A DNA stretch of 64,000 nt from the NCBI GenBank assembly GCA_028753945.1, contig JAPNXP010000013.1, positions 62,001-126,000 of the forward strand. The letters run 5' to 3'. Positions 1-64,000 of this stretch are shown here, piece by piece. Within the stretch, counting starts at the first letter, position 1; each line of letters begins with the position of its first letter. A model generated the notes under the pieces. That model did no database searches and had not been told where the DNA came from. It saw nothing but the letters and a program-made list of their open reading frames with translations. The translations under genes were made by a program, and so were the position numbers. The stretch is from Hexactinellida sp. DTS-2022 (lineage: Eukaryota; Porifera; Hexactinellida).

Positions 1-2
1 TC

Positions 3-233
3 CTGTGTCCTTCCCACTCCCCGCAGTCCTCCGCCTCTTCCTCCTACCTCTCCTCTGTCTCCCACCAGAGACCCAGGATCGCCTACAACACACCCCACCC
101 CAGGGACGCTGCCAAGAAAGCGGAAATACGGTTAGTCCCCTTGCCTTCAGCCTCAAACCCTTCCTTCTCACATAAAGCGCTCGCTCGCGCCCAGCAACCC
201 GACATCTTAGACTCTATAGAAACAGCGACCTAA
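3..233 (+). CDS. 3' end of an unidentified gene (partial, tentative)
   Basis: An open frame runs in from the left edge of the window and stops at TAA 231-233. It reads as a Ser-rich stretch followed by a short conserved-looking basic patch (RPRIAYNTPHPRD, roughly positions 81-119). A good acceptor (ccccgcag) ends at position 26 and a possible donor (GTTAG) lies at 131, so the real coding part may be only 27-130. GC content and codon use are like the genes downstream and unlike the AT-rich spacer that follows. I do not recognise the family. It could also be an internal exon whose next exon is not visible. Confidence 0.35.
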   Translation: MCPSHSPQSSASSSYLSSVSHQRPRIAYNTPHPRDAAKKAEIRLVPLPSASNPSFSHKALARAQQPDILDSIETAT

Positions 234-712
234 CTCCATAGGGACTGGTATTTTGGAATTATTATATCTACATTTCATTTATTCTTTTATGCTTCAAATT
301 TATCTTTTAACATCCCTATTATAACTCCAGGATCTACCCTATTATTCTCAATACAAACTTGTAGTTTTAAGCTGAATATTTTCCACCCAAATCACTTTCA
401 ATCTATACATAGGATATTATACTGTTTAGATATATTATAACGGATGTTTGCATCTAAATTTAGATAAAGATATATTTAGACTAAAGTGGACTGACTTGTG
501 AGTTGTACCGTACGTTTCCTGAATTTTTAAAAACTCGAAATATAATTAATGTAATTTCCAGTTAAATCCTCAAGGGTTTATTCAGTTATTCTCTTTATAC
601 ACAGCATTTTTCAAACTCTTATAAATGCTCGCTTCTGATTCTTGTAAATATCAAAATACAAAATACAAATTACTTTAAAGAAAATAATACATAAAACTGA
701 GAATTTAATAAA
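234..712. other. AT-rich intergenic spacer
   Basis: About 480 bp of AT-rich sequence between the first partial gene and the bZIP gene. I see no open frame, RNA gene or repeat. It presumably holds the 3' UTR of the upstream gene and the promoter of the bZIP gene. Confidence 0.6.
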
Positions 713-1210
713 ATGGCAAACAGACATATTTCTAATTATCAACTCACAGACTCCCTCCTAGAAGTTGATTCCCAGTTCAGACTCAATCACTCTCATTCCA
801 TGCTAGACCTGTCCCCCCAGCTGTTCAGCTCTAGCTCCGAGGAGCGCGACATAATATTCGGAGGCAGGGGCTCCTTCTTGAGAGCAGGGTTCAGTGCTAA
901 CGCCCCTTTCACAAACGAGAATCTCAACAGAAATGCTTTAAGCAAATATAAGAAGTCCTCAATCAAGAATGCTTGCAAATACTTGAGAATTCCGAAAGCA
1001 GCTGTCGACCAGCTGTTGTATATGCAGACCCGAGAGAAGCGACGCGTGTACACGAGTCGTTTCAGAAGTAAGCAGTCAGACCAAGTTGATCAGCTGAGTG
1101 AAGATATCGATTCTCTGAAAAGCGTGAAGGATCAACTCCTCAGAGAGAGGGACTCTCTCACAAAAGAAATACAGAGCTACAAACAGCCATCCCCCCATTT
1201 TCACTTTTAA
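713..1210 (+). CDS. bZIP transcription factor, possibly Maf-like
   Basis: A 165-residue single-exon protein that looks like a small basic leucine zipper factor. Residues 107-120 are basic (REKRRVYTSRFRSK), followed by a zipper with leucines at 128, 135, 142 and 149 in exact heptad spacing. A helical, Lys-rich stretch (about 71-106) before the basic region resembles the extended homology region of Maf proteins, and the basic region keeps the Tyr-x-x-x-x-Arg spacing of Maf. The nearly invariant Asn of the bZIP basic region appears to be Arg here, so DNA specificity may be unusual. The N-terminal 70 residues are Ser-rich and probably disordered. Small Maf, CNC or a lineage-specific bZIP are alternatives. 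The bZIP call is firm; the subfamily is not. Confidence 0.65.
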   Translation: MANRHISNYQLTDSLLEVDSQFRLNHSHSMLDLSPQLFSSSSEERDIIFGGRGSFLRAGFSANAPFTNENLNRNALSKYKKSSIKNACKYLRIPKAAVDQLLYMQTREKRRVYTSRFRSKQSDQVDQLSEDIDSLKSVKDQLLRERDSLTKEIQSYKQPSPHFHF

Positions 1211-1871
1211 CTGTAATATTTAATGAATTATCTCTTTATCACTTGTTCCCACAATCCCATTGTTTGCATGAAATATATATATATTTGTACTTTATAAATA
1301 CAATCAATCTCTTATAAACATTTTAATACTTTTCACAATAACTCGTTATAATTATTTGCATAATACTGCAACATTAATTTTAAGTTGCTCTTAACGCTCT
1401 CGCTCCACATAATATTATCTTGAGTTACCGGCTACGCCTCTCCGGTATTGTTTCACCACTCTAGCTGCTAAATTAATATATTTATGGGGACATACGTCTA
1501 TGAAAGTATAATTTACAGTACTTTCCTATATTTATAAGTGGTCTCCACTTATACTGATCACTTTCAAAATGTTGCAAAGCATGCTGAGTATAAAGTCTAT
1601 TTTTATCTTAAAGTTGTACTATTTTAGTCATATGTACGGAGTTAGTTTAAAACTCGAGTTGCTCTTGTGCGCAACTGTACATAATTTCTGCACCGAATTA
1701 CAACTAGTAGCTTTGAATGTTATGAACTTATGACTGAGAACTGGAAATTCCAAAACTGAAACAAAATTTTTGCACACAAATCAAGTGCACAAGATTACCT
1801 TATTAGTAGTTTAATTATAGTTTTGTCAAATCTTATATTTGTTGATCGTACTCAGAACTCATTTGCATGTA
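1211..1871. other. AT-rich intergenic spacer
   Basis: About 660 bp of AT-rich sequence between the bZIP gene and MRPS31. No open frame, structured RNA or repeat longer than a short (TA)n run near 1275 is apparent. Confidence 0.6.
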
Positions 1872-2948
1872 ATGTTGGTCACACGGTTACTATACCCGCC
1901 GCGTCTCCCACGCCTCATCTCCATTTCTTCCCAAGTAAGGGGAAACTCGAAAATAACTCACAAAGACACCAAGAACAATTATAGGAAGGATAAACACTCG
2001 ACTAAGGAAAAAGCGTTCATAAATATAGCTAAGGAGGGTAGGAAATTATCGGAGTATGATATATTCGACGATTTCAATCCTAACGAGCAATTAAAAAGTG
2101 ATTCAAAGAAGAAGCATGTAGGGGCGCGAGTAAATAATTTCGATAATCTCGATGATTTAGGAGGAGCGGACTTTTTGAACAACAGATCTAGTCAGGATAT
2201 CGATGAGGAGGGTTCCGAGAGTCATTTTAGTAGGAAGAGTTCCGAGAGTCATTTTAGTAGGAAGAGTTCCGAGAGTCATTTTAGTAGGAAGAGTGAAAGG
2301 GGAACTTTCAATAGGAAGGGTTTGGAAGACGATTTCGATTTGATGGGCAGCGAAAATAAGAAGGTATCCCAACCATATTTCCGCAAGCCAAACCCTTTGG
2401 CTAATATGGAGAAATTGAGAATGGGAGAGAAGATACAGGTCCTTTCCTTACTGAAGAGAGATTCCACGCCACTGTTTTCTGACATGAATAGGTCGCAGCT
2501 CTTTGTAACACCGACCAGTTCCACAGTGCTTGCGCCCGAGAGGAAGACGCCCTTCGAGAGAGAGCTAGAGGAGTCGTTGAAGTTCCTCAACAGCCTGCTC
2601 TACTCGAATCCATTCAAAGCGAAGAAGGAGGACCCGTACGACCTGAACTACCCAGTCAACAACGAGGACGGACAGCCCGCCGAGAAGGGGGTCAGCTTTA
2701 AGGAGCATGTCATCCTAGACCATCTGTACGAAGGGTTCCCCAAAAGCGGTGAGATCCGTAACTTCATGGAGCTGGTCATTACGGGTCTCTCCCAGAACGC
2801 CTACCTGACCCCCGAGGAGAAGCGGGAGCACGTGGACTGGTTCCGCAAGGAGCTGGAGACGCTCTCCGCGGACGACATAAAGAGGATGAGCAACTACGTA
2901 GCTCCACTGTGGTACATCAAGAAAAGGAGACTGAAGATTAAAGTTTAA
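1872..2948 (+). CDS. MRPS31: Mitochondrial small-subunit ribosomal protein mS31
   Basis: A 358-residue component of the mitochondrial 28S ribosomal subunit. The C-terminal ~90 residues carry the mS31 signature: FKEHVILDHLYEGFPKSG, FMELVITGLSQNAYLTPEEK, then an H-x-x-W-F helix. This matches the conserved end of animal MRPS31. The chosen ATG at 1872 gives an Arg/Leu-rich N-terminus (MLVTRLLYPPRLPRL) suited to mitochondrial import; the frame is open further upstream but without an ATG. The middle is disordered and contains three near-identical 9-residue repeats (SESHFSRKS) encoded by 27-bp DNA repeats at about 2209-2295. NIPSNAP, another mitochondrial protein, follows 94 bp downstream on the same strand. 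Confidence 0.88.
   Translation: MLVTRLLYPPRLPRLISISSQVRGNSKITHKDTKNNYRKDKHSTKEKAFINIAKEGRKLSEYDIFDDFNPNEQLKSDSKKKHVGARVNNFDNLDDLGGADFLNNRSSQDIDEEGSESHFSRKSSESHFSRKSSESHFSRKSERGTFNRKGLEDDFDLMGSENKKVSQPYFRKPNPLANMEKLRMGEKIQVLSLLKRDSTPLFSDMNRSQLFVTPTSSTVLAPERKTPFERELEESLKFLNSLLYSNPFKAKKEDPYDLNYPVNNEDGQPAEKGVSFKEHVILDHLYEGFPKSGEIRNFMELVITGLSQNAYLTPEEKREHVDWFRKELETLSADDIKRMSNYVAPLWYIKKRRLKIKV
2209..2295 (+). repeat. 27-bp tandem repeat inside MRPS31
   Basis: Three nearly perfect in-frame copies of a 27-bp unit (tccgagagtcattttagtag plus 7 bases) encode SESHFSRKS. The repeat sits in the disordered middle of mS31 and is likely variable in copy number between individuals. Confidence 0.9.
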
Positions 2949-3042
2949 TAATTAGTCATTCCTGCTGCGAATATTATGAATGCGTTATAATTTAGCCTTA
3001 CACGCTATGCTATATAGCACGTTACTGTTTCTGTCTACAGGA

Positions 3043-3816
3043 ATGTCCGTACTCAGACTAGCTCTAGCGGCTCTCGGAAGAAGAGTGCACACACGGGGGA
3101 TCAGCGCCAGGCCCCAGTGGCGCTCCGCTGGCATTTCTCACTCTAAGGTGCTGGCAGAGAGCAGCGACCTGTACGAGCTGATCACTCACGACGTGAAGCC
3201 GGAGTGCGTGTCTGCGTACTGGCCTCTGGCGGAGGAGCACCTCACCCGCATCTCCCGGGACCCAGACATGCCTGTGTCCCTAGTTGGTAGCTGGGGAACG
3301 CTGATAGGAGAGAACCTGGACCGGGCCACGCACATCCTGACCTACAAGGAGGGCTACAAGGGCAAGACCCGAGTGGTGGAGGCGCTGGCGCGAGACGAGC
3401 AGTGGCAGAGCTTCGTGCGCGAGAGCGGGAAGCTGGTGAGCAGACGGTCGAGCAGTCTCCTCTTCGAGTTCACCTTCTGGCCGGAGATCGTGCCCACCAA
3501 CCGCGGCTGGATATTCGAGCTGCGCACGTACCACCTGAAGTCGGGCTCCCTCATCGAGTGGGGACAGGCCTGGCGCCAGGGCATCCTCTACCGAGGCTCG
3601 AACGAGGAGGCGGTGCACGGCTGGTTCGCACAGATCGGACAGATGCACATCGTGTACCACCTCTGGACCTACCCCGACCTGGTGCAGCGACGCGAGACCC
3701 GGCAGCTGGCATGGAACACCCCGGGGTGGGACGACTGCGTCATCAACACAGTGCCGCTGATACGCGCTATGGACACCGCCATCCTCTCGGCTGCCAGCTT
3801 CTCGCCTCTCAAGTGA
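3043..3816 (+). CDS. NIPSNAP: NIPSNAP family mitochondrial protein
   Basis: A 257-residue NIPSNAP1/2-type protein, associated with the mitochondrial matrix and inner membrane and used in mammals as a mitophagy signal. Two ferredoxin-like NIPSNAP repeats are visible: the first around residues 40-140 (SDLYELITHDVKPE, HILTYKEGYKG), the second about 140-257 (RGWIFELRTYHLKSGSLIEWGQ, GQMHIVYHLWTYPDL). The start at 3043 gives a classic mitochondrial targeting peptide (MSVLRLALAALGRRVHTRG). An ATG at 2980 in the same frame would add a hydrophobic 21-residue leader. A pyrimidine-rich AG (ctgtctacag) ends at 3040, two bases before the chosen ATG, which looks like a splice or trans-splice acceptor and supports the shorter form. 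Confidence 0.92.
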   Translation: MSVLRLALAALGRRVHTRGISARPQWRSAGISHSKVLAESSDLYELITHDVKPECVSAYWPLAEEHLTRISRDPDMPVSLVGSWGTLIGENLDRATHILTYKEGYKGKTRVVEALARDEQWQSFVRESGKLVSRRSSSLLFEFTFWPEIVPTNRGWIFELRTYHLKSGSLIEWGQAWRQGILYRGSNEEAVHGWFAQIGQMHIVYHLWTYPDLVQRRETRQLAWNTPGWDDCVINTVPLIRAMDTAILSAASFSPLK

Positions 3817-4195
3817 GCTGAGCGCACTTAATTAATCAGTCACAGGTTCAGGTTGTTTTATTTGTGTTCACTTTGTATAAGGTTATTGTCGTTCTATCGA
3901 ATATCGGTCAGAGGTTGTATGCAGGTTTCAGTATTTCCAGTAGTTAGCTCAGGGTAGAATGGAATGGTTTACATCACAGTTTACGGCAGACTAACTGAAT
4001 GATTCTGCAGTCGATTCTGGGAAATATCCTTAGCTCTTTGAATTGGATATCTCATGTACTTTAAAGGGAATGTAATTTAATCTCTTAGGTTATTAGTCTC
4101 TCTCTCTCTACTGAGTATTTAAGATGCTAGATCCAATCTTTTTAAAACTCTTCCATACCTTTCTCCCCAATATATATTTCTAGCCAGTAGATAGG
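3817..4195. other. Intergenic spacer
   Basis: About 380 bp between NIPSNAP and the DD3-3 gene. It has a (TC)n run near 4098-4110 and an AG-containing stretch (ttctagccagtag) just before the next ATG. No gene is seen. Confidence 0.55.
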
Positions 4196-6505
4196 ATGCG
4201 ACTGCTCTCTCTGCTCTGTCTGCTCGTGTCTCTGCAGGCGTGTCTGGGGGACATATACCTGCACAACCCCAGAGGCAGCAACAACCGTCTGGACGAAGCT
4301 AGCCGCAACCGGAACAACGCGCGTCGCTTGTTCGACTCCCAGAACAACGACAGGGGCGGGTACAACGTGGGGGCCCTGTACTACTACGTGGGGTCCACAC
4401 TGGCTATCGAGTGGACCAACCAGCACAGCTGCAACGACCCAAACGCCCACTGCACCCTCGTTATCCAGTACATGTGCCAGGACGACATCAGGGACGGGGC
4501 GACCACTCGCACCATCCCGGACACGCCCCTCCAGTGCCAGAACGAGAACTGCAACCGGGACCTGAGGTTCGGCATGCACGAGAACTTCGACTACTACACG
4601 CTGTGCAAGCTTCGGGAGCGCAACCAGGGGCTGTTCACAGCTAACCAGAACGTGGGCAACACCGCCACCAGGACGCGCCAGAACCCGAACGGACAGCGCT
4701 ACGGCTACGAGTGCGCCGAGGAGCGCGACTACTACCCCTACTGGCACCCCACGCCATGGATAGACGTCGTGGTTATGACGTCACGCCCTGAGTACTGTGA
4801 TTATTACAAAACGAATTCTTACAACGTGAAGCCGCTCTACTACTGTAACGTCGATCATGGGTTCATCGGCAAGAACCTGAGGAAAAGAGGCGTCATCCCT
4901 GTGACGGAGGACGAGTGCAACCAGCTTGAGTTGGAAGAGGAGGTCATTGGGAACTGGACAAGGGTCGCTCCTCAGACGGGTGTACCACCTGAGTGCATAC
5001 AGGCCCCCTGGTCCCGGGACAACCATCTGGGCAACGGGCTCCTCTATCCCGGCTACCCCAACTACTACAACTGGACCATCCCCGACCACGTGCACGAGCA
5101 CTGCGCGCTGCGCATGCGCTACAACATCAGCACCGGGGACTACAAGGACTGGAATGGGGCAGACGCGGGGAACAACACGAGGAACAATCGCCTCGGACTG
5201 GATGTCTGGTCCCGGTTCGGTCTCACGGCAGAGGAGGCAGAGGAGAGGGGCTATCTGTTCAAGAACAACCCGACGGTAGAGATATTCAACGAGCTAGAAG
5301 ATGACTTCGATCTCCGTCTGGCCATCAACACGGCTCAGTTCGGCCGCACCTTCCAGGATCGGAGCCACGTGTTCTCCATCAGACCGGTGCCCGCGGATTC
5401 TGACTGCTTGGACGGAAAGATAGAGAACCTGAATGTGCGCGGGAAGAGAGGGAACATCGTGCAGGTGTACCCGGGGGTGGAGTACGACTTTGTGCCCAAC
5501 AAACTGACCCTCCCAGTGGGCGCGTGTGTGCACATCCAGTGGACAGGCTCCAACACGAACCCCGGGAACAACGACGGACAGGGCCTGCGTGGGACCGACA
5601 GGAGCAACATGGTTCTCCTCAGCCTGGGAAAGAACAAGAACATGCTGGAGGCCCCCGCTCCGGTGGGCTACGGCATGCGTTACGGCGTATGGTCGAGCAG
5701 CTATCCCCGGTCCATCCAGGACAGCACGCTCCTGAACGTATCCACGGAGCTGGCGGACTACCTGGCCACGCTGCACAACCTACAGCTGCGCGGAGAGATG
5801 TCCGAGCTGGACGACGCAGGCACCTACTACGACCTGGGGCTCTACAAGGTCACCACGGCCGGCATATACTACTACCTGTGCACGCGCAACAACAACTTCA
5901 CCAACCGGAGCCAGAAGGGGGTCATATACGTCACTAGACAGAGCATCAACAACATGATGATCGGGACTCGCGGCGGCGGCATCAGGCTCATGGACGCGGC
6001 GCTGGTGGTGCCGCAGAACGCGTTCGCGGACTCCACACAGGTCTCGCTGACCATCTGGCCGCAGGACCTGGCCAACGCGATGCTGGATACGCCCAGCTCG
6101 CTCAGCATCAGTTCCTTCGTGGAGGTGGGGGGCCTGGGCTCCGGGGCCGCCGGGGACAGGAACGTAACTCTGGACCTGACGCTCAACCGCGTCTCCACTT
6201 CCGCCACGGCTGCCGTGTACATCGCCAACAGCGAGACCGGGTTCACATTCAGACAGATCGACGCCAGCATTGACGGCACCACCGCCAAAATCGCGGCGGA
6301 TCGAGACGGGGTCTACGCGGCCTACCTTAACGAGGCTCCGGTTATCGTGGGCGCTGTGGTCGCATTCCTCTTCCTGATCCTACTGGTCGTGCTGGCTCTT
6401 GTTGTTATTTACTTCATCGTGTTCCCGTCCAAGTTTAAGAAGATTGTGTCCAATACCAAGAGTAAGTTCAACAGCACAACCCGTAGCTTCGCTAAGAAAG
6501 TGTAG
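4196..6505 (+). CDS. DD3-3-like single-pass membrane protein
   Basis: A 769-residue single-exon protein of the DD3-3 family (named from Dictyostelium; also in choanoflagellates and some invertebrates). Residues 1-18 are a signal peptide ending ACLG, followed by the family hallmark DIYLHNPRGSNNRLDE. The large extracellular part is rich in Asn, Tyr and Cys, with many Tyr-Tyr/Asn-Tyr pairs and N-x-S/T sites. A later segment (about 410-590) has cupredoxin-like features: YDFVPNKLTLPVGACVHIQW and TTAGIYYYLCTRNNNF. A transmembrane helix lies near residues 717-741, with a short Lys-rich cytoplasmic tail. The family's function is not established; cell-surface adhesion or copper-related roles would be guesses. 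Complete at both ends. Confidence 0.88.
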   Translation: MRLLSLLCLLVSLQACLGDIYLHNPRGSNNRLDEASRNRNNARRLFDSQNNDRGGYNVGALYYYVGSTLAIEWTNQHSCNDPNAHCTLVIQYMCQDDIRDGATTRTIPDTPLQCQNENCNRDLRFGMHENFDYYTLCKLRERNQGLFTANQNVGNTATRTRQNPNGQRYGYECAEERDYYPYWHPTPWIDVVVMTSRPEYCDYYKTNSYNVKPLYYCNVDHGFIGKNLRKRGVIPVTEDECNQLELEEEVIGNWTRVAPQTGVPPECIQAPWSRDNHLGNGLLYPGYPNYYNWTIPDHVHEHCALRMRYNISTGDYKDWNGADAGNNTRNNRLGLDVWSRFGLTAEEAEERGYLFKNNPTVEIFNELEDDFDLRLAINTAQFGRTFQDRSHVFSIRPVPADSDCLDGKIENLNVRGKRGNIVQVYPGVEYDFVPNKLTLPVGACVHIQWTGSNTNPGNNDGQGLRGTDRSNMVLLSLGKNKNMLEAPAPVGYGMRYGVWSSSYPRSIQDSTLLNVSTELADYLATLHNLQLRGEMSELDDAGTYYDLGLYKVTTAGIYYYLCTRNNNFTNRSQKGVIYVTRQSINNMMIGTRGGGIRLMDAALVVPQNAFADSTQVSLTIWPQDLANAMLDTPSSLSISSFVEVGGLGSGAAGDRNVTLDLTLNRVSTSATAAVYIANSETGFTFRQIDASIDGTTAKIAADRDGVYAAYLNEAPVIVGAVVAFLFLILLVVLALVVIYFIVFPSKFKKIVSNTKSKFNSTTRSFAKKV

Positions 6506-9081
6506 CACAGCCCTCAGCTGATTGTGTCTATTTAGCCTTTGAACTTTTAATCGTGTGTTAGTTATATGCTTTATTTTATTTTGTTGTTTTTATGAGATTG
6601 TTTTATAGCTTGCCCCTCGCTGTATCAGGCATTTAATAATAAAGGGACTTGTAAGAGTAAAGTGACCGATTAATCGCGGCCCGATCTGCTCTGAGTATTT
6701 GTAACAGAACCAACTCCTAACAACAGGTAGATTGATAAAACCTGTCCGTCTGTATTTATCTCTGCCGATGAAGATTACGACACGACGGTCTTCTGACTCT
6801 TGCGATGACTGTGTTATCTGAGGCACTATTAGGTATATTATAAAGTATTTAATTATATTAAGGGTGCTCTGTACTGATATTTTGACACCCGACGACCTAA
6901 TGTTTTTATTGCGTTTTTGGATAGTACTAATATATCTAAGATATCCCTGAAAATATTAGAGTTCTACTATGTATATATCCTTAGTTATGAACTAGACAAT
7001 GTCAATATAGGCCTAATCCATACTAGCCAAATATTTACAAAAAATTTTTATGTTAGTTTTTAGCGCGAAACATGTCAATTATAAAATATACCTGAGTCAA
7101 TACTCAATGTTTTAAATCGAACCGAAATATGCTTTTTCTTTAATCTACTCTATGTTATTGTCATTTTTGTGAAATTGGTCAAAAAAAACCCACTATTTTT
7201 CATTAAAAGTATACTAATTCAATTTTTTTGTATTATATTGCCAAAACTGCCCGCTTTTAAAACATGCGCCTACATATACTGAGCATTTTAAAAAAAAGTT
7301 TGACTTTCTAGAATAAAAATTCTCTTTTTTACATCCATATGCCCAAATGGTCTTTTTTTACACCTTCATAATTAGCATTTAATTAATTTGTGTCGAAGTG
7401 GCTGAGTCCAGAATATGAAAGTGCGAGGAAAAGGAGTTCCTAAACTGCATAAAATAGATAATGTCATTTGAAATTGAATTAGACTATTTTTACCAATTTA
7501 GAGCTAAGCTCTATCTCATTTGGATCAGAAGTTGGATTTTTGTCAGCTTTTTAACATATTGCCACTTTGACACCACCATATTTGGGCATTTGAAATCAGA
7601 ACACATCATTCGAATTATAATATAATCCCAAAAGTTTATCCAATGAGTAAGAAATAGTATCATGATGTGACTAGAATTTTAGAGCTAGTCTCTGCTGTCC
7701 AGAGATCAAGAGTTACAAAATTTGATTCGTCATCAAAATTGGGCACATCAAATTACCATATATGGTCATGTTGAAAAGTGTGACACCTAGAGTCCTAAAA
7801 TGTATTATAAACGTATAGAAAGTCAGGTATTTACAGTATTTTCTAATGCCTATGATCATTTTATCTCAAAGCGTTTCTGAAATATCAACAGGTGTGAAAT
7901 GTCAGATTTTTTGCCCCCTTCTGTGGCCCAAAAGTCCATAACTTATCGAATAATGATTGGATCGTGTTGTGTAACGTCTCATTTTGTGCGCAAATGCTAT
8001 TTCCATATTTGTATTACCAAATTGGTGTTTTATATAATACATTATTGTATATTTGAGGGCCTTGAGGTGTGAAAATATGACAAAACAGACAAAACCATAG
8101 TCATAAATTGGTCATAACTCATGATATAATATTGTAAAAGTGTTGAAAACAAATGCTACGCATAGATAAGAAGCTGGCGCATTTTTATGAAGAATAACAG
8201 AATTATTCTGCTGTCCAATTTCCCACAGTAATATATGATCACCGAGTACTTGCATACCCTTCATATTCTTCTATGCCCCTAATTTCCTAATTTTTGACAT
8301 ATTCCTGAACTTTTTGACGTGAACCTGTATATTTTGACCTGTAGATTCCGAAATTTTTAATTTTGGGAACAATATATGGCAGTGTAGAATTTTATCACCT
8401 CTTTTGATGTTGAAATTCGGAAAAATTCGTGGGCCGCAGCCTTAGAATGCTTATAAAACCAAAAATAATAATCAGAAAGTCAAAAAATTTCTCTGGGGTA
8501 ACACATGATACATCCTCAGACCCTTGAACTAGAATTGAAAAATTTTTCTTCTAACATTTATAACGATAGTTTAGTGCACGACTGCGTTTTATGATTATTT
8601 TGAAAAAATGCCCTTTAGCATCGTTTCTTCTGCAAAAATAAATAAAATAAAAATTATTACTGAGAGGAAATAGTCTCATAATAATATGTTCAAAAATTCG
8701 AAAAGATTCAACAATTTTTGAAAAAATGTCATGCCCATATAAGGAAGTCGACGTCTTATTTTATTAAAAAACACCATCTTGATTGAAAATTAAGAAAAAA
8801 AAAATCTTAGAAGTCAATCTCTATCTCATCTAGAGTATTCCTAGTAGTAAATTATGCAATTCTGAGATTCACCGTGAACGCCCGAATATCAATACAGATT
8901 ACCCTTAAAATCTACTTTTTGCACCCTGCAGTGTAGTGCACTAATCAGTTTGTTATAACTGCACAAATTATAAGGAATAATCTCTTATATAGCTTAATAG
9001 TTTTGAACACCCCTAACATTCTTTTACAACGTAAGCTTACGTTGCTAGTCGAAGACCAAGAGAGACTATACACAACTCTGC
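6506..9081. other. AT-rich gene-free region
   Basis: About 2.6 kb of AT-rich sequence with frequent poly-A/T tracts. Only very short or shadow-like frames exist, and I could not recognise a protein, structured RNA or clear terminal repeat. It may be a decayed mobile element or heterochromatin-like spacer. A perfect 16-bp palindrome (aacgtaagcttacgtt) sits near 9029-9044, close to the boundary with the inverted-repeat element. Confidence 0.55.
6638..6643 (+). terminator. Polyadenylation signal of the DD3-3 gene
   Basis: A canonical AATAAA lies about 130 bp after the DD3-3 stop codon, in a plausible 3' UTR. Confidence 0.6.
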
Positions 9082-9368
9082 TTAATTGGATCATTGGGCA
9101 AAATATAGTTTGACCCGACTAATTACGTTCTACTGTACTATTTATTCCCTAGTCCCTAGGTTAATTCACTATACTATCCCGTGTTCTAACTTCTAAGTGA
9201 TTGAGAAATTGGTTATATATTGTTTAATGTTATAATAATTACAATACAGAAAGTAATATTAATACAAATATAAGTTCGTGGGCCCTCAGGGTTGCAGCTG
9301 GTCCTGTCCATGGAGCTGAGCTGTGAGTGCACTTTGCTGTACCTTTCCACCAGAGTTGTCAGTGAAAG

Positions 9369-9779
9369 AACTTCTAGACCGCACAGAGTTCAAGATGCAA
9401 ACGAAGGGCCGGTGCAGGCGGACCCCCTACTCATCACTGGAATCTCCCCCCAACAAGCAACGCTCGGCCTCCGCAAGCCGATTGCCACTCATTGAGGTTC
9501 AAAAGCCAGCCAAGAAGCAGGGGACAACACCAGCCCAATGGAATGAATAGTGAGATATACCCAAGTTAGTATACTCTCCCTAATTTATAACCGCTAGTAT
9601 TGTCGGACGCCCCTTTCCCCAACTCAAGTTTCACCATAAAGCGTAGTTCGCAACCTCCGCAAGTTGCTCCCTACACCTTATGGATCCCAATCAGTTGAGA
9701 AAAGGGGCGCAGCACTAACAAATTGCAATGGACATGAGGGTACCCAATTTGGTACCCTCTGAGCGATAATGGAACGAGG
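9369..9779 (+). repeat. Direct repeat copy 1 (~410 bp) within the inverted-repeat element
   Basis: This segment is almost identical to 10194-10603. Both start at aacttctagaccgcac and end at ataatggaacgagg, with only a few substitutions. Each copy includes its own small palindrome (gggtacccaatttggtaccc). The short open frames in it look incidental. Confidence 0.9.
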
Positions 9780-9789
9780 TAAAGAGGTC

Positions 9790-10135
9790 TTCTAAGTTGT
9801 GAGTGAAAAACTTCTAAATGAGCACCAGTCACATCAGTCCATCGGTTAGAGGCGAGAGGGATAACTAGAAGGCAGCGTAAATATATATACAACGGGAATT
9901 ACAACGGCCAACAACGGCTAGCTTACCAATTGAGCTGATCTGAGCGCTGACGAGTTAGAGCGAAGACTTCTAAGGAACTTCTAAATGAGCACCCATCACG
10001 TCAGCATGAGAGAGAGAGAGAGAGAGATGATGATAACTAGAGGCAGCGTAAAATACATACAACGGGAATTAAATTGGAAGCTAACATACCAATTGAGCTG
10101 ATCAGTTATGAGCGAAGAACTTCCATAGACTTCCA
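9790..10135. repeat. ~170-bp degenerate tandem units with a tRNA D-arm-like motif
   Basis: Two degenerate units share aacttctaaatgagcacc, cagcgtaaa, acaacgggaatta and taccaattgagctgatc in the same order, followed by a partial third. On the minus strand the last motif reads GATCAGCTCAATTGGTA, which resembles the D-arm/box A of a tRNA promoter. No convincing box B follows, so tRNA-derived SINE ancestry is only a possibility. Confidence 0.55.
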
Positions 10136-10193
10136 GAATTCCAGGTGAATGAAATGATCAGATCACTTCACATCAGCAATGAGAGAGAGAGAG

Positions 10194-10603
10194 AACTTCT
10201 AGACCGCACATAGTTCAGATGCAAACGAAGGGCCGGTGCCGGCGGACCCCCTACTCATCACTGGAATCTCCCCCCAACAAGCAACGCTCGGCCTCCGCAA
10301 GCCGATTGCCACTCATTGAGGTTCAAAAGCCAGCCAAGAAGCAGGGGACAACACCAGCCCAATGGAATGACAAATGAGATATACCCAAGTTAGTATACTC
10401 TCCCAAATTTATAACCGCTAGTACTGTCGGACGCCCCTTTCCCCAACTGAAGTTTCACCATAAAGCGTAGTTCGCAACCTCCGCAAGTTGCTCCCTACAC
10501 CTTATGGATCCCAATCAGTTGAGAAAAGGGGCGCAGCACTAACAAATTGCAATGGACACGAGGGTACCCAATTTGGTACCCTCTGAGCGATAATGGAACG
10601 AGG
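10194..10603 (+). repeat. Direct repeat copy 2 (~410 bp) within the inverted-repeat element
   Basis: Second copy of the unit at 9369-9779, in the same orientation and about 825 bp downstream. The few mismatches suggest a recent duplication inside the element. Confidence 0.9.
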
Positions 10604-10633
10604 AACGAGGTGAGAGCGAGAGAGCGAGACATC

Positions 10634-10881
10634 AGACATCATCAGTTGAAGAGTAAAAAAAATATTAAATCCGGGGTATATATACTTTTCGTGTCTGTCA
10701 CAGGTGTTCAGCCCTGCAAGTACAGAACATACACAGCGGATATTGAGTGTAGAAATTAATTAGCTTACAAGTTAAACACCTGCAACCTCTGTCTACAGAG
10801 ACAGACCCAAACACCTGTGACAAACACGATTAGTATATATACGCCGGATTTAATAATTATTTTAATCTTCAACTGATGTCT
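10634..10881. repeat. Internal ~250-bp palindromic MITE-like segment
   Basis: Arms at about 10634-10709 and 10812-10881 are imperfect reverse complements (left: cagttgaagagtaaaa ... tcacaggtgtt; right: aacacctgtgaca ... aatcttcaactg), around a ~100-bp centre. It looks like a small foldback element inside the larger inverted-repeat element. Confidence 0.75.
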
Positions 10882-11326
10882 CTCTCTCTCTCTTCACCTC
10901 TCCATTAGCACTCGAGTGGACATAAAATCTGCAACAACTCCCTCAACCCTATAACTCAACTATTAACTCAGCTACTCGGCTGGGGTGAAAAGGTACACAG
11001 GGTGTCCCAAGTGCGCTCACAGCTCAGCTCCATGGACAGGACCAGCTGCAACCCTGAGGGCCCCAGCCAACTTATATTTGTATTAATATTACTTTCTGTA
11101 TTGTAATTATTATAACATTAAACAATATACTAACCAATTTCTCAATCACTTAAGTTAGAACACGGGATAGTATACTAAATTAACTTAGGGAAAAGGGAAT
11201 AAATAGTACAGTAGAACGTAATTAGTCGGGTCAAACTATCTTTTGCCCAATGATCCAATTAAATATAAATTTATTTATAAGGTCTAGATGGAAATATGAA
11301 ATCCTATTTCTAATTAGTTTGTTAAA

Positions 11327-11499
11327 CAGTAGATGTTGGATATAAGCACACCGGTTATAAGAACGTAACGGATATAAGCACACTATGTTGGGAAACGGTT
11401 GCCATATACCCTGTATAATTTATGTCGGTTATAAGAACATGTCGGTTATATCACATTAAGTGCAGTTCCCGACGATGTGCTTATAACCGGCATCCACTG
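11327..11499 (-). mobile_element. Tigger/pogo-like MITE, copy A
   Basis: A 173-bp element with terminal inverted repeats of the form CAGTRGATGYYGGWTATAAG. It matches, in reverse orientation, the element at 13074-13403 minus that copy's insertion. It contains several internal copies of cggttataagaaca. TA flanks it on the right (11500-11501); the left flank is AA, so one copy of the TA duplication has probably mutated. The terminal CAGT and TA target are typical of Tc1/mariner/pogo-type MITEs. It lies just upstream of the visible NSMCE2 exon. Confidence 0.8.
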
Positions 11500-11512
11500 T
11501 ATTTGTTGCACA

Positions 11513-12235
11513 GATAAGAAAGTGGCTATTAGTTACTCTCAGTCGCTACCTGGGTCCTCCAAGATCCAGCTGGACGGCCTGCAGTCCGTGGACGCTTGTC
11601 TCTCGGGCCTGGCGGACCGGATAGAGACCGGCGCTCAGCTGCTGGGCGAGCTGGCCGGGGAGGTGGACAAGGGACACTTGGAGCAGCTCGGCTCCACCAA
11701 TGAATACCTGGCCAACCTGGACTCGGAAATAAGCCTAATGAAGGAGGCCCTAGCCTTCGTTATGGAGGAGGCTATTCCCAACTCGGAGCACAGCAGCAAG
11801 AGTGTGGACCTGTCTCGAGTCTACCAGAACAAGCTCGACGAGCTGAGTGCGGGGCCTAGCAGTACCCACCGGTACCTGACGAGCTTCCAGCAGTACCTGA
11901 ATGGGCCGCAGGGGGACAGGGAGGAACTGGACGCGGACATCCTGCTCGCGCAGGTCCAGGTCTCCACGATATGTCCCCTCACCCAGCAGCAGCTCAAGAG
12001 CCCCATGAGGAACTCTCGCTGCGGACACGTGTACTCGCGACTGGCGATCCTGGCGCACATCAAGGCTAAGAAGACCGGCGCGCAGTGCCCGGCCTCCGGC
12101 TGCTCGGGGGGCGTTGCGCCAGACGAGCTAGCGCCGGACAGAGAGATGGAGAGCAGGGTCCGCAGGGAGGGCAGCAGGGCCAGGAAGAGCGCGGGCAAGC
12201 CGGGGGAACAAGTCATGGTGTATAAGAAAAAGTAA
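11513..12235 (+). CDS. NSMCE2: SMC5/6 complex SUMO ligase NSE2/MMS21 (5' end missing)
   Basis: SP-RING SUMO E3 ligase of the SMC5-SMC6 DNA repair complex. The visible exon encodes about 240 residues: an N-terminal helical region that binds SMC5 (LDGLQSVDACLSGLADRIE and following), then a C-terminal SP-RING with CPLTQQQLKSPMRNSRCGHVY and CPASGC, giving the expected Cys/Cys-His/Cys-Cys zinc pattern. Length and layout match animal NSMCE2 (~250). There is no in-frame ATG near the N-terminus. An acceptor (tttgttgcacag) ends at 11512, so the exon probably starts there and a short first exon lies upstream, possibly beyond the MITE. Its stop is 83 bp from the convergent rhamnonate dehydratase stop. 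Confidence 0.85.
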   Translation, partial: DKKVAISYSQSLPGSSKIQLDGLQSVDACLSGLADRIETGAQLLGELAGEVDKGHLEQLGSTNEYLANLDSEISLMKEALAFVMEEAIPNSEHSSKSVDLSRVYQNKLDELSAGPSSTHRYLTSFQQYLNGPQGDREELDADILLAQVQVSTICPLTQQQLKSPMRNSRCGHVYSRLAILAHIKAKKTGAQCPASGCSGGVAPDELAPDREMESRVRREGSRARKSAGKPGEQVMVYKKK

Positions 12236-12318
12236 TAATTCACTTATAAGCGATTCACACTAAATTAACTAAAACAATATAATAAGTTGTTTCTAAGACT
12301 ATCTGTCGAACAGAGCTA

Positions 12319-15300
12319 CTATAACGGGTAGATCGGCTTCAGGTCTCTGTCCGCTGCGAAGCTATCCAAATACTCTGCATTCCTTTTGAACTGGTACTCC
12401 ACTTGGTCCTGTGTCCTCGCATACGGCCTCATAAGTCCGGCTTTGTTGAGAGTGACGCCGAACCCCGCCCTCCCCGGATCCAGCTCGATGCGGCCCTGCT
12501 GGGGGAGCGGCTCGTCCGTGAACAGCCCGCTGAAGTAGGGCACGATCTGGTCCCCGTCCTTGCTCAGATTTATGTACTCCGCCATGGGGCAGTTGGAGAA
12601 AGCCATCTGCAGGTGGTATGCGTAGACCGAGCTGCCATGTGGTATCACTGGAATGTTGTAAGCAGAGGCCAACGAGACAACTCGCCTGGCTTCTGTGATG
12701 CCGCCCATCCAGGTAACGTCTGGCTGGATGACGTCACAGGCCGCAGGTGCGTCGAGCAGCTGTTTGAATCCGTATCGCGTGTATTCGTGCTCTCCCGTGG
12801 TCACCAGCAGTCCCTGCTGTCTACAATAAATTAATCCGCATAATAGCCACTAATTAGGTCAATAGAATTCGTATAATAGCCACTAATTAGGTCAATAGAA
12901 TCCGCATAATAGCCACTAATTAGGTCAATAGAATTCGTATGGCCCATAACCGGGTTGGGGAGAAAAAGTATAGACTTGGACTGAAGGCACATGTGCTCTG
13001 GACTTTATAAGCACATATCTTTACTTTTAATATATGGTTATTAGCCACTAATTAGATCAATAGAATTCGTATACAGTGGATGCCGGTTATAAGCACATTG
13101 TCGGGAACTGCACTTGATGCATGGGCGGCGCGGCCGCACCCCGCACGGGTGATTCACCCGCGGGCCCCTCAACCGATTACAAAGGGGGCCCCCTTGTTCA
13201 GGGGCCCTGGACAAAGGGGACTAGTAGGTCGATCACCCGGGGGCCCCCAAAAGCCGCGCCGCCTCTGACTTGATGTGCTTATAACCGACATGTTCTTATA
13301 ACCGAAATAGATTATACATGGTATATGGCAACCGTTTTCCAACATAGTGTGCTTATATCCGATATGTTCTTATAACCGGTGTGCTTATATCCGACATCTA
13401 CTGTATTAGCCACTAATTAGGTCAGTAGAATGCTACGTAACCTGCTGCGAGTACGGGCCCTGGCTGCTCTTCCGGCTCTGGCCAGACCAGTTACAATTCC
13501 CTCCTATGAGAACCAGACTGCGTTCGACTACGAGAGGGCGGCGAGCGAGCTGGCCTGGCACAGAAACAGGCTAATCACAATGCCCGAGAGGTTCGAGCCG
13601 ATCGGGACTCGCAGAGACATCTCCGACTACCAGCTCCCGCAGTTGAAGGGGCTGGCTAAGGGGGTGTGTCTCAGCAACTACCGGGGCTCCCCCATGCTGC
13701 AGAGCGCGCTAGACCTCGCCGTCCTCTCGCAGCTGCTGCAGGAGCTCCGGCCCAGGAGCGTCATAGAGCTGGGCACCTTCTGCGGGGCCTCCGCGCTCTG
13801 GCTGGACGACACGCTCCGCGGGCTCGGCGCGGACTGCCAGATCTACTCGCTGGACTGCGACGTGTCTCTCCGGGAGAGAACGGTCGACGAGTTGGTGTCC
13901 GAGCGGGTGACCTTCTTAGAGGGGGATGTTAGAAATGTGAAGAAGCTGTTCCCGCGAACCTTTTTGCTCGAGCTGCCGCGGCCTCTGCTGCTGATAGAGG
14001 ACGTGCACGTCGGTCTGAATGAGATCATAGCGCACTTCCACGAGTACCTGAAGCCAGGGGACTATTTGGTGTTCGAGAAGACCAACCCGATGCTGAATGA
14101 GAACTTCTACGTGGGAGAGAAGAACCCGCGACTCTATCGGGACAGCTCGGTGGTTGAGGTCAGCTACAAGCAGATGGGGAAGTGGAAACTGGAGTACATG
14201 CGGGACTTCTTCACGTCTCATGGGGACTTCTACGCAGTGGACACTTTCTTCACAGACCTGTTCGGTTACAACTGCAGCTCTCAAATGAACTCTATCTTCA
14301 GGCGAATGATATAACTCATATGTATGTATTGCATTATGAGTAGTGTCGAATCCGTAAGCTACCATCATATGTAAATCTAACTAATGAATGTCTCCCGTCC
14401 TCTTTAATTAGGTCATAGATATAAAGGTATGTCTAAGGCCAAGAAAGGAAAGGAGGTGCCTAAGGGCCCCGGGGCCGGCCAGCGGTGGGACGAACAGCTG
14501 ATCCAGGAGCAGCTGGACACGGACAGCTGGCGGCTGTGCGTCGCCGTGGTGGCGGGAGAGGACGCGGGGGCCGAGGAGCTGGTGTCTGCGCTCGGCCGAC
14601 AGATGAGCGCCCCGGGCGGGGAGTTCAAGCAACGGCGGCGGTTCTACTCGCTCTCGCTGCAGGAGGTGCTCAAGAAGGCGCTGGAGAGCGGGACGGGGGC
14701 GGTGAGCAAGAGCCAGGCCAGCAAGGGGAAGGGGAAAGGGGCCGCCTCCCCGGGGGTGGCTCTGGGCAGCAAGCCCCCGGGGGCCGAGGCTCTGGCAGAC
14801 CTAGTGAAGTCCCAGAGCGGCTCTGAGGAGGGGGTGGGGCCCGACACCCTGGCGAGAGCAATAAAGTTCTGCTTGCTGCTGCTGAGACAGGAGGACCTGG
14901 TCAGGCGACAGCAGGACGCCATCAGGGAGGGCAGGCCCGGGTCCGGGGCCGTCACGCCCAGCAAGAAGAAGGGGGCAAAGCAGGCCAAGGGGGCAAAGGG
15001 GCCGGGGCCCGAGGAAGGAATACCGATGCCCGCAAAGCCCGAGAGCACGATGCGTAAGCGAGGAGAGGAGGTGGGAGAGACCTCCTTCGTAGACGACGAG
15101 CCTGCCAACGGGCCCGAGGCGTACCTGCTGCTTAGCGGAATAAGGAGCGCTGACGTCATAGCAGAGATGGGGCGCGTGGGAGCAGCCCCCAGCTGTCTGC
15201 TGAGGGTGCAGACAGGGAGGGGGGAACACGGAGATTCGGAGGAGGAAGAGAGGGAGAAAAGGAATAAGACCGGTGAGCATTCTAGTGCATATTATAAGCT

Positions 15301-18300
15301 GTGAGTTATAAGTTTCCAGAGGCGAGTCTGAGAGAGCTCTGGAGAGCCGCGGAGCGGGTGCTGGAGACGGGCAGGGACTGCGGCGTGAGGGACACAGGGC
15401 TGCTGCTGGTCGAGTTCAGAGAGGACCCGCAGCAGGAGAGAGTGCAGGGACTGTTCGACCAGGTGGCGGCCCGCATATACCAGCTGGGGGACCAGAAGAG
15501 ACAACACAGACAGTACTTAGACTCTCTCTCCTTAGCAGACATAACCCGAGCGGCCAGGCGAGGTTAGTTATACTCCTGTGTGTTAATTTGTTATAAGCTA
15601 TAACCCGTGTCTTATAGAAGGTAAGGGAGACCAGCTGTACAGAGAGCAGCTGGGGGCTGTGCCCAACCAGTGCTGCTCCGTGGCTCTCCTGATGGAGTCT
15701 CTGCTGCAGCAGGTGTGCGTGAGTGACGTCACGCAGGTGCTGAGCGTAGGAGACATGGGACAGGAGACGAGTCCAGCGGTGCAAGAGAGTTTGAATAGAA
15801 TTAAACGGAGAGCTAACATTGGGGACACCAAAGGTAGGACTCTACAGGTACTAGTAGAGCGAGCTCTGATTAGCAACTTGTAGAGACAGAACCTGTTCCA
15901 GACAAGACACTGAGCTACCCGGTCATTTATGAGGGAGACACAATATGCGAGAGGGACAGTCTCCTCGAGCACTCTGGCACTGGGCTGGCCAAGCAAGGTG
16001 TTGAAAAGCGCATGCTGGACAACTTCAGAGTGTCTCACCTGCTGAAGAGGTTCCCACAGCTGGACCAAGACGAGCGGTACCGGACGGAGGCTCGCTACCA
16101 ACAGCTGCAGAGATTGGCGACCCAGTCCCACGCCCCCCTGCCGCCCGCCCAGCTCCAGTCCCTACTCGTCCTGCTATCTTTCGCGGAAATGATGGATTCT
16201 CGGTCTCCCCAGCTGTTCGATGACCCGTACCCCGACAAAGACAGACAGGAGTTTATCAATCGGTTGACACCTGCTATTGCCAACCTCCAGTGGTCAGAGC
16301 CATTGAGTCGTGACGTAATATCTCAGAGAGTCCAAGAGGCCCTGTCCCCTGAGCGGGGGTACCCCACCTGTCTCACCAGGTACCACAAGCAGAGCGACAA
16401 GCTCCTCATCCTGCTGCATCCGCTGCTCAGAGAGAGCGAGTGGAGCGCGCGGATTCTAACACCCACCGGGTTCTATCTGTTCCAGCGCTTCCTGCAGGCC
16501 CGCATCGGTCCGCTGGTGGAGCGCGTGTGCCAGCTGAACAGCTGCGACCGGGAGAAGCTGCTGGGCGCGCAGGACCTGACCCCCACCCCCTCGCAGGCGT
16601 CCCTCACGCAGCTCTCCGCCGTCTCCGGAGAGAGAGACAAGGGGAAGGAGGGGAGGGGCTCCTCTCACAGCAAGACGGTGGCTAGGAACTCTAGAACCTC
16701 CCGGCTTAAGAGCAGCTCCCGCGTGAGCAGCCCCTCGGTCGACAGGATCCGGGAGCGGGACGCCTCCGGCAGCCGGGAGGACCTGCTCGCGGCTCAGCGG
16801 TCCGACATAGAGCCCAAGCTGCTGCTGCTCTCGGGCTACGACGCGGGGGACGAGTGGTATGCGGGCAGCGGCACCGGCGCCAAGGCGGAGCTCAGCGACA
16901 GAGAGTTCCTCAGCGCCGATAAGCGGTCCTTCTACTCCAGTCCCCTCGACTCCGTCACGATGCAGTACTCCCACCAGTCCGGCCTATCCGCCGGCATCAG
17001 CCTACTCATCGACAGCGCGAGCAGCCCCGCCCCGGGCCCCAGGGATAGCGATAATGACGTCATAAAGCCAGCGACAGTGCCAGAGCCCCCTGCCCCTGTC
17101 CTCTACGCCACTTACAGGGTGCGTCTCCCCTCGGGAGTGCGGCTCTCCCTCAGCCCCTACGGCAAGCTGGGGGGTCTGCAGCTGCCGAGACAGATGGTGG
17201 AGGGAAGTGAGACCCGGGGGCGGGAGGAGGAACACGACAGGACCCCCTCCCCGCTGCCCCCTATGACGTCAGACTCCAAAGTGGGAGGCAAGGCTCGCGG
17301 CAAGAAGACGGACGACCAGCTGGCTGTGGAGCAGCATCGGCTGCTGACAGAGGAGAGGGAGCGCAAGAAGAGAGAGGTGGAGCGGGTGAGAGAGGAGAGG
17401 GTGCTGAAGTTCAGGAGGGAGAACAAGTATCAGACCCTGTTCGCCTCCACTGAGCACGGCCTGCAGGTCACCTGCTCCTCTAAGGTCAGACATGTTTAAT
17501 TGAATAGTATTAGGTACACTCATAAAGTACATATCTAAATATTATTAAGAGACTTGAGGCTTATTTCGAGCCTGAGACTCTCTCTCCGCATGAACCCGCG
17601 AGTGAGCAGCAGACCCTTGTTCACTGAGGCTATCCTGGCGCCCTTCATGGACAGCGTAGTCGGCAGCTTCCGTCGGACCTCCACGCCGGTCGTCCTCACC
17701 TCCAGGGACCGGTTAGCGGGGTCGCTGTCACAGATGAAGCGAGTCACGCAGTTGGCTTTGAATGGCCAGTCCAGCGCTTCGTCCTCTTCCCCCACCATTG
17801 TGTACAGGTCCACAGAGAGGAGGTCCCCCTCCAGCCACCAGCCGCACTTGAGCTGGTACCCAGCCACCGACAGGCACGGAGAGCTCGGCACCTTGAGGAT
17901 TATTGTTTGGAAATTCAAATTAGCGACCATGTTCGTGATCTCCCAGTTCAGCGTTCCTTTCCTGTCCAGTCTGTGGGATATCAAGTGCGTGTAGTTTTCT
18001 AGCGCCACCACCTTGTTGGTGAGGTACTCAATGTGTGTGTTCTGAGTCAGAATCTGGTCTTCCAGCGCCTTCATTCTCAGGTCCGTGTGTCCCTCTCTGG
18101 CCTCACTCAGGTGCGGCCTCAGTTCTCTCCTGGTTATCTCCCCAACGCCGCACCCGTACCTCTCGTACGGACAGCTCACCTCCCCCTCCTCGCACTCGCT
18201 CTGCAGATGCTCCCCCACGTGCTCCCGCCGCACGCGCTGTCCGCATCCGAGGTCGCACTCGACCAGCGCTTTGGCACACATGCCCGCGTGCTCGTTGAAC

Positions 18301-21300
18301 TCCCGCGCGACGCACGCCACAGAGCAGTGCTCACAGGTGATGGTTCGCAGCACGCACTCATTCATGTGAGCCTGCTCCTCTTCTCGAGGCATGACCGCGC
18401 CGCACCCGAGTTCACAGCTGACTTGTATATAGGGACAAGTCTGTAGGTGTGTCTCGCAGCCCTTGAGTTCCCCGGACCACTCACACCCGCTCTCGCTCAG
18501 GGGACATCTGCTCTTCAGTTCTGATACGGTTTTTCGCACTTGTGTGTTCGGTAGCGACTGCTCTTCCTTGTTCGTACAGCCCGCGCATACCAGTTCGCCA
18601 CTGGACACAGTGCACGCATCCCTGATAATCCCACTGCAGCGCGAGCATATGAGGAACAGCTCGTCTCTCTCCGAGAGGTTCTCCGTCAACAGGTCTCTCC
18701 TGTACCCCCCGGCCCCCTCCCCCGCCGTCACCCTAGTCAGTGTGTCTACGCTATCCGGAACATTAGCTACTGCCATATTGCATTGGAATAACGCTGTCCA
18801 GAATCCTTAAATATTAGCTCAGTTCGTGCGCATATCAAGTTTCAGTTAATTAATAATAGATTGGACTATGTCTGGTCTGTATTTAGATTTATCTCGAAAT
18901 AGAACTGCGTTATCAGCTCCAAATAGGTAGACCTGTCGAGTGACGTCACGCTCCGAGATGGCTCAGACGGATCTCTACGCGTGACACAGTGCTACCCCAA
19001 CGCCCCCTCTGCCACACAGCCCTGCGACAATCTGAGACTCTACCCCGCAGCTCTGGAGGCGAGCAGGTCCTATCTTGAGGACGGGACCGTCATCAGGCTC
19101 ATGAAGGACTCCAGTGCTCAGGTAGCGCCTGGCCTGCTAACTAGCTAACTAGCAACTAGCAACTAGCTAAGCTAACTAGCTAACTAGTTAATTAGCTCAC
19201 TAGCTATCTAACTAGCATAACTAGCTGAATAGCTAACTAGCTAACTAAGTAGCTCGTTGTTAATCAGTGTATGTGTAGCTGCTGTGGGCAGACGGGTCTA
19301 GCGCCCGGTCTCTGTCGGAGGGGGAGCTGGAGCTGCTGGCCAGAGAGACCCCCGATCTCGCGGCTCTCGCGACACACCCACAGGACAGCTGTCTCCTCTC
19401 CCTCGTTGGCGCTGCGGACACGGAGTTCTCTCTCGCAGACAAACAGTGGATGTACACAGACAGAGAGGGACAGAGACACGTGTACAGGTGGGCTGCGGAG
19501 AGTGAGAACGGAGACAGAGGCGAGAACGAGTCCGGGAGAGAGGGACAGGAGCTGGATGCCTCGACTGACAAGCTGTCTCTCAACAAGTTCTGCTCCTGCC
19601 TCTACAAAGAGCCTCTGCTTAAGTGCTGGCAGACGGACCCGGTCAGCGGGGAGGAGATGGTCACCCGGGAGGACCAGGTGCTGGCCGTGATTAGGAAGGA
19701 CGGCACGCGAATAGTACAGTTCTCGGATGGAACCAGAATAACTTCCAGCAACACGCAGCCCTCCATCCAGATCGAGTGCCCTGGCTATGCAAAAGTGCGC
19801 TTTTCCACACCTTCCAGCGGACAAGCCGTTATCACAATACTCGAAGGGAATGAGATCACAGCTGATAGGAAAGGGACTTATTCAGTATCGAGTGATGATG
19901 TCACCAGTATATTCTCACAAGAGGGCAGGTTGTCCCTAAGCCTGTCCTGTGCCAGCCAGGTGGAGCTGAGTCTGAGCGGCAGGGGAGACTGGATCAGTTA
20001 TAAGCACTTGCTCAGTGGGAGGGCACACGCAATCAACGAACAGTTTGAGACCTATGAGCAGAAAAAGGGAGGCGAGGAGTCAGGGGAGCTCGCTCCGAGA
20101 ATGTTTGTGCTGTCTCGGGACGGGTCTGGCCTGGAGCTGCTGAGCAGGGAATACGCGGGACAGGAGATAGCGCGCTGGAAGCAGAGAGAGGGAGTGCTAC
20201 TCCAGTCACATGCCCTCCCAGGGGACTCTAACGTAATCATACATTCCGCTGTAAGCCCCATAGAAACGCCCTCCCACGAGAGCTCACACCTCCCCTACAC
20301 AGAGGCCGACATAGTCCCTGTGCACCTGAGGACCCAGTACTACTTCCCTCTCGACCTGAACAGGTACAGGAGCAAGAGCGGGGTGTTCGGCGCCAGCGTG
20401 GGCCGCGGCCTCCAGATAGGGAGCTCGGGTGGAATGACGAACAAGAGACCGGTCCCTCGCGCTTTCAGGCGCAGAGAGCTGCTGGAACACAGACCGATAG
20501 GGCGGAGTGCGATAGAGACATTCGTGTCGAGTCTGGAGGGGGTGAATCGGTGGTGGGAGGAGATCAAGCGGGAGAAGGAGCTGTTCTCGCCTCTGGAGCT
20601 CCGCACGGACTCGGTGCTGGAGCAGACACAGGACCTGTTCAGTCTCTTCGCCTCGCACGCCGAGGATAACGACGTGGTCATACAGGAGTACAGAGACACC
20701 GTTCTAGCGCCGCCCCCTCCGGAGAAGGGACAGCCCCCGGCTGAGAGGCGGCCGGAGCGAGTAGCGACCGACAGAGCCGAGCTGGAGAACTTCCAGGCTA
20801 ACCTCGTAGCGCTTCGCGACAGAGACATCCCGGGCTACTTCGCGAGTGAGAGCGGACACCAGTTCCTCCTGGAGGAGCGGTCTGCGCCGCCCGACATGCG
20901 GCGTCTCACACAGGAGCTCCCCGTGGGCATGCGGCGGCCAGCAGCCTCCGAGGAGGCGCCCCCAGCCGCCCCCGACGGGAAATCGGAGAGACTGATCAAC
21001 CCCCGTCTCTCCGAACTATCGCAGGACACCGGGGCTCTGACCGCGGTTTATGCCAGCACCACTATCATTCTCCCTGAGCACTCCGGCTCCAGTGTCTCTC
21101 TCAGCCGGGACCGCCCCGGGAACCCCTCTCCCCACGCGACCGCCTCTGCCGACCCCAGTATAGCTACCACGGAGGACAGCCCCGCGCAATCCCCCTCTAA
21201 GCAGGTCCAGGGGGGGCCGGCAGCTCGCCCCCTAAAGCCGGCCACACTGGGCGTCGGCCCAGACACAGGCACGCCGATACCGGAGTATCTGTTCTACAAC

Positions 21301-24178
21301 GTGGCCGGCATACCCAGGACGGCCCCGGTTCGACTGCCCAACTCTCTCAAGGTGAGCTATCAAGATTCTTATTTATTCAATTCAATGTTATTATTCGTAG
21401 GTAGGCCTAATTAGTAAGGGACCATAGCTGTTAGAACTTTATCTTTCCAGGGATGTACTTGTCTACCAGCTTCTGGTAATACTCCTTGAGTTGTTGCATG
21501 TCCGGGAGCGCGGACTCGTCCTTGCTGTAGAGATCGAACTTCTGGAACAGCTTCACCCACTTCACCTTCTCTCTGTCCGCGTCGCTCAGCAGGTACTGGT
21601 AGTCGTCTCGGTGGTGGAGCGGGTAGAAGGAGTGGTACCGAATTATGAACAGTGCTTCTTCCGGTAGTGTCATGCCTGCGTGGTTCTTTAGCACTCTGTA
21701 CAGATACTCGTCGTGTCCCCATGACATCATCACATTCTCCAGTCCGCACTTCTCCGCGTACATGCCTAGCTTGGTGTTGTAACGGGGGTCCTTGGTGTCC
21801 GGGTTCTCGGGGAATCCCAGATGGCTGAACACAATTGACTCTTGGGGCTCGCACCCGACTGGGAAGGTGTCTCCCACGAGACTCCACTGCTCCATGCCAG
21901 GGTCCACTAGTCCCATTACCTTGCCCGTGTCATGGACCAGTCCCACCAAATGGAGCCAGTCAAGCTCTGGATAGCTGCGTCGCAACAGCTCTGCCGTTTG
22001 GAATGCGTGGTAGCTGTTGGGGAGCCCTACGAAGTCAGGGTCGCTCTCGTCTATCAAATTGTTGAGTTGCTCCAGGGCCTCCATCACCGTCATTTCAGCA
22101 TAAACGAACTTGGTCCACTTTTCTAGCATTGCTTTCCTGAACTCTACTGTCTGGTGCGCGTGCATCTTCCTGTATGTCTCTTTCACCAGTTCGGGAGCTG
22201 ACGCGGGGTCTTGGTCCATCTTTCTGAACTCAACCCTCTTATCGGGGATGATAGAATCAAGCAGGAGTTCCATAGAGAAGAGAAAATATGTGTTCTACGG
22301 CTTTCTGGTATTTATATGCATCCTAATATAGACTTGTCATGGTTCTGGTCACATTTCGTGTAGGAATGTTGGAATTCATTTTTATCGAAGTTACATGTTG
22401 GGTCATGGTTACTAACTCAGGAATTTGATAGTTGAAGTAAGTCTCCTTAGTTCTTAGCAATTAGCATGCTGTAAAAGTATGGCTAGTACTGTTGGTCCCC
22501 AACTATAAAGTGGAACTGGTAATTCATGGGAATTTTTGTCAGTGCCAGCTACGATTTGATTATCTTATTTGAACCTATTGTAAGTGTTATGTTTATTGTG
22601 CGTTTCTGACGTAGACGCTGAGACCCGGAGACAAGCAATGCGAGCAGCTAGACGAAACCAAGCGACAGACGAACACCGCCTCTCTCTCTATGCCGCTATG
22701 CAAGAGCCTGAAACAGGGGATCAGTCTCCTAGAGACAGAAGTAGACTTTGGAATCCTAAGGGAAGGTTGCACGTATTCTTACACTCTTCAAGTGAAGAAC
22801 ACCGGAACAACGAGCACTAGGTAACCTTTTCCCGAATACAAACTCTATCCCGCTACACTATCTCCCACAGGTTTAAAATAAAGCCGCCGCCCCCTTCCAC
22901 CGGCTTGAAGGCCTCCTACACGCCCCATCCGATCGCTGCTGGCATGAGCGCCTCCTTCCGAATAGAGATATACGCGATGCCCGTGGGCGTGACAGGGGAC
23001 AGGGGACAGGGACGGGTGCAACACAGTCTGGAGATAGTCTCAGAGGTCAACAGTCTACTGCTGCCTGTCACTGCCACTGTGCTAACGGAGACTAACTATG
23101 AGCAGGGGGGTGACCTCACCCTAGCCAAGGGCGTGTCTCTCGTACCCGCTAAAGCCACCTCTGCTACTGGCTCGCAGAGACCGTGAAGCTGTACGTTATG
23201 CCCATTGACACTTATTTACATTGTATTATTATTTACTGCTCGAATCATTACACTATTTATATTACGTCACGAGTATTAACAGCTTACCTGCATACCTCCC
23301 TGAGCTCCCTGTAGCCCTGGTAGTCGTCAGGTGGCAGAGCCTCCTCTATCCACTTGAACTTGAGAGCTGTCAGCTCCTTAGCCAGTCTTACGGCGTATGG
23401 CAGTGTCAGAGCCATGTAGCAGTCCAGCATCAGAGGGAAGTCTGGCCCCACCTATAAAGTCATGATATAGCTTTCTGCAGACTGAGCAGCTAGGTACCTG
23501 GTGCCTGGTCGCTCTGAGTTTGTACACGTTCTTCTTCAGGCCCTCGTCCCCCGCGCTGGGCCCGTAAGCACAGGGTATCTTAGCGCCTACGAACCCTAAC
23601 TTCTTCGCCTGCAGAGCGTCACACGTGGTGGCGTAGACCGGGAGGAAGGGCTTGGTCCTGCCCCCCAGCATCTGGTACACCGGCTCTCTCCGCAAGTGTC
23701 CCAGCAGGTCCCACAGAGCGAGGTCCACTGCGCTGATGGCTTGTAAGGGCAGGCCCTTTCTCCCGTAGTTGATGGTCGCTCTGTACATCTGATCCCACAT
23801 CAACTCGATGTCGGCCGGGTTCTGTCCCTCTATGAACCTGGACAAGTGGTTCTCCACAATGTAGCACCCCGGCGCGCCCCCTATACTCACCCCGACCCCT
23901 TTGTCTCCCTCTGTCGTCTCCACCTCCACGACAAGAGACCCCAGCGCGTTGATGCCCCAGGAAGTTCGATTCCCCTCGTACAACTCAAAGCAGGACATGG
24001 GGTTAGTGATTGGCATGTGGGGGGCGCTCCCAGATATCCAGTGGCCAGTTGGCACATCGTGACAGTCTCCCCCCTGTCCCACCGTGTCCCCCTTTTGGGC
24101 GTCTTTGATGTAGGCCCTCACCTCCTTGATCTTAGGAAACGCAGTGCATTTGCGGTCGGAATCGGATGGAAAAGACAT
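12319..24178 (-). CDS. L-rhamnonate dehydratase-like enolase-superfamily enzyme (three exons, giant gene-bearing intron)
   Basis: Mandelate-racemase/enolase-superfamily sugar-acid dehydratase, closest by eye to bacterial RhmD, which dehydrates L-rhamnonate to 2-keto-3-deoxy-L-rhamnonate. Exons on the minus strand: 24178-23498, 23451-23288 and 12820-12319. Joined they give 448 residues in one frame with GT-AG borders. Predicted Mg ligands D237, E263 and E292 (next to H293), the D316-H343 dyad (IQPD, IPHGSS), and an N-terminal GGDCHDVPTGHWISG like RhmD are all present. The 46-bp first intron is ordinary. The second is 10,467 bp and contains a methyltransferase gene and all of SPAG17. The joined text ELREVC/RQQGLLVTTGEH continues across the junction as in RhmD. 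Animals usually have the related ENOSF1, so horizontal acquisition is possible. Confidence 0.88.
12836..12940. repeat. 33-bp tandem repeat (3 copies) in the dehydratase intron
   Basis: Three copies of a 33-bp unit (ataatagccactaattagg, then tcaatagaattcg or close variants) stand head to tail. Further copies occur at about 13038-13071 and 13406-13430. The MITE at 13074-13403 has split one of them. Confidence 0.9.
13074..13403 (+). mobile_element. Tigger/pogo-like MITE, copy B
   Basis: Second copy of the element at 11327-11499, in the opposite orientation. Its termini are CAGTGGATGCCGGTTATAAG and its inverted partner ending CATCTACTG. It is flanked by a TA duplication (13072-13073 and 13404-13405). 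Removing it restores a copy of the 33-bp tandem repeat, which shows the insertion site. It is interrupted by a GC-rich element at 13120-13267. Confidence 0.88.
13120..13267. mobile_element. GC-rich hAT-like MITE inserted in the pogo-like MITE
   Basis: A 148-bp, very GC-rich element with inverted termini CATGGGCGGCGCGGC and CAGAGGCGGCGCGGC (reading inward from each end). It is flanked by perfect 8-bp duplications ACTTGATG (13112-13119 and 13268-13275). An 8-bp duplication and CAGRGGCGG-like tips are typical of hAT transposons. The sister MITE at 11327-11499 lacks this insertion and gives the empty site. Confidence 0.88.
13430..14314 (+). CDS. CmcI/RMNT-type SAM-dependent methyltransferase-like protein
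   Basis: A 294-residue single-exon protein resembling the cephalosporin hydroxylase/rhamnosyl O-methyltransferase (CmcI) family. A Rossmann glycine motif is at residues 111-121 (VIELGTFCGAS), an acidic ribose-binding strand follows (IYSLDCDVS, 138-146), and a third strand is LLLIEDVHVGLNEI (about 187-200). The N-terminus (MLRNLLRVRALAALPALARP) could be a mitochondrial targeting peptide. The gene lies entirely inside the 10.5-kb intron of the dehydratase, on the opposite strand. Its ATG directly abuts the last copy of the 33-bp repeat, so its 5' leader is repeat-derived. Substrate is unknown. This family is best known from bacteria, so its origin deserves a check. Confidence 0.75.
   Translation: MLRNLLRVRALAALPALARPVTIPSYENQTAFDYERAASELAWHRNRLITMPERFEPIGTRRDISDYQLPQLKGLAKGVCLSNYRGSPMLQSALDLAVLSQLLQELRPRSVIELGTFCGASALWLDDTLRGLGADCQIYSLDCDVSLRERTVDELVSERVTFLEGDVRNVKKLFPRTFLLELPRPLLLIEDVHVGLNEIIAHFHEYLKPGDYLVFEKTNPMLNENFYVGEKNPRLYRDSSVVEVSYKQMGKWKLEYMRDFFTSHGDFYAVDTFFTDLFGYNCSSQMNSIFRRMI
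14429..23186 (+). CDS. SPAG17: Sperm-associated antigen 17, ciliary central-pair protein (8 exons)
   Basis: Orthologue of SPAG17/PF6, a scaffold of the C1a projection of the ciliary central apparatus, required for motile cilia. Exons I could join in frame: 14429-15272, 15320-15562, 15618-15833, 15884-17484, 18927-19121, 19279-21351, 22615-22820 and 22871-23186, giving 1,897 residues (human about 2,220). Family landmarks are the N-terminal WDEQLIQEQLDTDSWRLCVA block, MRKRGEEVGETSFVDDEP, and the C-terminal ASH-like module (VDFGILREGCTYSYTLQVKN and, in the next exon, KASYTPHPIAAGMSA). Ordinary introns are 47-157 bp. Introns 4 (1,442 bp) and 6 (1,263 bp) each hold a complete antisense gene. One donor, GTCAGA at 17485, is weak, but the frame and family text continue correctly. 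The whole gene sits in the dehydratase intron. Confidence 0.92.
17535..18776 (-). CDS. TRAF-family protein (RING-like, TRAF zinc fingers, MATH)
   Basis: A 413-residue single-exon TRAF-like signalling adaptor. It has a RING-like N-terminus (about 44-67, CSRCSGIIRDACTVSSG then ELVCAGC) that is too Cys/His-poor for a full RING, TRAF-type zinc fingers (about 90-225; repeated CP-x-SGCEW, CELGCG and CDLGCG units), a short coiled coil (about 232-262, MKALEDQILTQNTHIEYLTN) and a C-terminal MATH domain (about 270-400, NWEITNM...). It lies wholly inside SPAG17 intron 4 in the antisense direction, 50 bp from the upstream exon and 150 bp from the downstream exon. Receptor partners cannot be predicted; the degenerate RING suggests weak or no ubiquitin-ligase activity. 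Confidence 0.85.
   Translation of the reverse strand: MAVANVPDSVDTLTRVTAGEGAGGYRRDLLTENLSERDELFLICSRCSGIIRDACTVSSGELVCAGCTNKEEQSLPNTQVRKTVSELKSRCPLSESGCEWSGELKGCETHLQTCPYIQVSCELGCGAVMPREEEQAHMNECVLRTITCEHCSVACVAREFNEHAGMCAKALVECDLGCGQRVRREHVGEHLQSECEEGEVSCPYERYGCGVGEITRRELRPHLSEAREGHTDLRMKALEDQILTQNTHIEYLTNKVVALENYTHLISHRLDRKGTLNWEITNMVANLNFQTIILKVPSSPCLSVAGYQLKCGWWLEGDLLSVDLYTMVGEEDEALDWPFKANCVTRFICDSDPANRSLEVRTTGVEVRRKLPTTLSMKGARIASVNKGLLLTRGFMRRESLRLEISLKSLNNI
19135..19260. repeat. CTAG-rich simple repeat in a SPAG17 intron
   Basis: A degenerate run of ctagctaa/ctagcaa words fills most of the 157-bp intron 5 of SPAG17. The words are nearly self-complementary, so the strand could fold extensively. 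Confidence 0.85.
21431..22273 (-). CDS. MIOX: myo-Inositol oxygenase
   Basis: A 280-residue single-exon enzyme that oxidises myo-inositol to D-glucuronate, the first step of inositol catabolism. The HD-fold di-iron ligands are all present: H89 (NSYHAF), H114 and D115 (GLVHDTGK), H187 (WGHDEY), H214 (IRYHSF) and D247 (KFDLYSK). The N-terminal MHAHQTVEF motif and the C-terminal YIPGKIKF also match animal MIOX, and the length is typical (~285). It is complete and lies antisense inside SPAG17 intron 6, 79 bp from the upstream host exon. The outermost host gene of this nest is also a carbohydrate-acid enzyme on the same strand, which may be coincidence. Confidence 0.95.
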   Translation of the reverse strand: MELLLDSIIPDKRVEFRKMDQDPASAPELVKETYRKMHAHQTVEFRKAMLEKWTKFVYAEMTVMEALEQLNNLIDESDPDFVGLPNSYHAFQTAELLRRSYPELDWLHLVGLVHDTGKVMGLVDPGMEQWSLVGDTFPVGCEPQESIVFSHLGFPENPDTKDPRYNTKLGMYAEKCGLENVMMSWGHDEYLYRVLKNHAGMTLPEEALFIIRYHSFYPLHHRDDYQYLLSDADREKVKWVKLFQKFDLYSKDESALPDMQQLKEYYQKLVDKYIPGKIKF

Positions 24179-24392
24179 TTCTCACTATTGTCTAAGATTC
24201 ATGATTAGACCGGTTAGAAATAATCTCTATAGCATGCTCCTTTCTTGTGGGTTTTTAGAAAAGGGTCATGAGCCAATCAATTAATAATTTGATTTCATAA
24301 GAATGTACATACATGATATAACTCAGTATAGTCCCAAGAATTTATAACAAATGATATATACTAATCAGTGTACAGCCTACATATACTATATA

Positions 24393-25385
24393 TCACAACC
24401 CCTTATTGAAATACACAAACTTGGTATCAGGGTGCTGTAGATGTGTGCTTGTCTTGAGAGCTGGCTCAAGTAAGTCCACAGAAAGGCGAGATTTCTGCGG
24501 AAAGAGGCTACACCCCAACGGGATAGAAGGGAAGTATAATATGCCAGTGATCAAGCCTTGAACCAGAATTGAGAGGTACTTTTTTTTGTAGAAAATGGGG
24601 AAATGCTTGATTAACCGTGTATACACGATGGGAACTAAAATGAAGGAGGGAGAAGCGAATACCAATCGGCCCAGAAATGTCTGAAATATTCCTAGAATCG
24701 CTGCTCGCCTTGAATTTCCGCAGAAAATCCCTTCATCCGTAGATACTCTCACCCCCTCTCTTATCTCGTTCTGTCGCATCAAAGGAATGTTTATTGCATT
24801 CGCCATAGCAATTGCGAATAAGGGGATCAGTCTCCCGGAGAGAGAGTTAGTGGTGGTGACCATTCTGTTCAGCAGGACGGACACAGCCACAGCTCCAGTG
24901 GTGGCTGACGTGTATGCAGTGAGTATGTGCCGGTTGGTAACTTTAGAGGTGGCGTTTCTGTTCGTGTAGTTGAGTGTAGCGTTGAAGGACTGGTTGAACC
25001 ATTGCCAGAAGAGCACACCTGCGAAGGTGTGATGGTATGTTAGGATACCGGCTACTATTAGGACTGAGGAAGGGATCTGGGCACACATCCTGAAGGGCAG
25101 TAGCATCTTGTCGCCAGAGTCTGGGTGGAACGCACTGTCGTAAATGTACTTGATTCTCCACTGCTCTTGGACGCTCAGCTGTTGAAAGGCGCTGCGGTTC
25201 CCGGATTTATAGTTGGAGATATGTTTGTGAGCTAAGTCGAGCGTCTCAGACGAGTGGAACATGTGTTTGGGGTGAGTCAGCTCAACAAAATGTCTAAATC
25301 GACCCAGGAAAGTCTTTTGGTTCCATCTGGGCTTGTTTATTTCAATTACGTTCAATTCCGATTCATCTTCTCTATTTGAATTCAT
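24393..25385 (-). CDS. SFXN: Sideroflexin, mitochondrial amino-acid carrier
   Basis: A 330-residue sideroflexin, a mitochondrial inner-membrane multi-pass carrier; SFXN1/3 carry serine. Family signatures are PRWNQKTFLGRFRHF near residue 19, FHPDSGDKMLLPFRMCAQIP (about 86-105), WQWFNQSFNATLNYTNRNA (about 127-145) and the central TTGAVAVSV/AMANAINIPLMRQNE membrane segments. The ~330 length is normal, and the C-terminal membrane spans are present. Single exon. The start codon follows an acceptor-like ttttag by about 8 bases. It is transcribed divergently from the 25,561 gene, with 175 bp between the start codons. Confidence 0.93.
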   Translation of the reverse strand: MNSNREDESELNVIEINKPRWNQKTFLGRFRHFVELTHPKHMFHSSETLDLAHKHISNYKSGNRSAFQQLSVQEQWRIKYIYDSAFHPDSGDKMLLPFRMCAQIPSSVLIVAGILTYHHTFAGVLFWQWFNQSFNATLNYTNRNATSKVTNRHILTAYTSATTGAVAVSVLLNRMVTTTNSLSGRLIPLFAIAMANAINIPLMRQNEIREGVRVSTDEGIFCGNSRRAAILGIFQTFLGRLVFASPSFILVPIVYTRLIKHFPIFYKKKYLSILVQGLITGILYFPSIPLGCSLFPQKSRLSVDLLEPALKTSTHLQHPDTKFVYFNKGL

Positions 25386-25560
25386 TTATAGGCTAAAATA
25401 AGTAAAATACTCACTTATCAATTGTGTAAGATGTACCCCGCGTAAGAATTGCTTTTAAATGCTGTCATATTTATATGTCTAACTACAAGTCTACAACATA
25501 CGTGAAACATTAACAATGTGTCCATTTAGGCGATATGCTCAATAGTATAGTATAGTCTCC

Positions 25561-26580
25561 ATGTCCTCAATTAGATCAAATAGCTTCGTGAAACCGCAAC
25601 GTAAGAACCGACCTGTCCCAAAAAAATCAACTAAACATTCTACTGAAAGGGATTCGAAATTTATAAACAACAGTAAACATTCCCTTGTACTGTCAAAAGT
25701 TGACACTAACTCACAGCTTCGTAAACACAGAGAAGAACCAGAGAAAGAAGTAACCATGATCACCAGGAACAGAATCACGACGCAAGCTGGAATATTCAAC
25801 TTGGCCAAGGTGTCAAAAACTGTATCTCGCGTGCCTCTGACGTCAAACAATGTTAATATGATGGACCAAGAAGACTCCTCTATGATTTTCCGCGTAATTA
25901 ACCAGAATAACTTGCAGTCTCTGGACTTGTCAGCGCAGAACCAAGAGCACAGTCAGATGGACATTTCCAAGTCAGTCACTCCTGAATGCGATCCCCTACA
26001 GCTCTCTACCCTGCGCCAAACTGTTTTGGGCAACAACCAATCTCAGAACAAAGCCCCCTGCCAAGATCGTGTGGTACAAGAGATCCCTTTCAAAGAGATA
26101 GAGCACAATCTCCTACACGCGATTAACCCAGAGGATTATTTAAAACGGTCCAACACGCTCGCTCTCATCAAACGCGACCTACACGCCACTATAAAGCGGA
26201 ATATCCCGCACGAGATATACCTACAGTTCTTCAAGAAGTCGGAGCCCCCACAGGTTCCGGCGCCGGCGCCTCCCCCCCTTCCGGACAAGAGAGCCATGCC
26301 CCTGCAACCCAGCCGCTTAGCAAACCAGGCACTTCCCCAGGACCGGAAGCTGTCCGAGTGGACCGTTCTAATGGGCACCTTCTCTTCGCAAGAGGACGAG
26401 GATAACAGCCAGTCTCTGAAAGGCGATTCCAAGTCGAGTGCTATGTCAATGATGGAGACGGACCTGCCTCTCTCGGGCCTCTCGCAGCAGTCCATGGGCG
26501 TGTATGATTTAGGCTTATCAAAGCCAGATTACCTGGACAGCCCCACCCCCGTTACGATGTATCCTCACAAGATGTTCTAG
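25561..26580 (+). CDS. Unidentified disordered protein, 339 residues
   Basis: A complete single-exon frame with a plausible ATG and normal codon use, so it is likely real, but I do not recognise a family. The N-terminus is very basic (Lys/Arg-rich, residues 5-30 and 55-80) with a possible conserved patch RITTQAGIFNLAK (about 70-82). The middle has a short predicted-helical block (HNLLHAINPEDYLKRS, LALIKRDLHATIKRN; about 182-218). A Pro-rich tract (VPAPAPPPLPDK) follows near 235. The C-terminus is Ser/Met-rich and ends PVTMYPHKMF. No signal peptide or membrane segment. The overall look is of a nuclear or cytoskeletal scaffold. It shares a short divergent promoter with sideroflexin. Confidence 0.65.
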   Translation: MSSIRSNSFVKPQRKNRPVPKKSTKHSTERDSKFINNSKHSLVLSKVDTNSQLRKHREEPEKEVTMITRNRITTQAGIFNLAKVSKTVSRVPLTSNNVNMMDQEDSSMIFRVINQNNLQSLDLSAQNQEHSQMDISKSVTPECDPLQLSTLRQTVLGNNQSQNKAPCQDRVVQEIPFKEIEHNLLHAINPEDYLKRSNTLALIKRDLHATIKRNIPHEIYLQFFKKSEPPQVPAPAPPPLPDKRAMPLQPSRLANQALPQDRKLSEWTVLMGTFSSQEDEDNSQSLKGDSKSSAMSMMETDLPLSGLSQQSMGVYDLGLSKPDYLDSPTPVTMYPHKMF

Positions 26581-26792
26581 GCTGTGTTTGCTCCCAAACA
26601 CGCTACTATATTCAAATCATCTGTGATTAGGGGATTGAACAAATTCGAAGCACTTGAACGAGTAATTTGATTGTAAATTATCGATATGATTAATCAGCTA
26701 AGTATTGTACCGAATCAGTTATTGGATCTAAATAGTATTTATTTATTTACTAACATTGACTACTCAACATAACGCCATTTGTCCATATATAG

Positions 26793-29700
26793 ATGGCCAC
26801 AGACAGTTTAGAACTGATTCCCCTGCACTTTGTGTATCCGGGGGTGTTCTGGGCCCTGGAGAGTCGGAGCGGCGGACAGATGCTATCTCTGCACCAGGAC
26901 CTCACGGAGCGCGTAACCATATACGCTCTGTCCCCAGAGGCCGTGCTGCTTGAGTTATTTCAGACAAACGGACACTGCATCGCCTTGCTGGATTCCATCT
27001 GGGCCCGCGGCCAGTGCCGCAGACGCCTCAGACGCAAGCTCGACTACCTCGTGGAAGTGTTCTTTCTCGACTACGGAGTCTCACGCACCATTGGGATGGA
27101 GGAGATTCTCGAAATGCCAGACCTATTCAAGGAGATCCGGCCTCTGGCCAAGAGGTACGGCCTCTACGGGACCAGGGTACCTGAGAAGATCGAGTCCTGT
27201 CCTCTCCTGCGCGAGCAGTGGGGGAGTAGGGTGGACGAGCTGCTGGGGATCTCTCATTTCGACCTCCCCTCTCACCCAGTGGTACGGGCAGAGGTTAAGG
27301 GCTACGTGGGCACTGTGGCCTTTGTGTCCTGTTCCTACTCAGAGAGTGGCGGCCTGGGCGAGTCTGTAGGGTCTCTGCTGATAGCCGCGGGGCTGGCAGA
27401 GGAGTACACGGGACTGCCCTGTCTGATGGAGAGCACGGAGGTAGAGTCAGTGAGCACTCAGGAGGCGCGCAGCATGCTCAGCAAGTCCACCGCTGTCTCC
27501 ACTGTCTCACAGGTGTCTGCTTTCAGAGCCTACCACAGTGCTTATCACCCTCAAGCCTTCATCCAGGGACAGAACTGCCCCCCTATGGTCCTGTTCCCCT
27601 CTCAGTGCTTCTCAGACGCCTTTGTTAATCAGCTGACCTCTCTCTCCTTCCCAGGCCCCACTATCGCCCAGTCCCACGCCTGGCCTATCATCCTATCGGG
27701 CAGAGACCTGCTCTGCATCTCGCCTCCGCAGTCCGGGAAGACGTTGGCCTACCTGCTCCCGCTCCTGCACCGCTTCCTCGTGTCCCCCGGCAGCTACGCA
27801 CATCTCCAGGCCCTGTCCGGCCCGGTTATACTCGTGCTCTGCGGCTCCACGCGCGAAGCAGATTACGTGCATATGGTCTGTCGAAACGTCATATCTTGGA
27901 AGGACCGTAGCAAGGTGAATCTCTGCGCGGTCGCTTACCAGGGCTACGAGGCCTCGGCTGTTGACTGTCTGGGCTCCGGGGCAGACTTCCTCGTGTGCAC
28001 GCCCTGCTCCGCTCTCCGCCTGCTGGCGACAAACGTGCTCTCTCTCTCCAGACTCTGCCACGTGGTGTTCGACAATGCAGACTCGCTAGTCGCCAACTAC
28101 GAGCCCGAGCTGAAGCTGTTTATGCGGAAATACGCCGCGTTCTTACAGGAGGACACGAGCCTTAAGAATCGAGTCCGTCCTCAGATCCTGATCTTCTCAG
28201 CTGCCTACTCGCCTGCTATTCTCAGCCTCATGCGCGCCTACACCATTGACAGACTCACACTCATCACCTGTCCGATAGAGACCAGCGTGTTCCAAGGCCT
28301 GTCCCAGCAGCTGGTCAACTGTAAGCTGAGTGACAAGCTGGATAAACTGGCAGAGTACTTGCAGACTAATAGCTCGCATAGAACTGTCATTTGCTTGTCA
28401 AACTTGTCATCACTCGCCGACCTCTCCCGAATCCTCGCCAACAACGAGTGGACGTTTCACGTCTTGAGTCAGAACGTTGAGTCTTCAAAGGAGACATTGC
28501 AACTGTTGAATGATTGGGAGTCGAAGCAAGAGGAGGCGAATGGGAAACCTGACATTCTAATTCTATTCGATGACGCTATTGAAAGATTTTCTATAAACCT
28601 GTCCTATCTGCAGGTATCCACACTTATACACTTAGAATTCCCGAGTGCAGGCAGCACGAAGAAAGTGTTCAGAAGTAGGTTCCGTCTTCTAACCGAGAGT
28701 TTCAACAAAGGACTAGTTTCTTCCTGCAAGTCTATTATATTCCTCACCAAGGAGCTGGGGAACAAAATATCTTATTTGTTTAATTTCCACACTCGCCTGG
28801 GGTATAACATTCCCGCTGAAGTTTCCACTCAACTTACAAAGATTCGCGAAACAATCAAGTTCTCAAAGCAAGGCGACCTCTGTTATTATTTCAAATCTTT
28901 CGGGGAGTGTCCCGACCCGTCCTGCAGCTTCCTTCACAGAATTCCTGCTGCCGATTCTCCCAGCAGGTCTGTCAGCTCCTCTCTCGAACAAACCGAACTG
29001 ATTTCATTCCCAGACACGCCCCAGGGCGGTTCTGTTCGTATCCTCATCTCCCACGTGTCCAGCCCCAGCCAGATATGGGTCCGGATCCTAGAGCATTATC
29101 CAGAGAGGCTAGGTGACGTCATATGTCCCCGCTTCAGCGCCTCTCAGGCTTTGACTCTAAATCGCGAGATCCAGACTTTCAGCTCCGTTTGGCACACAAA
29201 GGACCACATGTGCGTTCCCAAACTGGGCCAGTACTACGCTCTGTACGACCCCAGTGACAATCTGTTCTACCGCGTGCAAGTCCTCAAGTTCAGCAGGGAA
29301 CTAGATCAGCTGATCTTCTTCCATCGCGAAAAGGTTGAAGTTCGCTGTATCGATACAGGCGAGTTGAAGGTTGTCTACGCTAATCAGCTGCTGCCCCTGC
29401 CCAACCACCTCTTCCAGGTGCCCAGACAGGTTGTGGAGGCCGTGTGTTGTCTCGTTAAGCCGGTAGACAAGGATATGGACTGGTCGCCTCAGTCTTGTGA
29501 ATGGGCCGCTCGCTGCTTACAGGGGAAAACATTCACAGCCAGGATAGCTTTAAATTTTAACGGCATTCTCTTCCTAGACCTCCTTGAGAACGTGTATTCC
29601 CTGCAGTCTCTGCAGCTCACGGGATGCAGTGTTTCTTACCCGCAGCACTTCATCAAAAAAGGATTCGCGATTTCGAACCCGAACCATCTACAGCAGTTAG

Positions 29701-31733
29701 GGGTTGCCCCAAACACTAACACCTCTACTGAAATTTCCTACGCAGCTTTACAGTCACAATCTGATGTAGCAGTCTACGTTTCAGCTGTGGAAACTCCGAA
29801 TCTCTTTTATGCTCAGAAGTGCGCAGACTTTAACCAGCTAAACGAACTCAACACTGCATTGAATGCTATTTCTCTCCCCAAGCACAACCCGCATATGTTA
29901 GAGGTGGGACAGTTGTGTGCCGCAAGACTCTCTGTAGACGGCAAGCTGTATCGCGGGAAGGTTGTCACCGTCTCTCCCGAATTCACTTACGAGATCTACT
30001 TCTTAGATTACGGGGACGTAGAGTGGGTCAACAACCAATGTGTGTACCTGATGAGCGAGGAGTTCCTGTCGCTGAGCGCACAGGCTATTCCTTGCTGCTT
30101 GCGGGGGTTCGCACCAGTTAATGGCGACGTCACCTCAGAGACCTCATCTGGGGACAAGCTATGGGAGCTCACCAGAGGAGACATGCTGTTGATCGCGGTA
30201 GAAGATTCCCCCTCAAGCAGCGAGCTGCATGAAGGAATCCCAATGTATTCAGTTGACTTGTACGGTTCGGGACAGCTCATTCTAGATTCGCTGCTGCTAG
30301 ACATTGGGTTGCAGTCTGGGCCCGCTGACTGCACACAGTCTGTAGCCAGGTTCCGTCTCGCCTGTCAGACCCTGGCTGTCCAAGAACCTTACAGCCTCTC
30401 TGCGCTAGAGGAAGTACAGAGCAGTTTGGTCGGCAGTAGCGACGATAAGTATTTAGAAGTGCAAGACTGGACTGAGCTAGGCAATTGCATCGCCAAATCT
30501 CACCAAAGCAGAGATGTGCAGAAACTGCTTAACGATGTCCTCCGAATAGTCAGCTCTGGAAACCAAGGCCACAGCGTGCGCATTTGCCTGAGTCAGATGC
30601 TACACAAACTCACTCAGGTAGATCTCTTGTTCGAATTTAAGATGGTGCATTTCCAAATATTGACAGTAGTCGAGAAGTGTGAAACATTTTACAAGTTCGT
30701 CCTATCCCCTGACCTCCTGCATTGGATCGTGTCTTTGTTCCGCGAGTCGACAAGTTCCAAGATACAGAGCCACGTAGTTGTGTTTATGATCGCCATCTCA
30801 CAGAACTCTGAGCGGTCTGCTGGGCTCGTGATAGATTCTGAGATTTTTAAAGATTGGACTTTGAGAAACATCCCATTTGTATTCTCAGAGCTCTTGGTAT
30901 CTCTATCTGGCTACTCGTCTCTCAGAGAGAGAATTGTCGATCTCGTCAACTGGGATTACATCTTCAGTCTCTTGTCCCAACATTCCATTAACCCAGATGC
31001 AAATGGTAGCTACTCGCTCTTTCGCTTGCTCTCCCTGCTCGTAAGGAACAACCAGAGCCTAAAGCAGCTGATCTCGAACAAGCTGCCGTCTCTCCAGCAG
31101 GTAGCTCGCAGCTACAATGATGATAGAATCAATTCAAGATTCGAAGAGATACGATTATTCACTCTGTCTCAGACTAATTCCAGTCATAGGAGGCCGTCTT
31201 CTAAGTACTCTCTCTTCAGAATGCCAAACTCTGTCCCTCGTCCCACCCAGGCCAAAGCTCCTATCTCCCCCCTCTGGAGCCAGTCGAGAACTCAAATTAA
31301 AATTAGTTGCAAAATTGAAAACGCCATTTCCGCTGACATATTCGCTTCTACTTCCAGTCTGCCCACTACCTTAGACATATTCGTTCGTACGAGAGAGAAG
31401 CTCTACTGCGCTACTTTCCCGCTATTCGCTGCAGTTAAGAAGGAGATCTCCCGTCATGTATACGGCATAGAGGTGCTGTTTGTGCTCACAAAGTCCCAGA
31501 GCGCCGTCTGGAAGCAGCTGACCCCCACTCTAGCGGAGCAGAAGCAGTACCGCATCTCTGTAGACTTCGGCAGATTTGAGCTGCTAATGAACAGCAGCAG
31601 CGAGGAGGAGCTGTCCAGGAGGACGTACGTCCGCCTGCCAGACTCCAGCAGCGAGGGCTCGCTCTCGGAGGGAGAGCGGGTGCATTTTAGTGATGGCGGG
31701 CATTCTGGCAATGAATCTCCTCCCAACTCCTAG
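26793..31733 (+). CDS. TDRD12: Tudor-domain RNA helicase TDRD12-like
   Basis: A 1,646-residue single-exon protein with the TDRD12 architecture, a piRNA-biogenesis factor of germ granules. In order: an N-terminal Tudor domain (about 10-130, VFFLDYGVS); a DEAD-type helicase core with Walker A PPQSGKT near residue 310 and motif II changed to DNAD near 425; a helicase C-lobe; a CCCH zinc finger (about 696-715, CYYFKSFGECPDPSCSFLH); two further Tudor domains (about 800-870 and 1030-1100, YEIYFLDYGDVEW); an ARM-like helical stretch; and a C-terminal CS/p23-like domain (about 1500-1580). The altered motif II suggests weak or no ATP hydrolysis. An AG (catatatag) directly abuts the ATG. A piRNA factor argues strongly for an animal genome. 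Confidence 0.9.
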   Translation: MATDSLELIPLHFVYPGVFWALESRSGGQMLSLHQDLTERVTIYALSPEAVLLELFQTNGHCIALLDSIWARGQCRRRLRRKLDYLVEVFFLDYGVSRTIGMEEILEMPDLFKEIRPLAKRYGLYGTRVPEKIESCPLLREQWGSRVDELLGISHFDLPSHPVVRAEVKGYVGTVAFVSCSYSESGGLGESVGSLLIAAGLAEEYTGLPCLMESTEVESVSTQEARSMLSKSTAVSTVSQVSAFRAYHSAYHPQAFIQGQNCPPMVLFPSQCFSDAFVNQLTSLSFPGPTIAQSHAWPIILSGRDLLCISPPQSGKTLAYLLPLLHRFLVSPGSYAHLQALSGPVILVLCGSTREADYVHMVCRNVISWKDRSKVNLCAVAYQGYEASAVDCLGSGADFLVCTPCSALRLLATNVLSLSRLCHVVFDNADSLVANYEPELKLFMRKYAAFLQEDTSLKNRVRPQILIFSAAYSPAILSLMRAYTIDRLTLITCPIETSVFQGLSQQLVNCKLSDKLDKLAEYLQTNSSHRTVICLSNLSSLADLSRILANNEWTFHVLSQNVESSKETLQLLNDWESKQEEANGKPDILILFDDAIERFSINLSYLQVSTLIHLEFPSAGSTKKVFRSRFRLLTESFNKGLVSSCKSIIFLTKELGNKISYLFNFHTRLGYNIPAEVSTQLTKIRETIKFSKQGDLCYYFKSFGECPDPSCSFLHRIPAADSPSRSVSSSLEQTELISFPDTPQGGSVRILISHVSSPSQIWVRILEHYPERLGDVICPRFSASQALTLNREIQTFSSVWHTKDHMCVPKLGQYYALYDPSDNLFYRVQVLKFSRELDQLIFFHREKVEVRCIDTGELKVVYANQLLPLPNHLFQVPRQVVEAVCCLVKPVDKDMDWSPQSCEWAARCLQGKTFTARIALNFNGILFLDLLENVYSLQSLQLTGCSVSYPQHFIKKGFAISNPNHLQQLGVAPNTNTSTEISYAALQSQSDVAVYVSAVETPNLFYAQKCADFNQLNELNTALNAISLPKHNPHMLEVGQLCAARLSVDGKLYRGKVVTVSPEFTYEIYFLDYGDVEWVNNQCVYLMSEEFLSLSAQAIPCCLRGFAPVNGDVTSETSSGDKLWELTRGDMLLIAVEDSPSSSELHEGIPMYSVDLYGSGQLILDSLLLDIGLQSGPADCTQSVARFRLACQTLAVQEPYSLSALEEVQSSLVGSSDDKYLEVQDWTELGNCIAKSHQSRDVQKLLNDVLRIVSSGNQGHSVRICLSQMLHKLTQVDLLFEFKMVHFQILTVVEKCETFYKFVLSPDLLHWIVSLFRESTSSKIQSHVVVFMIAISQNSERSAGLVIDSEIFKDWTLRNIPFVFSELLVSLSGYSSLRERIVDLVNWDYIFSLLSQHSINPDANGSYSLFRLLSLLVRNNQSLKQLISNKLPSLQQVARSYNDDRINSRFEEIRLFTLSQTNSSHRRPSSKYSLFRMPNSVPRPTQAKAPISPLWSQSRTQIKISCKIENAISADIFASTSSLPTTLDIFVRTREKLYCATFPLFAAVKKEISRHVYGIEVLFVLTKSQSAVWKQLTPTLAEQKQYRISVDFGRFELLMNSSSEEELSRRTYVRLPDSSSEGSLSEGERVHFSDGGHSGNESPPNS

Positions 31734-32065
31734 TGCAGCGCACTCAGGGATTATTGTGGTATATGCTGTATAATCTCGTTAGTACGAACACAAGGCAAGG
31801 GGAGGGCCATGGAAATATTTTAGTATTATCCGGAAATTTGTATTAACCAGAGTTACTTACATTAATTGTATAGACTAGGGGAATTAAACAAAGTACTCCT
31901 TAACTGATAATTGCATTTTCCGTGTTCTTAACAACGAGAATCTACTGTAATACAAATGGTAGAATAGATTATTAATACCTATAAACTGTTTGTCATAATA
32001 TATGTCTGGTACCTTACGAGTATACTGTGTATGATACCTTAGTCAGCTGATCGCGGTGTGGTAGC
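31734..32065. other. Intergenic spacer
   Basis: About 330 bp between TDRD12 and the NHL gene. AT-rich, with no gene or repeat seen. Confidence 0.55.
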
Positions 32066-33307
32066 ATGGCCAACCCAGTTGAGATAGACAAGACGGCGGA
32101 AGACTTCCTGGCCCACTTAGAACAGGCGCGGACAGAAATCCAGACGCAGTTCGGCGCGCTTGTCGAGTGCGTGCGAGCGAGAGAGGCGGAGCTGCTGCGG
32201 GAGCTCGATAGGATCTCTCAGCAGTACAAGGAGCGCGTGAAGGCGCAGGAGGGCATGCGAGTAGAGCTGGAGAACACAAGGAGACTGGTGGAGGAGAGCA
32301 TACACTACTCAGACCTGCGGCCTCTGCAACAAGATGTGATTGCTAAGATTGAAGAAAAGCTCAAGAACATGCAGCTGCAGATGCAGAATAGAAACGTGGA
32401 GTTCGTGTGTAGTGAACAGCTGATTGACCGCATCAAGGATCTGGGTAAGATAAGGGTAGCCGAGGGTTCTATCGTGCAAGCGAGCACAGTTGATTACAAG
32501 AAGAAGGTCCACCCTATTGTAACGCGAGTCAATAAGGGGAGTGGTGAGGGAGAGCTGGACTTCCCATGGGGGGTAGCAGTCGACCGACTGACTTCTAAAA
32601 TATACATTGCTGACCACTCCAACCACCGAGTACAGGTGTTCTCCCAAGAGGGAAAATTCCTATTCGCCTTTGGAGAGTCGCATGGCGCAGGCAAAATGAA
32701 CAAGCCATTAGGCATTTGTATATTTGATGGCAGAGTGTTTGTGACTCAATTCAGCGGACACTGCATCCTCATCTACAAGCTGGACGGTACATTTGTGAAC
32801 CAGGCAGGGGGCGCGGGCAGGGGGGATGGGCAGCTGAACAACCCGTACAATCTCGCTATCGACGAGGTTAACGGAGATATCTATGTTTGCGACGGAGGCA
32901 ATAATCGTATTCAGATATTCTCTGCCGAGTTGGCTTTCGAAACGATTCTCTGGCAGAACACCTTCAGGAGACCAGTGGACATTAAGCTGGCTCAACAGTG
33001 CATATTCGTACTGGACGAATCCAACCCGTGTCTGCACGTGTTCAACTCGAACCACGCTCCGCTGCGTAGCATCATATCCAGAGGAACCACGCAGCACGTG
33101 AGCTGCAGCTACTTCTTCTGTCTGGACTCGGAGGGCCATGTCTACATGACCGACTTCTCGGCTGGCTCCGTGTACGTGTTCGACCGGGAGGGGACTCTCG
33201 TGCACCAGTTCGGGGGCCTGCACCAGCCGCTGGGAATAGCTCTGGATCTCAATGGAAGGATTATTTTAGTGAACAACAAACATGAGGAATGTCTCCAGAT
33301 GTGGTAA
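32066..33307 (+). CDS. Coiled-coil/NHL-repeat protein, TRIM-NHL-like without RING or B-box (paralogue 1)
   Basis: A 413-residue single-exon protein. Residues about 8-115 form a coiled coil (for example HLEQARTEIQTQFGALVE). From about 150 to the end there is a six-bladed NHL propeller with repeats such as FPWGVAVDRLTSKIYIADHS and NHRVQVFS, then NPYNLAIDEVNGDIYVCDGG. The order matches the C-terminal half of TRIM2/3/32/71-type proteins, but the RING and B-boxes are absent and no upstream frame encodes them. NHL propellers often bind RNA or protein. A close paralogue with the same layout lies at 60,917-62,173 on the other strand. TRIM-NHL assignment is by architecture only. Confidence 0.8.
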   Translation: MANPVEIDKTAEDFLAHLEQARTEIQTQFGALVECVRAREAELLRELDRISQQYKERVKAQEGMRVELENTRRLVEESIHYSDLRPLQQDVIAKIEEKLKNMQLQMQNRNVEFVCSEQLIDRIKDLGKIRVAEGSIVQASTVDYKKKVHPIVTRVNKGSGEGELDFPWGVAVDRLTSKIYIADHSNHRVQVFSQEGKFLFAFGESHGAGKMNKPLGICIFDGRVFVTQFSGHCILIYKLDGTFVNQAGGAGRGDGQLNNPYNLAIDEVNGDIYVCDGGNNRIQIFSAELAFETILWQNTFRRPVDIKLAQQCIFVLDESNPCLHVFNSNHAPLRSIISRGTTQHVSCSYFFCLDSEGHVYMTDFSAGSVYVFDREGTLVHQFGGLHQPLGIALDLNGRIILVNNKHEECLQMW

Positions 33308-33466
33308 GCATCTCTTACGATATTATATTTATTTTCACACTTCTCACTTGAAACGTACTATGTAGCTACATTCTATACATTAATATCTTATGTACCCTCT
33401 ATACATGTTATAAACCCGAATGTTATAATACGATTGGTCTCAACAGTTCCTGTAACTAGCAATCCC

Positions 33467-36235
33467 ATGGGTGTTCCCGCCTTCTTCCGCTGGCTCTCGA
33501 GGAAGTACCCCTCCATCCTGGTCTACTGCATCCAGGAGAAGAGCACCGTAATAGACGGGGTCGAGGTTCCTGTTGACTCCAGCAAGCCTAACCCGAACGA
33601 AATAGAGTACGACAATCTCTACCTGGACATGAATGGCATCATCCATCCTTGCTGCCACCCTGAGGATGGCTGTGAGCCTGCGACTATTGACGACATGATT
33701 ATCGCAATATTCGCTTATATCGACAGTATTTTCTCCATTGTTCGCCCGAGGAAACTGGTCTACTTCGCCATCGACGGAGTGGCCCCTCGAGCGAAGATGA
33801 ACCAACAGAGATCTCGCAGGTTCCGCGCCGCGAAAGATTCCAAGGAGAAGCAGGACAAGATGACCGAGGTGCGACAGAGGCTGCAGGAGCAGGGCCTGCA
33901 CGTGCCCCCGCAGAAAAGCGCGCAGGAACCCTTCGACAGCAACTGCATCACCCCCGGCACCGACTTCATGTTCCACCTTTCCAAGTGTCTGCAGTTCTAC
34001 ATAGCGCAGCGACTCAACTACGACGCCGGGTGGCAGGGGTTGTCCGCTATCCTCTCGGACGCCAACTCTCCTGGGGAGGGCGAGCACAAGATCATGGACT
34101 ACATCCGGAGACAGCGAGCCTCACAGGGCCACAATCCTAATACCAAGCACGTGCTCTACGGGGCGGACGCAGACCTTATCATGCTAGGCCTGGCCACGCA
34201 CGAGCCGCACTTTACAATAATCAGAGAGGAGTTCACGCCCAACAAGCCGCGCCCCTGTGAGATATGCGGGCAGTTAGGCCACTCGTATGAGCACTGCCAG
34301 GGTCTGACTAACGAGGCTGAGGACATTGAGGAGCCCAACCCATCTGCCTTCGCTATCTCTAAGCAGTTCGTATTTATAAAGCTGTACATCCTCCGGGAGT
34401 ACTTGGAGCAGGAGCTAACCTTCGACAAGATTGGCAGTTTGGTATTCAACTTCGAACGGGCGTTGGATGACTGGATATTCATGTGTTTCTTCGTCGGGAA
34501 CGACTTCCTCCCGCACCTGCCCTCTCTCGAGATCCGGGAGGAGGCGGTCGACAGGCTCATTAGAATATACAAAGAGAGCCTGCACGAAACGCAAGGCCAT
34601 ATAACTTACAACGGGAAAGTAGACCTAGCTAAGGTAACCACTATTCTCGGCAAGCTAGGCCGGGTCGAGGACTCCATCTTCAAGAAGCGCCGCGAGGGCG
34701 AGCTGAGGAGGAAGAGTCGGGGGCGGAATAGGAACTCTAGGCGGGGTTTCGGTGAGCCCCGTCACTACTGGCACAACGAACCGATCCACGGGAATCAGAC
34801 AGAAGACTTCGATCAGCAGAGACAGCCCCGGGCAGCTCGAGGCAACCCCAGAGCGCTCAGGTTTATAAACGCCAGAAACGACAATGACAACTTTTCTGCT
34901 GCCAAAGACCTGCGCATGTCCATAACTCCTAAGTACCACCAGCCCGAGTACAGCCAGCCTCGTAGCGGCACCATTCTCTACCCAGTGGACCTGTCCACGA
35001 GATCGCAGCATGGATACAACCAAAATGCCAGAATGCAACACCCCCCCACAGGGCGAGACTCGGACGAGGAGGAGGAGGACCGGGTGCGGCTGTGGGAGGA
35101 CGGATGGAAGGAGCGGTACTACAACGACAAGTTCAGCATAACCAGCGAGGAGACAGACTTCATTTCCCGGATAGTACACTACTACACAGAGGGCCTCTGC
35201 TGGGTGTTCTCGTACTACTACCAAGGGTGTGCTAACTGGAAATGGTTCTACCCGTTTCATTACGCGCCTTTCGCCTCAGACTTTTCCGATGTCTCCCACG
35301 TGCCTAATACATTCGAGTCGGGAACAAAGCCCTTCCAGCCCATGGAACAGCTGATGGGCGTCTTCCCGGCTGCCAGCAGGAAGTTCCTACCCGTCTCCTG
35401 GCAGAAGTACATGCTAGACCCCGAGTCCGCTATCATTGACTTCTACCCGACTAACTTTGAGATAGACCTGAACAGGAAGAAGTTCGCCTGGCAGGGCGTG
35501 GGGCTCCTGCCATTCGTGGACGAAGAGCGACTGCTGGACGCTCTGCGGCCCGTATACCACGACCTAACGGAGGAGGAGAAAGATAGGAACTGCTCCTCAA
35601 ACGAGAAGTTCTTTATTAATCACAAACACACAGGATTCAAGTATATATGCACCATATACGAGAACCCCAGCACTGCGTTCGTCCAGCTCCCGTCTGAGAT
35701 GTTCTCAGGCGTGTCCGGTCTGGTTAAGGTCGACCAGTCCCCCTGTCTCCCCCAGCTGCCAATCCCCTCCCCTCTAGAGCAATTCGAGAGCATCAATGAC
35801 AACCAGATCATAAACTGCTACTACGAGAATCCCTCTTTCCACGATGGGTATATCTTCTCGCCCGACCTGCTCGAGGGTGCTCAGTTCCCAGCTCCGGTTC
35901 TGGGCGCCGAGAGAAGGACGGGCTGGCACCCCAGACGGGGGGGCGAGCCCAGTCCCGCCAAGCGCATGCTGGCGAACAGTCTCCCCTCTCCCAGACGGGG
36001 CCAGAGAGGCATGACGCGAGTCAATCCATTCGTTAACTTCCAATCCGCCCCAGATCAACCATCCCAGTCTCGAAATGCGTTTGCTATGCCCACTCATAAC
36101 CGGTGGAACAGGGCGCCCCTGTTCCCCCCGCCCCCGCTCCCGGGGAACGAGATGCAGCCGCCACAGCGAGGCGTGAAGCGACCGCTGAGCGACTCCTATG
36201 AACCAGATCAGCAGAAGTTCAGAAAGTCTATTTAA
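33467..36235 (+). CDS. XRN2: 5'-3' exoribonuclease 2 (nuclear Rat1/XRN2)
   Basis: A 922-residue nuclear 5'-3' exoribonuclease that degrades downstream RNA in transcription termination and processes rRNA. The ATG at 33,467 starts with the family-invariant MGVPAFFRWLSRKYP; upstream in-frame codons are dismissed. Catalytic acidic residues are visible in DMNGIIHPCCHP (about 54), EGEHKIMDYIR (about 204) and YGADADLIMLGL (about 230). A CCHC zinc knuckle (CEICGQLGHSYEHC, about 264-277) and the nuclear-type layout separate it from XRN1. The C-terminal tail is Arg/Pro-rich and disordered. Length is close to human XRN2 (950). Single exon; the stop is about 130 bp before the next same-strand gene. Confidence 0.96.
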   Translation: MGVPAFFRWLSRKYPSILVYCIQEKSTVIDGVEVPVDSSKPNPNEIEYDNLYLDMNGIIHPCCHPEDGCEPATIDDMIIAIFAYIDSIFSIVRPRKLVYFAIDGVAPRAKMNQQRSRRFRAAKDSKEKQDKMTEVRQRLQEQGLHVPPQKSAQEPFDSNCITPGTDFMFHLSKCLQFYIAQRLNYDAGWQGLSAILSDANSPGEGEHKIMDYIRRQRASQGHNPNTKHVLYGADADLIMLGLATHEPHFTIIREEFTPNKPRPCEICGQLGHSYEHCQGLTNEAEDIEEPNPSAFAISKQFVFIKLYILREYLEQELTFDKIGSLVFNFERALDDWIFMCFFVGNDFLPHLPSLEIREEAVDRLIRIYKESLHETQGHITYNGKVDLAKVTTILGKLGRVEDSIFKKRREGELRRKSRGRNRNSRRGFGEPRHYWHNEPIHGNQTEDFDQQRQPRAARGNPRALRFINARNDNDNFSAAKDLRMSITPKYHQPEYSQPRSGTILYPVDLSTRSQHGYNQNARMQHPPTGRDSDEEEEDRVRLWEDGWKERYYNDKFSITSEETDFISRIVHYYTEGLCWVFSYYYQGCANWKWFYPFHYAPFASDFSDVSHVPNTFESGTKPFQPMEQLMGVFPAASRKFLPVSWQKYMLDPESAIIDFYPTNFEIDLNRKKFAWQGVGLLPFVDEERLLDALRPVYHDLTEEEKDRNCSSNEKFFINHKHTGFKYICTIYENPSTAFVQLPSEMFSGVSGLVKVDQSPCLPQLPIPSPLEQFESINDNQIINCYYENPSFHDGYIFSPDLLEGAQFPAPVLGAERRTGWHPRRGGEPSPAKRMLANSLPSPRRGQRGMTRVNPFVNFQSAPDQPSQSRNAFAMPTHNRWNRAPLFPPPPLPGNEMQPPQRGVKRPLSDSYEPDQQKFRKSI

Positions 36236-36366
36236 ATACTCGGATGCAATGCTTGCTGTTAAGATTGATATAATTTTATATAGTTTATACAGGTATCATA
36301 ATATCATTAGATTAGAGTTAGGTAGGGTTTAATTCCTTATAGTCTGCATAATAGAGTCGGGCTGAT

Positions 36367-37050
36367 ATGGCTGGTCAAATAGAAGCAATTATGTCCGAGG
36401 AAGACAAGAAGTGCGAGTTCTACAAGTGGACAGTAGGAACGCACTACGGCATAAAGGTGGAAGAGGTAAAGGCATTGCACAGCCGAGGAGCAGCGGATTA
36501 TGATAACTTCTATGTGAAGACAGGATGGATAGGCCATGTCCATGGTGTCCAGCTATTGAGCGATATTCTCCCTCAGCTGGACATCGGAAAGGACTGTAGA
36601 ATAATCGACGTGGGAGCTGGCACCGGACAGGTTGGCGTCGAGTTGCGTAAACTGGGTTACTCAGACCTGACAGGGATAGATCTGTCTGAGCAGATGCTAG
36701 CCGAAGCCAGCAAGAAGGGAGTATATAAGGAGACCAGCCAGATGGACATGTACGGGGGGGACCTCTCTCCTTATCTGAAGAAATTCGATGCCGCCATTAG
36801 CATTGGCACATTCACAGCTGGTCAGCTGAGGCCTGAAATAATGGATAAGGTAGCCAGTCTGGTCAGGCCAGGGGGAGCAGTGGTTATCACTGTCAGAGAC
36901 ATAACATGGGATAAAGCGGAGTCTGGGTTTGCACGGAAAGTTGAGGAATTGGTCGAGAGCGGGGTTTGGAGTATAATGGAGAAGAGAGTCCTGCCTTACC
37001 ATGGCAAGCTAGGGGAGGATGCATACTATCTCGCATTGAAAGTAATGTAA
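36367..37050 (+). CDS. METTL27: METTL27-like SAM-dependent methyltransferase
   Basis: A 227-residue class I methyltransferase resembling METTL27 (WBSCR27). It has an N-terminal YDNFY...GHVHGVQLLSD segment typical of the family, motif I IIDVGAGTGQVG (about 79-90), an acidic post-I LTGIDLSEQML (about 99-109), and a motif IV-like FDAAISIGTFTAGQ near residue 140. The substrate is unknown for the family. Single exon, complete, squeezed between XRN2 and CDC40 with 131 and 126 bp spacers on the same strand. A generic methyltransferase is the alternative. Confidence 0.82.
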   Translation: MAGQIEAIMSEEDKKCEFYKWTVGTHYGIKVEEVKALHSRGAADYDNFYVKTGWIGHVHGVQLLSDILPQLDIGKDCRIIDVGAGTGQVGVELRKLGYSDLTGIDLSEQMLAEASKKGVYKETSQMDMYGGDLSPYLKKFDAAISIGTFTAGQLRPEIMDKVASLVRPGGAVVITVRDITWDKAESGFARKVEELVESGVWSIMEKRVLPYHGKLGEDAYYLALKVM

Positions 37051-37176
37051 AGGTATTGTATTTAGTATTTCGGCAAGTATTCAACTTCTATGAAGTTAGC
37101 ATCACTTTATTAGTAAATGTATTTTTGAGACCTCACTAGGTACAAGACTAATCTGTTCTATAACTTGACATTAGCA

Positions 37177-38964
37177 ATGGATCAGCTGACAGCTTATGCC
37201 AGCAGCAGCGAGGATGAGGACACTGCCAGAGCCGATCTGTCCTCAAACACACACCCGATAGTGACACAAGAGCAATCCTCTCCCCCTACACATGGAGAGG
37301 ATACTCCGCCCATCACATCCGCTACGGTTCCCGAGCTCAACTTGCCACTGGTTAACATCGCTCCGGAAATAGCCCCCTCTACCATACAGGCTAATACTGT
37401 TGCCTTGTACGTGCCCCCAGACAGCCAGAAGGTAATGTACAACCCCACCTACGAGCAGATGTACGCCCCGGTCCTGGGGCCCGATAACCCGTACAAAACC
37501 GAATACCAAAAGGGACTGAAGAACTCCTACGGCGGGTACTACCAGCCCGCCCACATACAGGAGTTCGATTTCGAGATGCAGAGACGCACGTTTATGCACT
37601 ACGGCTATGCCAACGATCCTTCCACTAACGTCCCACAAACTCAGGCAGCCGGGGCCGCCAGCAATATTGTAGGGGATAGGGAGAGCTACGTGGAAAACAA
37701 AGGAGTAATGATTTACGAGAAGAGCGGGAAGAAAGACAAGAAGTCAAAACGAGCAAGAGAAGAGTTCGGGGAGCCTGCTAACGTGGAGGGGTACAATGGG
37801 CCCTGGGCAAGATACGAAGATGAAGTTAGAGTCTCCAAACCCTCAGAGGAGGAAATGGCGGTTATTGAGGCACAGAAGCGGTTCAAACCGCAGAGAAGAG
37901 CAATTGAAAAGGAACCGACAGAAAGCTGCGTGGAGGCCAAGACAATTCTCCACATTTCAGACCCCATCGACTACCAAGGCAGATCGTTCCTGACCCCCCC
38001 GAAAGACATCGGCATCAACTTCACCTCTCCGTCTCCCCCGGACAAGTGCTTCCTTCCCAAGAAGCAGATCCACACCTGGGAGGGACACTCCAAGGGCGTG
38101 TCTGCCATCAGATGGTTCCCGCGCTCCGCCCACCTCATCCTCTCCTGCAGCATGGACGCTAAGATAAAGCTCTGGGAGGTCTACAACGACAGACGGTGTA
38201 TACGAACCTACATCGGACACGGGGCCTCTGTGAGAGACATCTCTTTCTCCTACGACGGAACCAAGTTCCTGAGTGCCTCCTACGACAAGACCATAAAGCT
38301 GTGGGACACCGAGCAGGGCACTCTCCTGCGCACGTTTAGCAATAGGAAGATGCCCTACTGCGTGAAGTTCAACCCGGACGTGGACAAGCAGCACCTGTTG
38401 GTGGGCGGCTACTCCGACAAGAAGATACTCACCTGGGACACGCGCTCGGGGGAGGTCATACAGGAGTACGACCGACACCTGGGAGCTGTCAACACCATCA
38501 CGTTTGTTGATGAAAACCGCAGATTCGTGACTACCTCGGACGACAAGTCGCTGCGCGTCTGGGAGTGGGACATCCCAGTGGATTGGAAGTACATTAGCGA
38601 CCCGAGTCTGCACTCGCTCCCGGCCGTCACGCTGCACCCCAGCGGCAAATGGCTCGGCTGCCAATCCATGGATAACCAGGTGCTGGTCTTCGGCACACAC
38701 CGGTTCTCTATGAACCGTAAGAAAGTGTTCAAAGGGCACCTGGTAGCCGGGTACGCGTGCCAGGTGGGGTTCTCTCCAGACGGGACCTACGTCATATCGG
38801 GAGACTCCCAGGGAAACCTAGTGATGTGGGACTGGAAGACATGCAGACTGTTTAACAAATTAAAGGCGCACTCGAACGTGTGTATTGGCTGTATCTGGCA
38901 CCCCCTGGAGACCTCCAAAGTGGCCACCTGTGGGTGGGACGGTCTCATCAAGCTCTGGGACTAA
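37177..38964 (+). CDS. CDC40: Pre-mRNA processing factor 17 (CDC40)
   Basis: A 595-residue splicing factor of the second catalytic step. The N-terminal half has the PRP17 signature (MYNPTYEQMYAPVLGPDNPY, then FMHYGYANDPS and YNGPWARYEDE). From about residue 297 there are seven WD40 repeats (for example HTWEGHSKGVSAIRWFPRS; KLWDTEQGTLLRTF) ending in GWDGLIKLWD at the stop. The ATG at 37,177 gives MDQLTAYASSSEDED, very like animal CDC40; an AG (acattag) lies two bases upstream of it. Length is close to human (579). Single exon. Confidence 0.95.
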   Translation: MDQLTAYASSSEDEDTARADLSSNTHPIVTQEQSSPPTHGEDTPPITSATVPELNLPLVNIAPEIAPSTIQANTVALYVPPDSQKVMYNPTYEQMYAPVLGPDNPYKTEYQKGLKNSYGGYYQPAHIQEFDFEMQRRTFMHYGYANDPSTNVPQTQAAGAASNIVGDRESYVENKGVMIYEKSGKKDKKSKRAREEFGEPANVEGYNGPWARYEDEVRVSKPSEEEMAVIEAQKRFKPQRRAIEKEPTESCVEAKTILHISDPIDYQGRSFLTPPKDIGINFTSPSPPDKCFLPKKQIHTWEGHSKGVSAIRWFPRSAHLILSCSMDAKIKLWEVYNDRRCIRTYIGHGASVRDISFSYDGTKFLSASYDKTIKLWDTEQGTLLRTFSNRKMPYCVKFNPDVDKQHLLVGGYSDKKILTWDTRSGEVIQEYDRHLGAVNTITFVDENRRFVTTSDDKSLRVWEWDIPVDWKYISDPSLHSLPAVTLHPSGKWLGCQSMDNQVLVFGTHRFSMNRKKVFKGHLVAGYACQVGFSPDGTYVISGDSQGNLVMWDWKTCRLFNKLKAHSNVCIGCIWHPLETSKVATCGWDGLIKLWD

Positions 38965-39418
38965 CTGGACTATTTATTTATCACAAAATAAAACTGCATG
39001 AATCACGATACCATTAACTTGCGGAAGCAGGGTCTCCACAATACAACAACTTTGTTAATTCTAAAGAAGATGGGTGAGTGAACCAAATAAGTACTTGTAA
39101 ACTTAATTACGTACTGCATGGTACTGTATACTCGCTATAGTAGGTTTGTCAAGGGTGGTGACTGGTGAGTGACACTGGTCTCGTTAGCAGCCATATGTCG
39201 GCCTCTTGGCCTGTCTTATCATAGATAGAATCTCATTAACTCAGCAATTCCAATGTTTATATATCCGTTAGATTCGTTTAATATTAGAGACTGAAATTGC
39301 TCAATTTAGTAACTATCATTTTGCATGTACGATACTACTCGAGTTACAAGGTCCAGTATGCTTATAAGGAGGGTATTTAGTTAGCTTTTGTAGCCAGTAC
39401 TCTAGGACTAGAAGAGAG
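38965..39418. other. Spacer between CDC40 and the SDR gene
   Basis: About 450 bp. It starts with the CDC40 3' UTR. A short ATGG|GTGAGT near 39,070 could be a tiny untranslated or leader exon, but nothing supports its use. No other gene is seen. Confidence 0.5.
38987..38992 (+). terminator. Polyadenylation signal of CDC40
   Basis: Canonical AATAAA 23 bases after the CDC40 stop codon, implying a very short 3' UTR. Confidence 0.65.
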
Positions 39419-42400
39419 ATGCTCACCTACATTATCGGGGCTTTCATATTGGTGGTTATTCTCCTGAAGATATTCGCTCCTAAGGAGCTACGGATGATAA
39501 TGATACTGTGCTACTACCAACCCAGTGGCTACTACTGGTACTTCTTCCCCCCGCCCCGTAAATCCGTTAAGGATGACGTCATACTGATCACCGGTGGTGC
39601 GATGGGCATGGGTGCGATTATGGGGGAGCGGCTAGGCAAGCTGGGCGCCAAGGTAGTGCTGTGGGATATCAACGAGACGGCGCTGAGCGAGACAGTGCAG
39701 AAGCTGAAGGAGGCTGGCGTGCAGGCCTGGGGGTACACCTGTGACGTGTCCGACCGGGAAACCATCTACGGGGTGGCCGAGCGGGTGAAGAGCGAGGTGG
39801 GGCAAGTCAACATGCTGATTAACAACGCGGGAATTATGTGCGGCAAGCGGCTACTGGAGACAAGCGATACCACGATTGAGAAAACAATGCAAGTGAGTTG
39901 CAACAAATAATACATCAAACGAACAAATAGCACATCAATAGTGTATAGTAACTTGTTTGATAATTATTGGTTTCCCAGCTCTTTTTCCGCCATCTTTCTT
40001 ACGATGTGGAAGCCAGTATTCATATACTTCCTCCAGAACGGGGTGCTGCCCCACATGTGGGCGGGGAACTTGGGGCTGGAAATTCCGTGGAAGATCCGCG
40101 CAATCGCTCGGCCTGTAAACGTGGAGTCGGAATGTGTGACAATGAACGCGCCGATCTCCTGTCTCAGACGGGGAATGACAGATACGTCTGTTAGGCTAGG
40201 GGGCAGGGAGTAGACCAGGTCGTCTTCGAAGTACTTTCTGATTTTCTCGCGAAATAAAAGCTCGTTTTTGGTGCTAGATCCAGTGGTTAGCATTTCTGCG
40301 AAAAGTGCCAGCTTGCTGAGAGACATCACCTCCGTCTCTTCTATCTTCGCTTCTAAGAATTCCACTATTTGCTCTACCCGGTTGTCTTTGCGATGGTATA
40401 TCTGGAACATGTAAGAGAGGTCTGTCATCTCTATGATGACGCTGGACCTCTGCTCGCCCCCTGTCCCTCTGTCGTTGTGTGCCAGAGACCCCAGCTCTCT
40501 CTTCAGCGTAGCGTACTCCCATCCCATCCTCCTGCTGACCGCGGATATGCTCGCGCTCACGCACCCACTGCTCACGGACTCGGCGCTGTCCTGTAGAGCA
40601 ATGGCCGCCGCCACCACTGGCATCTTCGCGGCTAGCTTTCTCAGCTGTCGCTCTCTCCCGTAGCACTTGACGTGACAGGTGTCGTACTGCTGTCGGGACA
40701 GCTCCAGCCAGCCCTGCTCCTCGCAGTAGCACAGCATGGTGCCCAAACTGCCCTCGGGAATGTCGAAATCCATCACAGACCTGTCTATACACAGGCCCAC
40801 CTTGTGGCCGGGGCACTCTCGCGAATCTTCACACTTGCAGCTCGGGAATACAGCGTCAACGAAATCTCTCAGACTCTGTCTATCTAGTCCATTCGCGAAA
40901 GCGTGCTTCCTCAGTTCGCACAGGTCTGCGTCCCGATCCTCGAGGAACACGTGGCAGAATGACGTCACCCCGTCCCTCCCCGCCCTGCCCACCTCCTGCA
41001 CGTAATTCTCGCAGCTACTGGGCATGTTGTAGTGGATAATAGCTCTGACGTCAGACTTGTTCAGTCCCATTCCAAATGCCAGTGTCGCTACTACGATCTT
41101 GAGCTTGCCTCCCATGAACCCCTTCTGCACCTGGTTCCGCTTGTGTCCGGTCAACCCCGCGTGGTAGCACTCGGCAACAGCTGAGAGGGAGGACTTGCCC
41201 CCTCCGCTGGGGTCGGGAAGACAGGTCCGCAGCAGCTGCGCTACCCGCTCTGTCTCCTTCTGTCTCGTGCAGTACACTATTATGGAGCCGAGCTCTCTGA
41301 ATTTATCAGACCCCAGGAGCCCCACCAGAGCTTGGTCGCGGTCCGGCGCTCTCGAGACCGACAGCTTCAGATTGCCCGGTAGGATGGGTCCCTTTATCAC
41401 CCCTCCTTCCCCTCTGATGTCCAGCCGAGACGTGAGGTCGGTAACAGTCTTCCTGGTAGCGGTAGCGGTGAGCGCCAGGAGACAGCTGACTCCGAACCTA
41501 TCCGTGATGACCTTGCAGAGCCGGAGGTAGGAGGGTCTGAAGTTGTGCGACCACTGGGAGAGACAGTGCACCTCGTCTATGCACACGAACGGGATGGGCG
41601 GGAGGAGCGACAGCGCCTCGTTGACGCCCTTCTCCTGCGAGGCCAGCATCTCCGGGGACAGCAGGACCACGGAGAACTTGCTCTCCCGCATCCCCTGCAG
41701 GATCTTCTCGCGCTGCTTGGGAGTCTGGTTGGTGTGTAGACAGGCCGCGCTGATGGCAGCCGGCATGTGCAGACACTGGTCCTCCATGAGCGAGACCAGG
41801 GGCGACACGACCAGCACCGTACAGGTCTGTCTCTGTGCGTACAGCATAGCCGGCAGCTGGTAGCAGAGGGATTTGCCCCCGCCAGTGCCTAACAGCACCA
41901 GCGTAGACCTCCCCTGCAGAATCCTGGTCACTGCTTCCCTCTGTCCCTCTCGGAACCCGGAGTGTTTGAGAGCGCTGAGAGCGGTTTTCAATCGATCCTC
42001 CATTTCGCATTCAGGCATGTCCTCTGGGAACAGAGGCTCTATTTCCTGTGTTCTCACAGTCTTGTCCAAGACTACAGTGCCGATTGGAAAGCCCGTAGAA
42101 TCCTCTCTCCCGTCTGTCTCTCTGATATCGCTTAGAGTTCTGCCCTGTGCCATGAGTGCCGCCTCTTCGAGAGTCGGCAGCGGGGACTCGAATATCTCCT
42201 GTTCGTCCTCCGCGCCCGCGTCTTGAAAGCTGCACTTCTCTCCTGCGAACTTACCCAGGTCGCTCTCCGCGACCCTCTGCGAGCAGTTCCTGGCCCAGTG
42301 TCCCACCTCTCCGCACTTGAAGCACCGGGTGCCCCTCCCCATGCCCCCGCGCGACGCCCCCCCGCGGTCGTTATCAATCTGCTTCTTCTTGAACTGGTTC

Positions 42401-44116
42401 CGCTTGTAGGTTTTAGATGACATTCCTCTGCCCTTAGCTTTGTAGTGCTTTCGTCTCAGATCTAGTCTCACGAAGTTGTCACTGAGAGAGTTGTTCAGTT
42501 TGGTACGTTTGGCGCTCGAAACAGCTGATTTTATTGTCCTCTTCTGACTTGTGTTGCAATTAGACTCTGCTTGACACGTTTCAGTACTCACTGGTGCCTC
42601 TCTCCTGTCTCTATCTTCATTTGATGCACAAGCAACTGGAGTTATACTTTCTGTTACAAAATCGAATTCGTCTTCCAACAGTGTATCCTCAAACTGCTCT
42701 GTCTCCCCCAGGCAGTCAGACCCGGTATCACCAGCTCCCACTCCAGCTTTGCCAATACAGCCTTCCTTCGCTATGATGACATCGCTAGCTTTTCTAGCTG
42801 TCACTTCCTCAGCATTCGTATTATTATCAAACTCCCGAGTTGTTATGAGGCTGCTAATGGGCGCGTCTGGCTGCTGATTAGAGGAACACTTATCAATGAG
42901 CTCCTCTATCCCTAAGCACATAATCTGGGTGTCTTCCGGCTGCTGGGCTGCGGCTGGCTGGTACAGTCTGCTGAAGAGATCAGACTCTACAGGGCCTCTG
43001 ATTATACCTGTAGCGAGAGAGCTGGTGCTAGAAGGATTCGGGTTGCTGATCGCGTCATCAAACTCTACGCTGTGTCTCTCTATCCACTCGCTAGATATGG
43101 ACTTCCTATAGAGCCTATAGGACTTCTGTTTCTGTACCAGGCTGTAGTGCTGTGGAATGCGTTGAGAGTTCGTTTCTGTTTGTATCGTGAGTCTCTTCAT
43201 TGGAGTACAGCTGCTGTCTATGCACACAGGGGCTGCCGAGCTCTTATCCTTACTCGTTTCAATGTCTGAGTTCAGAGTGTCTACAGACTTCTCTAACTCT
43301 CCCACACTTATGCTTTGCGTGGAGGGCTTCTTGTTCCTCTCCAGAGAGAATCCCTTCGTGCTTAGTCTCTTCCACTCAGGGACCCTCTCTCCACTAGTCT
43401 CGCCATTTGTTTCTTGAGACTTACTCCTTTGGTGTTTCAGCTGGTTGTATCTGAGGTAGTCCCCTCGCACTCCTGACCCGGTAAGGTCGATATCCGACTT
43501 GTTGGGAGCTCTGCCTTCCCTCGACCGGAAGGCGTGCTCCCATTCCTTAATTCTCTGCTTCAGCGCTGAGAGCTCCTCCATGCTACTATTAATCACTAAT
43601 TATTTACTCACACAGATCAACGCCATGTCCAACTTCTGGACCATCAAGTCCTTCCTGCCAGCAATGCTGGACATGGACAGAGGCCACATCGTTACCATGT
43701 CCTCGTCCGCGGGTCTCTTCGGGGTCAACAGGCTGGCTCCTTACTGCGCCTCCAAATTCGCAACCACGGGCCTGCACGAATCTCTCGTTTCAGAACTGTT
43801 CGATATGAAGAAACTCGCGAAAATAACGGACACCAAGGGCATTCATTTGACCTGTGTGCACCCCTACTTCGTGACCACCCCTCTGGCTAAGGGGGCAATG
43901 ATCGGTAACGTAATTAAGAGCTACACCCCCGAGGAGGCGGTTGACGTGATCGTAGACGGGGTGCTCCGGAACAAACGCATGCTCCTAATGCCGCCGATGC
44001 TGGGCCTGCTACAGCTGCAGAAGAGCATCTTCGTCGGAGACACGGGACTGCATCTGGCAGCCAGTCTCAAGGCGCTTAATGCGTTCGATAATTTCGAAGG
44101 GAGAGGATGGAAATAG
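39419..44116 (+). CDS. RDH10/SDR16C-type short-chain dehydrogenase (two exons hosting RECQL4)
   Basis: A 324-residue membrane-anchored short-chain dehydrogenase of the retinol dehydrogenase 10/17-beta-HSD11 (SDR16C) group. Exons 39,419-39,892 and 43,616-44,116 join in phase 0 with GT-AG borders. An N-terminal hydrophobic anchor (YIIGAFILVVILL) precedes the NAD(P)-binding TGGAMGMGA (about 58-66) and NNAG (about 137). The second exon supplies the catalytic SSSAG serine and the YCASK Tyr/Lys pair. The text across the junction (TTIEKTMQ/INAMSNFWTIKSFLP) is continuous with the family. The 3,723-bp intron contains the entire antisense RECQL4 coding sequence, with 71 bp and 34 bp to spare at its ends. 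The substrate (retinoid, steroid or lipid alcohol) is not predictable. Confidence 0.92.
39964..43581 (-). CDS. RECQL4: RecQ-like helicase RECQL4, nested in the SDR intron
   Basis: A 1,205-residue RecQ helicase, almost the length of human RECQL4 (1,208). The ATG at 43,581 starts MEELSALKQRIKEWEHAFRS, matching the Sld2-like N-terminus of RECQL4, which acts in replication initiation; the in-frame GTG upstream is dismissed. After a disordered region come a CCHC knuckle (CFKCGEVGHWARNC, about 417), the helicase core with Walker A GTGGGKSLCYQLP (about 563), DEVH box (about 667), and motif VI VGRAGRDG. The RECQL4-type C-terminal domain follows, with no clear RQC/HRDC. Uninterrupted by introns. Its promoter must overlap the host gene's splice acceptor or second exon, which starts 34 bp from the ATG. 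Confidence 0.95.
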   Translation of the reverse strand: MEELSALKQRIKEWEHAFRSREGRAPNKSDIDLTGSGVRGDYLRYNQLKHQRSKSQETNGETSGERVPEWKRLSTKGFSLERNKKPSTQSISVGELEKSVDTLNSDIETSKDKSSAAPVCIDSSCTPMKRLTIQTETNSQRIPQHYSLVQKQKSYRLYRKSISSEWIERHSVEFDDAISNPNPSSTSSLATGIIRGPVESDLFSRLYQPAAAQQPEDTQIMCLGIEELIDKCSSNQQPDAPISSLITTREFDNNTNAEEVTARKASDVIIAKEGCIGKAGVGAGDTGSDCLGETEQFEDTLLEDEFDFVTESITPVACASNEDRDRREAPVSTETCQAESNCNTSQKRTIKSAVSSAKRTKLNNSLSDNFVRLDLRRKHYKAKGRGMSSKTYKRNQFKKKQIDNDRGGASRGGMGRGTRCFKCGEVGHWARNCSQRVAESDLGKFAGEKCSFQDAGAEDEQEIFESPLPTLEEAALMAQGRTLSDIRETDGREDSTGFPIGTVVLDKTVRTQEIEPLFPEDMPECEMEDRLKTALSALKHSGFREGQREAVTRILQGRSTLVLLGTGGGKSLCYQLPAMLYAQRQTCTVLVVSPLVSLMEDQCLHMPAAISAACLHTNQTPKQREKILQGMRESKFSVVLLSPEMLASQEKGVNEALSLLPPIPFVCIDEVHCLSQWSHNFRPSYLRLCKVITDRFGVSCLLALTATATRKTVTDLTSRLDIRGEGGVIKGPILPGNLKLSVSRAPDRDQALVGLLGSDKFRELGSIIVYCTRQKETERVAQLLRTCLPDPSGGGKSSLSAVAECYHAGLTGHKRNQVQKGFMGGKLKIVVATLAFGMGLNKSDVRAIIHYNMPSSCENYVQEVGRAGRDGVTSFCHVFLEDRDADLCELRKHAFANGLDRQSLRDFVDAVFPSCKCEDSRECPGHKVGLCIDRSVMDFDIPEGSLGTMLCYCEEQGWLELSRQQYDTCHVKCYGRERQLRKLAAKMPVVAAAIALQDSAESVSSGCVSASISAVSRRMGWEYATLKRELGSLAHNDRGTGGEQRSSVIIEMTDLSYMFQIYHRKDNRVEQIVEFLEAKIEETEVMSLSKLALFAEMLTTGSSTKNELLFREKIRKYFEDDLVYSLPPSLTDVSVIPRLRQEIGAFIVTHSDSTFTGRAIARIFHGISSPKFPAHMWGSTPFWRKYMNTGFHIVRKMAEKELGNQ

Positions 44117-44285
44117 TTTCAGGTCCCTCCCACCCCCTAACCGAATTTATTACCCTAGTTACGTTGAGATTTTTAGAACGTATGTGTGCTTAGTATATTT
44201 ATTTTGACTAGTATGTACACAGTGCTAATATGAAAATATACAAATGCTAAATATGATACGAATATTATAACATGCTGTCTACTAT

Positions 44286-47200
44286 CTATTGGTACAAACT
44301 AGTGTGAGTGAACGTGTCAGTCAGCTTAATGGTTATCTCTTTCGCGGCTTTTAACAGGTCTTCTTGTTTGAGCGCTATGATCTCTCCCTGTCTCGCGGCA
44401 GCTGTCATCGCAGCCTGCTTAATGGCGACGTTAATGCCGCCTCCGTTGAGATTGAAGTCTCGGGCCAGCCTCTCGAAGTCCAGCTCTCCCTCGACGGGAG
44501 TCGTATCGGGGATCAGCTTCTTCCACAGCTCCACACGCAGGTCGTGAGTGGGGGTAGGCAGACCGATTATAAACCGAGTCGACTTCTGAATGAACTCGTT
44601 GATTCTGTCCTTGTTGAGTTTGGTGGTGAGCGCGAGGGGGCCAGAGAACTGTCTGATTTCATAGAACAGACCGAACAGGTCGTACTCAAGCAGGTGAGTT
44701 ATTCCGGAGGAGCTCTGGCAGTCCATGGTAAGGATCGGGTCTGCGTCTTCTAGCACTATCATTGCGTTGGCCAGTTTTGCTTCTTGAAAGAACACCGCTA
44801 AGCTTCTGTTGCGGTTTACATTAGCTTTTCCGTGTGCCAACAGCTCGCATACATTCGCGACTTTCAGCGGCAGACTCAGCTCGTAAGCCAGCGCGTGCGC
44901 TACCGAGGTCTTCCCCGAGCCGCTGAGCCCCCACAGGATCGCGGTCAGACTGCCGCAAAGCGAGGAGTTGGACTGGGACGTGCTGAACCCCCACTGAGTG
45001 GACAGGAGCCGACAGGACTTGGCTGCCTTCACGAACTCTTCTAGCTCCGCCATAATCTCCGAGCTGAGGGCCAGTCCCTCAAACCCGGAGTCCGGAATCA
45101 CGCGGTGCTCGAAGTCGCACATCTCCAGCATGTTTCGCTGCTGCTTCTTCGCCCCCTTTGCCAGGTCGTCCAAGCCGAGCTTAAGCGGGGTCTGCTCTCG
45201 CTCTATAGCTATCGCTATCGCACTCAGCACTGCGTTCTTTATCAGGCCCCCGGTCAGCTCGCAGTTGCTGGCCAGCTCCTCCCAATCCACGGCACTCACC
45301 ATGTTAGGCGGCACGTGGGACTCCCATATCTGGGCGCGGAGCTTGAAGTCGGGGATCGTGAAAGGGACGGACAGCTGGATCCTGCGGTGGAAAGCCTCGT
45401 CCAGGTTGGCCGGCCGGTTGGTCGCCAATATGATTATGCCGGTGTGGTCCTCTATATCGGTCAGTAGGGACGACAAGATGTCATTCCGCGAAATGTCGCG
45501 GCTGTGGAAGAGTAGCTCGCACTCGTCGAAGAAGAGAATCGCGTTGTGTATCTTGCATTCGCGGAATAGGAATTTCAAGAAGTCGCTGAAGGAGATATCC
45601 TCTGGGAAAGAAGACAGGCCGATGGTGAGCAGCTTCTTTCCGAGGTGGTTAGCCAGCCCGTGCGCCGTCATGGTCTTCCCAGTGCCCGGGGGCCCGTGGA
45701 ACAGCATGCGCAGCCCCTTGTTGAAGTGGGAGATCGAGCTCTTGTTGGCCAGCTCCAGCTCCCCCACGATCTCCTTGAACTTTTCATGCGACTGCACTGA
45801 GTGTATTATGGAGTTCTTTATCTCAGCGGGCAGTGCCACCTTGTCCAGTGTTATTTTGGGCGTGATGAGCTCGCTGCCGTCGACCAGCTCCCCTATCTCC
45901 GTGTCCAGCCCCACGATGTAGTCCAGCATCTGCCGGTCTATGAGCACCTCGCAGTCCAGGATGTTGCTCTTCCGGAATAGGTTGTCCATCACGCGCACAA
46001 ACCCGTTCTTCACCAACTTGCCACTCTTGTAGAAGTGCACGCGGGCCTCGATCTGCTTCTTAACGTCGTTACACAGGATGGAGATAATCATACCGATGGA
46101 GAGCCGCGACATGAAATAGCTCTTAACGCCAATCAAGTCGTTAACCGTCTGTTGGAACTTGGGGGACACAACGGCTCCGCTCAGAATTAACAAAACTTCT
46201 TTCTCGAAGCAACACAACCCGTGCGTATCGCTCAGATTCTCCAGTTTCGGTATAAACTTGCCGCTATGCAGCGTGGCCTGCAGTTTACGGTCCACTTTGG
46301 ACTTCATGGCTCTGGCTTTGGCCTGGTGCTCCCGAGTGGCCGCCTCGGCCGACTTCTTCTGATTGATGAGCTTATTGTCCTCGCTGCTGGCCTGTTGCAC
46401 CTTTATCAAGGCGCTTATGTAATCCAGATTGTCCTGGAGGTACTCCAGATCTGTGGTGTACGGCTGGAAGCTGGCGGCATCTTCTCCCTGCTCCGTCACA
46501 GCTGTCTCGGGCTTACAGCTGACCTTGGAAAGTTCTTCTGTGTCCGCCTCCCCGACCGATGTAGGTGCTGACTTGAGCTCCTCCTCCTCGCTCTCGGGAG
46601 AGAGCAGCTCGCGGGCCGCGAGGTCTGCGAGCCTGGGGTTGTTCTCCGACAGGAGGATCTCCGAGAGGGCCGTCTTGTCTATCTTGTAGAACTCGTCGGG
46701 ACTGAGCTCGCCCCCGCAGAGAGCGAAGAGGATCTGCGGAGATATCTTGAGCAGGGACGTGTCCAGCAGGGTGGTGAAGTCGTCCGTCTCGAACAGCTCC
46801 TGTTTCAGGTGAATTCGCTCTGGCATGTGGAAGAAGGCTAGGTTTTCGTAAGGTGTGAATTCTGCGAAAACAGAAGCTTGGGCTTGCATGGAACCTCCCA
46901 GCGGCCCCTGAGTGCGCTTTTCTACACACTCGCGACAGTTCCTCGCGAAAATAGAAGAAGGCATATTATTGAGCAGGATGAATAGGAGGGCTAGTCGCTC
47001 CTTGGCTGTCAGCTCTAGCATCTCGAAGAACTGGTGCATCCGCGGTTGTCTAGAGGAGACAGTGAGCAGTCTCTCCAGAGAGCTGTCTAGCTCTCGTATC
47101 AACATACGGGTCTGCTCCCTGACCTCCCGAACACACAGGCTCTCCGCATAGAACGTGTTGTAGCTGTGGAAATGGTACGCGGACTCCTTCAGGTCTACGT

Positions 47201-47678
47201 ATCTGTTCTGCAGGAGGCAGCGGGCCTCCAGCGCCTGCAGGTAGAATGCGTCTGGCTGCGCTTTGTCGAAGGAAGAGAAGTACGAGTCAGTTCCCGCTGT
47301 GGCGCTAGCAGCCTCGGACTCCATTTGCTCGAACTCGAGGAACACGTGAATCAGAAGAGGGTAGAACTCCCGACAAAACCCGTGTATCCTACTGAGTTTG
47401 AGAACCTCGGAAATGGACTGATTTCCTATAAAACTTATAGTCTCTGAGTGCTGAGTCCAAGTTATGTCAGCGAGCGCTTTGTTGTAAGATTTCCGTTCTA
47501 GCAAGCTGAGCCCGATACTCTTCAGCTCCTTGTCGCTGATCTCTAGGAGGGAGCTGAGCGGCATTGCCTGCAGGCCCTCTGCTACGAACACAGATCTTAT
47601 TCTAGACTTTATGTTCCCGTCGATATCGAGCCTGTCTAGGAGAGAGTCTAGTGATGACGTGTCGCTGTCGGAACTCAT
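44286..47678 (-). CDS. Tandem AAA ATPase with SAM-like N-terminus, unassigned family
   Basis: A 1,130-residue single-exon protein. Residues 8-70 look like a SAM domain (LLEISDKELKSIGLSLLERK). A long helical region (about 80-420) and a charged linker follow. AAA domain 1 has Walker A FHGPPGTGKT (about 660), Walker B ILFFDECELLF (about 716) and an ILATNRP sensor with RRI downstream. AAA domain 2 has Walker A GLSGSGKT (about 913), but its Walker B reads IVLEDADPIL, and the rest is diverged, so it is probably structural. The first AAA resembles bacterial AAA proteins with N-terminal winged-helix domains, including those of contractile injection systems, more than p97/NSF or meiotic-clade AAA proteins. 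I do not know a named animal orthologue. Likely a protein remodeller; substrate unknown. Confidence 0.7.
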   Translation of the reverse strand: MSSDSDTSSLDSLLDRLDIDGNIKSRIRSVFVAEGLQAMPLSSLLEISDKELKSIGLSLLERKSYNKALADITWTQHSETISFIGNQSISEVLKLSRIHGFCREFYPLLIHVFLEFEQMESEAASATAGTDSYFSSFDKAQPDAFYLQALEARCLLQNRYVDLKESAYHFHSYNTFYAESLCVREVREQTRMLIRELDSSLERLLTVSSRQPRMHQFFEMLELTAKERLALLFILLNNMPSSIFARNCRECVEKRTQGPLGGSMQAQASVFAEFTPYENLAFFHMPERIHLKQELFETDDFTTLLDTSLLKISPQILFALCGGELSPDEFYKIDKTALSEILLSENNPRLADLAARELLSPESEEEELKSAPTSVGEADTEELSKVSCKPETAVTEQGEDAASFQPYTTDLEYLQDNLDYISALIKVQQASSEDNKLINQKKSAEAATREHQAKARAMKSKVDRKLQATLHSGKFIPKLENLSDTHGLCCFEKEVLLILSGAVVSPKFQQTVNDLIGVKSYFMSRLSIGMIISILCNDVKKQIEARVHFYKSGKLVKNGFVRVMDNLFRKSNILDCEVLIDRQMLDYIVGLDTEIGELVDGSELITPKITLDKVALPAEIKNSIIHSVQSHEKFKEIVGELELANKSSISHFNKGLRMLFHGPPGTGKTMTAHGLANHLGKKLLTIGLSSFPEDISFSDFLKFLFRECKIHNAILFFDECELLFHSRDISRNDILSSLLTDIEDHTGIIILATNRPANLDEAFHRRIQLSVPFTIPDFKLRAQIWESHVPPNMVSAVDWEELASNCELTGGLIKNAVLSAIAIAIEREQTPLKLGLDDLAKGAKKQQRNMLEMCDFEHRVIPDSGFEGLALSSEIMAELEEFVKAAKSCRLLSTQWGFSTSQSNSSLCGSLTAILWGLSGSGKTSVAHALAYELSLPLKVANVCELLAHGKANVNRNRSLAVFFQEAKLANAMIVLEDADPILTMDCQSSSGITHLLEYDLFGLFYEIRQFSGPLALTTKLNKDRINEFIQKSTRFIIGLPTPTHDLRVELWKKLIPDTTPVEGELDFERLARDFNLNGGGINVAIKQAAMTAAARQGEIIALKQEDLLKAAKEITIKLTDTFTHTSLYQ

Positions 47679-47782
47679 AGTGTTTTCTAGTTCATATGGT
47701 CACAGATTTATTATTATTCGATCATTATGATAAACAAGTCTATAATTCTCTAATTTGTAAAGACAATATTATCAGCAAATCT

Positions 47783-49771
47783 TTACCTTTTATGCTTTTT
47801 ACCTCTCTTACCAGATTTACCTTGTCTATTCGCTATATTCTTTCGTTTAAAGGTCTTCTTCTTAGCCAGAGGTTGTCTAGCTATCCCCTTCCCTTTACCC
47901 TCTGCTTTCGCGTTCGCGACTATTTTGTGCGCGTCACTCGAGTGTACCTTATTCCTCTCTAGCCAGCGCTTGTAAGAATCGCTCTTATAACTGGCCTTAA
48001 CCCACTGTCCGCTCTCCGACTTTACCTTCTTCGTCTTAGCATCGCTGTCTGCATTCACGAACCTCTTTCGCTTCCGGTCCCACTTGCTCTTGGGCTTAGC
48101 GGACTGGTTGGTGCCCTCGTCCCCCATCATTTCTACCACGTTGTTCCGGATGGAGCTCTTAACTGACAGGTGTTCGTTGGTGAAACTATCTTTTTCTTTG
48201 TAATTCAGATACGTTTTGTCTCTATACCTTGCTCCGATCTCTTCTGATAGCGTTAGTTCTCTCTTCCGAGACTCCTGCTGGGAAGAGTCCCTCCTCTTGG
48301 GAGCGCTCTTCATGCCCTTGCTCTGGATCTCGAATATGTTCATGGCGGGTCTGTAGCTCTTGAGGGCCTGCTGGTACTGCAGCACGCTCTCCTCCTGTCT
48401 CCTGTCGGCGAAGAGAGAGTGACAGGGCAGCTCGCCGGCGGCTAGGAACTCCTTGCCCCGCCTCACGGACTCTACGTTTGTGAGCGGTTTGGTTAGCAGG
48501 TATTTCTTGTAAGCTCGGTCCATAGCCTCCTCTAGCACCCCGATGTTAGAGTTGTTGCTCTTGATGCTGCGAATCTTGTCTATCTCCGAGTAGAACACGG
48601 AGGGGGGTACGCTCCCGATGCTTAGCACCCGGTCTGCGGCCTCTCCGGCTGCCCCCTCCCCCCTAAGGGGGTACCCCAGGAACAGAGTCAGGTCGAAGAG
48701 GTAGGCCAGCTCCTCCGAACACACCAGGGAGAATGCGCTCCCGACTCTCCCGGCCCGGGCCACACGGCCTACTCGGTGCAGGAATATCTTGGGCGGAGGC
48801 AGGTCGAAGTTAATGACGTAGTCCAGCGAGGGTATGTCTATGCCTCTGGCCGCTATGTCCGTGACGAGCAGGTAGGAGGTCTGCTTCCTGAAGAAGAGCG
48901 CGGCCTGTATCTTCCGGGCCGTGTGGTCTAGCGAGCTGTAGAGATAGGAGCACTTGAGTCCGTCCTCCGCCAGCAGCTCTCGGAAGTACTCCACGTGGCA
49001 GCGGGTGGGCAGGAACACGGCCGTGAGGCTCCCCTCGGGGATCACGTGTCGCAACAGGTGCAGCAGCGCCGCCTCCTTGTCCCCCTGTCGCAGCAGGAAG
49101 CTAGACAGCCGCAGGGAGGGGCTCAGCTGCTGCTCCAGGTCCAGACGGATCAGAATTGGGTTAGAAAGTTTGCCAGTCGCGAACTCCGCTAGCAATGGTG
49201 GGAGCGTAGCCGAATAGAGCAGCAGTTGCTTTTCTCGCGGAATGCGCGCAAACATCTCCAGCAGAGACTCGGAAAACCCGAGTTCGAAGAGTCTGTCCGC
49301 CTCGTCCAGCACCACGTAGGACACAGATTCCAGCTTCAGCTCCATCTCCATCAGCAGGTGCAGCAGCCTGCCTGGGGTAGCGACTATGCAGTCGGGCGCA
49401 CTGTGGATGAGAGAGAAGTGTTTCTCTATCTTGTCGCCTCCCGTCAGCAGCGCAAACTTGAAAGGCAGGAAGTGTCCCAGTTCCTTGGCGAACTTCCAGA
49501 TCTGCTGCGCGAGCTCCCTGGTGGGAGATAGGATCAGCGCCTTGATGCCCACCTTCTGTGTCTGCGTCAGCAAGTGCTGGAACAAAGGGAGCAGGTAGGC
49601 GGCGGTCTTGCCAGACCCGGTTCTAGCCATGGCCACCACGTCCCTGCCGTCCAGAGCTAGAGGGATAGCTTTCTTCTGTATGGGGGTGGGGGTGGAGTAG
49701 CCCTTCTTCCTCACGCCCTTCAGGATCTGCTCATCTAGTCCCATCCAGTCGAACCCCTTCTTAGACGGCAT
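47783..49771 (-). CDS. DDX54: DEAD-box RNA helicase DDX54/Dbp10
   Basis: A 662-residue nucleolar DEAD-box helicase for large-subunit rRNA maturation. It opens with FDWMGLDEQILKGVRKKGYS and a Q motif (TPTPIQKKAIP), then Walker A ARTGSGKT (about 49-56), DEAD in VVLDEADRLFELGF (about 152), SAT in YSATLPP, and HRVGRVARAGR (motif VI). The C-terminus has the DBP10CT-like segment (GQWVKASYKSDSYKRWLERN) and a Lys/Arg-rich tail ending RGKKHKR. It is shorter than human (881) because the acidic linkers are reduced. Single exon, 104 bp upstream of the AAA ATPase gene on the same strand. Confidence 0.94.
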   Translation of the reverse strand: MPSKKGFDWMGLDEQILKGVRKKGYSTPTPIQKKAIPLALDGRDVVAMARTGSGKTAAYLLPLFQHLLTQTQKVGIKALILSPTRELAQQIWKFAKELGHFLPFKFALLTGGDKIEKHFSLIHSAPDCIVATPGRLLHLLMEMELKLESVSYVVLDEADRLFELGFSESLLEMFARIPREKQLLLYSATLPPLLAEFATGKLSNPILIRLDLEQQLSPSLRLSSFLLRQGDKEAALLHLLRHVIPEGSLTAVFLPTRCHVEYFRELLAEDGLKCSYLYSSLDHTARKIQAALFFRKQTSYLLVTDIAARGIDIPSLDYVINFDLPPPKIFLHRVGRVARAGRVGSAFSLVCSEELAYLFDLTLFLGYPLRGEGAAGEAADRVLSIGSVPPSVFYSEIDKIRSIKSNNSNIGVLEEAMDRAYKKYLLTKPLTNVESVRRGKEFLAAGELPCHSLFADRRQEESVLQYQQALKSYRPAMNIFEIQSKGMKSAPKRRDSSQQESRKRELTLSEEIGARYRDKTYLNYKEKDSFTNEHLSVKSSIRNNVVEMMGDEGTNQSAKPKSKWDRKRKRFVNADSDAKTKKVKSESGQWVKASYKSDSYKRWLERNKVHSSDAHKIVANAKAEGKGKGIARQPLAKKKTFKRKNIANRQGKSGKRGKKHKR

Positions 49772-49965
49772 ATACCTGTTGACACAATAACGACTTATCT
49801 TACCTCAACCAGTTGTCCCGTTGGAGTTGTATTATATAGGCACGTATAGCAGATTTATTCAAATGAGTAATCAGACTCAAACACCTAGCTAACAAGAGTA
49901 CATCGTTTACCAGTAATGCATAATGCGTTACAAATAATAATATTAAAGTAGAAAGAATGTTTCAA

Positions 49966-52440
49966 TCATTTTATCGGCGCTAGGAAGGTGGCTGCTCGTA
50001 GGTTTTCGCGGAATTTGAGCGCGTCCAGCTCTCTGAAATGTGTGTCGTTCTCAACCTCATCAATGTGGCTCTGCAGCTGCTGTATCTCGGTCTCCAACTT
50101 GTGTCTCACTTCTCTCCTCATTCTCTTGGCCGCTACGTTCTCATTTCTCTTCCTACTAATCCCCTCCCGGGTTTCCTGGGATATCCTCTCCGTGAGCATT
50201 GAGAACCTGTCTCTGTAGTAGTTCTCCAGGGACTGGAGGGAGTCCTTCTCTGTCTGCATCTGCGCCGCCTGCTGCTCCCTCGCGAAATGTTTCAGCTCCC
50301 TCACTCGCTCCTTCTGGATATCGAGCGCATCTTCAAATATCTTTTGAAAAGCGACTTCCTCTTTGGTACGCTTCTTCTGCAGTCTGGCTTTCATCCTCAG
50401 CTCGTACTCCTGGTAGTACTGCTTGGACTTGGCTTGCGCGGTTCGCTCCTCTCTCAGCTGAGACCTCATCAGCTGTTCGCTCTGCGCCTTGAGCTGGTTG
50501 TCTCGCAGCCTCCTAGCGTGCTGGAGATCCTTGTTGAGGATATCTATTGTCGCTATCTGTCTCTTCTCCGCCTCCAACAGGTCCCTGTACTGTTTGGTCT
50601 GCGTGGGCTGAGCGGACTTCGTGAGAGACTCGATTTGCCGCATCTGTTTGCTCCAGAGCCGCCGCGAGGCCGTGGGACTCAGCTCCATATAAGGGAACTC
50701 CCTCCTGACGATAGGGAACATGTCCTCGTCGGTTCGTATGACTCTAGTCTGGGGCGGCTCGTACTCGGATATTTCAGACTCTGCTGTAAGATCCTGTTTG
50801 GGAGAAGTTAAATCAGAGAACTCTTCTCCAGGAATCATCTCTCTTTGAGGGTATGTTCTTTCCCTTTTACCACCCCTGTGTGCCTGCTTGACATCCTTCA
50901 TGTACTGTCGATACATGTGTCTCAATATGTCCCTCCTCACGCTGGCATTCCTCGCCTCGGCTCTCTTCTCCGCTTCTATTCCCCTCTCGTCCACCTGAAG
51001 CGCCGCTCCACTCAGTGACGTCATGGAGGCATCCCCCTCTCTAACTATTTCCTCCCCGAACTCGCGAATCTGCTCCCGGACGTTGGTGCTCTGCGAGAAC
51101 TGCACCCGCTCCCTCCGCTTGCCGCCGCTCCTCTGCAGCTTGCCCGGGCTCTTCAGGTGTCTGGTCAGCTCCTTGCTGGCGCTCTTAGGAACAACCGGCG
51201 CAGAGTACGGGCTCTTATGGGACACGCCCCCTCTGGTCAGAGGCGCGAATATCTCCTGGTGCACCGCTCTCACGTGTCGGTAGCCGGCAGTGCCCATTCT
51301 GGCCAAGTCCTCGGTCCGGGAGACCCCTCGGGACCCGAAGCTCTTGCAGTGGGAGTGAGGGGTCCGCTGGGGGGTCAGGGTCCTGTTGGGATCGGTCTCC
51401 TGGGCTAGACTGTCCTCTGAGATTAGAATAGAGTTGATCTCTAAGGGCGTCTCGGGCGAGCGCATGCGAGGCGGAGAGAAGAGTATGCCAGATTCCGCGG
51501 TGAGCAGCTGCTGCAGGGGCTCCGAGTTGAGGGGCAGAATGGGGGAGGTGCTGTCTAGCCTGACGGTGTTAAGAATAACCACCCGTGGAGTTGTGACCGG
51601 AGACGGAGAGTAGGCACTCATCCCGTCATCTACCTCTGTTATGCTCAGCTGGAGGACAGGCTCTGTGGAGGCGGGGACCTGGAAGGGGGGCAGGGGGGAG
51701 AGGGGGCGCTCTTCCACCCCTTCCAGCCCATAGTCGCAACGGGAAGAAGAGAGGGAGAGAATCTCTATGGAGTCCAGACTGGTGTGACGAGAGAGAGTGT
51801 ACATCCTGTCAGAAGGGGACTGACCTGTAGCAACGTCTACCTGCAGTTGGAATGTCTTTGGGTGTTCGACTAAAGGGTTAACTGATCGGATTGTTTTCTG
51901 CTGAGGCACTTGTCCGTCCTCTGTCACTCGCAACTTCCCCATTCTCTCTTGGAACCTGTCCAGTGCCAGCCCATCAGCGTATCTGCTGGTGTATGACGTC
52001 ATGGGGATACCAGCCATCTCGGGGGACACACCTGTCACCAGGTCTGGATAAATGGGGGGCTCTGCGAACAGGGGGGAGGGGGTGGCGGGGTTTCGCGAGT
52101 TGTCCCCCAGGATGTCTCCCAGCACGCTCATGAGCTCCAGCAGGTTGTGAGTGGTGAGCGGGTCGCGAGCTGCGAGAGAGGCCGCGTCTATGTGGTCCAG
52201 GTTCAGGTCCGAAGGCAGGAACCTAGAGATGTGCGAGAGGATTACGTCATAGTTTCCCCTGTGCTCCTGCGTGAGGCTGGGGAGTCTGTTCGCTGACGTC
52301 ACGGTGGAGCGGGTGATGCTCTCGTACAGGGCCAGGAATGTGACGGAGTCGCAGTCGGATATCTGGTATACAATGCGCGGGATGCAGTACCGCATCAGGA
52401 GCCGGTTAGCCAGCTTCAGGGTCTGTTCCAAAATGGACAT
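49966..52440 (-). CDS. CEP95: Centrosomal protein CEP95
   Basis: An 824-residue protein with the CEP95 (CCDC45) layout: an N-terminal calponin-homology-like domain (about 1-100; LANRLLMRYCIPR, CDSVTFLALYESI, NLLELMSVLGDIL), a long Ser/Pro/Arg-rich disordered middle, and a C-terminal coiled coil (about 620-810) with the conserved LLEAEKRQIATIDILNKDLQ block. The ATG at 52,440 is used; the GTG three codons upstream is dismissed. The protein is expected at centrosomes/basal bodies, fitting the other ciliary genes in the window. Single exon. Assignment rests on overall layout and the CH-like start. Confidence 0.82.
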   Translation of the reverse strand: MSILEQTLKLANRLLMRYCIPRIVYQISDCDSVTFLALYESITRSTVTSANRLPSLTQEHRGNYDVILSHISRFLPSDLNLDHIDAASLAARDPLTTHNLLELMSVLGDILGDNSRNPATPSPLFAEPPIYPDLVTGVSPEMAGIPMTSYTSRYADGLALDRFQERMGKLRVTEDGQVPQQKTIRSVNPLVEHPKTFQLQVDVATGQSPSDRMYTLSRHTSLDSIEILSLSSSRCDYGLEGVEERPLSPLPPFQVPASTEPVLQLSITEVDDGMSAYSPSPVTTPRVVILNTVRLDSTSPILPLNSEPLQQLLTAESGILFSPPRMRSPETPLEINSILISEDSLAQETDPNRTLTPQRTPHSHCKSFGSRGVSRTEDLARMGTAGYRHVRAVHQEIFAPLTRGGVSHKSPYSAPVVPKSASKELTRHLKSPGKLQRSGGKRRERVQFSQSTNVREQIREFGEEIVREGDASMTSLSGAALQVDERGIEAEKRAEARNASVRRDILRHMYRQYMKDVKQAHRGGKRERTYPQREMIPGEEFSDLTSPKQDLTAESEISEYEPPQTRVIRTDEDMFPIVRREFPYMELSPTASRRLWSKQMRQIESLTKSAQPTQTKQYRDLLEAEKRQIATIDILNKDLQHARRLRDNQLKAQSEQLMRSQLREERTAQAKSKQYYQEYELRMKARLQKKRTKEEVAFQKIFEDALDIQKERVRELKHFAREQQAAQMQTEKDSLQSLENYYRDRFSMLTERISQETREGISRKRNENVAAKRMRREVRHKLETEIQQLQSHIDEVENDTHFRELDALKFRENLRAATFLAPIK

Positions 52441-52559
52441 TCGATTCACTAGACTCTGTATAATTGAGCATACGTAGTGTAGAGATTAATTGGAAGTGTA
52501 GGAGCGTTGAATACAAAGAGATAATAAAATAAATAATGGATATAAAGTGCTACAAGTGG

Positions 52560-53417
52560 TTAGTTGTCGGTGGTCTTCAGACTGGGGGGGTTCCTAGGTC
52601 TGAGGAGAGGCTCGTTCGGGTTGTTCATCTTGAGGGCGTGGCACTTCCACGCATACGATATCATGCGAATGGGGATGTAATGCAGAGACTCGTTCTCCAG
52701 CTCCACCTTAGCCAGCGTCTCTTCGTCCAGCAGCGGCAGACGGACGAACTGAATTACATTCGACGCTACCGTCTGCATGGGCTCGCCTGTCACCACTGCG
52801 TTGACGTTCGCCCACTCCTTCACATAGGCGAGCAGCCTAGCCTCCTCGATAGAGAGTCTGTCGCTCTGCAGCAGCCAGGCCAGCGCCTGCTCCGACACCT
52901 CCTTGAACCTGACCGAGGCGAACACGGCCTCCGTGTGCTGCTCTACGAACTGCAGACAGTGCGTGGCCAGACCCTCCTGCGAGTAGAACAGCCCCGCCTG
53001 CAGGAACTCGCAAGCCAGCTCCTTGTCGCAGCGCTCCCGCATGAACTGGGTGCACAGTCGCTTCAGTCCCTCCAGACTGAACTCCACAGCCGCCGCCAGC
53101 AGCTCGCAGGCCCCGTCGCAGCTGATCGCGGCGCTGTTCGTGTAGATAAACTCCAGGACTGCGTGGAATATCTTGGGCCTGATGTCCGCCAGGATTAAGG
53201 GGGCCTCCGGGTCTCCGATCGGGGCCTCGAACATGGCTCTGAACACCTCGCACCTCGCGGATAGGAGGCACTTGTGTCCCGTGAACACCGTGCGGTCCTC
53301 CCCCACGTAGAACTTGACGTCTGCGTACTGAGACGAGTTAACCAGAGCTCCCATCTCCTTAGAGAAGTGCTCGGCGGTCCCATACAGCACACTGGTACCC
53401 CCCGCTACGCCGCTCAT
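52560..53417 (-). CDS. BTBD19: BTB/POZ-BACK protein, BTBD19-like
   Basis: A 285-residue single-exon protein with a BTB domain (about 12-120; NSSQYADVKFYVGED, HKCLLSARCEVFRAMF, FIYTNSAAI) followed by a BACK domain (about 125-245). The C-terminal motif IPIRMISYAWKCHAL matches the end of animal BTBD19, and there are no Kelch repeats. Likely a substrate adaptor for CUL3 or a scaffold. The spacer to CEP95 downstream is 119 bp on the same strand. An AG (ctaacag) lies a few bases before the ATG. Confidence 0.88.
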   Translation of the reverse strand: MSGVAGGTSVLYGTAEHFSKEMGALVNSSQYADVKFYVGEDRTVFTGHKCLLSARCEVFRAMFEAPIGDPEAPLILADIRPKIFHAVLEFIYTNSAAISCDGACELLAAAVEFSLEGLKRLCTQFMRERCDKELACEFLQAGLFYSQEGLATHCLQFVEQHTEAVFASVRFKEVSEQALAWLLQSDRLSIEEARLLAYVKEWANVNAVVTGEPMQTVASNVIQFVRLPLLDEETLAKVELENESLHYIPIRMISYAWKCHALKMNNPNEPLLRPRNPPSLKTTDN

Positions 53418-53630
53418 ACTAGCCTGTTAGTTATAACTTATCCAGTTCATTAACGGACAGCAGACGGCATTAGAAGTATGAAATATATTAAATACAACAA
53501 TACACTTAAAATCCATTCTAAAAGCATTGATTCCATTCAAAAATTACACAATTCTTTCTCAGATATTTACACTTAAGTACATGCGTGGTACCATCGAACC
53601 AATATAGGATTCAAGCAATAAAACTCACGA

Positions 53631-56600
53631 TTAGCAAGTATCGTATATCTCCCCCTCCCCCTCAGCGAACAGACTCGCCATTGCCAGTCCCATGGTCCCA
53701 TCTGCCTTCTCCACGAGCCACAGCCCCTGCTTCAGCTTGGCGTGTTGTCTAACAACTAACTGCAATCTCTCTCCCTCCGCTATTTGCAGCATGTCCTTAT
53801 CCTTGCTCTTGTCGCTAGCAGAGATAGCTACGAGGTCCTGTAGGTAGGCGTCCGAAGTTTTAACATTCAGTAGTCTGAAGTGCTTAACGCTCTTCTCGCG
53901 CTTTTTCGCGCGCTGACCCTCCAGCTTCTGAGACTTCTTATCCACCTTCCCTTTCCCGCTCGCCTCGGAGCTCCCGCTGGGGGTGGGGGAGTTCCTATTG
54001 CTGCCCCGCGCAACCTCTACGTCATCGTACACCAAGTCTTCCGACACAGAACTGGTTCTATGGAGAAGAGACCTTACTTTAATTACCAAATTAAGCCATA
54101 AGATACAAATCATAATGTATGTAAGCATACTAAGCATGCCGCTTGCGCTTGATGGACTCTAGCTAATGGCACACGGATCTATTATCTATTTACTGGCGTC
54201 CTGTCCCTTTAACTGCTCTTCCATGCTCTCCTTCTGCAGCTCGAGACCTCTCTTCTCGTCGCTCAGCAGCTCCACCCCCCGCTCCGCCTCCGCCTCCCTC
54301 TCGCGACTAGATCTGCTCGCGTGGGTCCGAATGGCGTACAGATTAGCGTTGGATATGATGGCCCTCTCTTCCTCTGTGAAACGGGCATCCTTCATCTTGT
54401 GCTTGAACTCGACAGCTTTTGTCTGAGCTAGTTTAGCGGTGTCGAGCAGCTCTCTAAAGCTCACTTTCTGACAAACCGCTTCCCACCCGTCCACTAAAAT
54501 GAACTCGATTAGTCGCAGCTTTTCAGCTAGGCCCGTGTCCGCTTCAGCCATTCTGGTTTTCAGATGCATTCTCAAACTTGTTACTATTTATAGCAACATA
54601 TAATGAAATGGATTATTCGAATGAGGAAATATTTATTCTAAGCAGAAGCGTAGTTTGCCATCCAACACTAAGAAAATGAATTAGCATCACGCATGACATT
54701 GCTAAACAACACATTTTCGACACCCACATTCTGTGTTTGTGCTCTATGTATGTACTGAATAGCGGAAATAGAAATGTAATGTCTCTATCGAATCAACAAG
54801 AATGGCAGCTGGTTCTAAACTCCTCATAAACATCCCGGAATGGATCAAGACGTACGAGCCCAGCTTCACGCCGCCCGTCTGCAACAAGCTAATGCACGGG
54901 GCCGGACAGCTGAAGATAATGTTCATAGGAGGCCCCAATCTCAGGAAGGACTACCACATAGAAGAGGGGGAGGAGCTGTTCTACCAGCTCAGGGGGGACA
55001 TGGTGCTCAAGATCGTGGAGAAAGGTACAGTTCTGTTACCTGGGCATATTATAATCCACATCCTAATTATGGCAATGTTAGACTCGTTAGCTTTGGCCAC
55101 ACCATTAAACTAACACTGCCAACAGTATTGCGCGTAGGAATTCTACTAATATGACCAAATATTTGTTAATATTTAATAGAGCGCCAGAAGTATGATTAAT
55201 CCCCTATCGTCATTCTAGGGCAGCACAAAGACGTCGTTATAAAGGAGGGGGAGGTGTTCCTACTGCCCAGCAGGGTCCCGCACTCCCCGCAGAGACAGGC
55301 CAACACGGTGGGACTGGTGATAGAGCGGGAGCGCTACGAGTCGGAGCTGGACGGACTGCGCTACTACCAGGAGGGGACAACCGACCCTCTCTGGGAGAAG
55401 TGGTTCCACTGTTTCGACCTAGGAGTGCAACTGGGTACGTCAATACACTGCAAACCATTATCCAGGAGCGCGAGACCCTCCTTTTGGAGTATGATTTTTG
55501 GATTTTTTGATTTAGGAGCGCGAAAATTTGGAACCTTCTCCTATACCGTAACATTAATTTGTGATTTAGGCGTATGAAAATACTAGTATGGACAGAGCTT
55601 ATACAGTGCATGTAGGTCCAGTGATAGCTGAGTACTTCGCGTCCGAAGAGCACAAGGCGGGGAAGCCCCCAGAAGGAAAGGTGTTCGAGGAGCCTCCTTT
55701 CAAGATAGACACCACGACAGAGGTCACAGCCCCCGTTCCCCTCAGCACCCACCTGGACGCCCTCAGGGCATCAGCTGACAGCTCCAGGCCGCTGTTCGAG
55801 CAGGGCGAGTTCCGCTTGGTGGCTTTGATGGATAAGCCTGGGTACGTTGCGGGCGAGACTAAAGCGGGACAGGAGGCGTTCATTTGGGTGCTGGAGGGGG
55901 AGGGGAAAGTGCAGGTATCAGCTGAGGAGCACATTCTTAAGGCCCAGGACAGTTTCTTGGTAACAGAGTCGTGCAATTACCGTGTGGAGGGAATCAGTAA
56001 GGATTTCATCGCTCTCGTTATTAGCATGGATCCTCTGGCCAATAAGTAGGGCTCTTACACATTTCTAGATTAGCGTCTTTGTACCTCTATTTCTACTATC
56101 CTTATACTCTATAATATTCGTGATTAAACTCACTTGTTAGGCTTTTGCAGCACGTCGTCATAAGTGTCTTCCTGTCTGACTGTGACGTCATCATAGGTAT
56201 CCTCTGAGACAGGGGACAGAGCGGGCTTTTGTACCACATCGTCATATGTCTCCTGGGGGAAGGTCTCCGTGACAGCGTCGTCATAGAGCAGCTCGGGGGT
56301 GTCCGCGTCTGTGCCGTTGGCGTCAGGCAGCGGGACGCCAGCCGTGGCTCTCTGCGGCGGCTGCTGCGAGGAAGAGGCCGGGGGGATAAACAGACGCAGG
56401 TAATTCCCCGTAGCCACCTCGGTAAATAGGGGCATCTTGACTAGGATGCTGGGAGGGACGAATGGAATGCTCGAGTCGATGCCTTGCAGAGCTATGAACT
56501 CTATTTCCTGTCCGGCGGGGTCCGGCCGCTTGGCCCAGGGAGTGGAGTATTGCGCCTTGGAGCTCCCGGTCTTCTTAGATTGGATAAATACCTGAAACGC

Positions 56601-56951
56601 CTGCGAGACCCGCTGGTCCTCTCCTCCCCTGGGGGCGGACATGGTGGGGACAGGGGGGAGGGTCGCGGCCGGCCTCTTGGCGGGCGATGCGCTCTGCTGA
56701 TCGAAGAATGTGGCCTTACTCGCCTTGGCAGGGAGAGCAGGCGCGGGGGCAGACGACAGATCTCTCTGGGGCGTGGCGAGGTTCCTCTCTGGGAGAGAGG
56801 GGGCCTGGGGGAGCGGTCTGTTCGCCACAGGAACAGGGGGAGGTCCGTTAGCCATCGGCGCATACTTGGCAGGTACCGGCGGGGTCTCGATAACGAGCTC
56901 TTCATACAACTCTCCCTCTGCGGGCAGTTCCTGGTATACCTCGTCTCCCAT
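53631..56951 (-). CDS. FYB1/ADAP-like adaptor with helical SH3 domain (two exons hosting HAAO)
   Basis: A 414-residue adaptor resembling FYB1/ADAP and PRAM1, which link receptor tyrosine-kinase signalling to adhesion and actin in vertebrate immune cells. Exons 56,951-56,134 and 54,057-53,631 join in phase 2 with GT-AG borders ([17 protein letters not shown]). The first exon has paired VYQEL/LYEEL tyrosines, Pro-rich PPVP runs, and a series of YDDV/YDDA tyrosine motifs. The second adds LVYDDVE, a Lys-rich helix ([14 protein letters not shown]), a helical-SH3-like domain (about 330-405; [28 protein letters not shown]) and the GEIYD ending characteristic of FYB. The 2,076-bp intron contains HAAO in antisense and a small same-strand gene. 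Orthology is inferred from layout. Confidence 0.78.
54186..54569 (-). CDS. Small coiled-coil protein, unidentified, nested in the FYB-like intron
   Basis: A complete frame of 127 residues (ATG at 54,569; a second ATG at 54,551 gives [17 protein letters not shown]). It is helical throughout and highly charged, with a coiled-coil C-terminus rich in Glu/Lys ([19 protein letters not shown]). No cysteine-rich or membrane segments. I do not recognise the family. It lies in the large intron of the FYB-like gene on the same strand, upstream of the divergent HAAO gene. It could instead be an alternative exon of the host, but it has its own ATG and stop. Confidence 0.6.
   Translation of the reverse strand: MHLKTRMAEADTGLAEKLRLIEFILVDGWEAVCQKVSFRELLDTAKLAQTKAVEFKHKMKDARFTEEERAIISNANLYAIRTHASRSSREREAEAERGVELLSDEKRGLELQKESMEEQLKGQDASK
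54802..56049 (+). CDS. HAAO: 3-Hydroxyanthranilate 3,4-dioxygenase (three exons)
   Basis: A 290-residue cytosolic cupin dioxygenase that opens 3-hydroxyanthranilate on the kynurenine route to quinolinate and NAD. Exons 54,802-55,024, 55,219-55,434 and 55,616-56,049 join in phase 1 with GT-AG borders. Fe ligands are visible in [13 protein letters not shown] (His and Glu) and [15 protein letters not shown] (His). The third exon starts [18 protein letters not shown] as in animal HAAO and carries the second, non-catalytic cupin. A slightly later acceptor (gtccag, 55,621) would break family similarity. Length matches human (286). It lies antisense within the FYB-like intron. Confidence 0.95.
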
Positions 56952-57050
56952 ATTATATCTTACAACTATTGTAAATATTAGATATTAGATACAATGCTTT
57001 AATTCGTATATGCCATAAATATAGTATAATAGGTGTTAATACGTGAGTAA

Positions 57051-58460
57051 TCATTTGAGAAGTTTCATAATTGAGGGTGTCCCCGAATACACCGGATGGT
57101 GTTTCGCGGGAATCCGTAACGCGAAAGGGTCTTGTGTGACGTCAAAGGCTCCAATGGTGAGGTCCTCTGAGAGCCCGAATTTCGGCGTTTTCGCCGCGTC
57201 AACAGCCGTGTAGGTGAGGGAGCTCCTGGCAGGGCTGGCGTCCCTCTTGTTCTCTTCTGTGCGCATGGAGTTTCGCCGGTTCAGTACTTTCACGTTGTCA
57301 ACCCTCTTCCCTTTGGATTTATTCCTGAGAAGGTTTGAGTCGGAGGAAGACTCTCCTGCCTCGTCTCCTTCAGACGCAGGGAGCGTGTTCTCGAACACCA
57401 TCACTTTGTCTATCATGGCCTTAACGTTGCTCAGCTTGTTGAAGGCCTTGTCTTTCAGGTCTGCCGGGAACGCAGGCAGGTACACATTCCTGAAAGATAC
57501 GAAGCCCTTCACGGTGGGGGCCGGATCGAGTATCTTGAATGGAGACTCCCCCGCATCCACGGACCCAGCGCTAACTTTTGATAATGTGTTCGGGGTGGAT
57601 CTAGTCGTGTGTAAATAATCGTCATATTCGCTAGTCTTCCTCGCTAGCAGATTCAGCCACTCTATATTCTCAGATTTGGGATCCTCCCCTGCCTTGTTCC
57701 TGCGCGCCACTCTCAGCTCCACCAGGCGCCCGCTCTCCTCCTCAAACGTGTTCCCGTTGCTGTCCACCACAGCCACATTGAATGTGATCGGCTTGCCGTG
57801 GTCAATGCGGGCATTCCTCTTAGACTGGAATATGAACGCGACTGGCTGGCCGAAGGGACTCCCTTTCACCCAAGGACAGATGCGGACTATTCCAGAGCAA
57901 TGCTTGAGGGTGCCTTGTCCGTGATACAAATCGTTCTTCCATTGCCCCTCGTAGAGAGTCCCATCCGCCATATGGAACGTCCCGTGTCCGTGTCTCAGCC
58001 CACTGACCCACCCCCCCACGTACTTGCTCCCGTCAGCACTCACTTGCACCCCCTCTCCGTGCCTCAAGTTGCTATGCCACTCGCCCTCGTAGATCGTCCC
58101 GTCCGCCTCCTGGCCGCTCCCGTACCCCTCCTTCCTGTTGAAGAACCAGTTCCCTTCGTACGAAGCTCCGTCGCTCGCCTCGTACCGCCCCAGCCCGTGC
58201 CTCTCCCCCTTCATGAAATTACCGACGTACTTGGCCCCCGAGTGCCCGTAGAGCCTCTCCCCATTGCCCTCTATCTCCCCCTCTACGAACGCGCCCTCGT
58301 AGTACCCCCCGTCCCCCAGGATAAGTTTCCCGGTCCCGTGCTTCCTGCCCTCCTTCCACTGCCCCTCGTATCTGAAGAACTTGTTGGGGTAGCGGTACAC
58401 GCCCACCCCGTGACGCGCCTGGTTCTTCGTCTGGCCCTCATACCGTCCGCTGAGTGACAT
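57051..58460 (-). CDS. MORN1: MORN repeat-containing protein 1
   Basis: A 469-residue single-exon protein. About eight MORN repeats occupy residues 7-195 (for example YEGQWKEGRKHGTGKLILGD, YEGAFVEGEIEGNGERLYG). The segment RYPNKFFRYEGQWKEGRKHG and the later LKHCSG match MORN1. A unique C-terminal region (about 200-469) follows, partly Ser/Lys-rich. MORN proteins often sit at membranes or axonemal structures; the function of MORN1 in animals is uncertain, but it is common in ciliated lineages. It is 99 bp upstream of the FYB-like start codon on the same strand. Confidence 0.9.
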   Translation of the reverse strand: MSLSGRYEGQTKNQARHGVGVYRYPNKFFRYEGQWKEGRKHGTGKLILGDGGYYEGAFVEGEIEGNGERLYGHSGAKYVGNFMKGERHGLGRYEASDGASYEGNWFFNRKEGYGSGQEADGTIYEGEWHSNLRHGEGVQVSADGSKYVGGWVSGLRHGHGTFHMADGTLYEGQWKNDLYHGQGTLKHCSGIVRICPWVKGSPFGQPVAFIFQSKRNARIDHGKPITFNVAVVDSNGNTFEEESGRLVELRVARRNKAGEDPKSENIEWLNLLARKTSEYDDYLHTTRSTPNTLSKVSAGSVDAGESPFKILDPAPTVKGFVSFRNVYLPAFPADLKDKAFNKLSNVKAMIDKVMVFENTLPASEGDEAGESSSDSNLLRNKSKGKRVDNVKVLNRRNSMRTEENKRDASPARSSLTYTAVDAAKTPKFGLSEDLTIGAFDVTQDPFALRIPAKHHPVYSGTPSIMKLLK

Positions 58461-58585
58461 CGCTATTGCATATTCTGTTAACTAGCCACTCCATATTTAT
58501 ACCATTCCTTTGTTATTATGTCTTAGCACCTCCCATGTTCTCAATAGAATCGACACTATATTATTCAATGATTAAAAGTATTAAA

Positions 58586-59233
58586 CTAGAGCGATCGAGC
58601 GGCCGGAGGCCTGTGCCCATATCCAAACGGCAGCGGAGTTGTATCGGTTATTGCCATTATTTGGACTCCGGAATTAACTATTCCTTTGACTGTAGCGATC
58701 CGCCTCTTCATGTCCAGCCCCTTTATCTTTATCTGCACCTTGTCGATCCTCAAGGCCAGAGTCTTATCCCCGATGCAGCGCCCGACTGCGGTCGAGGCGA
58801 GCTCAGTTCTCTTCCTGGCGTTCTTAAACCCCAGCAGGCCACAGGTGGCCCAGCCTAGGGGCTTTCCCTCTGGCGTAGTTAGCGTGGAGATGACGTTGTG
58901 CTTGCAAATGGTAATGTGTATGCAGTTGTAGGTCTGTATCTGGTTGAGCAGCTCTCGGAAGCGCGTGGGCACAGAGGTGGGCAGCTGCTTGTCCGCGGAG
59001 CTGGCCTGGTAGCTGGAGTGTCCGTCCCGTATCCGGGCCAGGTTAGAGCTGATCAGCTGGAACACGCCCCCGGTGGAGGACTGGTTGGACTGAGGCGAGA
59101 AGAAGAGAGTGTTGCAGGTCAAGGGCTGCTTCTGCGAATAAATAGCGAACAGCCGCAGGAAAGGACTCAGCATTTCCGCTAAGCTATCGAACTTGCATTT
59201 TAACAATAAATGTTTGCTGCATAAGAATAACAT
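58586..59233 (-). CDS. MRPS11: Mitochondrial small-subunit ribosomal protein uS11m
   Basis: A 215-residue uS11-family protein of the mitochondrial ribosome. The uS11 core spans about residues 100-215: IHITICKHNVISTLTTPEGK, GWATCGLLGFKNARK, IKIKGLDMKRRIATVKGIV and the C-terminal ITDTTPLPFGYGHRPPAAR, the most conserved part of uS11. The first ~90 residues are a mitochondrial leader and lineage-specific extension; ATGs at 59,233 and 59,173 are both possible. Only 41 bp separate its start from the stop of DYNC2I2 upstream on the same strand. Confidence 0.92.
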   Translation of the reverse strand: MLFLCSKHLLLKCKFDSLAEMLSPFLRLFAIYSQKQPLTCNTLFFSPQSNQSSTGGVFQLISSNLARIRDGHSSYQASSADKQLPTSVPTRFRELLNQIQTYNCIHITICKHNVISTLTTPEGKPLGWATCGLLGFKNARKRTELASTAVGRCIGDKTLALRIDKVQIKIKGLDMKRRIATVKGIVNSGVQIMAITDTTPLPFGYGHRPPAARSL

Positions 59234-59274
59234 AGTTAGGGGCGTTAATATATAACACCTGTTAATGACATCAC

Positions 59275-60804
59275 TCAGTTAATACCGGATATATCCTGTG
59301 TCCTTGCGGCAATTCGCTCCAGCACCCTCAGCTCGTTCGGCTTCTGGTTGCACAGCTCGCTGCTCAGCTCCCACACCACCACAGTCCCGGTCCCATCCCC
59401 AGTGGCCAGCAGCTGTCTCCTCTTCCCGTTGAACTTAACGGCGTAGACGGGTATCTCCTTGCTGTTGGAGAGCAGTCTCTCCAGCGGCAGCACGCGGGAG
59501 TGACTCAGGTCGTACAGGAGCGCCTCCCCGCCCCCGCTCCCGCACACGAAGACGGCCGGACGGAAGGGGGACCACTCGGCGCAGAGCAGGTAGCGCAGCT
59601 GGTCCGTGTCGACCCTCAGGAGCGGATCTGTGTCCAGCATGGAGAACACGGAGAGGGTGGCGTCCGTGCTGCAGGAGAGGAACACGTTCCTGTGGAAGGG
59701 GGAGCTGCTCACCGCGTACACCGGCCCGACGTGCGGCGCGAAGGCGAGAGTCACAATGTTGTCCTCCAGGGCTGGCTCCGTGAGGGACCGCTTCCTGAGC
59801 ACGACTGAGTGCAGCGAGCACTTGAACACGTTCCCGCTCTCCGCCCCCACCAGGAACACCTTGCTGTCCTCTCGCGAGAGCCCCGCGCAGGAGATGCCCA
59901 CCCTGTCCAGCGCCCTCCCCTTGCTCACGCGCATGCTCTTAGGAATGCAGGAAGTGACCAAGGTGCTGTGGAACATGGGCACCAGCGACTTCTTAGCCAG
60001 GTCCAGCTCCCAGATAATAACCCGCCCCTCCCCTCCCAAGCTGAGGATGTTGTACTGCTTCAGTCTGGACTTGCCCGGGGCTTCTATCCACTCTATGGCA
60101 TTCACAGGGTCCGTGTGTCCGAACTGCAGCAGGATCGTGCTGGCCACTCTCGGCTCGTCCTCTCTCCCGAGGTCCCACACATGCACGTTCCCGTTGTACA
60201 CGCCCCCCGTCAGCAGCACCGCCCGCTCCGGGTGGAACGCGAGGGACATCACGCAGCTCTCCACCCCCACGCTCCTGTCGGGGCTAGCGGCCCGAGACGC
60301 GTGCCGGTCTACGTTCCACGTGGAGAGACAGGACTTGTGCCAACACATGTCCACGTGGTCGAGACGCCCGTATCCGGCTGCCACCACGCTCCCAGTGGCG
60401 CTCCACGTCAGCGCCGTCACCGGCATGTCTGCCTCCGCGTCAGCTGGCGGTGTATGCGGCAGTGTGAACAGACGCTCCGTCTTCCTGTCGCTGCTCGCGC
60501 CCCACGACACACTGCAGCCGTCGAACGCGTGAGTGAGCAGGTTCTGTCTGAGGACAGCAGACAGCTCCGGCTCCACTCGCCGCAGGAACGCCAGCGTGGC
60601 GCTAGGGTCCGTGTCTTCTCCCATCTCAACAGCTGACTCCTCCCCGTCAGCTGTCTGACAGGCCACAGCTGAGCTGCGAACAGAGCTGCTCTCCTGCGAC
60701 ACCTTGAGGATGGCAGGCGTCTGCGTGGAGTGCTCCTGCTTAGCCTTGGGCTGTCTCCAGCTGGAGCTGATGTTAACCACATCTATGTCGGCGTTGGAAA
60801 ACAT
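59275..60804 (-). CDS. DYNC2I2: Dynein-2 intermediate chain 2 (WDR34)
   Basis: A 509-residue intermediate chain of cytoplasmic dynein-2, the retrograde intraflagellar transport motor. The N-terminus (MFSNADIDVVNISSSWRQP; QTPAIL; AVACQTADGEE) resembles the light-chain-binding part of WDR34. WD40 repeats fill about residues 115-495, including VTALTWSATGSVVAAGYGRLDH, VYNGNVHVWDL, FGHTDPVNAIEW and LLATGDGTGTVVVWEL. Length is close to human (536). Single exon. Together with SPAG17, CEP95 and MORN1 it shows a ciliated organism. Confidence 0.93.
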   Translation of the reverse strand: MFSNADIDVVNISSSWRQPKAKQEHSTQTPAILKVSQESSSVRSSAVACQTADGEESAVEMGEDTDPSATLAFLRRVEPELSAVLRQNLLTHAFDGCSVSWGASSDRKTERLFTLPHTPPADAEADMPVTALTWSATGSVVAAGYGRLDHVDMCWHKSCLSTWNVDRHASRAASPDRSVGVESCVMSLAFHPERAVLLTGGVYNGNVHVWDLGREDEPRVASTILLQFGHTDPVNAIEWIEAPGKSRLKQYNILSLGGEGRVIIWELDLAKKSLVPMFHSTLVTSCIPKSMRVSKGRALDRVGISCAGLSREDSKVFLVGAESGNVFKCSLHSVVLRKRSLTEPALEDNIVTLAFAPHVGPVYAVSSSPFHRNVFLSCSTDATLSVFSMLDTDPLLRVDTDQLRYLLCAEWSPFRPAVFVCGSGGGEALLYDLSHSRVLPLERLLSNSKEIPVYAVKFNGKRRQLLATGDGTGTVVVWELSSELCNQKPNELRVLERIAARTQDISGIN

Positions 60805-60916
60805 TCCTTTCTCTCACGTAAATATCCAAGTAATAAGAAACAAATTTGCAATATATTTTTACAGCAACTACATAAACTATGAACAGGCGCATAAAACAAG
60901 CTAAATCTCGTAACAG

Positions 60917-62173
60917 CTAAAAGAACTGAAGACAGTTGTCCTCGCGGTGAGAAACGAGTACAATCCTTCCTCTCGTGTCCAATATGATCCCCACGGGCCC
61001 GGTAATACCATTCTTAATCTCGTGAAGGAGCGCTCCACCCGGACTGAAGATGCAGATAGAATTAGAGTCATAGTCCGTCATCAATATGTTCCCTAGAGAG
61101 TCCATACAGAAGGTGCGTGTGGACCTCACCTGCCCCGCCATTCCATGTGTCACCATGCGTCTCCGCAGACTCAGGTCCATGTTGTACAGATGCAGACAGG
61201 GCGAGGACTGGTCCAGCACCAGAATGCTGTCGGATGAGAGCTGGATGCTCTGCGGGTGAATCAGGTTCCCGAACTTAGATTTGAACTTGTAGTCCCCGGA
61301 GAACACCTGCACCCTGTTGTTGCCGAAGTCGCACACGAAAATGTCACCGCTCGACTCGTGCATCGCGATTCCGCGAGGAGACCGGAACTCTCCGTTCTTC
61401 CTGCCCGTCTTACCGAACTGGTTAACAAAGGCGCCCTGCAAACCGAACACGGTGACGCAGTCGTTCCCGTGCTGACTGACGTACAGCTTGTCGTGGTGGA
61501 TGGCGAGACAGACCGGCCACTTCATCTGCCCGCGTCCGGACGAGACCATGTAGGTAAGGAGGTGAGCGCCGTCTCCGCTGAACACCTGCACCCGGCTGTT
61601 GATCTGGTCTGCTACGAATATATTTCCTGTCTTGTAGTCGATGGCAAGACCCCAGGGCCTGTCCAGCTCCTCTGCCCCGCCCCCCTTGTAACATACTCCG
61701 TATATCGGGTGTGTTATCGTTGTGTAGATAGAGCCGCTCGGCTTCTGAGCTGGGACAGGCGGCTGTTTGGAAGCTATAAACTTAATCTCCCCGAATTCCT
61801 TCAGCTCATTCAGGAGCTCATCTCTGTAGGAGAACTCGAAAGGAAGAGAGTCCACCTGTTTCTTCAGCTTCCGCATCTCGTCGCTGAGTCCCTTCAGGAT
61901 GTTCCGCTGCACAGTCTGCAGCTCGTTGGAACGGAAGTTCTGTTCGTTCAGGTTGTACAGGTCTCGGAGCTCCCGCAGCTTATCTTCCTGCTTTTTCCGC
62001 TCCGAACGAAACGGGCTGGAAATGGACTCCAGCTGTTTAAGCAGCTCTGACTCCCTCCGCTGGACTGCCCACATCAGCTCGTGAAATCGGCATCTGATCT
62101 CCTGGCGCAGCTTCTCTAACAAGCTATCGAATTCCTCAAACTCCATTATATTATTCGGTGAAGAAACTGCCAT
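60917..62173 (-). CDS. Coiled-coil/NHL-repeat protein, TRIM-NHL-like without RING or B-box (paralogue 2)
   Basis: A 418-residue single-exon protein with the same layout as the gene at 32,066: coiled coil in residues about 10-120, then six NHL repeats (DRPWGLAIDYKTGNIFVADQ, FRSPRGIAMHESSGDIFVCD, GPVGIILDTRGRIVLVSHRE). Starts are possible at 62,173 (MAVSSPNN) or 62,134 (MEFEEFDSLL). The two proteins share motifs such as CLHLYN/CLHVFN, KLYVSQHGNDCVTVFGLQGA/RVFVTQFSGHCILIYKLDGT and the Leu-Gln-aromatic end, so they are old duplicates on opposite strands 28 kb apart. Neither has RING or B-box. Confidence 0.8.
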   Translation of the reverse strand: MAVSSPNNIMEFEEFDSLLEKLRQEIRCRFHELMWAVQRRESELLKQLESISSPFRSERKKQEDKLRELRDLYNLNEQNFRSNELQTVQRNILKGLSDEMRKLKKQVDSLPFEFSYRDELLNELKEFGEIKFIASKQPPVPAQKPSGSIYTTITHPIYGVCYKGGGAEELDRPWGLAIDYKTGNIFVADQINSRVQVFSGDGAHLLTYMVSSGRGQMKWPVCLAIHHDKLYVSQHGNDCVTVFGLQGAFVNQFGKTGRKNGEFRSPRGIAMHESSGDIFVCDFGNNRVQVFSGDYKFKSKFGNLIHPQSIQLSSDSILVLDQSSPCLHLYNMDLSLRRRMVTHGMAGQVRSTRTFCMDSLGNILMTDYDSNSICIFSPGGALLHEIKNGITGPVGIILDTRGRIVLVSHREDNCLQFF

Positions 62174-62434
62174 ATGTGTATTCAAATAGCTTACGGTATC
62201 GAACTTGTATTCTCAATTAATTTATATACTTGTAGTGCAATGAACTTGCATTATACACTTGCAGATAATTATGATCATAGTATAATTATTCCCTGTTAAG
62301 TTTCTAATTATAAGCATCAGTGTACGTAGTGGTCAGATAATTATAATTATAAACTTGAACTTCAATATATACTTCTCAGTAATTTGTAGGATTGACGACG
62401 CAAACAAAAGAAAAAGCAATCTCTACCAGCAGGA

Positions 62435-63612
62435 CTAGCTCATTCTTTTGATATTTCTCATAAGACATGGCTTTAGAGACAAATCAGATTTTGTTTGCGA
62501 ATCGATTCTCATATTGACGAGCGCAGCGGGCACTAGGTCTGCTTCCTGCAGAGAGCTGTTCATGCTCTCCAGTTTCTTGCCGCCCTGGTGGAACAGCGAG
62601 AATAGCGTAGACTCCTGCGAGAGGGACTGACTCACGAAGGAGAACAAGTCGATAACCTTCTCTCTCGCCCTGAAGGTGGCCTGTAAAACCAGCCCATTAA
62701 GCAGCCTGACTCTAACCACGCAGAACTGGTACTGCCTAGCGGCGTGTTGCTCCAGTCTCTCTCTCTGCCCGCGGGTGAGCAGCATCTCATTAACCCCGAC
62801 CTGCTCCCGCTTGAGCTGCTGCTCCCTTAAGAGCTCCTCCGGCTTAAGGATGAAGAAGGAGGCTGGCAGGTCCGGGAACTTGTGCACAGAGGCGCAGGCC
62901 CTGTACACGTGTGTGTCTCTGTTCAGCTCTAGCTTTATGGGAGACACGCTTGTCAACAGCTCAACCGCGGTGTTCAGGTGCTCCATCTGCTTACCCAACT
63001 CATCAACAACAACAACAACAACAACATCTGTAGAAGCAGTCTGCTTTGCTGCCTCAGGGCTATCTGGTATAGTTATTAAGTCATCATCTTGCTTGTCTCT
63101 ATCTTCACTTCGGGACTCCGCAGCTATTCCTTCTGTTACAGGTTCTACGTCTAACGGGTCGGGTTTGGGGAGTATATAGAATAGATCGTCATTCCCCTAA
63201 CACCAAATGTAATATAATATAAATAGACGCATTCCTTATGCCTATACTGTATCTACCTGGAACTCTCTCAGCTCCTGTACGAACCCCACGGCCAGCAGGA
63301 ACTGCTCGGTCCCCGTAACACAGAGCACCTTATCCTTCAAGGCCTTACTCCCACAGCGAATGCTCCTGTACTTATCTTCCCGGGGGTGTTCTAGAATGTT
63401 CCTCAGACACTTCCCTAGGGTGTCCACGCAGGCCGTCAGCTTGTCCTTCTCTATCAGCCCCGCGGTTGTACCGACTAGGTGGGTGGTGAGGGGCGAGTTG
63501 GTCCCGAGGGTGTGTATCATGAGACAGGAGGCGTACAGGGGCTCCTGTGCATACATAGCCTGCAGCGTCTCTTGCAGGTGGGCCAGTCTCTGTCCATACT
63601 CCACAGTCTTAC
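62435..63612 (-). CDS. UBXN6: UBX domain protein 6 (5' end unresolved)
   Basis: p97/VCP cofactor with PUB and UBX domains. Exons 63,612(?)-63,257 and 63,196-62,435 join in phase 0 over a 60-bp intron. The first visible exon is the PUB domain (LYASCLMIHTLGTNSP, ILEHPREDKYRSIRCGSK, FLLAVGFVQEL). The second starts GNDDLFYILPKPDP, has a seven-valine run encoded by (GTT)7, then the UBXN6-type linker (LNRDTHVYRACASVHKFPDL, SFFILKPEELLREQQLK) and the UBX beta-grasp (VRVRLLNGLVLQATFRARE). No ATG opens the PUB exon; an acceptor (atatag) ends at 63,613, so at least one more 5' exon exists, possibly beyond the next gene or off the window. Confidence 0.88.
63006..63026 (+). repeat. (CAA/GTT)7 microsatellite in UBXN6
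   Basis: Seven CAA triplets on the plus strand are read as GTT on the coding strand, giving seven consecutive valines in the linker between the PUB and UBX domains. A likely length polymorphism. Confidence 0.85.
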
Positions 63613-63720
63613 CTATATAACTATATCATTAGCACTATAGCGAACCCTACACACAACTTATTGTCAGCACTAATAGATATTACATATACTAATGCACCAC
63701 AGCATAAATATATAACAGTT

Positions 63721-63999
63721 CTATTGAATGGGGTACTGCGCCCGTACGATATACTCCCCAGCGGCTGTAGCGAAGTGTATGTGTCCGCTCTCGCTCTCTG
63801 CGGCTTCTGTCACCAGAGAAGCGTGCTTCCCAGTCGGATCTAACACGTACTCCACCACTGCCCCCTCCTCGCTAAGCCGCAGAGCCAGCCCCTTATTACC
63901 CTCCGCAGACATGGACTGTCTCTGCAGGGTCTCCACGGGTATCAGCTTAGTTAGCGTTATCCCCAATATAGGGTACCTCAGCATTACGTCATAGAGCGT
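63721..63999 (-). CDS. APMAP: APMAP/strictosidine synthase-like beta-propeller protein, C-terminal part
   Basis: The last ~92 residues of a protein that runs off the right edge of the window. The motif GLALRLSEEGAVVEYVLDPT, then GKHASLVTEA and a GHIHFATAAGEYIVR-like final strand, match the closing blade of the strictosidine synthase-like propeller of animal APMAP, a membrane-anchored lactonase/arylesterase-like protein. The stop is TAG at 63,721. Catalytic residues would lie outside the window. It sits about 110 bp from the visible UBXN6 exon on the same strand. Confidence 0.65.
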   Translation of the reverse strand, partial: TLYDVMLRYPILGITLTKLIPVETLQRQSMSAEGNKGLALRLSEEGAVVEYVLDPTGKHASLVTEAAESESGHIHFATAAGEYIVRAQYPIQ

Positions 64000-64000
64000 A

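Follow-up and report, generated by a model that had tools for sequence, protein, structure and literature searches.

In the 64,000-nt stretch of the Hexactinellida sp. DTS-2022 genome that we analyzed (contig JAPNXP010000013.1, positions 62,001 to 126,000; hereafter the window), a predicted dehydratase gene of three exons holds four other genes in its second intron, and two of these lie in turn within introns of another of the four (Table 1). The three dehydratase exons join into one frame of 448 codons, with GT-AG at both introns. An earlier note, made from the sequence alone, had described this join as yielding an enolase-superfamily enzyme, and its coordinates, frame and product were exact; Pfam searches of the joined protein identified the expected MR_MLE domains at the N-terminus (PF02746, E-value 3.3e-11) and the C-terminus (PF13378, 3.5e-45). 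Among solved L-rhamnonate dehydratases, 2oz3 matched the joined protein nearly full length (residues 13-417, E-value 2.8e-128) and 3fxg matched residues 13-410 (5.7e-122). By sequence the host is an L-rhamnonate dehydratase-type gene of the enolase superfamily, with predicted activity on L-rhamnonate.

Table 1. Features of the dehydratase locus and its neighborhood, in window positions
Feature	Position	Strand	Remarks
Zf-Nse (NSE2-like) open frame	11477..12235	+	Convergent with the dehydratase; in the duplicated block; Pfam zf-Nse E-value 5.9e-15; degraded on C7
Dehydratase exon 3	12319..12820	-	502 nt including the stop; E292, D316 and H343 here
Dehydratase intron 2	12821..23287	-	10,467 bp, GT-AG; four other genes within
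Repeat patch	13071..13420	.	Lies between exon 3 of the dehydratase and the methyltransferase; inverted counterparts beyond that exon, at 11310-11502
CmcI-like methyltransferase gene	13430..14314	+	Single open frame, 294 aa; in the dehydratase intron, antisense to the host; Pfam PF04989 E-value 6.2e-9
SPAG17 gene	14429..23186	+	8 exons, 1,897 aa; in the dehydratase intron, antisense to the host
SPAG17 exons	14429-15272, 15320-15562, 15618-15833, 15884-17484, 18927-19121, 19279-21351, 22615-22820, 22871-23186	+	In frame
TRAF-type zinc-finger gene	17535..18776	-	Single open frame, 413 aa; in SPAG17 intron 4 (17485-18926)
MIOX (myo-inositol oxygenase) gene	21431..22273	-	Single open frame, 280 aa; in SPAG17 intron 6 (21352-22614)
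Dehydratase exon 2	23288..23451	-	164 nt; D237 and E263 here
Dehydratase intron 1	23452..23497	-	46 bp, GT-AG; 46 bp in the C7 copy too
Dehydratase exon 1	23498..24178	-	681 nt; MR_MLE_N/C Pfam domains on the joined protein; counterpart exon in the C7 paralogue

A search of ~5.8 billion proteins, in which 7,999 candidates were scored and 5,480 gave matches, found homologs of the joined dehydratase that are continuous chains in many invertebrates, a choanoflagellate and an alga among the best 120 of the 5,480 matches. When the window protein was aligned with 10 hand-picked named homologs (8 animals, 1 choanoflagellate and 1 alga; 60-67% identity), the sequence around codon 282, where exons 2 and 3 meet, showed a gap of at most one residue, in 4 of the 10 homolog rows. 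In the same alignment D237, E263, E292, D316 and H343, which we take to be the metal ligands and Asp-His dyad of the enolase superfamily, were invariant in all 11 sequences. It had also been proposed that the far exon is required, as D237 and E263 lie on one side of the large intron and the other three on the other side; neither half alone has all five. The two halves might instead be separate genes, or be trans-spliced from two transcripts, given that exon 3 by itself has a 161-aa open frame starting at a GTG codon and that a compact animal genome is known to use trans-spliced leaders (PMC8527503). We consider this extremely unlikely: the active site is complete on neither half, and a second copy of the gene (described below) has identical splice positions around a 4-kb intron, for which cis-splicing suffices.

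Each of the four guest coding regions lies wholly within a single intron, and together they make up 83% of dehydratase intron 2. The earlier placement of a methyltransferase gene and an eight-exon SPAG17 gene inside this intron was borne out for both coding regions, as was that of a complete antisense gene in each of two SPAG17 introns: the TRAF-type gene lies in intron 4 and the MIOX gene in intron 6, both antisense to SPAG17 and thus on the host strand. At the level of coding regions the nesting is therefore double, with SPAG17 itself inside the dehydratase intron. The genome is compact, and of the nine introns modelled, six measure only 46-157 bp. The family E-values (e.g., 1.8e-103 for MIOX and 3.5e-45 for the dehydratase C-terminal domain) exclude a chance origin of these predicted genes, and we regard the nested gene models as confirmed at the sequence level, while splicing across them is something we infer. 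The methyltransferase and SPAG17 genes run head to tail on the same strand, 114 bp apart (14315-14428), and are possibly co-transcribed. At the other end of the intron, 101 bp separate the stop codon of SPAG17 from the host donor; due to this the 3' end of the SPAG17 transcript may overlap host exon 2.

SPAG17 is a cilium gene, and its model is GT-AG and in frame at all seven introns. It matched a solved SPAG17 (PDB 9ijj) with an E-value of 4.8e-69, the sole PDB sequence at an E-value of 0.001 or less. Local phmmer matches were colinear, covering residues 8-359, 836-1189, 1298-1490 (weak) and 1700-1871, and crossed five of the seven exon junctions (residues 281, 968, 1033, 1724 and 1793; those at 362 and 434 were not crossed). 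Both junctions whose introns hold guests are among the five, 968 being crossed by the match to residues 836-1189 and 1724 by that to residues 1700-1871; a C-terminal PapD-like domain was also identified at residues 1763-1861 (PF14874, E-value 1.3e-6). In a global alignment with four vertebrate SPAG17 proteins (24-27% identity), conserved columns flanked every junction as judged by eye. The five guest-free introns are 47, 55, 50, 157 and 50 bp long, indicating that the two guest-holding ones (1,442 and 1,263 bp) are long mainly through the genes that they hold. No second SPAG17 copy was detected among the five candidates scored in the 112.4-Mb genome, and our literature search found no paper joining nested genes with SPAG17.

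Family membership was similarly clear for MIOX, whose domain (Pfam PF05153) matched residues 29-280 of 280 with the E-value given above. No second MIOX copy was detected in the 112.4-Mb genome, where one candidate was scored. The protein had database relatives of up to 90% identity, including six at 73-90%; the largest contig was 0.69-2.1 Mb for five of the six and 28.8 kb for the other, and with such contigs related genomes probably exist. The TRAF-type gene scored 58.5 bits against Pfam zf-TRAF (E-value 1.1e-15; cut-off 27), and its MATH domain scored 22.2 bits, under the cut-off of 27.4. This gene had at least 105 further matches in the genome, some being fragments of a single gene (101 of 181 candidates were scored), and 8 of the 105 match rows contained internal stops. 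The matches are often clustered, e.g., on C4, C12 and C16. The methyltransferase had five genome relatives, on C1, C16 and C18 (33-45% identity), each of which matched in two pieces meeting at about residues 157-182, with a stop in one piece. The nested gene is in one piece, as if an intron had been lost or the gene were a retrocopy. Frames identified in the genome included Tudor/DEAD, MRP-S31, NIPSNAP, BTB-BACK and many TRAF-type, a repertoire that points to an animal.

The same genome contains a second intact dehydratase copy on contig C7, at C7:3057962-3063404 (protein match 3057968-3063404). Its exons have the same lengths as those of the window copy (681, 164 and 502 nt), its splice positions are identical, and it too keeps all five active-site residues. 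Intron 1 of the C7 copy is 46 bp long with three differences from its window counterpart. Intron 2, however, is 4,050 bp (junction 3062514 to 3058463), AT-rich (35% GC) and repeat-rich, and no recognizable gene was found in it: none of its nine stop-to-stop frames of at least 60 aa (the longest 109 aa, and two of the nine reaching into exon sequence) had a Pfam match at an E-value of 0.001 or less, a check that misses genes whose exons are shorter or whose products belong to no Pfam family. A ~400-bp repeat in this intron (C7:3061849-3062372) occurs at dozens of places among the matches listed, often as inverted pairs ~665 bp apart. The window has a GC content of 52%, compared to 37.7% for 24 kb of C7.

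We read the C7 copy as a dispersed duplicate. That it is an allele of the window locus was rejected, as homology between the two ends at ~11262 and ~24257, and nothing else in the 24 kb of C7 matched at an E-value of 1e-5 apart from a short repeat. Whereas the NSE2-like frame next to the dehydratase is open in the window, its C7 counterpart is disrupted by a stop and by several deletions, and because of this degradation the C7 copy is probably the daughter.

The coding regions of the two dehydratases align over 1,347 bases without gaps and differ by 28 synonymous and 24 non-synonymous changes. Exons 1-2 had a synonymous divergence (dS) of 0.097 and a dN/dS of 0.25, and exon 3 had values of 0.099 and 0.226, so that both halves look equally old and similarly constrained, as continued splicing of the window copy across the nest would predict. 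A comparison of two copies cannot assign this constraint to the window branch or the C7 branch. These values also bear on the possibility that the nest is an assembly artifact, created by a misjoin of exons 1-2 to exon 3 of the window copy around the SPAG17 block. Although a false join might go unnoticed among the short repeats, tandem and inverted, that separate exon 3 from the methyltransferase, the equal dS of the two halves from C7 speaks against a misjoin, as does homology to C7 that enters the intron from both halves, and the 112.4-Mb assembly is in only 18 contigs; we judge an artifact very unlikely.

The polyadenylation-like motifs within the nest raise a different concern. On the host strand, intron 2 contains AATAAA at 21377 and 22597 and ATTAAA at 17500, 14408 and 13031, of which AATAAA-21377 is 54 bases past the MIOX stop and ATTAAA-17500 is 35 bases past the TRAF stop; any of them could end the host transcript early. 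Among the six genes scanned, one of the two motifs was present within 300 bases after the stop for the TRAF-type gene (ATTAAA) and MIOX (AATAAA) and absent for SPAG17, the methyltransferase, the dehydratase and the NSE2-like frame, and since it was absent after four of the six its absence says little about where transcripts end. On the strength of such motifs, and of the intact copy on C7, the window dehydratase might be a recently broken copy whose transcript ends early in the gene-filled intron, leaving C7 alone to make the enzyme. The low dN/dS could in that case come mostly from the C7 branch. Against this, the window copy has three open exons with intact splice sites, it retains the five active-site residues, and dN/dS is similarly low in both halves, so we hold a broken copy to be improbable, if somewhat less so than a misassembly.

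Taken together, this is very probably an ordinary nuclear nest of genes, with two guest levels in one host and host intron 2 removed by cis-splicing, in an animal whose genome is compact. We infer splicing across the 10.5-kb intron because the exons join in frame at GT-AG sites, homologs are continuous over the junctions, the C7 copy has identical splice positions, and dN/dS is low in both halves. The dehydratase would accordingly be a working gene, and each gene of the nest would be transcribed from its own promoter. The processing signals of SPAG17 and the methyltransferase should leave the host transcript unaffected, both genes being antisense to the host. That transcript would have to pass the MIOX and TRAF polyadenylation-like motifs and be spliced across them; the usual suppression of intronic polyadenylation may let it escape cutting.

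The boundaries of the nest are also visible by comparison with C7. Homology runs from ~11262 to the acceptor-side end of the intron (~12872, with tandem units to 12940) and again from 23229 to 24257; within intron 2 it is clear at the two ends only, over 59 bp on the donor side and 52 bp on the acceptor side. The segment that differs between the two copies, ~12940-23228, is thus the nest, with the single exception of a 48-bp match (window 22558-22605 to C7:3060249-3060296) that scored 50.9 bits compared to a maximum of 34.6 in 500 shuffles. If this match were a true relic of SPAG17 in the C7 intron, the nest would be older than the duplication. We rejected it as such and read it as a shared repeat, as it borders on a family of short repeats with at least 68 further matches and, judged by eye, continues into that family; this reading is a judgment, and the match was left out of dating the nest. 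Genome searches with either side of the match returned only the query and missed the match itself, so that their sensitivity is too low for a decision.

On the acceptor side of intron 2 there are five copies of a 42-nt tandem unit between 12833 and 13437. The last of them (13396-13437) overlaps the methyltransferase ATG, placing the guest directly against host-intron-like sequence. The arms of the inverted repeat on either side of exon 3 (11310-11502 and 13071-13420) are complementary over 141 nt at 91% and 49 nt at 96%. The copy at 11310-11502 has no counterpart on C7, where the sequences matching 11324 and 11508 are five bases apart.

Two histories could account for a nest in one copy of the host and not in the other. 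We prefer the reading in which the nest predates the duplication and was then lost from the daughter: SPAG17 and MIOX are seemingly single-copy, so that later entry would need a cut-and-paste move. It is less likely, though still worth stating, that the four-gene block, already two levels deep, moved as a unit into a live dehydratase intron after a recent duplication. If this happened, the locus would record a capture of a three-level nest that can be dated and that comes with its own control, namely a sister host without the block in the same genome.

How unusual such nesting is can be judged from other animals. The ctenophore Hormiphora californensis has 2,357 nested genes, of which 484 are doubly nested (Schultz et al. 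2021, PMC8527503), and the legend to Figure 4A of that paper describes one host with four nested genes, two of them doubly nested. The glass sponge locus resembles these in having genes in the introns of intron-nested genes, and equals the figured locus in its guest count. The Hormiphora annotation rests on Iso-Seq, whereas the nest here is known from genomic sequence; here a second host copy without recognizable guests is present in the same genome. When 26 bases of the published Hormiphora leader were searched for in the genome analyzed here, no exact match was found, which fits a different species. The glass sponge Aphrocallistes vastus likewise has a compact genome (~80 Mb) with nested genes (2,432, as well as 12,409 single-exon transcripts; PMC10282587), although the account of it, in the portion available, gave no doubly nested locus. 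In Caenorhabditis elegans, ceh-10 is nested in polq-1 on the opposite strand (PMC12274878), which as a protein-coding guest in the intron of an opposite-strand host is like the case here; the C. elegans nest is of a single level, and its effect on the host was tested experimentally. Host-guest effects of nested genes are discussed in that paper and in PMC8467205.

Of the first reading of this locus, then, the nested structure stands, carried by homology, the C7 intron positions and low dN/dS; the view that nesting this deep is rare finds no support, since a single animal genome has 484 doubly nested genes and a figure legend describes a nest of the same topology (PMC8527503). The locus is a well-supported new example of documented double nesting, with an unusually good internal control. 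Nested genes pose the question of how a host transcript gets spliced, and escapes early polyadenylation, with genes in its introns. Here two host copies ~10% apart at silent sites differ in having an intron that is 83% guest coding sequence in one and a 4-kb repeat-rich intron in the other, and the expression and splicing of both copies in the same cells would directly measure the cost of the nest.
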